From: a virus
Direction: 5' to 3' (one strand)
Length of the DNA stretch: 37,190 nt
Virus record (IMG/VR): IMGVR_UViG_3300033991_000045
Coordinates: 1 to 37,190 of that record
Made by a program: the position numbers and the translations under genes. Numbering within the stretch: position 1 is the stretch's first letter; each line of letters opens with the position of its first letter. Under the pieces are notes generated by a model. That model was not told where the DNA came from and made no database searches. It saw only the letters and a list, made by a program, of their open reading frames with translations. Below are positions 1 through 37,190 of this stretch, piece by piece.

Positions 1-131
1 CCAAGACCTTCTGCACGGTGCCGCCGTCCAAGACCTTTTGCACGGTGCCGCCGCCCCAGACCTCCTGCACGGTGCCGCCGCCCCAGACCTCTTGCACGGT
101 GCCGCCGTCCAAGACCTTCTGCACGGTGCCG
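1..131. repeat. 27-bp tandem repeat coding for the 9-residue GTVQ units
   Basis: About five copies of a 27-bp unit, typified by CCAAGACCTTCTGCACGGTG plus GCCGCCGT-like ends. Copies alternate between a CCAAGACCTT and a CCCAGACCTC version. Because 27 is a multiple of three, the array keeps the leftward reading frame open and encodes GTVQ repeats. The array continues past the left edge, so its total length is unknown. Confidence 0.9.
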
Positions 132-472
132 TATACGGCTATAATGTGGCCGTTCGCCTTCTCAACGATCTGATTTGCCAAAACGATCTTTTCAGATGCC
201 CACTTTGGCAGCTTGGCCCTGACCCGATCCTCCACATCGGCAGCGTTGTACCATTCTGGCAATAAGTCCTGGTCTACCTGATACTGCCATTGTTCCAGCG
301 GCGCGGCAAAATTGCCGCCCGGCGGCGTGATCTCAACATGCACGAGGCCCAGGTTGATCTCACGGTCAAGATTCTCAAGGCCGTGTTCCTCTATGATGTC
401 CTCGTGACTTTCTGATTTGCTGCCGTAAAACACAGCAGTTTTTGTGACTACGAAACTTGCCGGTTGACACAT
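1..472 (-). CDS. Unknown protein with C-terminal 9-residue GTVQ tandem repeats (3' partial)
   Basis: The reading frame starts at ATG 472 and runs leftward off the window edge, so the C-terminus is missing. A ribosome binding site (AAGGAGA) lies just upstream. The first 120 or so residues look globular (N-terminus MCQPASFVVTKTAVFYGSKS). From about residue 114 the sequence becomes a regular 9-residue repeat of the form GTVQ(K/E)V(L/W)(D/G)G, with four full copies and part of a fifth before the edge. Such short glycine-rich hydrophobic repeats usually build solenoid or beta-roll surfaces, but no family can be named. It is the last visible gene of a leftward operon with the DUF4417-like gene. Confidence is high that it is coding and low on function. 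Confidence 0.8.
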   Translation of the reverse strand, partial: MCQPASFVVTKTAVFYGSKSESHEDIIEEHGLENLDREINLGLVHVEITPPGGNFAAPLEQWQYQVDQDLLPEWYNAADVEDRVRAKLPKWASEKIVLANQIVEKANGHIIAVYGTVQKVLDGGTVQEVWGGGTVQEVWGGGTVQKVLDGGTVQKVL

Positions 473-498
473 TGCCTGTCTCCTTTTTTCTTCCCAAT

Positions 499-560
499 CT
501 CCCCCCGGGAGGCGCGGCCCGCCGCACTTGTTCCCGGCCAGCCGCGCGCCCCGGAGGGAG
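499..560. other. GC-rich imperfect hairpin between two leftward genes
   Basis: The 20-nt arms at 499-518 and 541-560 are complementary at 17 of 20 positions, with a 22-nt loop. The hairpin lies in the gap between the 69-residue gene and the GTVQ-repeat gene. No T-run follows on the leftward strand, so it may stabilise or process the mRNA rather than terminate it. Function is inferred only. Confidence 0.5.
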
Positions 561-570
561 TAGCGGGTGC

Positions 571-780
571 TTACGCCGCCCTCACGCTGATAATGTCCTT
601 GTACGGCTTGCCCTTACTGTTAAGCCTTTGGCTCAACACGTAGGACACGACGCAATTGACTGGATACTCAGCAGCGGTGGCAAAGTGCTCCTCCTCCGGC
701 CCCAGCCGCTCTAAGGTCTGAAGGGACAGCCCTTCACAGTTGGACGTGTTCTTGACATAGAGTTGGAATGTCTCAGCCAT
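571..780 (-). CDS. Hypothetical protein, 69 aa
   Basis: A small acidic protein beginning MAETFQLYVKNTSNCEG, preceded by a good ribosome binding site (TAGGAGG, 6 nt before the ATG). It is the third gene of the leftward operon and starts 9 nt after the preceding gene ends, which suggests co-translation. It has no membrane segment and no recognised domain. The middle part (VNCVVSYVLSQRLNSKGKPY) could form a short beta-strand-rich fold. I do not recognise a family. Confidence 0.7.
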   Translation of the reverse strand: MAETFQLYVKNTSNCEGLSLQTLERLGPEEEHFATAAEYPVNCVVSYVLSQRLNSKGKPYKDIISVRAA

Positions 781-789
781 CGTAGCCTC

Positions 790-1086
790 CTACAGCGGGG
801 CCTCGGCCCGGGCCTTCAGGTCGGCGTAGGTGACCCACTCATCTTCTCTCTGCCGGATGCGGGCCACCAGGTCGGCGGGCGAGTCCTTCACGTCCACCTG
901 TTCCAGCACGTGGTTGGCCCAGGGGATGTTGAACTCGCCGAACTGATACCCCGCCCGCTCCAGCAAGTCGGTGGCCACGGTCTCACCCTCGGGAACGTCG
1001 GTGATCACCAGCTTGGGGATATGCTGGTGGGGCGTTTGAACGTGAATCAGATGGTACACGCACCAGGTCGAAGTCTTCTCGGTCAT
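790..1086 (-). CDS. Hypothetical protein, 98 aa
   Basis: Starts MTEKTSTWCVYHLIHVQTPH with a strong site (AAGGAG, 6 nt upstream). The sequence alternates hydrophobic strands and charged helices: HIPKLVITDVPEGE near residue 22, then NIPWANHVLEQVDVKDS, then a charged C-terminal helix (ADLVARIRQREDEWVTYADL). It has no transmembrane segment, signal peptide or recognised motif. It lies between the DUF4417-like gene and the 69-residue gene in the leftward operon. Function unknown. Confidence 0.7.
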   Translation of the reverse strand: MTEKTSTWCVYHLIHVQTPHQHIPKLVITDVPEGETVATDLLERAGYQFGEFNIPWANHVLEQVDVKDSPADLVARIRQREDEWVTYADLKARAEAPL

Positions 1087-1271
1087 TTTGCTCCTTTGCT
1101 CTTGTGTGGTAAACTGTTGTCGTCAGCCTCGCGCTCTCACAGGGTCGGGGCCGTCACCCTGGGCGGTCAGGGCTACACCTGGCCGCCTTTGCCTTGCTCA
1201 AGTCTCGATAGCCTCATCTCCTCTCCGCCGGTCGTGCAGGAAGGGCGGTGCGTTGTACCCAACGTCCACGT
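1087..1271. other. Intergenic stretch with two hairpin-forming segments
   Basis: This 185-nt gap inside the leftward operon has no convincing gene. Read leftward it can form a stem of GGCGGCCAGG with CCTGACCGCC (one mismatch, 6-nt loop) and, next to it, CAGGGT pairing with ACCCTG around a GC-rich loop. A 14-codon ORF with an AGGAG sequence is present but too short to support. The hairpins may modulate read-through from the DUF4417-like gene into the downstream genes. Confidence 0.35.
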
Positions 1272-1814
1272 CTACATCCCCTGCCCCCCACCGTACACCA
1301 CGAACAACAACCCGTCCCAGCCCCCGCATACCGACCGCGCCAGACTCAGCTCCGACTTCAACTTTCCCAACATAGCATCATACCCTCGCGTCGCAAATGC
1401 CGCCCAGCCCCTCGGCACACCCAACAAATTGTCCTCCGCGAAGTACCGGCTCGTATTCAAATCCACGAACACCCGCACCCCCTGGCCCTGCCAGTGCCGC
1501 GCCAGCCACCGCTTTCGGTACACCTGCCACATCACCACCGCTACGGGGAAATCGTCGCATATACCAAAATTCGGCTCCACCACCGACACACACCCCGTCT
1601 CCAGCAGCTTCGACGGATCACTCCACAACCCCTCGAACCGATAGTCGTCCGTATAAAAACACCACGTCCCCTTCATCCGTTTCTTCCTCGAAACCGAACC
1701 CCACACCACCACCGGCACATCCACCGCATCTGCTTGCATCGACGACAACAACGTCGGAATCCCGTATACGTTATCTGACGGCCAAACCGCATCCGGCACA
1801 TCCGTTCTAGCCAT
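1272..1814 (-). CDS. DUF4417-like protein
   Basis: A 180-residue protein read from ATG 1814. This start is preferred over the upstream ATG at 1859 because a GAGG ribosome binding site lies 8 nt before it. Recognisable family-like segments are VYGIPTLLSSMQAD, then VVVWG, FYTDDYRFEGLW, SVVEPNFGICDD, WQVYRKRWLARHWQ, VFVDLN, LLGVPRGW and AFATRGYD. I recall this pattern as DUF4417, a family seen in phages and bacteria with no established biochemical role. It is the first gene after a consensus promoter at 1872-1900 and likely heads the leftward operon. The family name is from memory and unchecked. Confidence 0.75.
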   Translation of the reverse strand: MARTDVPDAVWPSDNVYGIPTLLSSMQADAVDVPVVVWGSVSRKKRMKGTWCFYTDDYRFEGLWSDPSKLLETGCVSVVEPNFGICDDFPVAVVMWQVYRKRWLARHWQGQGVRVFVDLNTSRYFAEDNLLGVPRGWAAFATRGYDAMLGKLKSELSLARSVCGGWDGLLFVVYGGGQGM

Positions 1815-1871
1815 TATAACTGCCTCATCTCCCACTCCATCTCCCGCGTCACGCCTCATCCCAATGTACTA

Positions 1872-1900
1872 ATTATACTCTATTATTCATTTTGTGTCAA
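1872..1900 (-). promoter_or_regulatory. Consensus sigma70-type promoter for the leftward operon
   Basis: On the minus strand the -35 box TTGACA (1895-1900) and -10 box TATAAT (1872-1877) are both perfect consensus with a 17-nt spacer. Transcription would begin near 1865 and read into the DUF4417-like gene, whose ATG is about 50 nt downstream. Such a perfect match suggests strong, factor-independent expression unless a repressor acts on it. Confidence 0.9.
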
Positions 1901-1915
1901 TACCCAATTAGCACC

Positions 1916-2072
1916 GTGACTGTTCGAAATTTGGGAAAACAGGGCAATGGTGGTGTGCCAGCCCTAAAAAGCCCTTTCACGGCCTCAAAATGGGACAATA
2001 CATATCGCAAAAGCCGATTTTTGTGGCACGAATGGGGAATTCAAAATGTGCCCCCAAATTTCGAACAAACAC
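1916..2072. mobile_element. MITE-like element, 157 bp
   Basis: The left end GTGACTGTTCGAAATTTGGG and the reverse complement of the right end GTGTTTGTTCGAAATTTGGG are 20-bp terminal inverted repeats with two mismatches. The flanks are TTAGCACC (1908-1915) and CTAGCACC (2073-2080), matching at 7 of 8 bases and thus fitting an 8-bp target duplication. The interior is AT-richer than the surroundings and encodes nothing convincing. The left end matches the left end of the insertion sequence at 35103 at 18 of 19 bases, so a transposase of that family could move it. It sits between two divergent promoters. Confidence 0.7.
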
Positions 2073-2079
2073 CTAGCAC

Positions 2080-2138
2080 CTGGCCAGGTTGGTGCGTTCG
2101 TTCGCACTGCCGTGACAGTAGCGCGTGATCTCATCCCA
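2080..2138 (-). repeat. 59-bp inverted copy of part of the tail gene at 22370-22428
   Basis: The reverse complement of this segment equals 22370-22428 at 58 of 59 positions. The only difference is A at 2086 against the expected G (C at 22422). At the source it encodes about residues 117-135 of the tail tube-like protein. Here it lies in non-coding DNA immediately right of the MITE and 4 bp left of the -35 box of the rightward promoter. It contains a small internal stem (GTGCG with CGCAC). Confidence 0.92.
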
Positions 2139-2142
2139 CCTG

Positions 2143-2171
2143 TTGACGCGCCGCCTGCGCTGGTGTATAAT
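2143..2171 (+). promoter_or_regulatory. Sigma70-type promoter for the RHH/nuclease genes
   Basis: The -35 box TTGACG (2143-2148) and -10 box TATAAT (2166-2171) are separated by 17 nt. Transcription would start near 2178, only about 3 nt before ATG 2181, so the first gene would be leaderless or nearly so. The 59-bp inverted tail-gene copy lies directly upstream, where upstream elements or operators would normally be. Confidence 0.85.
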
Positions 2172-2180
2172 GTGTGTGGA

Positions 2181-2366
2181 ATGAAAAAGCAAACGCGTCC
2201 CTACCGCTTCATCGTCAGGGAGCACGTGCCGGAGGCCGTGAAGACGCAGCTCATCCTCACGCGCACCATCGTCTCGTGCCTCAAGGCAGAAGCCAAAAGG
2301 CGCGGCACGAACGTATCGGCCCTGGCGCGGCGGCTCATCGAAGCGGGGTTAGAAGAGCTGGGATGA
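2181..2366 (+). CDS. Ribbon-helix-helix (CopG/Arc-like) DNA-binding protein, 61 aa
   Basis: Short basic protein beginning MKKQTRPYRFIVREHVPEAV. The C-terminal half (TIVSCLKAEAKRRGTNVSALARRLIEAGLEEL) has the helix-turn-helix pattern of ribbon-helix-helix proteins, with a preceding strand segment. These proteins bind operator DNA as dimers, so autoregulation of the adjacent promoter is plausible. ATG 2181 is chosen over the in-frame ATG 2046 because the promoter's -10 box ends at 2171 and the upstream extension translates the inverted tail-gene copy. It overlaps the nuclease gene by 4 nt (ATGA). Confidence 0.75.
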   Translation: MKKQTRPYRFIVREHVPEAVKTQLILTRTIVSCLKAEAKRRGTNVSALARRLIEAGLEELG

Positions 2367-2683
2367 GCGAGGCCGAGGTTCGCCACGAACTGGCGCGACG
2401 ACTGCGCAATACCGGGTGGGTTACGTTCCAGTTTTCCGTCGCCCGCCGTGTCGAGAAGCAGTTGCGCAACTGGCCGGATATCGCCGCCTTCAAGGATGAC
2501 CATGCCCTGTTAATCGAGGCGAAGCGGCCCGGCGGGGAACTGTCGCCGAGCCAATCCGAGCTGGCCGAGCGGCTGTACCCGCATTGCGGGGCGCACGTCC
2601 GGTACCTCGTCTGCTATATGCCTGACGACGTGGACGGCTGGCTGGAGCCGGGGCGGGGGGCATGGCTGCCGGTTGATAGCTGA
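2363..2683 (+). CDS. VRR-NUC domain nuclease (PD-(D/E)XK fold), 106 aa
   Basis: Starts at the ATGA overlap with the RHH gene. The catalytic pattern of the small phage VRR-NUC family is visible: NWPDIAAFKDDHALLIEAK, with the PD acidic residue, the ExK motif (LIEAKRPGG) and then LSPSQSELAERLYPHCG, the Q-containing helix. Length near 100 residues is normal for stand-alone VRR-NUC proteins of phages. They are predicted structure-specific or Holliday-junction nucleases. Here it may act in recombination or in resolving DNA before packaging. Coupling to an RHH protein suggests tight control. Confidence 0.85.
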   Translation: MSEAEVRHELARRLRNTGWVTFQFSVARRVEKQLRNWPDIAAFKDDHALLIEAKRPGGELSPSQSELAERLYPHCGAHVRYLVCYMPDDVDGWLEPGRGAWLPVDS

Positions 2684-2731
2684 TTCGGCACCAAAAGCGC
2701 TGGCAGAGGCCCTTTTCTGTGCGTAAATCAA

Positions 2732-3064
2732 ATGACGCACTTACCCCGCCATAGAGGGGGCGGAAACCATTTATGTGACATCCAACTTGAGGTCAGGCGG
2801 GTATATCATTCCGCTTGGGAGTTATTCCGCCAATATCACTATCTGAACCAATCCTTTCATAAATCGGCGCGGGCTTTCGTGGCCTTCCTCAATGATGGGA
2901 CACCAGTGGCGTTCCAGGCAGTGATTGCCTCGCCGCACCCAAATCAGAAGGGCATCTATCGCGGTCACCGGGCGGTCTGCCTGCCGGATTACCAGGGGGT
3001 GGGCATCGGCTGGGTGTACTATGGCGTGGGGTTATTGGCCCGCGACGAAGGAGCGCAACCGTGA
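2732..3064 (+). CDS. Truncated GNAT-fold (Mom/acetyltransferase-like) protein
   Basis: The 110-residue protein has an N-terminal region VYHSAWELFRQYHYLNQSF, a central strand AFVAFLNDGTPVAFQAVI and the acetyl-CoA loop-like motif VCLPDYQGVGIG (about residues 82-93). This pattern resembles a group of phage and bacterial GNAT-like proteins that normally continue for another 60-100 residues. Here the sequence stops 17 residues after the loop with a tail (VYYGVGLL) that recurs at 5672, next to an inverted repeat. It is therefore probably a broken gene. No clear ribosome binding site precedes ATG 2732. Relation to Mu Mom is only a structural analogy. Confidence 0.55.
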   Translation: MTHLPRHRGGGNHLCDIQLEVRRVYHSAWELFRQYHYLNQSFHKSARAFVAFLNDGTPVAFQAVIASPHPNQKGIYRGHRAVCLPDYQGVGIGWVYYGVGLLARDEGAQP

Positions 3065-3069
3065 CGAGT

Positions 3070-3162
3070 GTGACAGGTGTGACCCCTTTTCTCCTTTTTC
3101 ACTACGTAGAGAGAACAAATCAAAAAACCGGAAAAGCCATCACAACCAGTCACACCTGTCAC
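3070..3162. repeat. Inverted repeat locus A (14-bp arms, 65-nt interior)
   Basis: GTGACAGGTGTGAC at 3070-3083 is perfectly complementary to GTCACACCTGTCAC at 3149-3162. Each arm is part of a 9-10 bp direct-repeat series (GTGTGACAG-like on the left, TCACACCTG-like on the right). The AT-rich interior has the 13-mer AACCGGAAAAGCC at 3126-3138. A related locus is at 5722-5811. From 3065 to about 3234 no gene is supported. Confidence 0.8.
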
Positions 3163-3234
3163 CCCCTGTGGAAGCAGGGCAAGAGATGATGGAAGATGCA
3201 ACGCTCTGATTACCTTCATTGCCAGTGCCTATAG

Positions 3235-3456
3235 AGGTATCGGGATGCGGATTCTCTCGACAACCGCATCACCCGCGCTCATCAAAGTCGCACCATCATC
3301 GTTTTGCCTTCAAGCCGCATCGTGGAACAGGTCAGGCACGTCACGCTGCCGCGCTCTCTGGCCGATTTGGTGATGACGGAACAGGGTACGGCAGACCTGC
3401 GGGGTGCGACCTTGAACGAACGGCGCGAATTGCTCAGTGGAATGGTGACACAATGA
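3235..3456 (+). pseudogene. Possible remnant of a small gene before the terminase
   Basis: After a stop at 3232, one frame stays open to TGA 3454 and reads like protein, for example TIIVLPSSRIVEQVRHVTLP and ADLRGATLNERRELLSGMVTQ. It ends in an ATGA overlap with the next gene, as true neighbours here do. But it has no ATG near its beginning; only TTG 3304 or GTG 3322 are available, without ribosome binding sites. It is most likely the 3' end of a degraded gene, or a small gene with a rare start. Confidence 0.35.
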
Positions 3457-4130
3457 CCAACCAGCAACCCCAGCCCTTCGACCCCGCCGCCCCCCTCGCC
3501 CTCGTCCCTGGCAGCCGGGAGCAGCCGCGTGCCGTGCAAGCCCTGGTCGACTATTGGGCGATGGGGGCATCCCGCACGCTTGAGCGGTTAGCGGAACAGT
3601 ACGTGAGCCAGGATGCGGCCAGGGCACTGCCGAAACCACGCACGATGAAGGCATACCTGGCTCTATTGAAGCGATGGTCAACAGAATACCACTGGCAGGC
3701 GCGTATCGCCCGCCAAGTGGAACTGGACACCGAGGCCCTCACCCGCCAGATGCAGGAAGAGCGCGCCCGCATCGCCCGCCAGGATTTGCAGCAGGCCGAC
3801 CGGCTGCGTGATCTGGTAGAGCAGGCCCTCGACGCCGGTCCGGCTTTCGTGCGCCGCAAGGTGAAGCAGGGTCGCCCGCGTATTATCGAGGACGGCCAGA
3901 TGGTGGACGAGGGCGAGCCGACGGTCATCACGGCGGCGCTGGATACGCGCTTCGTGACCGGGGGGGCAAAGACGGCTTCCGACCTGGCGCGGCGCGCGGC
4001 GGGGATGGAGACGGAACGCCTCGACGTGACCAGCAGGTGTAGGCCGCTGCCGATCTTTCACGAGATCATTATCGAGCGCCCGACAGGCGATGGCGGCCAG
4101 GAGCAGAAAAACGGCGACGGGAATGAATGA
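3453..4130 (+). CDS. terS: Putative terminase small subunit
   Basis: A 225-residue protein starting MTNQQPQPFDPAAPLALVPG and ending in an ATGA overlap with the large terminase. The N-terminal part (ALVDYWAMGASRTLERLAEQ, then TMKAYLALLKRWSTEYHWQ) has the helical DNA-binding look of small terminases. A long charged helix follows (residues about 85-130, rich in R, Q, E), suited to oligomerisation. Position directly before the large subunit is the main argument. The small subunit recognises phage DNA and loads the packaging motor. Start 3453 is chosen because upstream sequence in this frame is low-quality. Family assignment is inferred from context. Confidence 0.7.
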   Translation: MTNQQPQPFDPAAPLALVPGSREQPRAVQALVDYWAMGASRTLERLAEQYVSQDAARALPKPRTMKAYLALLKRWSTEYHWQARIARQVELDTEALTRQMQEERARIARQDLQQADRLRDLVEQALDAGPAFVRRKVKQGRPRIIEDGQMVDEGEPTVITAALDTRFVTGGAKTASDLARRAAGMETERLDVTSRCRPLPIFHEIIIERPTGDGGQEQKNGDGNE

Positions 4131-5461
4131 ATCTCTATCAGATCGAGAACGGCAAGATCGTCTTGCGCCCACACATTGCTCAGGATGCGGCGCTGCGCTC
4201 GAAGGTACGCTTCACGTTCCTGGTGATGGGCACTCAATCAGGCAAGACCGTTCTCGGCCCCTGGTGGCTTTATTCGCAAATTTACGGCAATCCGGTCTAT
4301 GGTATCGAGCCGCGCGGCGATGGTGATTATCTGGCGGCCACCGCGACCTATGACCTTTTCAAACTAAAGATGCTACCTGAGCTGCGCACGGTATTCGAGC
4401 AGTTGACCGGCTGCGGGCGGTATTGGGCCGGCGAGCGCGTCATCGAATTGATCGACCCGGCGACGCACAAGTTCCATGCCAGGCGGGCAGATGAACCGAT
4501 GTGGGGGCGGCTCATCTTGAGATCGGCACAGTCAGAAGGTGGTCTGGAATCTGCCACTGTAAAGGCAGCATGGCTCGACGAGTGCGGACAAGACTCTTTC
4601 AGGCTCGATGCTTGGGAAGCAGTGCAGCGCCGCTTGAGCCTGAGCGAAGGCCCCGTATTGGGTACGACGACGCCATATAATCTCGGCTGGCTCAAGACGG
4701 AGGTCATCGATCGCTGGCGGTCCGGTGACCTGGATTATCACGTGACACAGGCAGAAAGCGTCATTAACCCGGCTTTCCCGCGCTCGGAATATGAGCGCGC
4801 GCAGCGCACGTTGGCTGACTGGAAATTCAAGATGTTCTACCAGGGCCTGCTGACCAGACCGCCGGGGCTGATCTATGGTGATTTCGGGGACGACCTGCTG
4901 GTGAAATCGTTTCCCATCCCGGTATCGTGGCCGCGTTACGTCGGCATCGATCCCGGCGCAATACATACCGCACTCATCTGGATCGCGGAAGATACGGCTT
5001 GCGGGGCTTTCTATATCTACCGCGAATCACTGTCTGGCAATATGACGACTAAAGAACACATTGAGGCGGCACGAAACGAGGCGAGGCATGAGCGGGTCAT
5101 GGCTTGGGTGGGTGGGTCTTCGTCAGAAAAGCAGTTCCGTATGGATTGGGCGGCAGACGGCCTGCTGGTGCTTGAACCTGCCATCAGCGACGTAGAGGCC
5201 GGCATCGACCGCGTGATCGAGCTTTTCAAAAGCAAGTGCCTTTTTGTGTTCGAGAACTGTCGGGGGCTGCGAGATGAGCTAGGCACATATAGCCGCGAGA
5301 TGGGGGACGATGGACAGCCGACAGAGAAAATCAAGAACAAGCAGGATTTCCATCGCCTGGATGCGCTCAGGTATGTGGTCGTCTATCTGTTTCATGGCTC
5401 GAAAGATGTAATCAGCGAAGTCGTCGAGTTGCCCTGGCAGCAGATCGGGCCAGACTTTTGA
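4127..5461 (+). CDS. terL: Terminase large subunit (packaging ATPase/nuclease)
   Basis: A 444-residue motor protein that pumps DNA into the prohead and cuts it. Walker A is GTQSGKT at residues 35-41. Walker B with the catalytic glutamate is AAWLDE (residues 147-152), and the coupling motif GTTTPYN is at 179-185. The C-terminal RNase H-like nuclease begins with VGIDPG (272-277), the first catalytic aspartate, and later acidic residues follow (for example FHRLDALRYVV). Length is normal for the family. It starts by ATGA overlap with the putative small subunit. Confidence is very high. Confidence 0.95.
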   Translation: MNLYQIENGKIVLRPHIAQDAALRSKVRFTFLVMGTQSGKTVLGPWWLYSQIYGNPVYGIEPRGDGDYLAATATYDLFKLKMLPELRTVFEQLTGCGRYWAGERVIELIDPATHKFHARRADEPMWGRLILRSAQSEGGLESATVKAAWLDECGQDSFRLDAWEAVQRRLSLSEGPVLGTTTPYNLGWLKTEVIDRWRSGDLDYHVTQAESVINPAFPRSEYERAQRTLADWKFKMFYQGLLTRPPGLIYGDFGDDLLVKSFPIPVSWPRYVGIDPGAIHTALIWIAEDTACGAFYIYRESLSGNMTTKEHIEAARNEARHERVMAWVGGSSSEKQFRMDWAADGLLVLEPAISDVEAGIDRVIELFKSKCLFVFENCRGLRDELGTYSREMGDDGQPTEKIKNKQDFHRLDALRYVVVYLFHGSKDVISEVVELPWQQIGPDF

Positions 5462-5468
5462 GGTAGGT

Positions 5469-5549
5469 ATGATCGCTACGCTCTTGTTTCTCGTCCTGGT
5501 CGTTGCGGCGGCGCTCGCGCTCGCGCGCTCCAGGGCCAGAGGGAATTGA
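5469..5549 (+). CDS. Small single-span membrane peptide, 26 aa
   Basis: Begins 7 nt after the terminase stop with GAGG 5 nt before the ATG. The peptide is almost wholly hydrophobic (MIATLLFLVLVVAAALALAR) followed by a basic tail (SRARGN), so it should span the membrane once with a positively charged cytoplasmic end. Such tiny peptides are easily missed. It might be a regulator of membrane or lysis functions, but nothing in the context proves this. Confidence 0.5.
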   Translation: MIATLLFLVLVVAAALALARSRARGN

Positions 5550-5557
5550 GGGGAAAA

Positions 5558-5722
5558 ATGACCGTCACGACGACTGATGGCATAATAGCCTCGGCAGCAT
5601 CACCGGCATTCCGGTGAGGTGCGGCAAGTGCGGCTGGATCGGAAAGTTTGCCGACTCGGGAGGCCGGGAACGTCTATTATGGTGTTGGCCTGCTGCATCA
5701 GGGCAGTGATCCCGCTGTATAG
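5558..5722 (+). pseudogene. Frame-broken remnant with CxxC and VYYGVGLL segments
   Basis: A good ribosome binding site (GAGGGG) precedes ATG 5558, but that frame (MTVTTTDGIIASAASPAFR) stops at 5617. In another frame the DNA reads SITGIPVRCGKCGWIGKFAD, a CxxC zinc-ribbon-like stretch ending at 5709. The first frame resumes after its stop and ends in GNVYYGVGLLHQGSDPAV at TAG 5720. VYYGVGLL is also the tail of the truncated GNAT gene at 2732. I read this as one or two small genes broken by frameshifts beside inverted repeat locus B. A real 31-residue zinc-ribbon peptide from GTG 5614 cannot be excluded. Confidence 0.4.
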
Positions 5723-5811
5723 TCTGTATAGTTCTGTAGGCTTTTCCGGTTATTTCTAAAGAAAATTCTATATAGGGGAAATGGCAGATAAGCATACAGA
5801 ACTATACAGAC
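5722..5811. repeat. Inverted repeat locus B (17-bp arms, 56-nt interior)
   Basis: GTCTGTATAGTTCTGTA at 5722-5738 pairs perfectly with TACAGAACTATACAGAC at 5795-5811. The arms are again made of direct repeats (CTGTATAGT-like, 9-10 bp period). The interior starts with GGCTTTTCCGGTT (5739-5751), the exact reverse complement of the 13-mer in locus A, so the interior has the opposite orientation there. From 5723 to 5930 no gene is well supported. Confidence 0.85.
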
Positions 5812-5930
5812 CCTACAGGTTTGTGGGCTACCCAGAAATTTCTTTGCAAACCGGACGTGGACGGCGACGGCTCGCTCGGCTGCCCGAAGTACAACACGGT
5901 CGTGACGGAATTGTCACAAGGGGATTGACG

Positions 5931-6206
5931 ATGCAAATGCTACTCGACATGTTACAATGGGCGGCGGACCGGCTGCAATCGCTGTGGGAAGATCGTGTGT
6001 TGCCACAGTTCGCCGTGACGATTGAAGGCGGTGCGGACGTGATCGTGTCGGCGGATCTCGCGCGCGTTATCTGCGGCCGGCTCGTGCTCGTTGTGCGCCA
6101 TCGCCGCCCGCTGCTGCGCTTCATCCGCAAGACCGCCGCCGTGTTCGACGCGGGCTATTGGAGAGCCTGTGCCATGATCGAGGGGAGTAAGGAAGGCCAA
6201 CTGTGA
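5931..6206 (+). CDS. Hypothetical protein, 91 aa
   Basis: Starts MQMLLDMLQWAADRLQSLWE with AAGGGG 7 nt upstream; a longer in-frame start at 5781 reads through inverted repeat arm B and is not favoured. The N-terminus is an amphipathic helix. The middle (FAVTIEGGADVIVSADLARVICG) looks like paired strands, and the C-terminus is basic (VVRHRRPLLRFIRK). It overlaps the portal start by 4 nt (GTGA), so it is co-translated with the portal. No family recognised; a small head or packaging accessory protein is possible. Confidence 0.6.
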   Translation: MQMLLDMLQWAADRLQSLWEDRVLPQFAVTIEGGADVIVSADLARVICGRLVLVVRHRRPLLRFIRKTAAVFDAGYWRACAMIEGSKEGQL

Positions 6207-8077
6207 CCACACTACAGGATTGGAGGGGCACAAGACCAGTCACCGACGCGCTGCTGAAAGAGCGCGCATTTAACATGCTGATAGAATCCGCGCGCGCCGA
6301 CGGATGGGTATCCTCGCCGCACGACCTGCTCGCCCAACTGAGGGAAATAGATCCTTGGGCGCTGCAAGACGCGCTGCAACAAGTCGGGTGGGAGCTAATC
6401 TCCGGCGCGGACACGACGAATGAGCGCGCGCTTTCGATGAAGGCCAGCCGCAGCCTGTACAAGTACTCACCGCTCGCGCAGTGGGCCATCTGGTTGTGGA
6501 GTGCGTGGGGCCTGGGCGACGGCATATCGCTCTTTGTCATCGACAAGAAAGAGGGCGAGACGGAGCTCGCCGAGCTCGCCGAGCAGGAAAAGGGCGAGCT
6601 GAAGCTGGGCGACCCCAACGCTATAGTGCAAGAGTTCTGGACGGCAGAGCGCAACGCCGCCACGCTCGGCGACGATATCATCAATGAGATGTCCGACTGG
6701 CTGCTCGTGGACGGTAATACGTTCCTTGTGTTCTACGCCAGCACGCAAGACGGCGAGACGACGGTCAGCGAGTTGAGCGTTGACGAGGTGAGCGAGATCG
6801 TCACGCACCCGGAGGATAAGCGCAAGGCGCTGTTCTACAAGCGTGTGTTTAACGATGCGAATAGCCAGTCCCAAACGTGGTACTATCCCGACTGGCAGGC
6901 GTACTTCTCCGGCGAGCTGGATAAGCCCTACCTGGGCGACCAGTCTCCTGACCAGTCCGGCAACCGTTTGACGCTCGCGCAGACTGTATTGCCAGACGGT
7001 GCATACCGCGCCGACACGCAAACCAAGAGCGACAAGGCGCGGCGACCGCAGAGCGAAACGCTCGGCGCGCAGGTCGGCGAGAACCAGTTAACCTCGGTGT
7101 GCGTCCTGCACGTCGCGCATAACCGCAAGGAGTGCGGCAGCTTGTGGGGCTGGCCGCTCTCGACCTGTGCACGACAGGCCACGCAAGCGCACAAGCAGTT
7201 CGTTGAGAGCCGCCTTACCGTCGCGCGGGCCAAAGCCATGTACGTGCGCAGAATCCAGGCCGATACGGGCAGCCGGGGCATCAAGGCGATCAAGGCGCTG
7301 CGCGGCTCGGCACTCTCGGCGACGAGCTACCTGGACACGAATCCGCCTGGCGCATCCGGTGGTGAAGATATTATCAATAAGGCGATGGAGGTAGACGATC
7401 TGTCGATGGGCACCGGCGCGGGCGACGCGAGCACCGACAACGAGGTCTTCACTTGGTGGGCGCTGCTCGGATATGGTCTGTTCCCCACGTCAGCGGGGCT
7501 GGACACGAGCCGCTGGGCGACCGCCGTCGAGATGGATAAGGCCCAGGGGATGCTGTTCACGCGCTACCAGACGTTCTGGGCCAAGACGTTGCGTGACATG
7601 TGCAAGATCGTGCTGCGCTTCCGCGAGCGTTACGGCAGGCAAAAGTACGGCGAATATGAGGTCGAGGTCTCGATTGACTCGCTGTCGCTCGCGGACTTCA
7701 GCGGCGTGTCCAAGGCCATCGGCGTGCTCATTGCGGACGGCCTGAACCCACTCGTGGATTCTGGCATCGTCAAGGTCGGCTCAGCACGCGCGATAGTCGC
7801 GCAACTGTGGCGTATCTGCCTCCAGGCGCTCGGCGTGAAAAGCGCGGGCAACCTGACGAGCGATGAGGCATTCGGCATCGGCGAGGGGGAACCGGAGCGC
7901 GAGGAAAAGGCAACCGCACCTCCTCCTCCTCCGGCGGTAATGACCGTTTCTCAGCCGGAGCAGGAGGCGAGCACGCAGAGCGTGGCTGAGATGATCTTGC
8001 AGAACGCGCGCGGCGGCAGCGCGGATTGGCGCGCCGTGGCGGAATACATGGCGTGCGAGTTGGCAGAGGCGAGATGA
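6203..8077 (+). CDS. Phage portal protein
   Basis: A 624-residue protein directly after the terminase region, starting at GTG 6203 with AGGAAGG upstream. Portal-like features are the long helical region around WWALLGYGLFPTSAG, the sequence DTSRWATAVEMDKAQ and IVLRFRERYGRQKYG, and an acidic, proline-rich C-terminus typical of portals. The portal is the dodecameric ring at one capsid vertex through which DNA is packaged and to which the tail joins. Length is at the larger end for portals. It ends in an ATGA overlap with the next gene. Identification rests on position, size and pattern. Confidence 0.8.
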   Translation: MTTLQDWRGTRPVTDALLKERAFNMLIESARADGWVSSPHDLLAQLREIDPWALQDALQQVGWELISGADTTNERALSMKASRSLYKYSPLAQWAIWLWSAWGLGDGISLFVIDKKEGETELAELAEQEKGELKLGDPNAIVQEFWTAERNAATLGDDIINEMSDWLLVDGNTFLVFYASTQDGETTVSELSVDEVSEIVTHPEDKRKALFYKRVFNDANSQSQTWYYPDWQAYFSGELDKPYLGDQSPDQSGNRLTLAQTVLPDGAYRADTQTKSDKARRPQSETLGAQVGENQLTSVCVLHVAHNRKECGSLWGWPLSTCARQATQAHKQFVESRLTVARAKAMYVRRIQADTGSRGIKAIKALRGSALSATSYLDTNPPGASGGEDIINKAMEVDDLSMGTGAGDASTDNEVFTWWALLGYGLFPTSAGLDTSRWATAVEMDKAQGMLFTRYQTFWAKTLRDMCKIVLRFRERYGRQKYGEYEVEVSIDSLSLADFSGVSKAIGVLIADGLNPLVDSGIVKVGSARAIVAQLWRICLQALGVKSAGNLTSDEAFGIGEGEPEREEKATAPPPPPAVMTVSQPEQEASTQSVAEMILQNARGGSADWRAVAEYMACELAEAR

Positions 8078-8514
8078 ACGAAGGGGCACAAATGAACACT
8101 ATAGAAATGACTGATAGCAAACGGCTCAGGCGATTGGCCGATAGTTTAGACAATGCCCATCGGTTAGGCGATCCAGAAGGCCCGGAAGGTATGTCTTTCA
8201 TTCAGTTGAGCAGTGTGCTTGCAGATGACATATCTTTCCGCTTGCGCGAGATCGCCGACAAAATCGAGTCGCTGATTGAAAAAGCACAAGAAGACGATAG
8301 TGATATGGAAGGCATCTATTGCCTGCCTGTGCCGCACCGGTGGTCTAGGTGGTCTAAACCTATGAGGTTGCCTAAAACGTTTGGAGTTTCAATGGCACTT
8401 GAGTCGCCACTGGCCGTTCAGCGTAGAACGTGTGCCATTTGCGGTCGCATCGAGGAATATTTCTTGACAGATGTGTACGAGAAACCAGATGGATCAGGTA
8501 GCAAGGCTGTCTGA
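8074..8514 (+). CDS. Hypothetical protein with partial zinc-ribbon motif
   Basis: Starts in an ATGA overlap with the portal stop; an in-frame ATG at 8092 with AAGGGG 5 nt upstream is an equally good start. The protein has a helical first half (SKRLRRLADSLDNAHRLG and IADKIESLIEKAQEDD). The second half has HRWSRWSKP followed by RRTCAICGRIEEYF, so a His/Cys metal site is possible but only one CxxC is present. It overlaps the next gene by 26 nt. Local base composition is more AT-rich than the portal, which suggests a separate origin. Confidence 0.65.
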   Translation: MNEGAQMNTIEMTDSKRLRRLADSLDNAHRLGDPEGPEGMSFIQLSSVLADDISFRLREIADKIESLIEKAQEDDSDMEGIYCLPVPHRWSRWSKPMRLPKTFGVSMALESPLAVQRRTCAICGRIEEYFLTDVYEKPDGSGSKAV

Positions 8515-9121
8515 GCGCAAGCCTCACTTCTACGGCGAGGATGGCTACCGCCGCTCGTTGCGCGCGCCCGCGCGCGGGCTATGGCTCGACACGCTGTCGA
8601 AAGACCAGTTCATGAACGCGATGATCATTGCAATCGAGCGCGGTCTGAATTCTGCGTGGGCCGAGGGCGCGCACGAGTGCGGCATTGGACTGGATGAACT
8701 GAGCGCCGAAGAGACGCAACGGCTCAAGTCGGAAATCTACGGCCAGTTCAAGTACATCGTTGGCCTGGGCGAGTTCATCGAGGCGCACAGCAAGGCGCGC
8801 AAGGGCGCGTGGGGCGACGTGGACAAGCGGCTTGACCTGTGGGTGAACCGCTACCGCGCGGTGCGCTCGCTCGCGGCGGCGATGGCGTGCAAGGATAAGA
8901 AGAAGGTGTTCGCGCGCGTGCGCGCGACGCTGAAGCCATGCCGCTCATGTAGCGGACTTGAGGGGCGCGTATACCGCTACTCAGTCTGGCTGGCGAACGA
9001 TGCGATACCACCTTCTTCCCGCTTTGAATGCCACGGGTGGCGTTGTGGGCACGAACTTCAGGACACGGATAGGCCGATCACGAAGGGGCCGTTCCCGAAA
9101 AGATTGCTTATTAATGAGTGA
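8489..9121 (+). CDS. Putative minor head / head morphogenesis protein
   Basis: A 210-residue protein read from ATG 8489. The N-terminal half is helical (LSKDQFMNAMIIAIERGLNS, RLDLWVNRYRAVRSLAAAMA). The C-terminal part has a cysteine and histidine cluster: KPCRSCSGLEGRVYRYSVW, ND, then PPSSRFECHGWRCGHEL. This arrangement, just after the portal, recalls the SPP1 gp7/Mu F-type minor head proteins whose C-terminal segment carries a conserved C..C...H.C.C pattern. Such proteins join portal and capsid and help DNA ejection. Assignment is by position and pattern only. Confidence 0.6.
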   Translation: MDQVARLSERKPHFYGEDGYRRSLRAPARGLWLDTLSKDQFMNAMIIAIERGLNSAWAEGAHECGIGLDELSAEETQRLKSEIYGQFKYIVGLGEFIEAHSKARKGAWGDVDKRLDLWVNRYRAVRSLAAAMACKDKKKVFARVRATLKPCRSCSGLEGRVYRYSVWLANDAIPPSSRFECHGWRCGHELQDTDRPITKGPFPKRLLINE

Positions 9122-9179
9122 ATGATGCATTCCCTTCCACATCGGCCAGACCGCCGACCATATCGGAGATATTACAAGG

Positions 9180-9455
9180 ATGAGCGACGTTACGAATCAG
9201 CTTACCCAATTTGGCGCGATCAGTTCCACAGCCGACGGCGTCGCGCGTGCTCTCGTCGAGTGGAAGGAAAGCGAGCGTGAAGAAGCACTGCACCACGTGG
9301 CGTCGCTCGAAAGGCAATTGGGCTACGGTATTCCAGGCAAGCCGACGACGGCGCAAATCCGCGCGTGGTATCGCAAGTATGCATACTCGTGCAAGACTTG
9401 TCCGCATTGCGGCAAATACATAGCAGTTGCAGTTGACATTGCAGTTGACATTTAG
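9180..9455 (+). CDS. Hypothetical protein with C-terminal CxxCxxC motif, 91 aa
   Basis: Begins MSDVTNQLTQFGAISSTADG with AAGG directly before the ATG. Residues 25-50 form a charged helix (ALVEWKESEREEALHHVASLE), followed by TTAQIRAWYRKYAYSCKTCP and HCGK, a small cysteine cluster that may bind zinc. The C-terminus (IAVAVDIAVDI) is encoded by a perfect 12-bp tandem repeat that also supplies the -35 box of the next promoter, so the gene end and the promoter overlap. Function unknown. Confidence 0.6.
   Translation: MSDVTNQLTQFGAISSTADGVARALVEWKESEREEALHHVASLERQLGYGIPGKPTTAQIRAWYRKYAYSCKTCPHCGKYIAVAVDIAVDI
9428..9451. repeat. 12-bp direct repeat, two exact copies, each holding TTGACA
   Basis: TGCAGTTGACAT occurs twice back to back. 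Each copy contains a perfect -35 hexamer. The second copy is correctly spaced from the -10 box at 9468. The duplication may have created, or may bind a regulator of, the leader promoter. Confidence 0.9.
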
Positions 9456-9473
9456 GCGCGAATCGGGTACAAT
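9445..9473 (+). promoter_or_regulatory. Sigma70-type promoter upstream of the structural operon
   Basis: TTGACA (9445-9450), 17-nt spacer, TACAAT (9468-9473). Transcription would begin near 9480 and enter a structured leader with an intrinsic terminator about 95 nt downstream, before the first structural gene at 9660. Confidence 0.85.
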
Positions 9474-9515
9474 AGTAGTAACAATTGTATAAAGGCTCAA
9501 AGCTGTAACAGTCTG

Positions 9516-9576
9516 GCCGCTTTCTCTCGCAGCTAGGGCAATCTGCCCAGGCCGCAACGGAAAGCGGCTTTTTTTT
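9516..9576 (+). terminator. Intrinsic terminator in the leader (possible attenuator or short ncRNA end)
   Basis: GCCGCTTTC (9516-9524) pairs perfectly with GAAAGCGGC (9560-9568), directly followed by eight T residues (9569-9576). Inside the large loop, GGGCA and TGCCC form a small stem, and GCCGC at 9551-9555 competes with 9516-9520 for the same 3' arm. Alternative pairings and an upstream CTG-TAA-CAG stem make this look like a switchable structure. A promoter lies only about 45 nt upstream, so the product without read-through is a roughly 95-nt RNA. Confidence 0.85.
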
Positions 9577-9583
9577 GTTTCTT

Positions 9584-9641
9584 GGGGCGGCTGGGCGCAG
9601 TAAGGGGCAGGTCCAACAAGACGACGCGGTAGCGCCGCCCC
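9584..9641 (+). promoter_or_regulatory. Long-range GC stem in the 5' leader of the structural operon
   Basis: GGGGCGGC (9584-9591) is perfectly complementary to GCCGCCCC (9634-9641). It starts 7 nt after the terminator T-run and ends about 18 nt before ATG 9660, whose ribosome binding site (GGGAG) stays free. It could continue an RNA switch, protect the mRNA after processing, or help antitermination. Between 9474 and 9659 no gene is seen. Confidence 0.55.
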
Positions 9642-9659
9642 ACCTTCAGGGAGCAGACG

Positions 9660-10133
9660 ATGACAGGTTTCAACGTTCTCGATACATACCCGCGTGGCTT
9701 CGTCAATCCCGTCACGTTTCGCGCCTCACTGATCCTCACGGCAGCGTTCAACGCAGCGCCGACGATAGTTCCTGTAGCGTTCGCGCGCGGCATGACGTTG
9801 CAACTCACGTACACGCGCGGCGCAGTCGGCGGTGCGGCAGACTTGCAGTTTCAATCGAGCATCTATGCAGTCGCGGCAGACGTGCCAGCCGGTGCGGGCG
9901 AGTGGGCGATAGCGACGCTGTATGATTCTGGCTTGCTCGTGCCGGGTGCGCCGGTCGGTAGCAACATCCAAGGTGAATACATCACGTATCAGGAGGAGGG
10001 AACCGGCGCGGCAGAGACGCGCACGTATGTCATCAAGTTCGCCTCGCCTATCGAGCGCCTGCGCGTCCACGCGCGCGAGAGCGGCGTGCCCGGGACGCCC
10101 GGTCTCTTGGCGCTTTACGCGGAGGTCTACTGA
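9660..10133 (+). CDS. Hypothetical structural protein, 157 aa
   Basis: First gene after the structured leader, with GGGAG 6 nt before the ATG. Mostly beta-strand-like sequence (FRASLILTAAFNAAPTIVPV, MTLQLTYTRGAVGGAADLQF, TRTYVIKFASPIERLRVHAR), with no cysteines and no membrane segment. A jelly-roll or sandwich fold typical of virion surface proteins is plausible. It overlaps the next gene by one base (TGATG), which suggests the two are made in equal amounts. No family recognised. Confidence 0.7.
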   Translation: MTGFNVLDTYPRGFVNPVTFRASLILTAAFNAAPTIVPVAFARGMTLQLTYTRGAVGGAADLQFQSSIYAVAADVPAGAGEWAIATLYDSGLLVPGAPVGSNIQGEYITYQEEGTGAAETRTYVIKFASPIERLRVHARESGVPGTPGLLALYAEVY

Positions 10134-10564
10134 TGCTGCTGACGAACAAGTCCACGTTGAGCCACGTGCTATATAACCTACTTGCCGACCTGTTCGATCT
10201 GGTCAATGCCCATCTGACGCTGTACGAAACCGGCGGCACGATCACGACCGACGGCACAGAGCAAGTGCTGTGGCTTGAGAACGCGCCGCTCGGAAATCAG
10301 GAGGCGCGCACGTTCAAGATCGACCTGGACAACATGGTTGGCGGCGATACGGTCGTCGTCAAAGTCTATCATCGCGTCGTCTCAGGCGGCGGCTTGCAGC
10401 AGGAGAACTACGTCTCGTATACCGGCGCTGACGGCGGCTTGGCGAACGGCAGCAAGATCGCCGTCATCGCGTTGACGCCGAACCGCTTCGGCGTGCAGGT
10501 TACGTTACAGCGCACCGGCGGCGTAGATCATGCCTTCACTTGGGAAGTTTTCACGGAGGCTTAG
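10133..10564 (+). CDS. Hypothetical structural protein, 143 aa
   Basis: Overlaps the previous stop by one base. The sequence is beta-rich (HLTLYETGGTITTDGTEQVL, TVVVKVYHRVVSGGG, KIAVIALTPNRFGVQVTLQR) and ends HAFTWEVFTEA. In composition it resembles its upstream neighbour, and both precede a LamG-like protein, so the three may form a surface module of the capsid or a vertex. Function is inferred from position only. Confidence 0.65.
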   Translation: MLLTNKSTLSHVLYNLLADLFDLVNAHLTLYETGGTITTDGTEQVLWLENAPLGNQEARTFKIDLDNMVGGDTVVVKVYHRVVSGGGLQQENYVSYTGADGGLANGSKIAVIALTPNRFGVQVTLQRTGGVDHAFTWEVFTEA

Positions 10565-10567
10565 ACG

Positions 10568-11263
10568 ATGGCGCGAGGATACGACAACGGCAAAGTGGAA
10601 CAGGGCTGCTTGCTCGACCTCCGTTTCGTCGAGGGGACGGGCGGCATCGGCGTGCGCACGCACGATTGGGCCAAGCCGCACCACCTCGTCACGCTCGTCA
10701 CCGCCGTCACTTGGACGGCTGCACCGTCGGGCTTGACGGTGCTCGACTTCAACGGTACGTCTGACCGGCTCATCTGCCTGGCGGCGGCATCGGCGGATCT
10801 GGCCTTTACCAGCGGCGACTTTTCCGGCGTGGTGTGGGTTTGCCCGGATGCCGTCGGCAACCGCTATTTCATGATGAAGGGCGCTGCCGGGACGGGCTGG
10901 GCATTCTGGCTATCCGGCGTGACCCCGTTCCTCTGCTTCACGACCGAGCAGGCCGGCCCGGTCTACCAGACAACGGTCGGTGGCGGCCAGTTCGTCACCT
11001 CGGCGTGGCAACTGGTCGGTTTCTCACGCAGCGGCGTAGCGGCGCGATTGTATCTGAACGGGTTGGATTGCACGAGCGGGCCTGCAACGCACATCGACCC
11101 TGCCAGCGCGGCGGCGGGCGATTTCTCCATCGGCTCAACGGTCGGCGGCGGTGCAGGCTGGATCAACGGCGACATGAGTCGCCCGCGCCTGTGGGGCTGC
11201 GAGTTGACCCTCGACGAGCATTGGGCGATCTTCGAGCGCGAGAGGCACTTGTACAACGTCTAG
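10568..11263 (+). CDS. LamG/concanavalin-like lectin domain protein
   Basis: A 231-residue protein whose whole length fits a laminin-G-like jelly roll. It has VLDFNGTSDRLICL near residue 60, FTSGDFSGVVWVCPDAVGNR, FMMKGAAGTGWAFWLSG, then AWQLVGFSRSGVAARLYLNG, DFSIGSTVGGGAGWINGDMS and a final RPRLWGCELTLDEHWAIFER. These are hallmarks of LamG_3-type domains, which bind glycans or act as structural sandwiches. In phages they decorate capsids or tails and may help attachment to surface polysaccharide. It starts 3 nt after the previous stop. Confidence 0.8.
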   Translation: MARGYDNGKVEQGCLLDLRFVEGTGGIGVRTHDWAKPHHLVTLVTAVTWTAAPSGLTVLDFNGTSDRLICLAAASADLAFTSGDFSGVVWVCPDAVGNRYFMMKGAAGTGWAFWLSGVTPFLCFTTEQAGPVYQTTVGGGQFVTSAWQLVGFSRSGVAARLYLNGLDCTSGPATHIDPASAAAGDFSIGSTVGGGAGWINGDMSRPRLWGCELTLDEHWAIFERERHLYNV

Positions 11264-11288
11264 TCTTTTGCTCAGAGGGGGAGCGACA

Positions 11289-11960
11289 ATGCACATTCAC
11301 TTGGCTATACTCAATACCGGCTGGTTGCGGTGGGAACTGTCACAGGCAATCACGCTCATGCTGCTGAACAGGCCGCGCGACATGCACGTCACGCTCGACT
11401 ACGGCTCGTGGGGCCGCAGCATCCCGTCGGCGCGCAACCTGGCGAGGAAGAAGGCGCTCGCGCTGGGCGCTGATTTTCTCGTGATGTGCGATTCGGATAC
11501 GTGGCCGATACAACCGATCACGCCGGAGAGCAACCCGCTGCGGCTGGCCGAGCTTGATTTGGATTACGTCGGCCTGCCGGTGCTATTGTGGCGACCGGGG
11601 ATGCCGGAGCCGGCGGTCGTGCTGAACGTGACGCCGCTGGATAACGCTACGACATTCGACACGAGCAGCGGGGGCTTGCGCGAGGTCAGGCGCATCGGCG
11701 GCGGCTTTCTCGTCGTCGCGCGGCGCGTGCTGGAGAAGATCAAGTTCCGCTATGAGTGGGACGAGGATGGAATCTACCAGGCCGACGAGGACATGCTCTT
11801 TTGCGACGATGCACGCAAGGCTGGCTTCAAGGTGTGGGCCGCGTGCGATTGGCTGCTCGGACACGTGAAAGAGATTGACCTCGTGACTGTGCACGAGGAA
11901 ATTGCAAGACAGCATCAGGTATTGGTGCAGGAGAAAGCTGACGATGCCTTGGAAAGCTGA
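11289..11960 (+). CDS. Glycosyltransferase, GT-A fold (GT2-like)
   Basis: A 223-residue protein from ATG 11289 (GAGGGGGAG upstream). The nucleotide-sugar and metal-binding DxD motif is CDSDTWPIQP (D68 and D70). A later segment RRIGGGFLVVARRVLEKIKF and the acidic acceptor region YQADEDMLFCDDARKAGFKV, followed by a histidine (LLGH), match GT2-type enzymes. It would transfer a sugar to a protein, glycan or modified base in the cytoplasm. Its place between surface protein genes and the capsid protease suggests virion protein glycosylation, which is inference. It overlaps the protease start by 17 nt. Confidence 0.85.
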   Translation: MHIHLAILNTGWLRWELSQAITLMLLNRPRDMHVTLDYGSWGRSIPSARNLARKKALALGADFLVMCDSDTWPIQPITPESNPLRLAELDLDYVGLPVLLWRPGMPEPAVVLNVTPLDNATTFDTSSGGLREVRRIGGGFLVVARRVLEKIKFRYEWDEDGIYQADEDMLFCDDARKAGFKVWAACDWLLGHVKEIDLVTVHEEIARQHQVLVQEKADDALES

Positions 11961-13809
11961 TGACGCGGAGAAGCACACGAAGCTTGCCGACACGGACAAG
12001 AAGCGCGAACTATGGGCCGAGGTCGCCAACGGTCGCCGCAAGGCGTGTTTGAAAAAAGGCGGCGATGAAAAGAAATGCGACGCCAGCGCGATACAGCAGG
12101 CCAACGCGGTGCTTGAGAACGCGAAGGAGGCCGGCGTAGACGTGTTGCAAATCGCGCAAGACCTGGACGACCTGAAGGGCGAGCTGATCTTGGCCGAGCT
12201 TGACATCGAGGTTGTCGGCGAGGCTGAAGTTAGCGGCAAGGTCTTCAAGACGGTGGACGGCGAAAAGTTCCCGGCGTCCGATTTTCTCGTAGTAGAGGAT
12301 ACGAGCGAGCCTTCCACGTGGCACTTGCAAGTCAAGAGACACGGCGAGGTTGACCGGCGGCTGATGGGCGGGGCGAAAGCGGCGCTGACCTCCCCCGGCG
12401 GATATCGCGGCAACAAGTACGAAGGACCGAAGAAGGCCGAGGCGATCAGGAAGCTCAAGGCGCTCTACAAGGCCGAGGATTTGGAGTGGACGAAGGAAGC
12501 CAAAGCGATGGGAGAATACCTGGGTTCGGACGGCGGTATCGTGCCAGTCACGATCGTTGACCAGCCAGTATTATATGGTCCCACGTCGTTCGACGACCTC
12601 GACGCCGAGGAAGACGCGCGCAAAGCGGCGGCAGAGGCAGACAAGCGCACGTACCAATTGCACCGACTCATCGACAACGTGATGCGCGACGCCGACATTG
12701 ACGACAAGGCCACCGCATTGACCGCATTAATCGGCGAGTTCATTGAACGCATCTCGACTGATGTGGAGCAGGCGGCCGGTGAAGAAGGGACGCAGGAATC
12801 GCTCGTCGAGGACTTTGGCGGTTTCGATTCAGTCGTGACCGGCGCTGAGGCCGACGCGATCATCACCGCGCTGGCGACCGAGCAGATCGCCACGCTTTCC
12901 GAAGGTCTCGACGCCGACAACCCGCGCAGGCCGGTCGTCGTGGACTTGCGCATCATCAAGCCAGGACCGGGCAACACACGCAGCAACCATTTCTACCCCG
13001 CCGAGACGCTGCGGCGCGACGCCGGCGTGTTCAAAGGCGCAGACCTGTTCGTGACGGAGCACGATGGTGCGCAGCGCGGCGAGCCGACGAAGGTCGGCAA
13101 GATCACCGACATCGTGCGCTTCGAGCCGAGCGGCGCGCCGATAGGCCGGTCGGTCATCTACGACCCCAATCTGGCCGAGAAGACGCGCAACCGCGCAGCA
13201 TGCGGTCAACTCGACACGCTGCACTGCTCGATTCTGGGGTTAGGGCTCGTGCGCCCCGGCAAGGTAGACGGGAAGGATTACAAAATCGTGACGGGTCTGC
13301 TCGAAGGCCCGATAGTAGAGTTCGTATCCAGGGCCGGGGCAGGCGGCGAGGCCGTCGCCCTGGTCGAAAACGAGACAGGAGGTCAAGCTATGACAGAAGC
13401 GAATAAGACGACGACGCAGCCGACAGCCGGGACTCCGGCCCCCGCGCCGGCGACCCCGCCCGCCGCAACCGCGACTCAAGCGGTCGACACTGCAACCGCA
13501 GAGAATGCGGCCCCGACATTTCTGGCCGAGGCTGACGTGAAGGCGGCGGTCGAGGCGACGAATCTGCCGAAGGCATTCAAGAGTGCGCTGTCGGCTGCGC
13601 AGTACAAGGACGAGCCAGCGCTCGACGCCTCGATTGCAGAGGCCGTGGCCGAGGTCAAGGCGCTCACCGGCTCAGGCCAGGTCTTCGGCCAGGGCGGGAC
13701 GAGCGCGCCTGCTGCTGCGCCTCTCTCGGAGGCCGACCATATCAAGGCCGTGGACGGCATCATCAAGAAATACACCGGTATCGAGGTCGCGCCGCAGAAG
13801 ACGGCATGA
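11944..13809 (+). CDS. Capsid maturation protease with C-terminal scaffold
   Basis: A 621-residue protein read from ATG 11944 (AGGAG upstream). Residues 1-50 (AEKHTKLADTDKKRELWAEV) resemble the ChaB-like start found on some phage head proteases. About residues 330-480 form the protease-like part: VVVDLRIIKPGPGNTRSNHF, LFVTEHDGAQRGEPTKVGKI and LDTLHCSILGLGLV contain candidate catalytic His and Ser. From about 483 the sequence turns low-complexity (Thr/Pro/Ala) and ends in a helical, acidic, Ala-rich segment with a conserved-looking tail (DGIIKKYTGIEVAPQK), as in scaffolds. It would shape the prohead, then cleave itself and other head proteins. Confidence 0.7.
   Translation: MPWKADDAEKHTKLADTDKKRELWAEVANGRRKACLKKGGDEKKCDASAIQQANAVLENAKEAGVDVLQIAQDLDDLKGELILAELDIEVVGEAEVSGKVFKTVDGEKFPASDFLVVEDTSEPSTWHLQVKRHGEVDRRLMGGAKAALTSPGGYRGNKYEGPKKAEAIRKLKALYKAEDLEWTKEAKAMGEYLGSDGGIVPVTIVDQPVLYGPTSFDDLDAEEDARKAAAEADKRTYQLHRLIDNVMRDADIDDKATALTALIGEFIERISTDVEQAAGEEGTQESLVEDFGGFDSVVTGAEADAIITALATEQIATLSEGLDADNPRRPVVVDLRIIKPGPGNTRSNHFYPAETLRRDAGVFKGADLFVTEHDGAQRGEPTKVGKITDIVRFEPSGAPIGRSVIYDPNLAEKTRNRAACGQLDTLHCSILGLGLVRPGKVDGKDYKIVTGLLEGPIVEFVSRAGAGGEAVALVENETGGQAMTEANKTTTQPTAGTPAPAPATPPAATATQAVDTATAENAAPTFLAEADVKAAVEATNLPKAFKSALSAAQYKDEPALDASIAEAVAEVKALTGSGQVFGQGGTSAPAAAPLSEADHIKAVDGIIKKYTGIEVAPQKTA
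13390..13809 (+). CDS. Nested in-frame scaffold protein (internal start), 139 aa
   Basis: Inside the protease gene, AGGAGGT at 13377-13383 lies 6 nt before an in-frame ATG at 13390, codon 483. Translation from here gives a separate protein beginning MTEANKTTTQPTAGTPAPAP, made only of the linker and the helical scaffold-like end. This mirrors lambda, where scaffold Nu3 is translated from within protease gene C. The Shine-Dalgarno sequence is as strong as those of other structural genes here, so a free scaffold is likely made in excess. Not proven by sequence alone. Confidence 0.6.
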   Translation: MTEANKTTTQPTAGTPAPAPATPPAATATQAVDTATAENAAPTFLAEADVKAAVEATNLPKAFKSALSAAQYKDEPALDASIAEAVAEVKALTGSGQVFGQGGTSAPAAAPLSEADHIKAVDGIIKKYTGIEVAPQKTA

Positions 13810-13845
13810 CCTGGAATATGAACACATCAATGGGGAGGTAAAAAA

Positions 13846-14469
13846 ATGGCTCCAGATGAATTCTATTATGGAACGGATTGGAAATGCTCAAGCGAGCCGA
13901 TCCTGCCGCGACAATTCGCGGTCAGTGACCTGTGGCCCGTTGGCCTGAACTCCGAGAGCGACGGCGCAGGCGACAAGGACATCCTGGCGCTGGCGTCCGC
14001 CACGCAGCCGGAACTGCATCCGGTCGTCGCTATCGGCAGCAAGAGTAATCGGCCCAACAACCTGACCGGCGTCGTGATGAAATACAACAGCGACTACCTG
14101 GTCACGCTCGACATGGCCGACAAGGTGTGCGTCAAGAACTATGTCGCCAATGTGCTGACGTATTCCGGCGGCTCGCCTTACACGTTCGACACCTCGATGG
14201 CCGTGGGCGATCCGGTCTACGTGGACGACAGCGACTCGCTGGCTTCCGGCGTCACGCTGTCCCGCTCGCCGCTGAACGACGACAACGCGGCGAACCCGCT
14301 CGCCGGATACCTGTGGTACTGCCAGGATGACTACAGGGACAGGGACGTTGGCGGGCTGCACACTTCGGCAGGCATGCCGGTCACGCTCACCTCGGCGCTG
14401 GACGAAACCACCGTCTACTGCATCCTGCTCGTCAACGATAGCGGTCAGGCCCGCGCTCTATTGGCATAA
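13846..14469 (+). CDS. Putative head decoration protein
   Basis: A 207-residue beta-rich protein preceded by GGGGAGG. It lies between the protease/scaffold and the major capsid gene, the usual place of decoration proteins (for example lambda D or DUF2190-type). Segments include LHPVVAIGSKSNRPNNLTGV, YNSDYLVTLDMADKVCVKN, MAVGDPVYVDDSDSLASGVT and ETTVYCILLVNDSGQA. The GDPVYVDD pattern is reminiscent of the DUF2190 beta-barrel group. Such proteins bind the capsid at three-fold sites and stabilise it. Assignment is mainly by position. Confidence 0.65.
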   Translation: MAPDEFYYGTDWKCSSEPILPRQFAVSDLWPVGLNSESDGAGDKDILALASATQPELHPVVAIGSKSNRPNNLTGVVMKYNSDYLVTLDMADKVCVKNYVANVLTYSGGSPYTFDTSMAVGDPVYVDDSDSLASGVTLSRSPLNDDNAANPLAGYLWYCQDDYRDRDVGGLHTSAGMPVTLTSALDETTVYCILLVNDSGQARALLA

Positions 14470-14486
14470 TATTGGAGGCAACGAAG

Positions 14487-15629
14487 ATGAGACAGATACT
14501 CAGAATGCTCAGTGAAATTTCCGCCGACCGCGTGAAAAAGACGCTCGTCAACGCGCAGGCCCCGGCGGAGCAGGTCAACGCGCGCCTCGCGCAATTGACT
14601 GAATACTACGCCTACCTGGACAATGGATTGTCCGGCCGCATCGGCGTCACGCAGCTCGAAGAGACGATGATGACCGGTGACTTCCAATACGCGCTCGGCG
14701 AGTTCGTCCAGCGGTTGATGGTTCCAGGCTACACGCAAAAGGGTTTCGACTTCGAGCAGTTCGTCAAGCCGGACACCACGCCGAACTGGCTGCCGGTGAC
14801 GCGCTACCAGAACCGCGCGGGCGTGGATGACCTGGAGTTCGTCAGCGAGAAAGGCGAACCGCGCCCCGGCAGTGTGGACGACGCAGTGAAGCGCTCGTAC
14901 CGTGTCTACAAATGGGGCAAGCAGTACGACTTCTCCCGCGAGGCGCTGGAGAACGACGACCTTGGTTACTTTACTAATCTGGCAACCGATATGGGCCGCG
15001 CCGCGCGCCGCACGCTCGAAAAGCACGTCTCTAACTTCTTGTGGAACGCGACGATCATTGCGCGTCTCGGCGTGCTCGGCGCGCTCTACCTGACGACCGG
15101 GCGACTCTCGACCGCGCGCATCAGCGAGGCGCGTATGGCATTCAACCAGCGGCTCGACGCCCGCGGCGAGCCAATCCTGGCTGGTTTGCGCTTCATCGTG
15201 CATCATAGCGGACTCGTGGACACGGCGGCGGTCATCCAGCGCTCGACGCTGATACCCGAGACTGCGGTGTTCAGCGAGAACGTCGTGCGCGGCACATTCG
15301 TTCCCATCGAAGACCCGTGGTGCGCGGGAGTTGCGCCGAACCTGCCGTGGTTTGCGCTGACCGACTGGCGCGTCAACAACATCGTGCCGTTCGTCCTAGC
15401 CCGCAAGGCCGGCACCCCGGCGGCTCGCATCTACCGCAAGAAAAGCGACTTCGAGGAGATCGGCTCGATCCTAGGGCCGGGAACCGACGTGGCACCGGTG
15501 ATGGGCGACTTTGACACCGGCAACGTCATGTTCAAGATCGAAGACGCCTGGGGGACGTACATAGACGGCACCGATGGCAACATGTTCGACCATCGCGGCT
15601 GCTACTATTCGAGCGGCACGGCGGTCTAG
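14487..15629 (+). CDS. Major capsid protein
   Basis: A 380-residue protein with GGAGG 8 nt before ATG 14487. It has the expected size and position for an HK97-fold shell protein. The N-terminal 50 or so residues are helical and may be a scaffold-like arm (SEISADRVKKTLVNAQAPAE). The core includes PVTRYQNRAGVDDLEFVSEK, KQYDFSREALENDDLGYFTN and GRAARRTLEKHVSNFLWNAT, a pattern typical of Mu gpT-like and related major capsid families (substrate helices followed by a spine helix). The end has GNVMFKIEDAWGTYIDGTDG. It is probably the most abundant product of the operon; a GC hairpin follows the gene. Confidence 0.8.
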   Translation: MRQILRMLSEISADRVKKTLVNAQAPAEQVNARLAQLTEYYAYLDNGLSGRIGVTQLEETMMTGDFQYALGEFVQRLMVPGYTQKGFDFEQFVKPDTTPNWLPVTRYQNRAGVDDLEFVSEKGEPRPGSVDDAVKRSYRVYKWGKQYDFSREALENDDLGYFTNLATDMGRAARRTLEKHVSNFLWNATIIARLGVLGALYLTTGRLSTARISEARMAFNQRLDARGEPILAGLRFIVHHSGLVDTAAVIQRSTLIPETAVFSENVVRGTFVPIEDPWCAGVAPNLPWFALTDWRVNNIVPFVLARKAGTPAARIYRKKSDFEEIGSILGPGTDVAPVMGDFDTGNVMFKIEDAWGTYIDGTDGNMFDHRGCYYSSGTAV

Positions 15630-15643
15630 TCCGCATCCAACCG

Positions 15644-15672
15644 CGCCGCCCGTTCGTCTAGGGCGGGCGGCG
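15644..15672 (+). terminator. Strong hairpin after the major capsid gene
   Basis: CGCCGCCCG (15644-15652) and CGGGCGGCG (15664-15672) form a perfect 9-bp GC stem with an 11-nt loop. There is no T-run, so it may be a weak terminator or a 3' stabiliser that raises capsid mRNA relative to the downstream genes. Confidence 0.65.
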
Positions 15673-15701
15673 TATCACAAACTTTGAGGGGAGGTCACAC
15701 A

Positions 15702-16028
15702 ATGGCAAAGAAAAACGAGGCTCGCAAGGTCGGCCCGGCGGGCAATCTAGATTACGTGGAGTGGGGGTCCGAGCGGCACGTCGCATTGCTCGGCTTGCGA
15801 AAAGCCGACGAGGGCGACGAAATCCAGCATGAGGGTTTCGCGCTGGTAGACATGACGGCATACGGCGTCCAGGCCACGCCAGCGTACCTGAAAGAAATAC
15901 TGCACCAGAAGGTTTCGACGCTAAACACGCCGCCCACGCCACCGCAGAGCGACGACCTGACCGCGCCGAACTACGCGCCGAGAATGTTCGTCCCGCCGAC
16001 GAGACCCGCCAGCGGTACGACATTCTAA
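15702..16028 (+). CDS. Hypothetical protein, 108 aa
   Basis: Read from ATG 15702, with GGGGAGG upstream, right after the major capsid gene. The N-terminus is basic (MAKKNEARKVGPAGNLDYVE), the middle is small and beta-like (RHVALLGLRKADEGDEI), and the last third is proline-rich and probably extended (TPPTPPQSDD, FVPPTRPASG). It may be a minor capsid or linker protein. No family recognised. Confidence 0.65.
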   Translation: MAKKNEARKVGPAGNLDYVEWGSERHVALLGLRKADEGDEIQHEGFALVDMTAYGVQATPAYLKEILHQKVSTLNTPPTPPQSDDLTAPNYAPRMFVPPTRPASGTTF

Positions 16029-16050
16029 GCTGACAATGAGGAGGTAGCAC

Positions 16051-17049
16051 ATGCTTCCACAAGTAAGGTTACAACCTTGGTATCCGGGGCAACTCGGAGT
16101 CCACGGCTCGGACGTGATGCGCGGGCTGCGCTGGGCACCGACGGCCATCGTGCTCTACGTAGACGATAACCACAACGACGCATCGGATGCGCACGACGGC
16201 ACCGACCCGGAGCACCCGCTTGCCACCGTGCAGGGCGCGGTGAACAAACTTATCTCGCACCAAACTGCGCTCGCCGAAGGCTTGCTCGGCTCAACCATCG
16301 TCGTGGCGGCGCAGGCGACCATCGCCGAATCGGTCATCATCCCACCCACCGCGCCAAAGGGCTGCGCGATCATCGGCGCTGGTACGTTCAACCACCAGCC
16401 GACGTGGACTGCCGCAACAGCCGCAGGCACGGCTCTGACAATCCGACAGGAGGGCTGGCTGATCGAGGGCATCACTTTCGAAGCTGGTGCGGAAGGCACG
16501 TCGATACAGCTCGATGAAGTTCCCGGCAGCGGCTACATCTCGTACAAAACTACCATCTGCAACTGCCGCTTCGACGGCCTGTGGGGTGGGTTATATGGCG
16601 TGAACTTTTCCGGCGCGCCTCACCGTGTCACGATAGAGGGCTGCGAGTTCCTGGAATGGCGCAGCGTAGCCGGTGCGGCCTTCGCCATCATCGTGACAGA
16701 CTCATCCCACACGAACCCGTACGAGTGCCATATCCATGACAACATCTTCTGGGAGAACGAGAACCACATCGGTAGCCTGGGCGCGATTCGCTCGTTCAAC
16801 ATGAGCACGTTCATCGGCAATGTGTTTCACGAAGGCGTGTTAATCGCGGCGACCATCAAGCTCGATCTGCGCGGTGGCTCCCAGGGGCATAACATCGTCA
16901 CGGGAAACATATTCGGCGGCGATTACAGTCAGGCAGGCGGTTATTATCCGCACGCTAGCGCGGCAGACCTGTGGGTCGGCAACTTCGCCGAGGACACCAC
17001 AGAGCCGGAAGTAGGGCCGGACGCGATCACCATCGCGCCGCCAGCGTGA
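16051..17049 (+). CDS. Right-handed beta-helix surface protein (paralogue 1)
   Basis: A 332-residue protein with GAGGAGG before the ATG. It shares with the gene at 17727 an N-terminal block (PGQLGVHGSDVMRGLRW, then YVDDNHNDASDAHDGTDPEH, PLATVQGAV). This block is typical of parallel beta-helix proteins, where DGT.P..P..T(V/I)Q..V starts the first coil. Later coils show the periodic pattern ITFEAGAE, TICNCRFDGLWGG, VTIEGCEFLEW, CHIHDNIFWE, FIGNVFHEG and IVTGNIFGG. Beta-helix virion proteins bind or cleave polysaccharide; no catalytic residues can be assigned here. It lies in the head operon rather than the tail region. Confidence 0.8.
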   Translation: MLPQVRLQPWYPGQLGVHGSDVMRGLRWAPTAIVLYVDDNHNDASDAHDGTDPEHPLATVQGAVNKLISHQTALAEGLLGSTIVVAAQATIAESVIIPPTAPKGCAIIGAGTFNHQPTWTAATAAGTALTIRQEGWLIEGITFEAGAEGTSIQLDEVPGSGYISYKTTICNCRFDGLWGGLYGVNFSGAPHRVTIEGCEFLEWRSVAGAAFAIIVTDSSHTNPYECHIHDNIFWENENHIGSLGAIRSFNMSTFIGNVFHEGVLIAATIKLDLRGGSQGHNIVTGNIFGGDYSQAGGYYPHASAADLWVGNFAEDTTEPEVGPDAITIAPPA

Positions 17050-17066
17050 TAGGAGGCTTGGATAAA

Positions 17067-17486
17067 ATGATCGGATCAAACGAAAAGCGAATTCTGAAAA
17101 CCGTCGCCTTTGACGGCGGCGCAGGCAACGGTGCGGTCGGCACAGTAAATCTGTTTACTATAACCGGCGCGGTTTATGCGCTCATCGTCGGCATCTGCAC
17201 GGAGGACTTGACTGAGGCCGGGGCAACTGCAACGATAGAGGTGGGCGTGGCCGGCGACACTGCATGCCTCATCGCGCAGGTGAATGCCGTAAACATCGAC
17301 AACGGCGAACTGTGGTTCGATGCGACGCCGGCAAACCATGAGGTTCTGGCCGGTATCGGCGGGGCGTTCTTGTATGGCACGACAGTCATCGCTACCGTTG
17401 GTGTCCAGAATGTGACTGACGGCACGCTAACGTTCGCGTGCTTCTGGACGCCTCTCAGCGCAAACGGGAATGTCGTCGCTGCGTAA
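17067..17486 (+). CDS. Hypothetical virion protein, 139 aa
   Basis: Starts at ATG 17067 with GGAGG 10 nt upstream; the open frame extends upstream but without a site. The sequence is a series of strands (GTVNLFTITGAVYALIVGIC, ATATIEVGVAGDTACLIAQV, TVIATVGVQNVTDGTLTFAC), consistent with a small beta-sandwich. It lies between the two beta-helix paralogues, so it may be their capsid anchor. No family recognised. Confidence 0.65.
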   Translation: MIGSNEKRILKTVAFDGGAGNGAVGTVNLFTITGAVYALIVGICTEDLTEAGATATIEVGVAGDTACLIAQVNAVNIDNGELWFDATPANHEVLAGIGGAFLYGTTVIATVGVQNVTDGTLTFACFWTPLSANGNVVAA

Positions 17487-17496
17487 AGGGTAGAAC

Positions 17497-17676
17497 ATGA
17501 TGGGAAAACTCACGACCCAAGGCGTATCCGGCGGGGGCCAGGGCATGACTGCCATCGTCCAGCCGCCCGAGGTCGAGGAGGCGGAAATAAAAGCGCAATC
17601 TGCCGCCGAGACGCCCAAACAGAAACCGAAGGCGAAGCCGAAAAGAATAACCGCGAAGGCGACGCCGAAAAAGTGA
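17497..17676 (+). CDS. Small Lys/Pro-rich protein, 59 aa
   Basis: Two adjacent ATG codons (17497 and 17500) follow a weak GGG site. The N-terminal half is neutral and glycine-rich (GKLTTQGVSGGGQGM). The C-terminal half is a run of Lys, Pro and Ala (ETPKQKPKAKPKRI), like histone tails. Such a tail could bind DNA or an acidic virion surface. It sits 10 nt after the previous stop and is followed by a GC hairpin, which supports its being a real gene. Confidence 0.55.
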   Translation: MMGKLTTQGVSGGGQGMTAIVQPPEVEEAEIKAQSAAETPKQKPKAKPKRITAKATPKK

Positions 17677-17678
17677 TA

Positions 17679-17701
17679 CCGGGGCGGGGTTTTGGCCCCG
17701 C
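17679..17701 (+). terminator. GC hairpin before the second beta-helix gene
   Basis: CGGGGC (17680-17685) pairs with GCCCCG (17695-17700) around GGGGTTTTG, immediately after the Lys/Pro-rich gene. No T-run follows, so it is a weak terminator or mRNA stabiliser. Confidence 0.5.
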
Positions 17702-17726
17702 TCCTTCATACTCTAGGAGGTAGACC

Positions 17727-18773
17727 ATGCCTATAGGTGCATGCAACGTACCGTGGTCGCCGCCCTTGACACGCGATCATCCGCACTTTCCCGGTCAGCT
17801 CGGCGTGCCCGGAACAGACAACGCACGCGGTTTGCGGCTCGACGCGAATGGGCGTGTGCTATGGGTTGACCCGAACTACCCCGGCGTCTCTGACGCGCGC
17901 GACGGCACGAACCCGGAAAACCCGCTGCGGACGGTGACGGCCGCGCTGACGAAATGCCGCGCGTACTCTGGCGACGTAATCGCCGTAGCGCCCAGCGCAT
18001 ACTGGACTTATTCAAACCTGGCCCTCGGTCGGGCGACGCCCATAGCCGAAGAAGTGGTTGTCACCGTGCCGGGCGTGCGCATCGTCGGCCTGTATCCGTC
18101 TGGCGCGCTCGGCGTACCATGGAGCGTGACGCAGGATGGCGGCATTGCCATAGATGTTCAGGCGATGGACGTGTTGATTGAGGGCTTCCAGTTCTACGAT
18201 AGCGTCCACACCGCGCCGATAGCGATCCGCGCGCAGTGGGGCGGGCCTTCTGTGCTCTACGGCGAGAACCTGACGGTGCGCAACTGCTTCTTCTATGGCT
18301 TTCCTTACGGTTTCGCCTATGGCATCCAGCTCGACTGGACGTACAACTGCCACATCCACGACAACATCTTCCAGCTCGTAGCGACGGCGGCGATCCACAA
18401 CCTCAACGCTATCGGTAACCCTGACTTTATCGTGGTCGAAGACAATTTTTTCATAGCCTGTGGCATCGGCGTCAACTTGCTCGACTCCAGCAGTTGTACC
18501 ATACGCCGCAACGAGTTCATGCGCTGCACGAATGCGATCAAGATGGCTGGCGGCAACAACAACACGATCCTGTCAAATGCTGTGAATGGCGACGGCGCGG
18601 GTGCAGCGAACTTCATCGACCTGACGGGCGGGGCGAACAACCTCGTGGCCGACAACTGGCTTGGGTGCACACTCGCGCAGTACACCGGCCCGGGTGGCAC
18701 GTGTGACGACGCGACGAGCGGTGCGTGGGTCAACAATCACTGCATCAATGGCGATACTGTATCCGCACCTTGA
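17727..18773 (+). CDS. Right-handed beta-helix surface protein (paralogue 2)
   Basis: A 348-residue protein with AGGAGG before the ATG. It is a clear paralogue of the gene at 16051: PGQLGVPGTDNARGLRLDAN, then VDPNYPGVSDARDGTNPENP and LRTVTAAL align block by block. The body shows repeated coils with Asn ladders (NLTVRNCFFYGF, CHIHDNIFQL, FIVVEDNFFIACG, CTIRRNEFMRCTNAIKMAGG, NTILSNAVNG, NLVADNWLG), the classic pattern of parallel beta-helix proteins. Probable surface glycan-binding or depolymerase-like structure; no catalytic centre assigned. Confidence 0.82.
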   Translation: MPIGACNVPWSPPLTRDHPHFPGQLGVPGTDNARGLRLDANGRVLWVDPNYPGVSDARDGTNPENPLRTVTAALTKCRAYSGDVIAVAPSAYWTYSNLALGRATPIAEEVVVTVPGVRIVGLYPSGALGVPWSVTQDGGIAIDVQAMDVLIEGFQFYDSVHTAPIAIRAQWGGPSVLYGENLTVRNCFFYGFPYGFAYGIQLDWTYNCHIHDNIFQLVATAAIHNLNAIGNPDFIVVEDNFFIACGIGVNLLDSSSCTIRRNEFMRCTNAIKMAGGNNNTILSNAVNGDGAGAANFIDLTGGANNLVADNWLGCTLAQYTGPGGTCDDATSGAWVNNHCINGDTVSAP

Positions 18774-18845
18774 CCTTGAGTATGCGCGCGGTATTTCCTG
18801 CGCGTCAGTCGTAGTACCTCAACAAGAGGTCGCAAAGAGGTCGCA

Positions 18846-19502
18846 ATGCTCTACACCCCCATCGGTCGCTGTCAACTGACCCCGCTGGCCCAGGTGCAGG
18901 GGGCCGCTCTTATATGGACACAGTGGTTTACCCATTTTTGGATGTTCAAGGGAGCGGCTAGCTACGCAGTTTCATTGACCGATCTTATCAGTGGAGTGAC
19001 GGCTGTTGAGGGAAACGGGGCAGTGCCTTGGGCAACGGGAACCGGCTTGAGCTTTGTGGCCGCATCCGCGAAATATCTCAAGATGGGAGTGGTGCCAACC
19101 ACTGGGAACACGCTGATGATCCAGTATGCTAACTGTATTGTGGCGCTTGGTGCATGGCTGTGCGAGGCACGCAACGCCTTCACACGGCAAATGGGATTCC
19201 GAGTAGAGGCAGGGAATGTGCGGTATGAAGACGGCGGCGAGCGCGACGTCGTGCCGACACTTGCTACCGGGAATCTCGGTGTCACGGCGCAGCAGGGGTA
19301 CCGGAATGGGGTAGCGAACGGAGCGCCAACCGCCGTCTGGACGGGGCCGGGCACAACGGAACTTTACGTGGGTTGCCGGAATGTTGGAGGTGCCCCATCG
19401 AACTACTGCACGGCGGAGATCCGCGCGCTGGGATTCAAAAACGATGGGACGCTTACCGCTGCACAAATGCTGGCAGCGGCGACAGCGATGGCAGCACTGT
19501 AG
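18846..19502 (+). CDS. Hypothetical structural protein, possibly lectin-like
   Basis: A 218-residue protein. Upstream, the sequence AAGAGGTCGCA is duplicated back to back, giving two GAGG sites before ATG 18846. Segments such as GLSFVAASAKYLKMGVVPTT, TLMIQYANCIVALGAWLCEA and TTELYVGCRNVGGAPSNYCT, then AEIRALGFKNDGTLTAAQM, resemble the layout of LamG-like proteins (ligand region, strand with N/G turn, final helix). Similarity to the LamG gene at 10568 is only in layout. Function inferred from position among surface proteins. Confidence 0.6.
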   Translation: MLYTPIGRCQLTPLAQVQGAALIWTQWFTHFWMFKGAASYAVSLTDLISGVTAVEGNGAVPWATGTGLSFVAASAKYLKMGVVPTTGNTLMIQYANCIVALGAWLCEARNAFTRQMGFRVEAGNVRYEDGGERDVVPTLATGNLGVTAQQGYRNGVANGAPTAVWTGPGTTELYVGCRNVGGAPSNYCTAEIRALGFKNDGTLTAAQMLAAATAMAAL

Positions 19503-19512
19503 GAGGTAACAA

Positions 19513-19791
19513 ATGGCACAACCAACACAACAGGTAGAGAAAGCACGGCAGGCTGTGCGCTCTTTTATGGCCGGCGTCGTCGGGATGGACGAGGCAAAGG
19601 AAACGCTGGTTGACCTCGGAGGCGTCAGCTTCATCGCCTTCCTTGACGACGTGGACGGGGAAGGCAACCCGATCTATGACATCAGCAGCGCCAACGTCGT
19701 CGAGGCACTGGTGATGGCGCTCGACGCGATCAATGCCGCGCTGGATGCTAACAGCGGGCAACACCGCAAGGCGCTGAGGAAATTGTTGTAG
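19513..19791 (+). CDS. Hypothetical protein, 92 aa
   Basis: Preceded by a perfect AGGAGGT. The protein is mostly helical (QVEKARQAVRSFMAGVVG, ANVVEALVMALDAINAALDA), with a short strand pair in the middle (GGVSFIAFLDDVDGEGNPIY). It ends basic (QHRKALRKLL). It lies between the surface genes and the connector genes. No family recognised. Confidence 0.65.
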   Translation: MAQPTQQVEKARQAVRSFMAGVVGMDEAKETLVDLGGVSFIAFLDDVDGEGNPIYDISSANVVEALVMALDAINAALDANSGQHRKALRKLL

Positions 19792-19799
19792 GAGACTGA

Positions 19800-20627
19800 A
19801 TGGCCGACATCTGTGTATATGCCAAATATACAGACGCGGCGGGCGACGGCGTTGACGGTATAGTCGTGACGTGGAACTGCGACCGGATTACCAGATCAAC
19901 CGGCGCACGTGTCGCCCTGCTAACTGGTGAGGCAAACAACATCGTTTTCGGACGCGATGGGATGTACGGCTATCATCTGGCAGGTGCCGACCTGATTACT
20001 TATGACTACGTCTTCAACGCTATAACCGCCAGCGCCCTACCGACCGGGCACGAACTGGCAGCATTATGGACGCTGTGGTCTCTTTCCTGGCACGACGTTT
20101 TGACGGCTGGGCTGACGGTGGTCGGCAGCATCGGGAAGTGGATCATAGATAACCTGAATAGCCCGGTAGGTGACATATGCGCGTGCGTCAAGAATGCACT
20201 GCTGGCGCTGCCGAACATCCGCAGTTGCCGCATGCAGGATTTGACCATCATCCGGGGCGACACCTGGGAGCAACCGATCACGTGCCTGGGTGACATCAGC
20301 GCGGACGATGAAATATGGTTCACGGCTAAACGCAATAAGAACTTGACCGATGCGCAGGCCGATATTGAAATCTCGCTGACTACTGGCCTTGAGGTCATCA
20401 ATCAGACAGCGGCGACCGTGGCGGGCAACGGCAGCATCACGATTGACGATGCCGTGAAAGGCGACATCACCGTCACGCTCGAAGCGGTAGAGGCAGCTAA
20501 ATTGAATTGGGATGATGTCGGCGAATTGCACTATGACGTACAGACAAAGGACAACGCGACCGGTCTGGTGCGCACGCTACGGCGTGGCACGCTGAAGCTA
20601 ATTGCCGACATCACGCGGGAGACGTAG
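19800..20627 (+). CDS. Putative virion protein of two beta domains
   Basis: A 275-residue protein. The first 90 residues form one beta domain (ICVYAKYTDAAGDGVDGIVV, AGADLITYDYVFNAIT). A helical hydrophobic middle (SWHDVLTAGLTVVGSIGKWI) leads to a second beta domain (LTIIRGDTWEQPITCLGDIS, DEIWFTAKRNKNLTDAQADI, LHYDVQTKDNATGLVRTLRR, GTLKLIADITRET). The second domain pattern (R G D T W/ ... Y D V Q) is one I associate with small baseplate-upper or neck-type phage proteins, but no family name can be given with confidence. It lies directly before a connector-like gene. Confidence 0.6.
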   Translation: MADICVYAKYTDAAGDGVDGIVVTWNCDRITRSTGARVALLTGEANNIVFGRDGMYGYHLAGADLITYDYVFNAITASALPTGHELAALWTLWSLSWHDVLTAGLTVVGSIGKWIIDNLNSPVGDICACVKNALLALPNIRSCRMQDLTIIRGDTWEQPITCLGDISADDEIWFTAKRNKNLTDAQADIEISLTTGLEVINQTAATVAGNGSITIDDAVKGDITVTLEAVEAAKLNWDDVGELHYDVQTKDNATGLVRTLRRGTLKLIADITRET

Positions 20628-20630
20628 CCG

Positions 20631-21068
20631 ATGGCTTGTACTGGAGCTTATGCTACCAGCAATGATTTCGCTGAGTATTGGTGTATCACGCTCTGCGAGG
20701 AAGACGAGGCGCGGCTGAATCGCTCGCTCAAGCTGGCGGCGACCAGGATACACGCGGCGCGTGCAGCCTCCGGCGGCTGCGACTGCACGCTGGCAGATTG
20801 GGCAAGCGAGTACCTAATGGAGCTTAACATCCTCATCGCTACGGTCGTCTACAACTGCAAATGCACCAATCTGCGGTTGACAGACGAGGCAAAGGCGGCA
20901 TACCAGGAGGCTGTCACGGCAGATTTGACCCTGATCCGCGAGGGGAAGATCGAGCTTTGCGCCAGCGAAACAGGCTCGGATTTCCCATATTCCGCCGGCG
21001 CGGAGCTGGGCACAACCGAGTACGCGCAAATCCAGATCATCCTGAACGACGTATTGCGCAATTCATGA
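20631..21068 (+). CDS. Head-tail connector-like protein (gp6/DUF1320 type)
   Basis: A 145-residue, mainly helical protein: an N-terminal segment (NDFAEYWCITLCEEDEARLN), LKLAATRIHAARAASGGC, then a helix with WASEYLMELNILIATVVYNC and LTDEAKAAYQEAVTADLTLI, REGKIELCASETGS. This helical-bundle pattern with a late IxxGKIEL segment is typical of the ring-forming connector proteins between portal and tail. It is cysteine-rich for the family (seven or so Cys). It overlaps the next gene by ATGA, as connector genes often do. Confidence 0.65.
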   Translation: MACTGAYATSNDFAEYWCITLCEEDEARLNRSLKLAATRIHAARAASGGCDCTLADWASEYLMELNILIATVVYNCKCTNLRLTDEAKAAYQEAVTADLTLIREGKIELCASETGSDFPYSAGAELGTTEYAQIQIILNDVLRNS

Positions 21069-21610
21069 CCGCCCGTCGCGCCGGTGGTCAATGGAGGTGC
21101 AACTTGAAAGCGGCATTCCGAGCAATCAGGAGCAACAGGAAATTTGTCAAGGTACCTGAGGTTCGTGCTAGAGTGCTCCACGATATGCAGACCATCGTCG
21201 AGCCACACTTTGAGAAAGAGTTTGACAAGCGGGTAGAAAACTGGAAGCATAAGCCGCAGTTTCGCGGCAAGTCGCAGGTGACGGACGACGCGACGGCGGT
21301 AGAGATATTTCCGACGGGGGAGAATGCTAAATATTGGCAATGGAATGTCGAAGGCACACCGCCGCATATCATCAGGGCACGCAAAGCACCGGTGCTGGCT
21401 TTTTCGCAGTTCTACCAGCCGAAAACATCGCGCAGGCCATATTACTATGGCGGCTCCGGCAAGTCAAGCGGCCCGGTCATATTTGCCCAGGAAGTGCATC
21501 ATCCCGGGACGGAACCGAGGCCGCACATAGAGGCTATTAGGCGTGAAAACAAGGAGTGGAATAGCAAGACGATGAAGGAAATCTGGGCGCGGGCGATAAG
21601 GAGCGCGTGA
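21065..21610 (+). CDS. HK97 gp10-like head-tail joining/tail completion protein
   Basis: A 181-residue basic protein. The pattern VRARVLHDMQTIVEPHFEKE, then EYFPTG-like EIFPTGENAKYWQWNVEGTP, PHIIRARKAPVLAF and a late PHIEAIRRENKEW helix fits gp10-like tail completion proteins. ATG 21065 overlaps the previous stop (ATGA) but lacks its own ribosome binding site. TTG 21104 has GGAGG 8 nt upstream and gives a 168-residue protein starting MKAAFRAIRSNRKF. Either start is possible. It lies between the connector and the tail tube-like gene as expected. Confidence 0.7.
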   Translation: MTARRAGGQWRCNLKAAFRAIRSNRKFVKVPEVRARVLHDMQTIVEPHFEKEFDKRVENWKHKPQFRGKSQVTDDATAVEIFPTGENAKYWQWNVEGTPPHIIRARKAPVLAFSQFYQPKTSRRPYYYGGSGKSSGPVIFAQEVHHPGTEPRPHIEAIRRENKEWNSKTMKEIWARAIRSA

Positions 21611-21611
21611 G

Positions 21612-22025
21612 ATGGGCTGCCCGTGTTCTGGCGGATCAAGCGGCGCGGCTAGATTGCTGCAGAGGAAGGAAAAGAGGAAGGAAAAAATGGCAGTCAAAAC
21701 TTTCGGCACACAGGGCAAGGAAGGTATCGAATACCTCGGTGAAAAGCCGTTCCAGTGGCGCGGCGAGTTCAAGCTATACGTGTGGCGGGACTGGCGTTCA
21801 CAGTGGGTAGATAAGCGCGATGTACCAGCGCTCATCAAAGAGGTGGGCATCGAGAACCTGGGCGGGCGCAACTTGGACGCCTACAAGGAACAGAAGGCAA
21901 AGGCATCGCGGAAGAAGAAGGATGCTGCCGATGTAGAAGTGGAGACGGTGGAAAAAAAGGAATCAGAACAGGCCGGGGAAAGCCCGGCGGCAGAAGAAGA
22001 TATTAGTGAGGAGGTCACACTATGA
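21612..22025 (+). CDS. Hypothetical protein with charged C-terminal tail
   Basis: ATG 21612 has AAGGAG 8 nt upstream, and an in-frame ATG 21687 has GAGGAAGG 5 nt upstream, so two forms may exist. The longer form begins MGCPCSGGSSGAARLLQRKE, a Gly/Cys-rich basic leader. The core (FQWRGEFKLYVWRDWRSQWV, ALIKEVGIENLGGRNLDAYK) looks like a small folded domain. The last 60 residues are a low-complexity acidic/basic tail. It sits between tail-completion and tail tube-like genes. Function unknown. Confidence 0.6.
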   Translation: MGCPCSGGSSGAARLLQRKEKRKEKMAVKTFGTQGKEGIEYLGEKPFQWRGEFKLYVWRDWRSQWVDKRDVPALIKEVGIENLGGRNLDAYKEQKAKASRKKKDAADVEVETVEKKESEQAGESPAAEEDISEEVTL

Positions 22026-23518
22026 GTTACGAGGGATGGCTAACTGAAGGACTCGTGCGGATGACGCACGATGATGCGATCTGGATTCGGCGACATGGCA
22101 CATTCGACCCGTTTACCTACGGCGGCGATTGTATGCGCCTGGACGAAGGAACAGAGGCGCTTGGTGAGATGACCGTCACGCAGAAGAAAAATCCGCGCGG
22201 CGGCCTGGAGCGGCACAGCGTTCTGAAGGCCGGCCCTGCTGAATCAACGACTACGCTGGTAATGAAAAAGTTGCAGTACGACAGAAAAAAGACCGACCTG
22301 AAGTTTTGTTCTTGGGACATTGACCAGCGCGCGCACTGCGGCGGCGTGGATTCGGATGACTGGAACCAATGGGATGAGATCACGCGCTACTGTCACGGCA
22401 GTGCGAACGAACGCACCAACCCGGCCAGTGCCTACGACGGCGACGCTGAGGAGCAGTTGGTACAATTCCCCTGGGCCTCGCTGTGGGTAGAGGACCTGTA
22501 TCGTATCACCGGCGACATTGCGGCCCCATTTGCGACCGCCGTGCAGATCACCGACATGACGAGTTGCCAGCCTGCGCGCTGCCCGGACGTGTGCGATGAC
22601 CAGGAGGATTGCATCGTCGTGACCGTGACGAACGACGATGGGGCGACGCCGAAATTGAGCGTCAACTTGTATGGCGGCGACCTCGATCAGTGGGGTGCAG
22701 TAGTTGCATTGACGTCTTTCGGCATTAACGATGCCTCGCAAGTCGCCTGTTTGGGCAAGCTCATCGTTATCGTCAGCGAGGGCGATGCCTCGATCATCGT
22801 GACGAAGGATTGGGGCGTTACGCAGCGCAATATCACTACGACGGATATGACCGCGCACGCGCCCATCGGCGTAGATATGGTCAACCAAAGTTTTATCGTC
22901 GTAGTCGGTTCTGACGGGTACGTGTTTGGCAGCTACGACGCTGGCACGACCTGGGAGACGTTGAGCGCGGGAACAGCAACGACGCAGGATTTGCATCGAG
23001 TGATGATCGCCCGCGACAACCCGCAGGTCATCTATGCTGTCAGCGAGGATGACGACGTGTGCATCAAGAGCGAGAACGGCGGCAAGACGTGGTATGCGCA
23101 GGCGGCGACCGGTACAGGTGGCGGCCTGACCGCACTGTACGTGGTAGATCAGCGCCACGTCCTCGTCGGCACTGACGCCGGGGAAATATTCGAGTCATCC
23201 AACGGCGCACAGACGTGGACAGAGCAGACGGTGCTAGACGGTCTGGCATCGCAAGCAAATACAACCATCGCAGACATTGACGGCTGCGGTTGCGGCGTAC
23301 TGGGGCTGGTGACGAATAATACCACTGACGATGAGAGCTTTTTTTACCGCAACGTAGACGGTGGAGCGGACGGGCGCTGGTATCAGCCAGCAGAATATGA
23401 GGCAGTCGCCAGCGGCGATGGCCTGGTGGCTGTCACTTGCTGCGGGCCAAATCATTGGATCGGGGCGGGTGGCGACCTGGCAGCTTTCAATACATCGTTT
23501 GTACTGCTGCTTGAGTAA
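22022..23518 (+). CDS. Tail tube-like protein fused to an Asp-box beta-propeller
   Basis: A 498-residue protein with GAGGAGG 7 nt before the ATG. Residues 1-190 look like a phage tail tube domain by place and strand pattern (AIWIRRHGTFDPFTYGGDCM, ALGEMTVTQKKNPRGGLERH, STTTLVMKKLQYDRKKTDLK). The remainder carries repeated Asp-box (BNR) motifs: SYDAGTTWETL, SENGGKTWYAQ and SSNGAQTWTEQ, and a weaker one at TKDWGVTQRNI. These are the blades of a sialidase/YCF48-type beta-propeller, which would stud the tail tube. Residues 50-98 and 117-135 are encoded by DNA copied elsewhere in the window. Tail tube identity is inferred; the Asp boxes are visible. Confidence 0.65.
   Translation: MSYEGWLTEGLVRMTHDDAIWIRRHGTFDPFTYGGDCMRLDEGTEALGEMTVTQKKNPRGGLERHSVLKAGPAESTTTLVMKKLQYDRKKTDLKFCSWDIDQRAHCGGVDSDDWNQWDEITRYCHGSANERTNPASAYDGDAEEQLVQFPWASLWVEDLYRITGDIAAPFATAVQITDMTSCQPARCPDVCDDQEDCIVVTVTNDDGATPKLSVNLYGGDLDQWGAVVALTSFGINDASQVACLGKLIVIVSEGDASIIVTKDWGVTQRNITTTDMTAHAPIGVDMVNQSFIVVVGSDGYVFGSYDAGTTWETLSAGTATTQDLHRVMIARDNPQVIYAVSEDDDVCIKSENGGKTWYAQAATGTGGGLTALYVVDQRHVLVGTDAGEIFESSNGAQTWTEQTVLDGLASQANTTIADIDGCGCGVLGLVTNNTTDDESFFYRNVDGGADGRWYQPAEYEAVASGDGLVAVTCCGPNHWIGAGGDLAAFNTSFVLLLE
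22162..22313 (+). repeat. Source segment of the 152-bp direct copy at 30911-31062
   Basis: Identical to 30911-31062 at 151 of 152 positions; T at 22222 corresponds to C at 30971. It encodes about residues 48-97 of the tail tube-like protein. The match ends sharply on both sides (22161 T against A, 22314 G against A). Confidence 0.95.
22370..22428 (+). repeat. Source segment of the 59-bp inverted copy at 2080-2138
   Basis: The reverse complement is found at 2080-2138 with one mismatch (C at 22422). It starts only 56 nt after the other duplicated segment ends, in the same gene and same protein domain. Confidence 0.92.
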
Positions 23519-23521
23519 CAA

Positions 23522-24211
23522 ATGATCTCGGAATACACGACGACGTGTGGCCCCTGGCGCGGGACACGTCTCCAATTGGGGCGTGTCCCGCGCCAGCGAA
23601 TAGATACGTTTATGGCAGGGTGCCCGGAGCCGGAAATCCCGTGCAAGCGAGCCGACGAGATGGGTGTCGAAGTGTGGGCGCTGCCCGACGAGATGCTGCC
23701 AGACAGGGACAATCCAGCATACATTGTAACGTTTCTCAATTGGCAGGCCGAGTTTTCGCAAGGGATGTTTTCGTTACTCAGCGAGGCAATGGCACTCTCA
23801 GTCGATGATGCGACCAGGGCGCGGAGAGAGTTTGCAGAGTTGCAGCGGCAAGAGCTGGCCGCAGGGGGATATACCGAATGGGCCAGCGTACTGATGAGCA
23901 CGGCGCTAGGTTCCGACGCGGACTTTGGCGCGGCGTGCGAACTGGTACAGTACAACTCTACCGTCACGCTGCGCGGTATTGTCGAGGCGGCGAAGGCATA
24001 CAACGTACGCCTGCGGGGAAAGAAAGTGCCGGTAGCCGTGTTGGGAGACGGCGGCAAAGCGACGGCAAACGGCGAATACAATGACCGAATGGTGGCGCAG
24101 TGGGCCGGGTACAAGTGGGCCGAGTTTTGTGAACTGACCGGACCAGAGCAGAGTGCAGAGGTAGCGCTTTACAGGATTAGCCAGCGGATCGAGAGGATGA
24201 TGAGCAAATGA
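23522..24211 (+). CDS. Hypothetical tail protein, 229 aa
   Basis: Starts MISEYTTTCGPWRGTRLQLG, 3 nt after the previous stop and without a clear ribosome binding site. Codons 11-25 form one of the strongest hairpins in the window. The rest is helical (NPAYIVTFLNWQAEFSQGMF, ATRARREFAELQRQELAAGG, RMVAQWAGYKWAEFCELTGP) and might be a tail assembly chaperone or minor tail protein by position. An alternative start at ATG 23611 (MAGCPEPEIPCKRADEMG) avoids the hairpin but also lacks a site. It overlaps the next gene by ATGA. Confidence 0.6.
   Translation: MISEYTTTCGPWRGTRLQLGRVPRQRIDTFMAGCPEPEIPCKRADEMGVEVWALPDEMLPDRDNPAYIVTFLNWQAEFSQGMFSLLSEAMALSVDDATRARREFAELQRQELAAGGYTEWASVLMSTALGSDADFGAACELVQYNSTVTLRGIVEAAKAYNVRLRGKKVPVAVLGDGGKATANGEYNDRMVAQWAGYKWAEFCELTGPEQSAEVALYRISQRIERMMSK
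23554..23596 (+). other. Perfect 15-bp hairpin inside the start of a tail gene
   Basis: CTGGCGCGGGACACG (23554-23568) pairs without mismatch with CGTGTCCCGCGCCAG (23582-23596) around a 13-nt loop. It starts 36 nt after the stop of the tail tube-like gene. No T-run follows. It may stabilise the upstream abundant mRNA or hold down translation of the gene it overlaps, whose start has no visible ribosome binding site. Confidence 0.9.
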
Positions 24212-25206
24212 AACACGACAATGGCATAAACGTGGCGCGGCACCTGCGCGGCGAGGGGATGCCGCGAAACTGGACGCTGGCTGGCATAAGCTCGGAGGCC
24301 GGCGTCGCCGAGGTATGGCGTTCAAAAAACAATGGGATGGCCTGGGAATGCCTCCTCTCGTTTCCGGGGACGAACTGGATACAGACGATGATCCAGGCAG
24401 CGAACAAACATATCATCGTCGCCGTGAATGTCGGAGGCGGCAATCCCGTCCAGTTTTGGCTATCGCCTGATTACGGCAATAGTTGGGTACAGACCGGCAC
24501 GGCCACAGGCGAGACATACGCATACGACGCCGTGCTTGCGGCAAATGGCGACCTGATCGTCGGGACGGGGCCGGGGGCCGAGTTTTGGCGCAGCCAGAAT
24601 AACGGGCAGACGTGGGCGCAAGTTGCCACGGCGACGGGGGAAGCGTCTGTCAGGAGTTTCGTGGTTGCGGCAAATGGCGACATTCTCGCCGGAACAGGGA
24701 ACAGCGCTGAATTTTGGCGTAGCCAGAATAACGGGCAAACGTGGGCGCAGGTCAGCACGGCGACCGGAGAATCGCGAATCAACAGCCTCGCTCGCGCTGC
24801 CAACGGCGACTTGCTCGCGGGTACGGGGGGCGGGGCCGAGTTTTGGCGCAGCCAGAATAACGGGCAGACGTGGGCGCAGGTAGATGCGGCGGGTGGCGAG
24901 ACAGAGATCAACAGGCTGTTTTGCGCCTCGAACGGCTCCCTGTTTGCCGGTATAGAGTCATCCGGCAAGATATATGGCAGCACTGACAACGGGGCGACCT
25001 GGGGCGCACTCGTCTCGGTCACGGGAGATTCCGTCAACAGCTTCACTGAGACGCGCAAGGCAACACTGCTGGCTTGCACCGAGGAGGCTTCGGCGACCCC
25101 AATCACCAACGCGCAGATCTGGAACTCTAAGGACGGCGGGGTGAATTGGGCATATGCGGCAAACCTGCCGTTCACGTGCGACGCTTTAGTTATGGTTACG
25201 ATTTGA
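24208..25206 (+). CDS. Asp-box (BNR) beta-propeller protein
   Basis: A 332-residue protein formed almost entirely of propeller blades. Asp-box motifs occur at SKNNGMAWECL, SPDYGNSWVQT, SQNNGQTWAQV (three times), STDNGATWGAL and SKDGGVNWAYA, about seven in all. The three central blades are near-identical 43-residue repeats. Such propellers are found in sialidases and many binding proteins; the Asp box is structural, so enzymatic activity cannot be claimed. It lies between tail tube-like and tape measure genes and may be a second tail decoration. Starts by ATGA overlap. Confidence 0.85.
   Translation: MKHDNGINVARHLRGEGMPRNWTLAGISSEAGVAEVWRSKNNGMAWECLLSFPGTNWIQTMIQAANKHIIVAVNVGGGNPVQFWLSPDYGNSWVQTGTATGETYAYDAVLAANGDLIVGTGPGAEFWRSQNNGQTWAQVATATGEASVRSFVVAANGDILAGTGNSAEFWRSQNNGQTWAQVSTATGESRINSLARAANGDLLAGTGGGAEFWRSQNNGQTWAQVDAAGGETEINRLFCASNGSLFAGIESSGKIYGSTDNGATWGALVSVTGDSVNSFTETRKATLLACTEEASATPITNAQIWNSKDGGVNWAYAANLPFTCDALVMVTI
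24580..24882 (+). repeat. 129-bp tandem repeat in the propeller gene
   Basis: The segment GAGTTTTGGCGCAGCCAGAA and its continuation recurs at 24580, 24709 and 24838, exactly 129 bp (43 codons) apart. About 43 nt per unit are nearly invariant, with the rest more varied. This indicates recent internal duplication of propeller blades. Confidence 0.9.
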
Positions 25207-25231
25207 GATTCAAAAAGGGGGTTGAGGGGAG

Positions 25232-25669
25232 ATGGAAGAAAAAGCAGTCTTTCAGATGAAGCGTGGGCAGGTGTTGCATCTTCAGTCCGTGTCGGCGCAG
25301 GTGCTTCGCGCGCTGACGACAAAGATGTTTAGTATGATGTTGTCAGACCCGGAAAAAGCTGAACAACTCATCAAGCTGTCCAGCGGCAAGGAGGAGTTGG
25401 CTAATGAGGAGGTCATCGCGCTGGTGGGTGGGAACATCGGTGCAGTAGCCGAGGCTGGAGAGAGGCTATTCGTGTACTGTGCCGGATGGGGCATATCGGA
25501 CGACCCGCCCAGGCGCGGGCTTGACGAGGAATTGCTGGCTCTGCTTGGCGTCGGGCGGCAAGATACGCACCGGCGACGGGCCGAATGGGTGCGCTCGCTA
25601 CTGGCAGATGAGGCGGAGGGCAACGCGCTGGTCAAGGCAGTACAGGAGTTGACGCTGAAGAAAAGCTAA
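25232..25669 (+). CDS. Putative tail assembly chaperone
   Basis: A 145-residue, largely helical protein directly before the tape measure gene, the standard place of tail assembly chaperones (G-like). It starts MEEKAVFQMKRGQVLHLQSV after GAGGGGAG. The body (SDPEKAEQLIKLSSGKEELA, VGGNIGAVAEAGERLFVYCA) and the end (RAEWVRSLLADEAEGNALVK) are consistent with this role. I see no convincing slippery site producing a longer frameshift form. It would bind the tape measure during tail assembly. Confidence 0.6.
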   Translation: MEEKAVFQMKRGQVLHLQSVSAQVLRALTTKMFSMMLSDPEKAEQLIKLSSGKEELANEEVIALVGGNIGAVAEAGERLFVYCAGWGISDDPPRRGLDEELLALLGVGRQDTHRRRAEWVRSLLADEAEGNALVKAVQELTLKKS

Positions 25670-25685
25670 CGGCAGGAGATGAGGC

Positions 25686-27956
25686 GTGGCAGTAAGCACA
25701 GAAAAACTCGGCCTTGAGATAGCCCTCGAGGGCTGGCAGCAGTTCAAGTCGCAGATGGGCGAAGCCGATAAGGAGGTACACGGACTCGGCAAGGCTTGGG
25801 AGGGCCTGTCTGGGGTTGCAGGAACGGCGGCCTCTGCACTCGGCACGGTCGCATCGGTCGGGCTTGCTGCTGTCGCCGCCGGGGCTCTTGCTGCCGTCAG
25901 CGGCGTCACCGCTTTAGCAATTGAAATCGGCAAGCTAACTCTTGCTGCTGCGCCGCTGGAAGGCATCGGCAAGGCATTTGAGGTGATGTCCGAGGATGCG
26001 GGGCTGGCGCTGAGTGATCTACACGGTGCATCTGAGGGCACGATCAGCGACTTCGAGCTGATGCGGCTGGCAAACGTGGCGCTGACCGGCGCTGGCGGCG
26101 ACCTGTCGCAGGAGTTTGGGCAACACCTGCCCGACCTGCTCAGAATCGCCAGGTCAGCAGCGCGCGCAACCGGGCAGGACGTGGGCTTCCTGTTCCAATC
26201 GCTCGTGACCGGCATCAAGCGTACCAGCCCGATGCTGATCGATAACACCGGTCTACAACTGAAACTTGGCAAAGCGAATCAGACATTGGCCGACAACCTG
26301 GGCAAATCCGTCGAGGAACTCACGTCAGAGGAACAGCAAATTGCCATACTCAACGCGACGCTGGCAGCTGGGCAGAATATGGTCGATGCATTCGGCGGCG
26401 GCTCGCTCACGGCAGCCGAGAGGCTGGCGCAGATGCAGGCGAACGTTCAAAACCTCAAAGACCAGATCGGCGTTGCCTTCTTGCCTGTCCTGAATGCCCT
26501 GTTGGAGCCATTGAATGAGATAGCATCTGCCGTCGGGCCGTTGTTCATCGAGTGGGCAAATAACTTATCTACTGCGCTACTGCCGCTCGTCAACGCAGTG
26601 CTGGAATTTGCCAAGGGAGTCGGGTTATTCCTCACGGAAGGCGATGCCTTCAACGACTTCTTTGCCAACCTCGCGCAGCAGTTCCCAGAACTAGCCCCTC
26701 TGCTTGGTAGCTTTATGAATCTGCTCGACCGCCTTAGCGGGTGGTGGGATGAGCACGGCGACGAGATCACGGCGGCGGTCGACACCATGTTCGGCGCAAT
26801 GTCCGAGGACATGATGACGCTGCTCAGCGAGGAAATTCTGCCTTTCCTGATACAAAAGCTGGACGAGTTCAGCTTGTGGTGGGACGAGCATGGCGACGAG
26901 ATTGCGCAGGCGATAGAAGACCTGGCGACGAAGCACATCCCGAACCTGTGGTCGTCATTCCTTAACTTCTGGCAGATCGTCGAGCCAATCCTGTCGGGCC
27001 TTGCCAACGTCTTTATGCTTACGGTGCAATTGATCGCGCAAATCATCGAGGGCGACTGGGATAGCGTCTGGCGTACTGCCGTCGGGATTCTGGCAGAGTG
27101 CATCAACGCGATGCTCCTGGCAATCGAAGGATTTTTCAACTGGATAGCCAAGGAAATTATGGGCACGACGATGGCGGACATCCGCCAGCAGTGGCAAGAT
27201 AACTGGGATATGGCGGCAATCATCCTCCAGACGTGGGTAAACGACACAGGCGTGGCAATTGCTTCATTCTTTGCCGATCTGATTTACAACTTTGATACGT
27301 ATTGGGCACAGGCGCAAAAGATCGTCGCTGATTTTACGAACGACGCTCTGATGCTAATCGTCAATTTGTTCAAAGCAATTTACAAAGAGATCAACGATGC
27401 GCTTGGGCGATTCAAAGACAAGATAACCGGTTTCGTCAATGATGTACTCCTGAAACTGACAGAGTTCCACGACTACATTCGAGAATATGTCATCCAGGTC
27501 ATAAAAGAACTGGCGGAGAAGATCGAGGACAAGCTGTTCGGGGTTTTCAAGGTTCTGTTGGAGACGTGGCTGATACCGATCAGGAGTGCATTTGGCGCGA
27601 TAAGGAATGCGATCAAGAGCGTCATCGAATGGATAGGTAGGATGGTGGATGTACTCGGCGACATCCAAATCCCCTCCGCTCTGTTGCCTGGTAGCCCGAC
27701 GCCCTTCGAGATGGGCCTGCGCGGGATTCGCAAGGAACTCGACAGCCTGGCGCGGATGCAACTACCCGCCTTCAAAGCCGCGCTCGATATGGGAGCTATC
27801 GACCCCGTCGGGATAGCGGCAGCAGGCAGCAGGGGCAATGGCAGATCGAGCGTGATGAACGTGACGAATAACTTTAATCTGACCACGCAATCCACCACGC
27901 GACCCGGCGGGTTGGCAGCAGAGTTCGATGCAATGGCGTTTATGGGGGCCAGATGA
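25686..27956 (+). CDS. Tape measure protein
   Basis: A 756-residue protein read from GTG 25686 (AGGAG 7 nt upstream). It is the longest gene here, directly after the chaperone-like gene. Hydrophobic Ala/Gly-rich helices near residues 40-95 (VASVGLAAVAAGALAAVSGV) and many long amphipathic helices (for example VIQVIKELAEKIEDKLFGVF) are typical of tape measures. They set tail length and help DNA ejection. A segment with WWDEHGDEI occurs twice about 45 residues apart, showing internal duplication. For its length a tail of roughly 110 nm is expected by the usual 0.15 nm per residue rule. It overlaps the next gene by ATGA. Confidence 0.9.
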   Translation: MAVSTEKLGLEIALEGWQQFKSQMGEADKEVHGLGKAWEGLSGVAGTAASALGTVASVGLAAVAAGALAAVSGVTALAIEIGKLTLAAAPLEGIGKAFEVMSEDAGLALSDLHGASEGTISDFELMRLANVALTGAGGDLSQEFGQHLPDLLRIARSAARATGQDVGFLFQSLVTGIKRTSPMLIDNTGLQLKLGKANQTLADNLGKSVEELTSEEQQIAILNATLAAGQNMVDAFGGGSLTAAERLAQMQANVQNLKDQIGVAFLPVLNALLEPLNEIASAVGPLFIEWANNLSTALLPLVNAVLEFAKGVGLFLTEGDAFNDFFANLAQQFPELAPLLGSFMNLLDRLSGWWDEHGDEITAAVDTMFGAMSEDMMTLLSEEILPFLIQKLDEFSLWWDEHGDEIAQAIEDLATKHIPNLWSSFLNFWQIVEPILSGLANVFMLTVQLIAQIIEGDWDSVWRTAVGILAECINAMLLAIEGFFNWIAKEIMGTTMADIRQQWQDNWDMAAIILQTWVNDTGVAIASFFADLIYNFDTYWAQAQKIVADFTNDALMLIVNLFKAIYKEINDALGRFKDKITGFVNDVLLKLTEFHDYIREYVIQVIKELAEKIEDKLFGVFKVLLETWLIPIRSAFGAIRNAIKSVIEWIGRMVDVLGDIQIPSALLPGSPTPFEMGLRGIRKELDSLARMQLPAFKAALDMGAIDPVGIAAAGSRGNGRSSVMNVTNNFNLTTQSTTRPGGLAAEFDAMAFMGAR

Positions 27957-29179
27957 CGAGCGGCGGCTGCGGTTGGGACTTTCCAGAGAATGATCAGATT
28001 CTCGTACCGACGGCTAACGGTTACGAGATATTCACGCTATTGCAATTGTTCGGCTACAGCGAGCGCAAGCTGTCTGCCGTTTCCGGCCTGGGGATGGCAC
28101 CGTTACACTACATCACCCAGCGCGGCCCATTCCAGGACGGCGAGAACGTGCTGGATATGCGCTGGGACACGCGCACAGTACAGATGCTCATCGAGGAGGC
28201 CCTGGGCGGACAGTCGGAATACTGGGATCGACATTTTGATTTGACCGACCTGTTGCGCCCGAACCGCGCATTTCCGGCGGCAACCGGAGTTGTAAGGCCG
28301 CTCATATATCGCAAGTGGCTGACGGGCGGGAAGGAACAGCACATAACCGACCTGGAGACGATAGTGGGCAGCCCGGTCGTGACCAGCCACGATGCGCGTT
28401 TCGTCCATTGGGGCTTGCGGGTAGGCGATGGATTCACGATTGATACCGGGGCAGATGCCGGAGCTTACACCGTCGTTGCGGTAGAGAATGACTATAGCAT
28501 CGAACTCAGCGCCAATATGGCGGCGACGGCCACGGGTGTGCAAGCGCATTATCAGCGCGGTTGGGGTATACGCGACCTGTACTTTATGCTTGAGCTCGGG
28601 CCGACATTCGATGAGGATTCGCTGGCCGCGCGCTACATCCCGACGGGATATCGCGAGGCGTTACGTTTCGTGGCGCACGACCCCTTCTGGTACGGCGAGG
28701 AACAGAGCGAGACCTGGAGAATTGCCACGGCGCTGGGCAACCTGGTATTCGACGGCGAGGGTGCGTGGTTGGGGGCTTTCCCCGGCGTAGGGCGTTGGCT
28801 ATTCGCCTCGACATTCGTGGGCGAGACGATCGCGCTGGTCTATTGGGGCACGAAGGAAGCAAAGCCGCTCATCGAGATCGACGGCCCGGCGGAAAACCCG
28901 ACTGTCAGCAATATGACTATAGGCGCTACGCTGATGCTGGATTATGATGTCGTCGTCGGGGAAACGGTGACGGTAGACACGCTGGCGCTAACCGTGACGA
29001 ACAATCTGGGCACGAACCTGCTGCCATACTTGACGGGCGACCTGGCGCAGTTCGGCATCTGGCCCGACCCGCAGGCTCCAAACAGGCAGAACGAGGTGTA
29101 TGTCAGCTTTAGCGGCGGCGTAGCCGGGCAGAGCGCGGCGCGCCTGTACTGGAAAAATAGGTACGTGGCATTGTCATAG
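27953..29179 (+). CDS. Distal tail (Dit-like) protein
   Basis: A 408-residue protein right after the tape measure. The N-terminal region has the Dit-like pattern (YEIFTLLQLFGYSERKLSAV, then GPFQDGENVLDMRWDTRTVQ and MLIEEALGG), where a hub ring domain binds the tail tube end. The second half (FVAHDPFWYGEEQSETWRIA, then PLIEIDGPAENPTVSNMTIG, and the final strands to YWKNRYVALS) matches the C-terminal galectin-like domain of siphovirus Dit proteins, which often include AHDPFWYG-like motifs. It starts by ATGA overlap with the tape measure. Confidence 0.75.
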   Translation: MTSGGCGWDFPENDQILVPTANGYEIFTLLQLFGYSERKLSAVSGLGMAPLHYITQRGPFQDGENVLDMRWDTRTVQMLIEEALGGQSEYWDRHFDLTDLLRPNRAFPAATGVVRPLIYRKWLTGGKEQHITDLETIVGSPVVTSHDARFVHWGLRVGDGFTIDTGADAGAYTVVAVENDYSIELSANMAATATGVQAHYQRGWGIRDLYFMLELGPTFDEDSLAARYIPTGYREALRFVAHDPFWYGEEQSETWRIATALGNLVFDGEGAWLGAFPGVGRWLFASTFVGETIALVYWGTKEAKPLIEIDGPAENPTVSNMTIGATLMLDYDVVVGETVTVDTLALTVTNNLGTNLLPYLTGDLAQFGIWPDPQAPNRQNEVYVSFSGGVAGQSAARLYWKNRYVALS

Positions 29180-29200
29180 TTCGAGGGGGAGGTAAGAGAA

Positions 29201-30916
29201 ATGGCACAAAATTCGAGACCGATGCCCGATCACATCGATAACTATCCGACGAGCGACGCAGGGCCGTATTCCAGCGACCAATGGCGAGAGCGTATCGCCC
29301 TGGCCGGAACCGTGGGCGATCCGAGCACGGCAAACGAGCGGGCGCAACTGCGCGGGGTCATCCCGACCGTATGGGACAAATTGGTCGTGACAAATCCGGC
29401 GACAAAAACGATGACGGTGGACAACGGCGCTGCCGTCGTCAACGGCAACGTGTTTGTCCACGACCCAACGGTCGCGCCGGCTACAATATCATTCGACCCG
29501 TCCATCCCGGTGGCAGACCGTATCGACCGGGTCGTGGTATGTATGAACAATACCAACGTGGTCTATAACACCAACCTGGAATTTCCTACCGATCTAACTG
29601 ACTATAATGGCACGGCGAGCATCGAGCCGTATTCGTGCCGGCTGGCGATCCTCACAGGCAACGTGGGCGGGGCAATGCGCAATCTGGTACAGACGACCGA
29701 CTATTGGATGATCGAGTTGTCGCGGTATACCATCGACAACGGTGGAAACATCACCGTGGGGCCGACCGACTATCGCGAATTTGCGTGTATCCAGAACATC
29801 GTCGGCGTGCATTCGGACGACGACGATACGGTAAAGGACGCGCTGATCCTGGGTACGCAGGTAGACGACGCGGCGGGTGGAGATGACAATCTAGGCGTAG
29901 CGATCCTGTGGCGGTTGGAGGACGACAGCGGTGAATTGGAGGACGCCGGGCGGCTGGAGATGCGCTGGAGCGATGCGAGCAACGGGGCGGAGGATAGCCG
30001 CTACGAGTTTCGTACGCTGGCGGCAGGGACGGAGAACCTGAGCGGCGTGATCGAGGCTCCGACGATAGCATCAGCAGACGGAAATGCGCGCGGCGCGGCA
30101 GCAGTCGATTGGCAGGGCTGGCGGAGCGCAGCGGCGCAGGTAGCAAGTGGGGTGCGTTCTGTCATCGGCGGTGGAAGTGAGAATATAGCATCGGGTGTAA
30201 CGTCTACGGTATCAGGAGGAAATATAAATACGGCCAGCGGTTCTTATAGTACCGTAGGCGGCGGCTCTACAAATACAGCATCAGGGTCAGAGTCTACAGT
30301 CGCGGGAGGAGGACTTAATCAAGCAACAGGACTGGATTCAGTTGTCAGTGGTGGTACAGTCAATTTGGCAAGCGGTGATTATTCCGTGGTCTTAGGCGGT
30401 GATCAGAATGATGCTACAGGGGATCTAAGTACCGCAGCCGGTGAATATGCGCTTGCCGATAAGTGGGGACAATTTGCCCATGCCTCTGGTAGTACAAGTG
30501 TCGAGGGCGATGCACAAGGTACAATCCAACTGGTTGCCCGCTGCACGGCGGTTCACAACAACGCGAACTGGAACACATTATACCTCGACGGCGCAGGCGC
30601 GTTGCAGCGGATGACCATCGCTGCGTCGTCCGCCTGGACGTTCGACGCCCTGGTCGTGGGCATCACGCTGAACGCGGGGGCGCAATGGGGCTACCGCATC
30701 GTCGGGCTGATCGAGCGTGACAATGCGGGCAACACGACGCTGGCCGCCTCTACCGTGACGACGATCTTCGAGAGCGATGCGAACTTTGCCGCGCAAGCCG
30801 TGGCTGACGACGCAAACGAGGCGCTGTCAATCCAGGTCAGCGACGCGGGTTCTAGCGGCGTGACTGTACGCTGGGTAGCTACGGTGCGCACGGCAGAAGT
30901 GATATTCCCATGGTGA
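29201..30916 (+). CDS. Tail fibre with YadA-like head repeats
   Basis: A 571-residue protein after GGGGGAGG. Residues 1-270 resemble a virion attachment region. About residues 310-420 hold 15-residue-period repeats with the pattern SVIGGGSENIASG, STVSGGNINTASG, STVGGGSTNTASG, STVAGGGLNQATG. These left-handed beta-roll repeats are as in YadA-type trimeric adhesin heads. A C-terminal domain of about 150 residues follows (TIQLVARCTAVHNN to EVIFPW). It is probably a trimeric fibre or collar protein for host binding. The last Trp codon and stop are shared with the first bases of the 152-bp duplicated segment. Base composition of the repeat part is more AT-rich than the neighbours. Confidence 0.8.
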   Translation: MAQNSRPMPDHIDNYPTSDAGPYSSDQWRERIALAGTVGDPSTANERAQLRGVIPTVWDKLVVTNPATKTMTVDNGAAVVNGNVFVHDPTVAPATISFDPSIPVADRIDRVVVCMNNTNVVYNTNLEFPTDLTDYNGTASIEPYSCRLAILTGNVGGAMRNLVQTTDYWMIELSRYTIDNGGNITVGPTDYREFACIQNIVGVHSDDDDTVKDALILGTQVDDAAGGDDNLGVAILWRLEDDSGELEDAGRLEMRWSDASNGAEDSRYEFRTLAAGTENLSGVIEAPTIASADGNARGAAAVDWQGWRSAAAQVASGVRSVIGGGSENIASGVTSTVSGGNINTASGSYSTVGGGSTNTASGSESTVAGGGLNQATGLDSVVSGGTVNLASGDYSVVLGGDQNDATGDLSTAAGEYALADKWGQFAHASGSTSVEGDAQGTIQLVARCTAVHNNANWNTLYLDGAGALQRMTIAASSAWTFDALVVGITLNAGAQWGYRIVGLIERDNAGNTTLAASTVTTIFESDANFAAQAVADDANEALSIQVSDAGSSGVTVRWVATVRTAEVIFPW

Positions 30917-31062
30917 GATGACCGTCACGCAGAAGAAAAATCCGCGCGGCGGCCTGGAGCGGCACAGCGTCCTGAAGGCCGGCCCTGCTGAATCAACGAC
31001 TACGCTGGTAATGAAAAAGTTGCAGTACGACAGAAAAAAGACCGACCTGAAGTTTTGTTCTT
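30911..31062 (+). repeat. 152-bp direct copy of tail gene segment 22162-22313
   Basis: Matches 22162-22313 at 151 of 152 bases (C at 30971 against T at 22222). It begins exactly in the last codon (TGG) and stop (TGA) of the fibre gene and ends one base before the stop codon of a 48-codon ORF, directly upstream of the next gene. It is the only sequence between the fibre gene and the Tat-signal gene. Confidence 0.95.
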
Positions 31063-31064
31063 AA
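30918..31064 (+). CDS. 48-aa ORF made from a copied piece of the tail tube-like gene
   Basis: ATG 30918 lies just after the fibre stop (TGAGATG) and the frame ends at TAA 31062-31064, one base before the next gene's ATG. The peptide begins MTVTQKKNPRGGLERHSVLK and equals residues 50-97 of the tail tube-like protein, in the same frame. The stop arises only because the copied sequence ends in TTCTT followed by AA. No Shine-Dalgarno sequence precedes it, so translation would depend on reinitiation after the fibre gene. It may serve only to couple the flanking genes. Real expression is uncertain. Confidence 0.4.
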   Translation: MTVTQKKNPRGGLERHSVLKAGPAESTTTLVMKKLQYDRKKTDLKFCS

Positions 31065-31065
31065 A

Positions 31066-31281
31066 ATGACGCGGCGCGACTTCCTGAAACTGTGCTGCGT
31101 TGCCGCTGCCGGGCTGATGCTGGGATGGCGGCGACAACAGCAGGCGCAGGCGGCAATAACAGAAACGGAGACAGAAGCTCAGATATGGTCCTTTCCGCTG
31201 GCATTCCCGGCATACTTCGCGCCCAATGCGGATAGGCCACTGCACAGGCAGTACCTACCGCTGATAACGAGCAATGGCTGA
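31066..31281 (+). CDS. Small Tat-signal secreted peptide, 71 aa
   Basis: The N-terminus MTRRDFLKLCCVAAAGLMLG contains the twin-arginine motif (T-R-R-D-F-L-K) followed by a hydrophobic segment and a likely AQA cleavage site near residue 29. The mature part would be only about 42 residues and ends RPLHRQYLPLITSNG. A YLPL(I/V) tail is, as I recall, common on secreted proteins of Anaerolineae. Tat export implies a folded or cofactor-bearing product, odd for such a small phage protein. It has no ribosome binding site of its own because the copied segment lies directly upstream. It overlaps the next gene by 8 nt. Confidence 0.6.
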   Translation: MTRRDFLKLCCVAAAGLMLGWRRQQQAQAAITETETEAQIWSFPLAFPAYFAPNADRPLHRQYLPLITSNG

Positions 31282-32431
31282 ATCGACGTACTACCTGAAA
31301 CTGAAAGACCAGACCGGCGCACAGGTCGCTATCTTTTCCGGCGCAGGGCGCGGAGAATCCGGCGGCGGCTTGCAATCGTTTACCTATCGCAAGAAACTGA
31401 GGGCGTCGGGCAGCCACATGATCAAGATACATGGCGACGACGACCGCCTGCCGCTGCTAGACTTGGACGAGGCCGGGACGCTGGACAGCCAATTCGAGTT
31501 TTACCGCCGCGATCCGGCAGGCGGCCTGGGTTGGTACAAGGATTTCGAGACGTTCCACCGGGGGATGGAGTTCTCAAGCGATGCCGAGGGGCAACTGATA
31601 TTCATGAGCTACGGGGTCGGATACAACGACCTGCTGCTGGCCGAGACGATCCTCTGGCCCGCCGGCAGCGCACAGGCGACAAAGGCGGGGCCGGCCGAAA
31701 CGGTAGCAAAGGAATTCGTCGATGAGAACGTTGGACCCGGGGCGTTGGCCGCCAGCGGGCGCTTCCGAGACGGCGCGATGCCGGGGTTGACCATCCAGGC
31801 GGATGCGGCGACGGGCAATGCCTGGAGCGGCGGGCGCACGTTCAAGAATCTGCTCGATGTGCTGGTCGAGCTGGCAGAAATTGGGCCGGGCGACTACTGG
31901 ATGATGGGAACGGGCGCGGCGGCGTTCGAGTTCCAATGGCGCAATGTGCGCTGGGGGGAAGATAGGACGTTGGGGAACGCAGCCGGAAACGCGCCGGTCG
32001 TATTCTCTGCCAACAACAACAACGCGACGAACATCAGCTATAACTTTCAGCGGTTGAACGAGATCAACGTGTGTGACGTGCTCGGCGGCGGCGTCGGAGC
32101 CAACAGGCAAATCGTGACGCGGACGACGGGCTTCGAGACGGATTCGCCGTGGGGTGTTCGCGCCATCTCGCGGGATGCGCGAGACGAAACGGACACGGTG
32201 GTATTGCAGACGCGCGGCGATGAGGTAATCGCCAAAAATCGCCCATGCCGGCTAGTGTCCTTCGACGTGAAGCAGATGACGGCGACCCGCTACGGTCGGG
32301 ATTGGGACGCGGGCGATTTGGTAACGGTAGAGATACGCGACAGGATGGTTGACGTGAAGATAATCGGGGTCACTATCACCGTGGATAGCAGCGGGGAGGA
32401 ATCTATCACGGTGGACGCGGAGGAAGAATGA
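31274..32431 (+). CDS. Tail hub-like protein (siphovirus ReqiPepy6 Gp37-like)
   Basis: A 385-residue protein whose pattern matches Gp37-like proteins found after Dit in Gram-positive-type siphoviruses. There is an opening strand domain (YYLKLKDQTGAQVAIFSGAG, SFTYRKKLRASGSHMIKIHG), an insertion domain with helices (RTFKNLLDVLVELAEIGPGD) and closing domains (INVCDVLGGGVGANRQIVTR, DWDAGDLVTVEIRDRMVDVK, IGVTITVDSSGEESITVDAE). The last part is typical of phage hub/gpD-like folds. It overlaps both neighbours by a few bases. Family name is from memory. Confidence 0.65.
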   Translation: MAESTYYLKLKDQTGAQVAIFSGAGRGESGGGLQSFTYRKKLRASGSHMIKIHGDDDRLPLLDLDEAGTLDSQFEFYRRDPAGGLGWYKDFETFHRGMEFSSDAEGQLIFMSYGVGYNDLLLAETILWPAGSAQATKAGPAETVAKEFVDENVGPGALAASGRFRDGAMPGLTIQADAATGNAWSGGRTFKNLLDVLVELAEIGPGDYWMMGTGAAAFEFQWRNVRWGEDRTLGNAAGNAPVVFSANNNNATNISYNFQRLNEINVCDVLGGGVGANRQIVTRTTGFETDSPWGVRAISRDARDETDTVVLQTRGDEVIAKNRPCRLVSFDVKQMTATRYGRDWDAGDLVTVEIRDRMVDVKIIGVTITVDSSGEESITVDAEEE

Positions 32432-32814
32432 GCAATGCTATACCGGGCGAGCGGCTGCGCCATTTGGAATCTATTGGCTCGCCTGTTACTTACCTTGCCA
32501 GCGGCGCGGAGGTAGGCTGGTCTGGGTGGTGGAGCTACGGGCCTGTCGCTGCCGCCGCTATGACCATCGTCGCCGCCACGGATTTGAATGTCGTGACCCG
32601 CGTGCTGCGCGCGATGTATGTCGTTCACGAGATCGCGGGCGGCGGAACGGGCGCAGGGGAGGTCACGGCCACGCCCGGCGGCGGCGCAGTGAATCTATAC
32701 AATGTTGGCGGCGATATGCTGACGCTGACCGTCGGTGCCGGTGGGGATGTGACGGTACAGCGAGCAGCCGGGGTCAGCACATACGACATAGTATTGCTGA
32801 TGGTATGGATATAG
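32428..32814 (+). CDS. Hypothetical tail-region protein, 128 aa
   Basis: Starts by ATGA overlap. The N-terminus (AIPGERLRHLESIGSPVTYL) leads to a hydrophobic, Ala/Gly/Val-rich body with regular strands (AAAAMTIVAATDLNVVTRVL, GAVNLYNVGGDMLTLTVGAG) and ends STYDIVLLMVWI. It could be a small beta-sandwich cap protein of fibre or baseplate. Overlaps the glycosidase gene by 10 nt. No family recognised. Confidence 0.6.
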   Translation: MSNAIPGERLRHLESIGSPVTYLASGAEVGWSGWWSYGPVAAAAMTIVAATDLNVVTRVLRAMYVVHEIAGGGTGAGEVTATPGGGAVNLYNVGGDMLTLTVGAGGDVTVQRAAGVSTYDIVLLMVWI

Positions 32815-34031
32815 CGAACGAAAGAGGCAAGCCGAGACTGCAATATGAGCGCGCTTACGTACTCGTGCACGCGAGCACGAGCGCAGAGGACGTGAAGCGC
32901 GTCGCCGCTGCGTGTTGGGATGAAAAGCGCTTCACGATAGGTCAGAGCGCAGACGATGCAGGCATCGGCGATCTGGACGAGCGCAACGTGCTCGTCGTGG
33001 ATGCTCGGCCGTGGGGCGGCGAACCTGTCTTGAAAGCGTGGTTCGACGAATGGTACCCGGGTTGTATACTGACGTTCGTTGATTCGGTCGCGCAGTTCGA
33101 GCGGCTGATGGGAGTTCACACGCCTGCGTCCGTGCCGACCCGACCGGCGCGGTTCTCGATCGGTGTGCACGACAGGCCGGGCGGCGAGTGGATGGCAAGG
33201 AACGGGCTGAGAGGCGCGTGTCTCGTGCACGAGGTCGTGCAGAAGCAAGCGCGCAAGCTCGACTATCGCGCGCTACACGATGTAGGTATCACGGTCATCT
33301 GCCGCCTGAATTGGGGCTACGCAGACGGGACAGGCACGCTTCCGAGGCCACAAGACAGGACGGCATTCGTCGACGCTGTGGCAAGCACGATCTTGCAGGC
33401 CAATGGCGCGGATTATTTCCACGTCGGCAACGAGCCGAACAATAGGAGTGAGTGGCCGGACGGCTACGAATTGACGCCTGAATATGTCGTCGATTTGTAC
33501 AACGAGCTATGGTGTCTTATAGGCAAGCGGGCCAAGATCGGGCCGCCGCCCATCGACCCGTACTTCGGGCCGGGATCGAACAACCGCGAGTGGTGGCGCT
33601 ACATCTTGGAGCGCATCGCCGGCGCAGACGCGCTGTTTTTGCACCCAAAGACGCAGACGAACGACCCGACCGAGGTCGAGAGTACGGCAAAATTCTCAGA
33701 GGACCCGCTGCGCTGGCAATACCTGCACTTGCGCACGGTGGACACGAGCCTGGAAGTCGTGCCTGAGCGATTCGCGTCTCTGCCCGTCTTCGCTACAGAA
33801 GTCAACCCGCAGCGTATGTCGAATGGCGCGCTGGGATGGGATGACGATAGTGCGGCGTGGGTGTACGATGCCGCAGCATTCTTGAAGCGGCGCGTGAGCG
33901 CTGCGATCTTCTACCGCTGGGAGGCGACGGGCAACCCGAGCGATCCCCAAGGCCAGTACCATTTCGGATTGGAGCACAAGCCGAAGATTCTGGATGCAAT
34001 CAAGGTATTCCTGAATGACAAGGACACATAG
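32805..34031 (+). CDS. Clan GH-A-like glycoside hydrolase, candidate lysin
   Basis: A 408-residue protein from ATG 32805. Residues 110-400 look like a TIM-barrel glycosidase. The acid/base glutamate is in HVGNEPNNR (E210) and the nucleophile in VFATEVNPQR (E332), at strand ends 4 and 7 as in clan GH-A (xNEP and xxE motifs). Supporting strands include GITVICRLNWGYADGTG and AAIFYRWEATGN. Residues 15-105 form a separate domain. It lies directly before the holin-like genes, so it may be the endolysin or a tail-associated cell-surface hydrolase. Substrate cannot be told. Overlaps the preceding gene. Confidence 0.75.
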   Translation: MDIANERGKPRLQYERAYVLVHASTSAEDVKRVAAACWDEKRFTIGQSADDAGIGDLDERNVLVVDARPWGGEPVLKAWFDEWYPGCILTFVDSVAQFERLMGVHTPASVPTRPARFSIGVHDRPGGEWMARNGLRGACLVHEVVQKQARKLDYRALHDVGITVICRLNWGYADGTGTLPRPQDRTAFVDAVASTILQANGADYFHVGNEPNNRSEWPDGYELTPEYVVDLYNELWCLIGKRAKIGPPPIDPYFGPGSNNREWWRYILERIAGADALFLHPKTQTNDPTEVESTAKFSEDPLRWQYLHLRTVDTSLEVVPERFASLPVFATEVNPQRMSNGALGWDDDSAAWVYDAAAFLKRRVSAAIFYRWEATGNPSDPQGQYHFGLEHKPKILDAIKVFLNDKDT

Positions 34032-34043
34032 GGGGATGTACAG

Positions 34044-34322
34044 ATGAGCAAAAAGACAACTGTTTGGAGGAACATCATGGCAGACAAGGCTAAACTGGCA
34101 ATCGTCGTAGCTGGCTGTGTGATGGGGCTTGAGATCGTGATGATTCTTGTCCTGGCATTGACCGGTACGCCTGTACCAGATCAATGCTGGTCGCTGGTGT
34201 ATGCTACGCTGGGCGTGCTCGGCGGTGTGCTCGGCGCGCAGGCGCTTAACGGCAAGGTCAAGAATGGGAGAGACAATGCTACTGAAACTACTGGCGGCGA
34301 CAGTTCTAGGCTTCATCTGTAG
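34044..34322 (+). CDS. Holin-like membrane protein with two possible starts
   Basis: A 92-residue protein with two hydrophobic segments: LAIVVAGCVMGLEIVMILVL and LVYATLGVLGGVLGAQAL, and a charged C-terminal tail, as in small holins. It follows the glycosidase. ATG 34044 is preceded by GGGGGA, and an in-frame ATG 34077 has GGAGG 6 nt upstream. The 11 extra residues (MSKKTTVWRNI) add three positive charges at the N-terminus, recalling the dual-start holin/antiholin arrangement of lambda S. Function inferred from place and topology. Confidence 0.65.
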   Translation: MSKKTTVWRNIMADKAKLAIVVAGCVMGLEIVMILVLALTGTPVPDQCWSLVYATLGVLGGVLGAQALNGKVKNGRDNATETTGGDSSRLHL

Positions 34323-34527
34323 CCGAATCGGATATGAACCGCTGCACAGAGACGATGTGCCGGAGACGTTTCGCTATGCGGCAGGCGTCTTGATCGTCGT
34401 GACGGCCATGCCGCTGTTCTTGGGTGGCGATGGTGAGAAGCGCAAAGACGCGATCATAGGCGCGCTCATGTCGGCGATTGGCGTCGGAATGGGCGTGGCT
34501 CTTAACCGCATCGTCAGCAGCGACTAA
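34276..34527 (+). CDS. Second holin-like membrane protein, 83 aa
   Basis: Read from ATG 34276 with GGGAGAG just upstream, overlapping the previous gene by 47 nt in another frame. Three hydrophobic segments are visible: MLLKLLAATVLGFICSRIG, YAAGVLIVVTAMPLFLGG and AIIGALMSAIGVGMGVALN, with short charged loops (EKRKDA). Paired overlapping holin-like genes after a lysin are common in phages. The second could be the holin proper or an antiholin. Confidence 0.65.
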   Translation: MLLKLLAATVLGFICSRIGYEPLHRDDVPETFRYAAGVLIVVTAMPLFLGGDGEKRKDAIIGALMSAIGVGMGVALNRIVSSD

Positions 34528-34532
34528 CGGCA

Positions 34533-34709
34533 ATAGCCAAATACAAAAGCCCAAAAGTCAAGCAGCAAATAGAGCAAGAAGGGTTACGCGCCACTGCTGA
34601 CTGTATCGCGGCGCGGATAACTCTCAATCCCGATACCAACCTGCCTTACCACTGTGTCACAGTTAGCCGACGGTTGAATGAGATGCGCGATGATGGAGTG
34701 AAAGTGTAA
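34533..34709 (+). pseudogene. Start-less ORF, possible small HTH protein remnant
   Basis: One frame stays open from 34506 to TAA 34707-34709 and reads like protein: IAKYKSPKVKQQIEQEGLRA, then NPDTNLPYHCVTVSRRLNEM and RDDGVKV. The TVSRRLNEMRDDG segment resembles a recognition helix of a winged-helix protein. There is no ATG, GTG or TTG near the beginning and no ribosome binding site, so it is probably a truncated gene. Its last codons merge into the 12-bp repeats. Confidence 0.4.
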
Positions 34710-34750
34710 CACAAAGTGTAACACAAAGTGTAGCGCGAAGTGTAGCGCGC
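34703..34750. repeat. Four tandem 12-bp repeats (iteron-like)
   Basis: Two exact copies of AGTGTAACACAA (34703-34714, 34715-34726) are followed by AGTGTAGCGCGA and AGTGTAGCGCGC. The GTGTAACAC core is nearly palindromic, and the reverse motif GTGTTACC follows at 34751. About one helical turn of spacing suggests protein binding along one DNA face, as for iterons or operators. The stretch 34528-34896 otherwise holds only a remnant ORF and two hairpins. Confidence 0.85.
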
Positions 34751-34783
34751 GTGTTACCACAACGCTACAGTCTTTGGTCTATA

Positions 34784-34825
34784 ATGGAAGAAAAGGAAGT
34801 CTTCCAAAACTTCCTTTTCTTCCAT
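34784..34825. other. Perfect 16-bp A/G-rich hairpin
   Basis: ATGGAAGAAAAGGAAG (34784-34799) pairs perfectly with CTTCCTTTTCTTCCAT (34810-34825) around a 10-nt loop. A TATAAT sequence overlaps its left edge (34780-34785), but no good -35 box lies 16-18 nt upstream. The stem may act as a bidirectional terminator or a binding site. Confidence 0.8.
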
Positions 34826-34842
34826 ATCGGTTTGGTACAATG

Positions 34843-34872
34843 ACGCCAGAGTTGATAGACTCTGGCGTTTCG
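34843..34872 (+). terminator. Likely intrinsic terminator before the second RHH gene
   Basis: ACGCCAGAGT (34843-34852) pairs perfectly with ACTCTGGCGT (34859-34868) around a 6-nt loop, followed by TTCGATTTG. It would end transcripts of the lysis genes. The T-tract is short, so strength is uncertain. Confidence 0.7.
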
Positions 34873-34896
34873 ATTTGTGTGGTGGAGGTGGTGAGA

Positions 34897-35106
34897 ATGC
34901 GAACTGTGCGCTTTGGATTGCTCTTGTCGGAGCGAGAGCGGGAAGCATTAGCCCGGTTGACTGAGGCCGAAGGCGAGCTTTCCAAGTCAGTTGTGGTACG
35001 TCGCTTGATTCGGCGCGAGGCCAAACGGCGCGGCCTGCTGCTGCCTGTTGACCAACCCGCCCCGGCGCAGAGCGAGCAGGGACAGGTGGGGGCGCAATGC
35101 CGGTGA
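34897..35106 (+). CDS. Ribbon-helix-helix-like DNA-binding protein, end supplied by an IS
   Basis: A 69-residue protein with GGAGG 8 nt before ATG 34897. The segment RTVRFGLLLSEREREALARL, then GELSKSVVVRRLIRREAKRR has the strand-helix-turn-helix order of small RHH regulators. The tail (DQPAPAQSEQGQVGAQCR) is low-complexity. The stop codon TGA (35104-35106) lies inside the insertion sequence's terminal repeat, so the gene may have been longer before insertion. It is probably a regulator acting on the nearby 12-bp repeats, which is speculation. Confidence 0.6.
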   Translation: MRTVRFGLLLSEREREALARLTEAEGELSKSVVVRRLIRREAKRRGLLLPVDQPAPAQSEQGQVGAQCR

Positions 35107-36410
35107 CTGTTCGAACTTTGGTACAGGAGGCTAATAGACGCCCTGACCTACAGCCCAGACCTGCTTGCTTGTCCTATGCAAACAAGAGGGCCAAGTCTGC
35201 TCCACCGCGGTCCAAATGATTGCCGCACCAAGCCAGCAGCCGGCTGACATTCACCGCCGATTTTGGTCGCTTATACCCGCGCATGGTGCGGTACCGCTCC
35301 TTGATCCACCATCCAATGGCACGCTCGCTGCCGTTGTTGGTCCCATCCAACGTCTCACCGTCAGGACCTCGCCAAGTACGGTATTTTGTCAGACGCGGCC
35401 ACAGGTTCCAGCGGTCCAAGAAAAGCAGACGCAAACGATAGGCCGTGGTCGCTTTCTCTCCCGTGCTTGGAGGAGAGGCCGCAAGGTAACGGTAATGCAT
35501 AGTTTCCAATTCGTCCACATCTTCTGGTTTCCGACTGAGGATCAGTTCGCCCAACCGCTTCAAATCGGCTTGGGCCTGCTCTGGGGTCACACCAGCCGCA
35601 GCCAGGGACCCATCCGTGTCAGTCGCCACAGCCGGTTCAAGATTCTCGATCAGGCTCTCTGTGTTGCGCTTGACATGGCTCTTGCAGACCTGGTGATCCC
35701 GTCCCAAGTCGTCAGCCACGGTCTTGAGTGCATCCGCATCGTCCGTCACCAAAATCTCGGCCCCCACCGCCTCGGCGATGGGACCCATCCACTCCTTCAG
35801 CGTGGCTGCGTCCTCTCCCGACAATCCATCCACAGTCAGCACCAGGCCCGTCGTGTCATCCACCGTCAACCCCAAGGGAAACCAATCCCCCTTCACTTTC
35901 ACCGACGTCAAATCTCCTCCCAACGCTGGTGTGCGCACATTCTCGAAGACCTGGTCACGCTTCATGCCCGGCACGCATTCCGCTGCCGCTTGCACAGCAT
36001 CATACACCCGGCTCTTGCACATGTAGACCCCAAGGGCATCCAGCGCCAGAGATACTGCCCCATAACTCAGCCCCAACAGGTACAGCAAGATGCCTAGACC
36101 CTTCACCCGCTGCGATATGTGGTCCTTGCTCACCCCTTTGGGATAAACACGATGGGTGCGAAAACAGCGCAGGCACTGATAGCGGTGCGCTACCACTTGC
36201 GGGTACTTGGTATCGCGCAGAGGCTTCTCGACTTCCTGAATGAACTGGAAATGCGTGCCATCGCAACCCTCGTACGAGCATTCAGACGGCGGCTTGATCT
36301 CATCGGGCTCCACACGCGGCAGTATCAGATGCAGTCGCATTTCTCGTTCGCCTCCCGGCTTCAGTCTGGCCCTAATTCTACACCAATTCTACCGGCTGTC
36401 GAACAGTCAC
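35103..36410. mobile_element. Insertion sequence, about 1308 bp
   Basis: Ends are GTGACTGTTCGA (35103-35114) and its reverse complement (36399-36410), a perfect 12-bp terminal inverted repeat. Inside lies one leftward DDE transposase gene. The 8 bp next to each end (CAATGCCG and GCGACTTC) are not duplicates, so the copy is old, or a flank was rearranged after insertion. The left end matches the MITE-like element at 1916 over 18 of 19 bases. Confidence 0.8.
35174..36340 (-). CDS. DDE-type transposase
   Basis: A 388-residue protein that fills the insertion sequence, with GGGAGG 10 nt before ATG 36340. The N-terminus has two cysteine pairs (C21/C26 and C56/C59) forming a zinc-ribbon-like DNA-binding part. 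Candidate catalytic acids are D143 ([12 protein letters not shown]), D200 or D201 ([12 protein letters not shown]) and E339 ([20 protein letters not shown]). The last motif, with RYRTMRGYK, recalls IS6- or mutator-like DDE enzymes, but the family is not certain. It appears intact, so the element may be active. Confidence 0.85.
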
Positions 36411-36425
36411 GCGACTTCTCTAGAC

Positions 36426-36454
36426 TTTACATCCCAGAACATTTGTACTACAAT
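36426..36454 (+). promoter_or_regulatory. Promoter for the DUF5131 gene
   Basis: TTTACA (36426-36431), 17-nt spacer, TACAAT (36449-36454). Start of transcription near 36461, about 35 nt before ATG 36496. It lies just outside the insertion sequence end. Confidence 0.75.
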
Positions 36455-36495
36455 TCTCATGGGACGGCGTTCAGTTGGTAGGAGGATTTGGACTA

Positions 36496-37190
36496 TGGCC
36501 AACAACTCCAGTATCGAATGGACAGAATCGACCTGGAACCCTGTGACCGGCTGTACAAAAATCAGTCCAGGCTGCAAGAACTGTTACGCAGAGCGTATGG
36601 CCTATCGACTTCAGGCCATGGGGAGTCCTAACTACGCCAATGGCTTTGAGTTAACAACGCATGAGCACGTCCTAGAACGTCCCTTTCAATGGAAAAAACC
36701 TCAAATGATCTTTGTGAATTCGATGAGCGACCTATTTCACCAGGGCGTGCCCCTTGACTTTATCCGACGGGTCTTCGATGTGATGCGCTGCGCCTCATGG
36801 CACACATTTCAAGTGCTTACCAAACGATCTGAACGACTTCTTGAACTGGACAAGGAAATGGATTGGCTTGCAAATGTGTGGATGGGTGTGAGCGTTGAGA
36901 ATCGTGACTACACTGTTCGCATTGACCATCTAAGACAGACAGGTGCCTGGGTCAAGTTTCTTTCTCTCGAACCCTTGCTTGGACCGTTGCCTGACTTGGA
37001 TCTTCACAAGATAGACTGGGTGATCGTCGGTGGTGAGTCAGGGCCTGACGCAAGGCCTATGGAAGAAGAATGGGTAACCGCCATCAGAGACCAGTGTCTT
37101 GGATTCGATGTGCCGTTTTTCTTCAAGCAGTGGGGCGGGGTTCGTAAGAAACGCAATGGGCGTAAACTGCGCGGGCGTACATGGGATGAG
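36496..37190 (+). CDS. DUF5131 / phage Gp37-Gp68 family protein (3' partial)
   Basis: AGGAGG lies 9 nt before the ATG. The visible 231 residues show the family hallmarks: [20 protein letters not shown], then [19 protein letters not shown] with a three-cysteine cluster, [54 protein letters not shown] and [15 protein letters not shown], then FFFKQWGG. The CxxxxxGCxxC arrangement suggests a radical SAM-like iron-sulphur enzyme. Homologues are often next to three-Cys-motif partner (TcmP) genes, which would lie outside this window. Lower GC than the phage genes and its own promoter suggest an independently acquired or host gene. Confidence 0.9.

Follow-up and report, generated by a model that had tools for sequence, protein, structure and literature searches.

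The stretch of DNA analysed here (the window), a linear virus record of 37,190 bp carrying siphovirus-type head and tail genes, contains between a fibre gene and the gene of a small Tat-signal protein a short copy of part of another tail gene. The question raised by this locus is how the copy came to lie there, and whether it does anything for the genes that surround it. In our opinion, it is probably the product of a recent duplication driven by microhomology. The insert would have taken the place of a ribosome-binding spacer, and it would owe its survival to a reading frame that relays ribosomes by termination-reinitiation. The features concerned are collected in Table 1.

Table 1. Positions of the copied segments, their sources and the neighbouring genes in the window.
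Feature	Position	Strand	Remarks
Donor tail gene, 498 aa	22022..23518	+	N-terminal region conserved in relatives; C-terminal YCF48/BNR-like propeller
Source of 152-bp copy	22162..22313	+	About codons 47-97 of the tail protein
Source of 59-bp copy	22370..22428	+	56 bp downstream of the first source segment, same tail gene
59-bp copy	2080..2138	-	Inverted, 58/59; noncoding, between divergent promoters
Fibre gene, 571 aa	29201..30916	+	C-terminal domain homologous to Chloroflexota proteins ending in Trp-stop
TGGTGAG, left-border microhomology of 4-7 bp	30911..30917	+	Most likely the fibre gene's native Trp and stop; identical to donor 22162-22168
152-bp copy	30911..31062	+	151/152 to source
48-codon ORF carried by the copy	30918..31064	+	TAA completed by the target side; without usable Shine-Dalgarno
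Tat-signal protein, 71 aa, ending ...YLPLITSNG	31066..31281	+	Without Shine-Dalgarno (dG +0.2)
Minor tail protein gene (PHROG 538)	31274..32431	+	Start overlaps the Tat stop; without Shine-Dalgarno

Comparison of the window with itself returned the direct repeat that a preliminary description had reported (151 of 152 bases, E 7e-73), together with a second repeat absent from that description, in which another segment of the same tail gene recurs inverted. Beyond these two segments, no further piece of the tail gene recurs in the record. The single mismatch of the longer pair leaves the amino acid of the source frame unchanged (GTT to GTC, Val), both copies have sharp borders, and the small number of differences (1/152 and 1/59) agrees with the recent origin that had been claimed. 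The junctions were also seen as described: the fibre stop TGA (30914-30916) is followed after one base by the ATG of the copy, the source frame is retained as far as the TAA at 31062-31064, and one more base leads to the ATG of the Tat gene, giving TGA-G-ATG at one end and TAA-A-ATG at the other.

Judged from the sequences, the tail-gene segment at 22162 is the source and the segment at 30911 is derived from it, since relatives have full-length tail proteins with a region that can be aligned to the copied part. These relatives belong to three other virus records (G025, G031 and G043), their proteins measure 480-497 aa with 20-26% identity, and the alignment runs through the copied N-terminal region at low identity. 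The donor ORF itself is intact, and its position in the gene order suggests that the product is a tail tube or major tail protein. In the predicted structure the propeller is confident, and the copied N-terminal part has a pLDDT below 50, for which reason the model of the N-terminus was set aside as evidence. As separate observations in this region, a second BNR-like gene near the donor (24208-25206) contains a 129-bp repeat present three times in tandem (24531-24917), and about five tandem copies of a 27-bp repeat occupy the left end of the contig (1-135).

At the left border of the copy, donor and recipient share no fewer than 4 bp (TGGT) and perhaps as many as 7, and the origin of these bases can be approached through the homologues of the fibre protein. 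Its C-terminal domain has homologues in 78 of 396 Chloroflexota genomes of the class, the best with 40-50% identity over approximately aa 315-568. Since Trp followed by a stop ends 13 of the 16 homologues that could be read to their end, as ...RWVATVRTVEVSW, with the Trp-stop written TGG-T(GA/AG), the TGG-TGA at this border is most likely the fibre gene's own and ancestral. The terminal Trp column is moreover invariant in an alignment of 11 sequences that includes the fibre protein of the window. The fibre's Trp-stop would thus not have come in with the copy. Viral homologues of the fibre, found separately, end mostly in -TN or -TG, so the fibre of the window resembles the Chloroflexota type. 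The relatives that were read have the minor tail gene in direct overlap with the preceding Dit-like or tape-measure gene and no fibre or Tat gene between them, and therefore fibre and Tat look like a lineage-specific insert. The combination of the fibre C-terminal domain with a short exported protein bearing a YLPL motif (29201-31281) mirrors a gene pair that is common in Chloroflexota genomes, and the phage pair may have been taken from the host.

The same Chloroflexota pairs suggest what the junction looked like earlier. Where a small secreted gene comes next, often with a product ending in YLPLV or YLPLI, the spacer measures 9-11 nt in 10 of 11 cases and the Shine-Dalgarno duplex energies are -7.6 to -11.7. 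The Tat ATG of the window is preceded by TTTTGTTCTTAAA, which contains no Shine-Dalgarno, and the weakest two of 29 starts scored are those of the Tat gene (+0.2 kcal/mol) and the minor tail gene (+0.6 kcal/mol), most others lying between -6 and -12; the 29 include position 11292, which has no start codon and is to be disregarded, and the ranking at the weak end is unaffected by it. None of the three starts in succession (48-codon ORF, Tat, minor tail) has a good Shine-Dalgarno, and the stop/start pairs 30916/30918, 31064/31066 and 31274/31281 lie within a few bases of each other or overlap. The absence of a Shine-Dalgarno before the Tat gene, at a place where homologous gene pairs carry one, lends support to the proposal of a captured translational coupler, which stays plausible.

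The argument from improbability that had accompanied this proposal is weak. It had been claimed that such a chain of stops and starts is unlikely for random debris. In a chance test, any 146-nt plus-strand piece of this genome was placed between the fibre stop, which is native, and the Tat start, which reads AAAATGA. In 19% of the pieces a start lay no more than 30 nt from the fibre stop and a stop codon came within a few nt of the start of Tat; the figure was 2.8% if an ATG was required within 10 nt, which puts the share of random segments with a comparable chain at 3-19%. Chance followed by survival can account for such an arrangement, and capture for a purpose is not required.

The inverted 59-bp copy bears on the same issue. 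It has no reading frame, which argues that the copying event itself was neither tied to coding nor selected for it. Its distance from a MITE-like element is about 8 bp, the -35 of a near-perfect promoter follows 4 bp downstream, and the consensus sigma-70 promoters at its two sides face away from it, the leftward one (1900-1872) being perfect (12/12) and the rightward one (2143-2171) near-perfect (11/12). These divergent promoters, on the minus and plus strands respectively, serve a DUF4417 gene and an operon with a VRR-NUC-like nuclease. Antisense control by the inverted copy was considered and rejected, since the copy is upstream of both promoters. The MITE-like element (1916-2072) has perfect 15-bp inverted repeats (TGTTCGAAATTTGGG), and an insertion sequence is found at 35103-36410, with a transposase on the minus strand (35174-36340) that gives a weak IS6/IS66 family match. 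The two elements seem to have the terminal sequence GTGACTGTTCGA in common, and they flank the phage genes, one at each end.

That both copies come from one 267-bp stretch is a mild coincidence, not explained by simple illegitimate recombination; by our own post hoc arithmetic, two source points drawn at random from 37 kb would be no more than 162 bp apart in about 1% of cases. The motif TGAGATSAC, which the two sources share at their start, was examined as a possible cut site but discarded, its near-matches in the window numbering 14 vs 14.1 expected.

The record itself has no close relatives in the phage collection searched. Phage records and viral contigs yielded no close relative, at the DNA or the protein level, of the tail gene, the fibre or the Tat pair that could show the empty site, and the tail N-terminus had no match in 400 genomes of the Chloroflexota phylum. 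As a base rate, about 70 loci of terminase relatives (1.04 Mb including the window) contain one other gene-fragment copy, in L027 and also in its near-duplicate L026, and the other repeats in these loci are promoter repeats or a contig-end repeat; 27 further loci, partly overlapping the first set, contain no gene-fragment copy. Fragments of the tail gene are not repeated in relatives, which, together with the noncoding second copy, is as expected for an accident. In L027 the first part of a DNA methylase-like gene recurs 1.1 kb upstream of that gene as a 90-bp copy (1834-1923 / 2975-3064, 97%). The relative G031 (L054 5348-8552) has four near-identical repeats of 47-80 bp (AAAATAGGCCAAAAGTACTATTTGCGGGAAAAGTTTACTGGCGTACAATAA), two of them just before genes, which are apparently repeated promoters.

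A sequence of events can be proposed from these observations. A 3' end or a short fragment from the tail gene, from 22162 onward, would have annealed at TGGTGA(G) to the fibre's own Trp-stop, and illegitimate recombination or template switching would have copied or joined in about 145 bp of tail-gene sequence. This insertion would have replaced the short spacer that holds the ribosome-binding site of the next gene in homologous pairs, and another fragment, taken 56 bp farther on in the tail gene, would have been inserted inverted near 2080. Recombination of the RecET type is reported to act on identities of 5-13 bp (cited in PMC2327257); no recombinase gene was found among the proteins scanned, which represent part of the ORFs of a contig that may be incomplete. 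The original spacer, the homology at the right border and the loss of the Shine-Dalgarno are features that we infer, as none of the relatives found is close enough to show the empty site. Ribosomes finishing the fibre could then reinitiate on the 48-codon ORF, next on the Tat gene and finally on the overlapping minor tail gene, and the insertion would be tolerated because the copied frame makes the junctions TGA-G-ATG ... TAA-A-ATG.

A bolder version of this proposal has two linked parts, which we regard, taken jointly, as an unlikely possibility: the short tail-gene stretch might be a hotspot, for instance a site of repeated breaks, that sheds fragments into two loci, and the lost Shine-Dalgarno might have been replaced by a duplicated piece of a structural gene of the phage whose sole role is to relay ribosomes and so to keep the downstream tail gene translated. 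If true, the capture of gene fragments would be a source of translational couplers, and a real relay would mean that useless gene fragments can become fixed as couplers in a simple way. As an origin event, the locus is an ordinary genome accident, with homologues that suggest the earlier look of the junction; it offers a clear and recent case in which a copying accident creates a small ORF embedded at once in the translation of an operon.

The explanation that survives best among the alternatives is that selection kept the fragment as a coding relay that replaces the Shine-Dalgarno and ties the output of the Tat and minor tail genes to translation of the fibre. We give it a minor but real share of the probability, and this share overlaps with that of the favoured explanation, since the selected relay is a stronger form of its last step. 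The retained frame with stop-start junctions at both ends, the synonymous nature of the only difference and the fact that the weakest Shine-Dalgarno values fall exactly at the two downstream genes are in line with selection; however, the frequency of similar chains among random segments reduces the weight of the first of these, and the copy is too young for a selection test, with no conservation to draw on.

The main rival, which we consider improbable, concerns the assembly: chimeras formed in amplification or library preparation would have joined pieces of the tail gene to two places, and the assembler would have followed the chimeric path. The presence of microhomology does not exclude it, because MDA chimeras often begin at short complementary stretches, 85% of them being inverted joins (PMC1855051). 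Moreover, the derivation of both pieces from one short stretch is as expected had that stretch been over-amplified, and neither junction is backed by a second record. However, each insertion requires two junctions in the consensus, and all four are present in the contig; directly oriented MDA chimeras under 10 kb are rare (11/475, PMC1855051); one base differs between each copy and its source; and the contig has no alternative ribosome-binding site for the Tat gene, so that a chimera would need the native spacer to be lost too.

A function of the copies as a peptide or a regulatory RNA is very improbable. The 48-codon frame is open and identical to the tail protein; a decoy fragment had been suggested, and a dominant partial tail protein or some other regulatory peptide could be imagined in the same way. 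However, according to a low-confidence model the copied 48 aa would form just a two-strand-plus-helix piece of a domain, the ORF lacks a Shine-Dalgarno and the other copy derived from this gene has no reading frame. A regulatory RNA fares no better: the structure of the 152-bp copy does not exceed that of shuffles (z 0.12), an Rfam search gave no match, and the 59-bp copy would be transcribed by neither of the promoters that it lies upstream of. The idea of a recombination seed likewise found no support, as a direct repeat separated by 8.7 kb would if anything delete the tail module. Finally, it is hardly credible that a whole second tail gene formerly stood here and left the fragment behind, even if partial gene duplicates occur in relatives (the methylase of L027), given the 99% identity, the sharp borders with no decayed remainder on either side and the coincidence of the left border with the native fibre stop.

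With regard to known systems, the favoured explanation, a microhomology-driven duplication, is closest to the illegitimate recombination that has been proposed for phage mosaicism. The TGGTGAG at the left border, the sharp borders and an insert that needs no function are common to both, whereas here a short coding fragment would have been copied within one genome instead of a module being exchanged. MDA and library chimeras also join distant segments at microhomologies, one of them inverted in this case; they differ in the junction count and orientation given above. The Chloroflexota gene pair resembles the locus in a beta-roll fibre-like protein that ends in ...RWVATVRTVEVSW and a Trp-stop (37-44% identity with the C-terminal domain of the window fibre, alignment A2) and in a small, exported next gene product with a C-terminal YLPLV, the window having a short, exported one with YLPLI near its C-terminus. 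Where the window has the 152-bp copy, the pair has a spacer of 9-11 nt that carries a strong Shine-Dalgarno, and the signal in the window is of the Tat type. With translational coupling by termination-reinitiation, which is most efficient at very short gaps (PMC12548453) and for which a Shine-Dalgarno is neither required nor excluded by all definitions, the locus has in common a row of TGA-G-ATG, TAA-A-ATG and an ATG...TGA overlap lacking good Shine-Dalgarno sequences. The difference is that the intermediate cistron would here be a freshly copied gene fragment.
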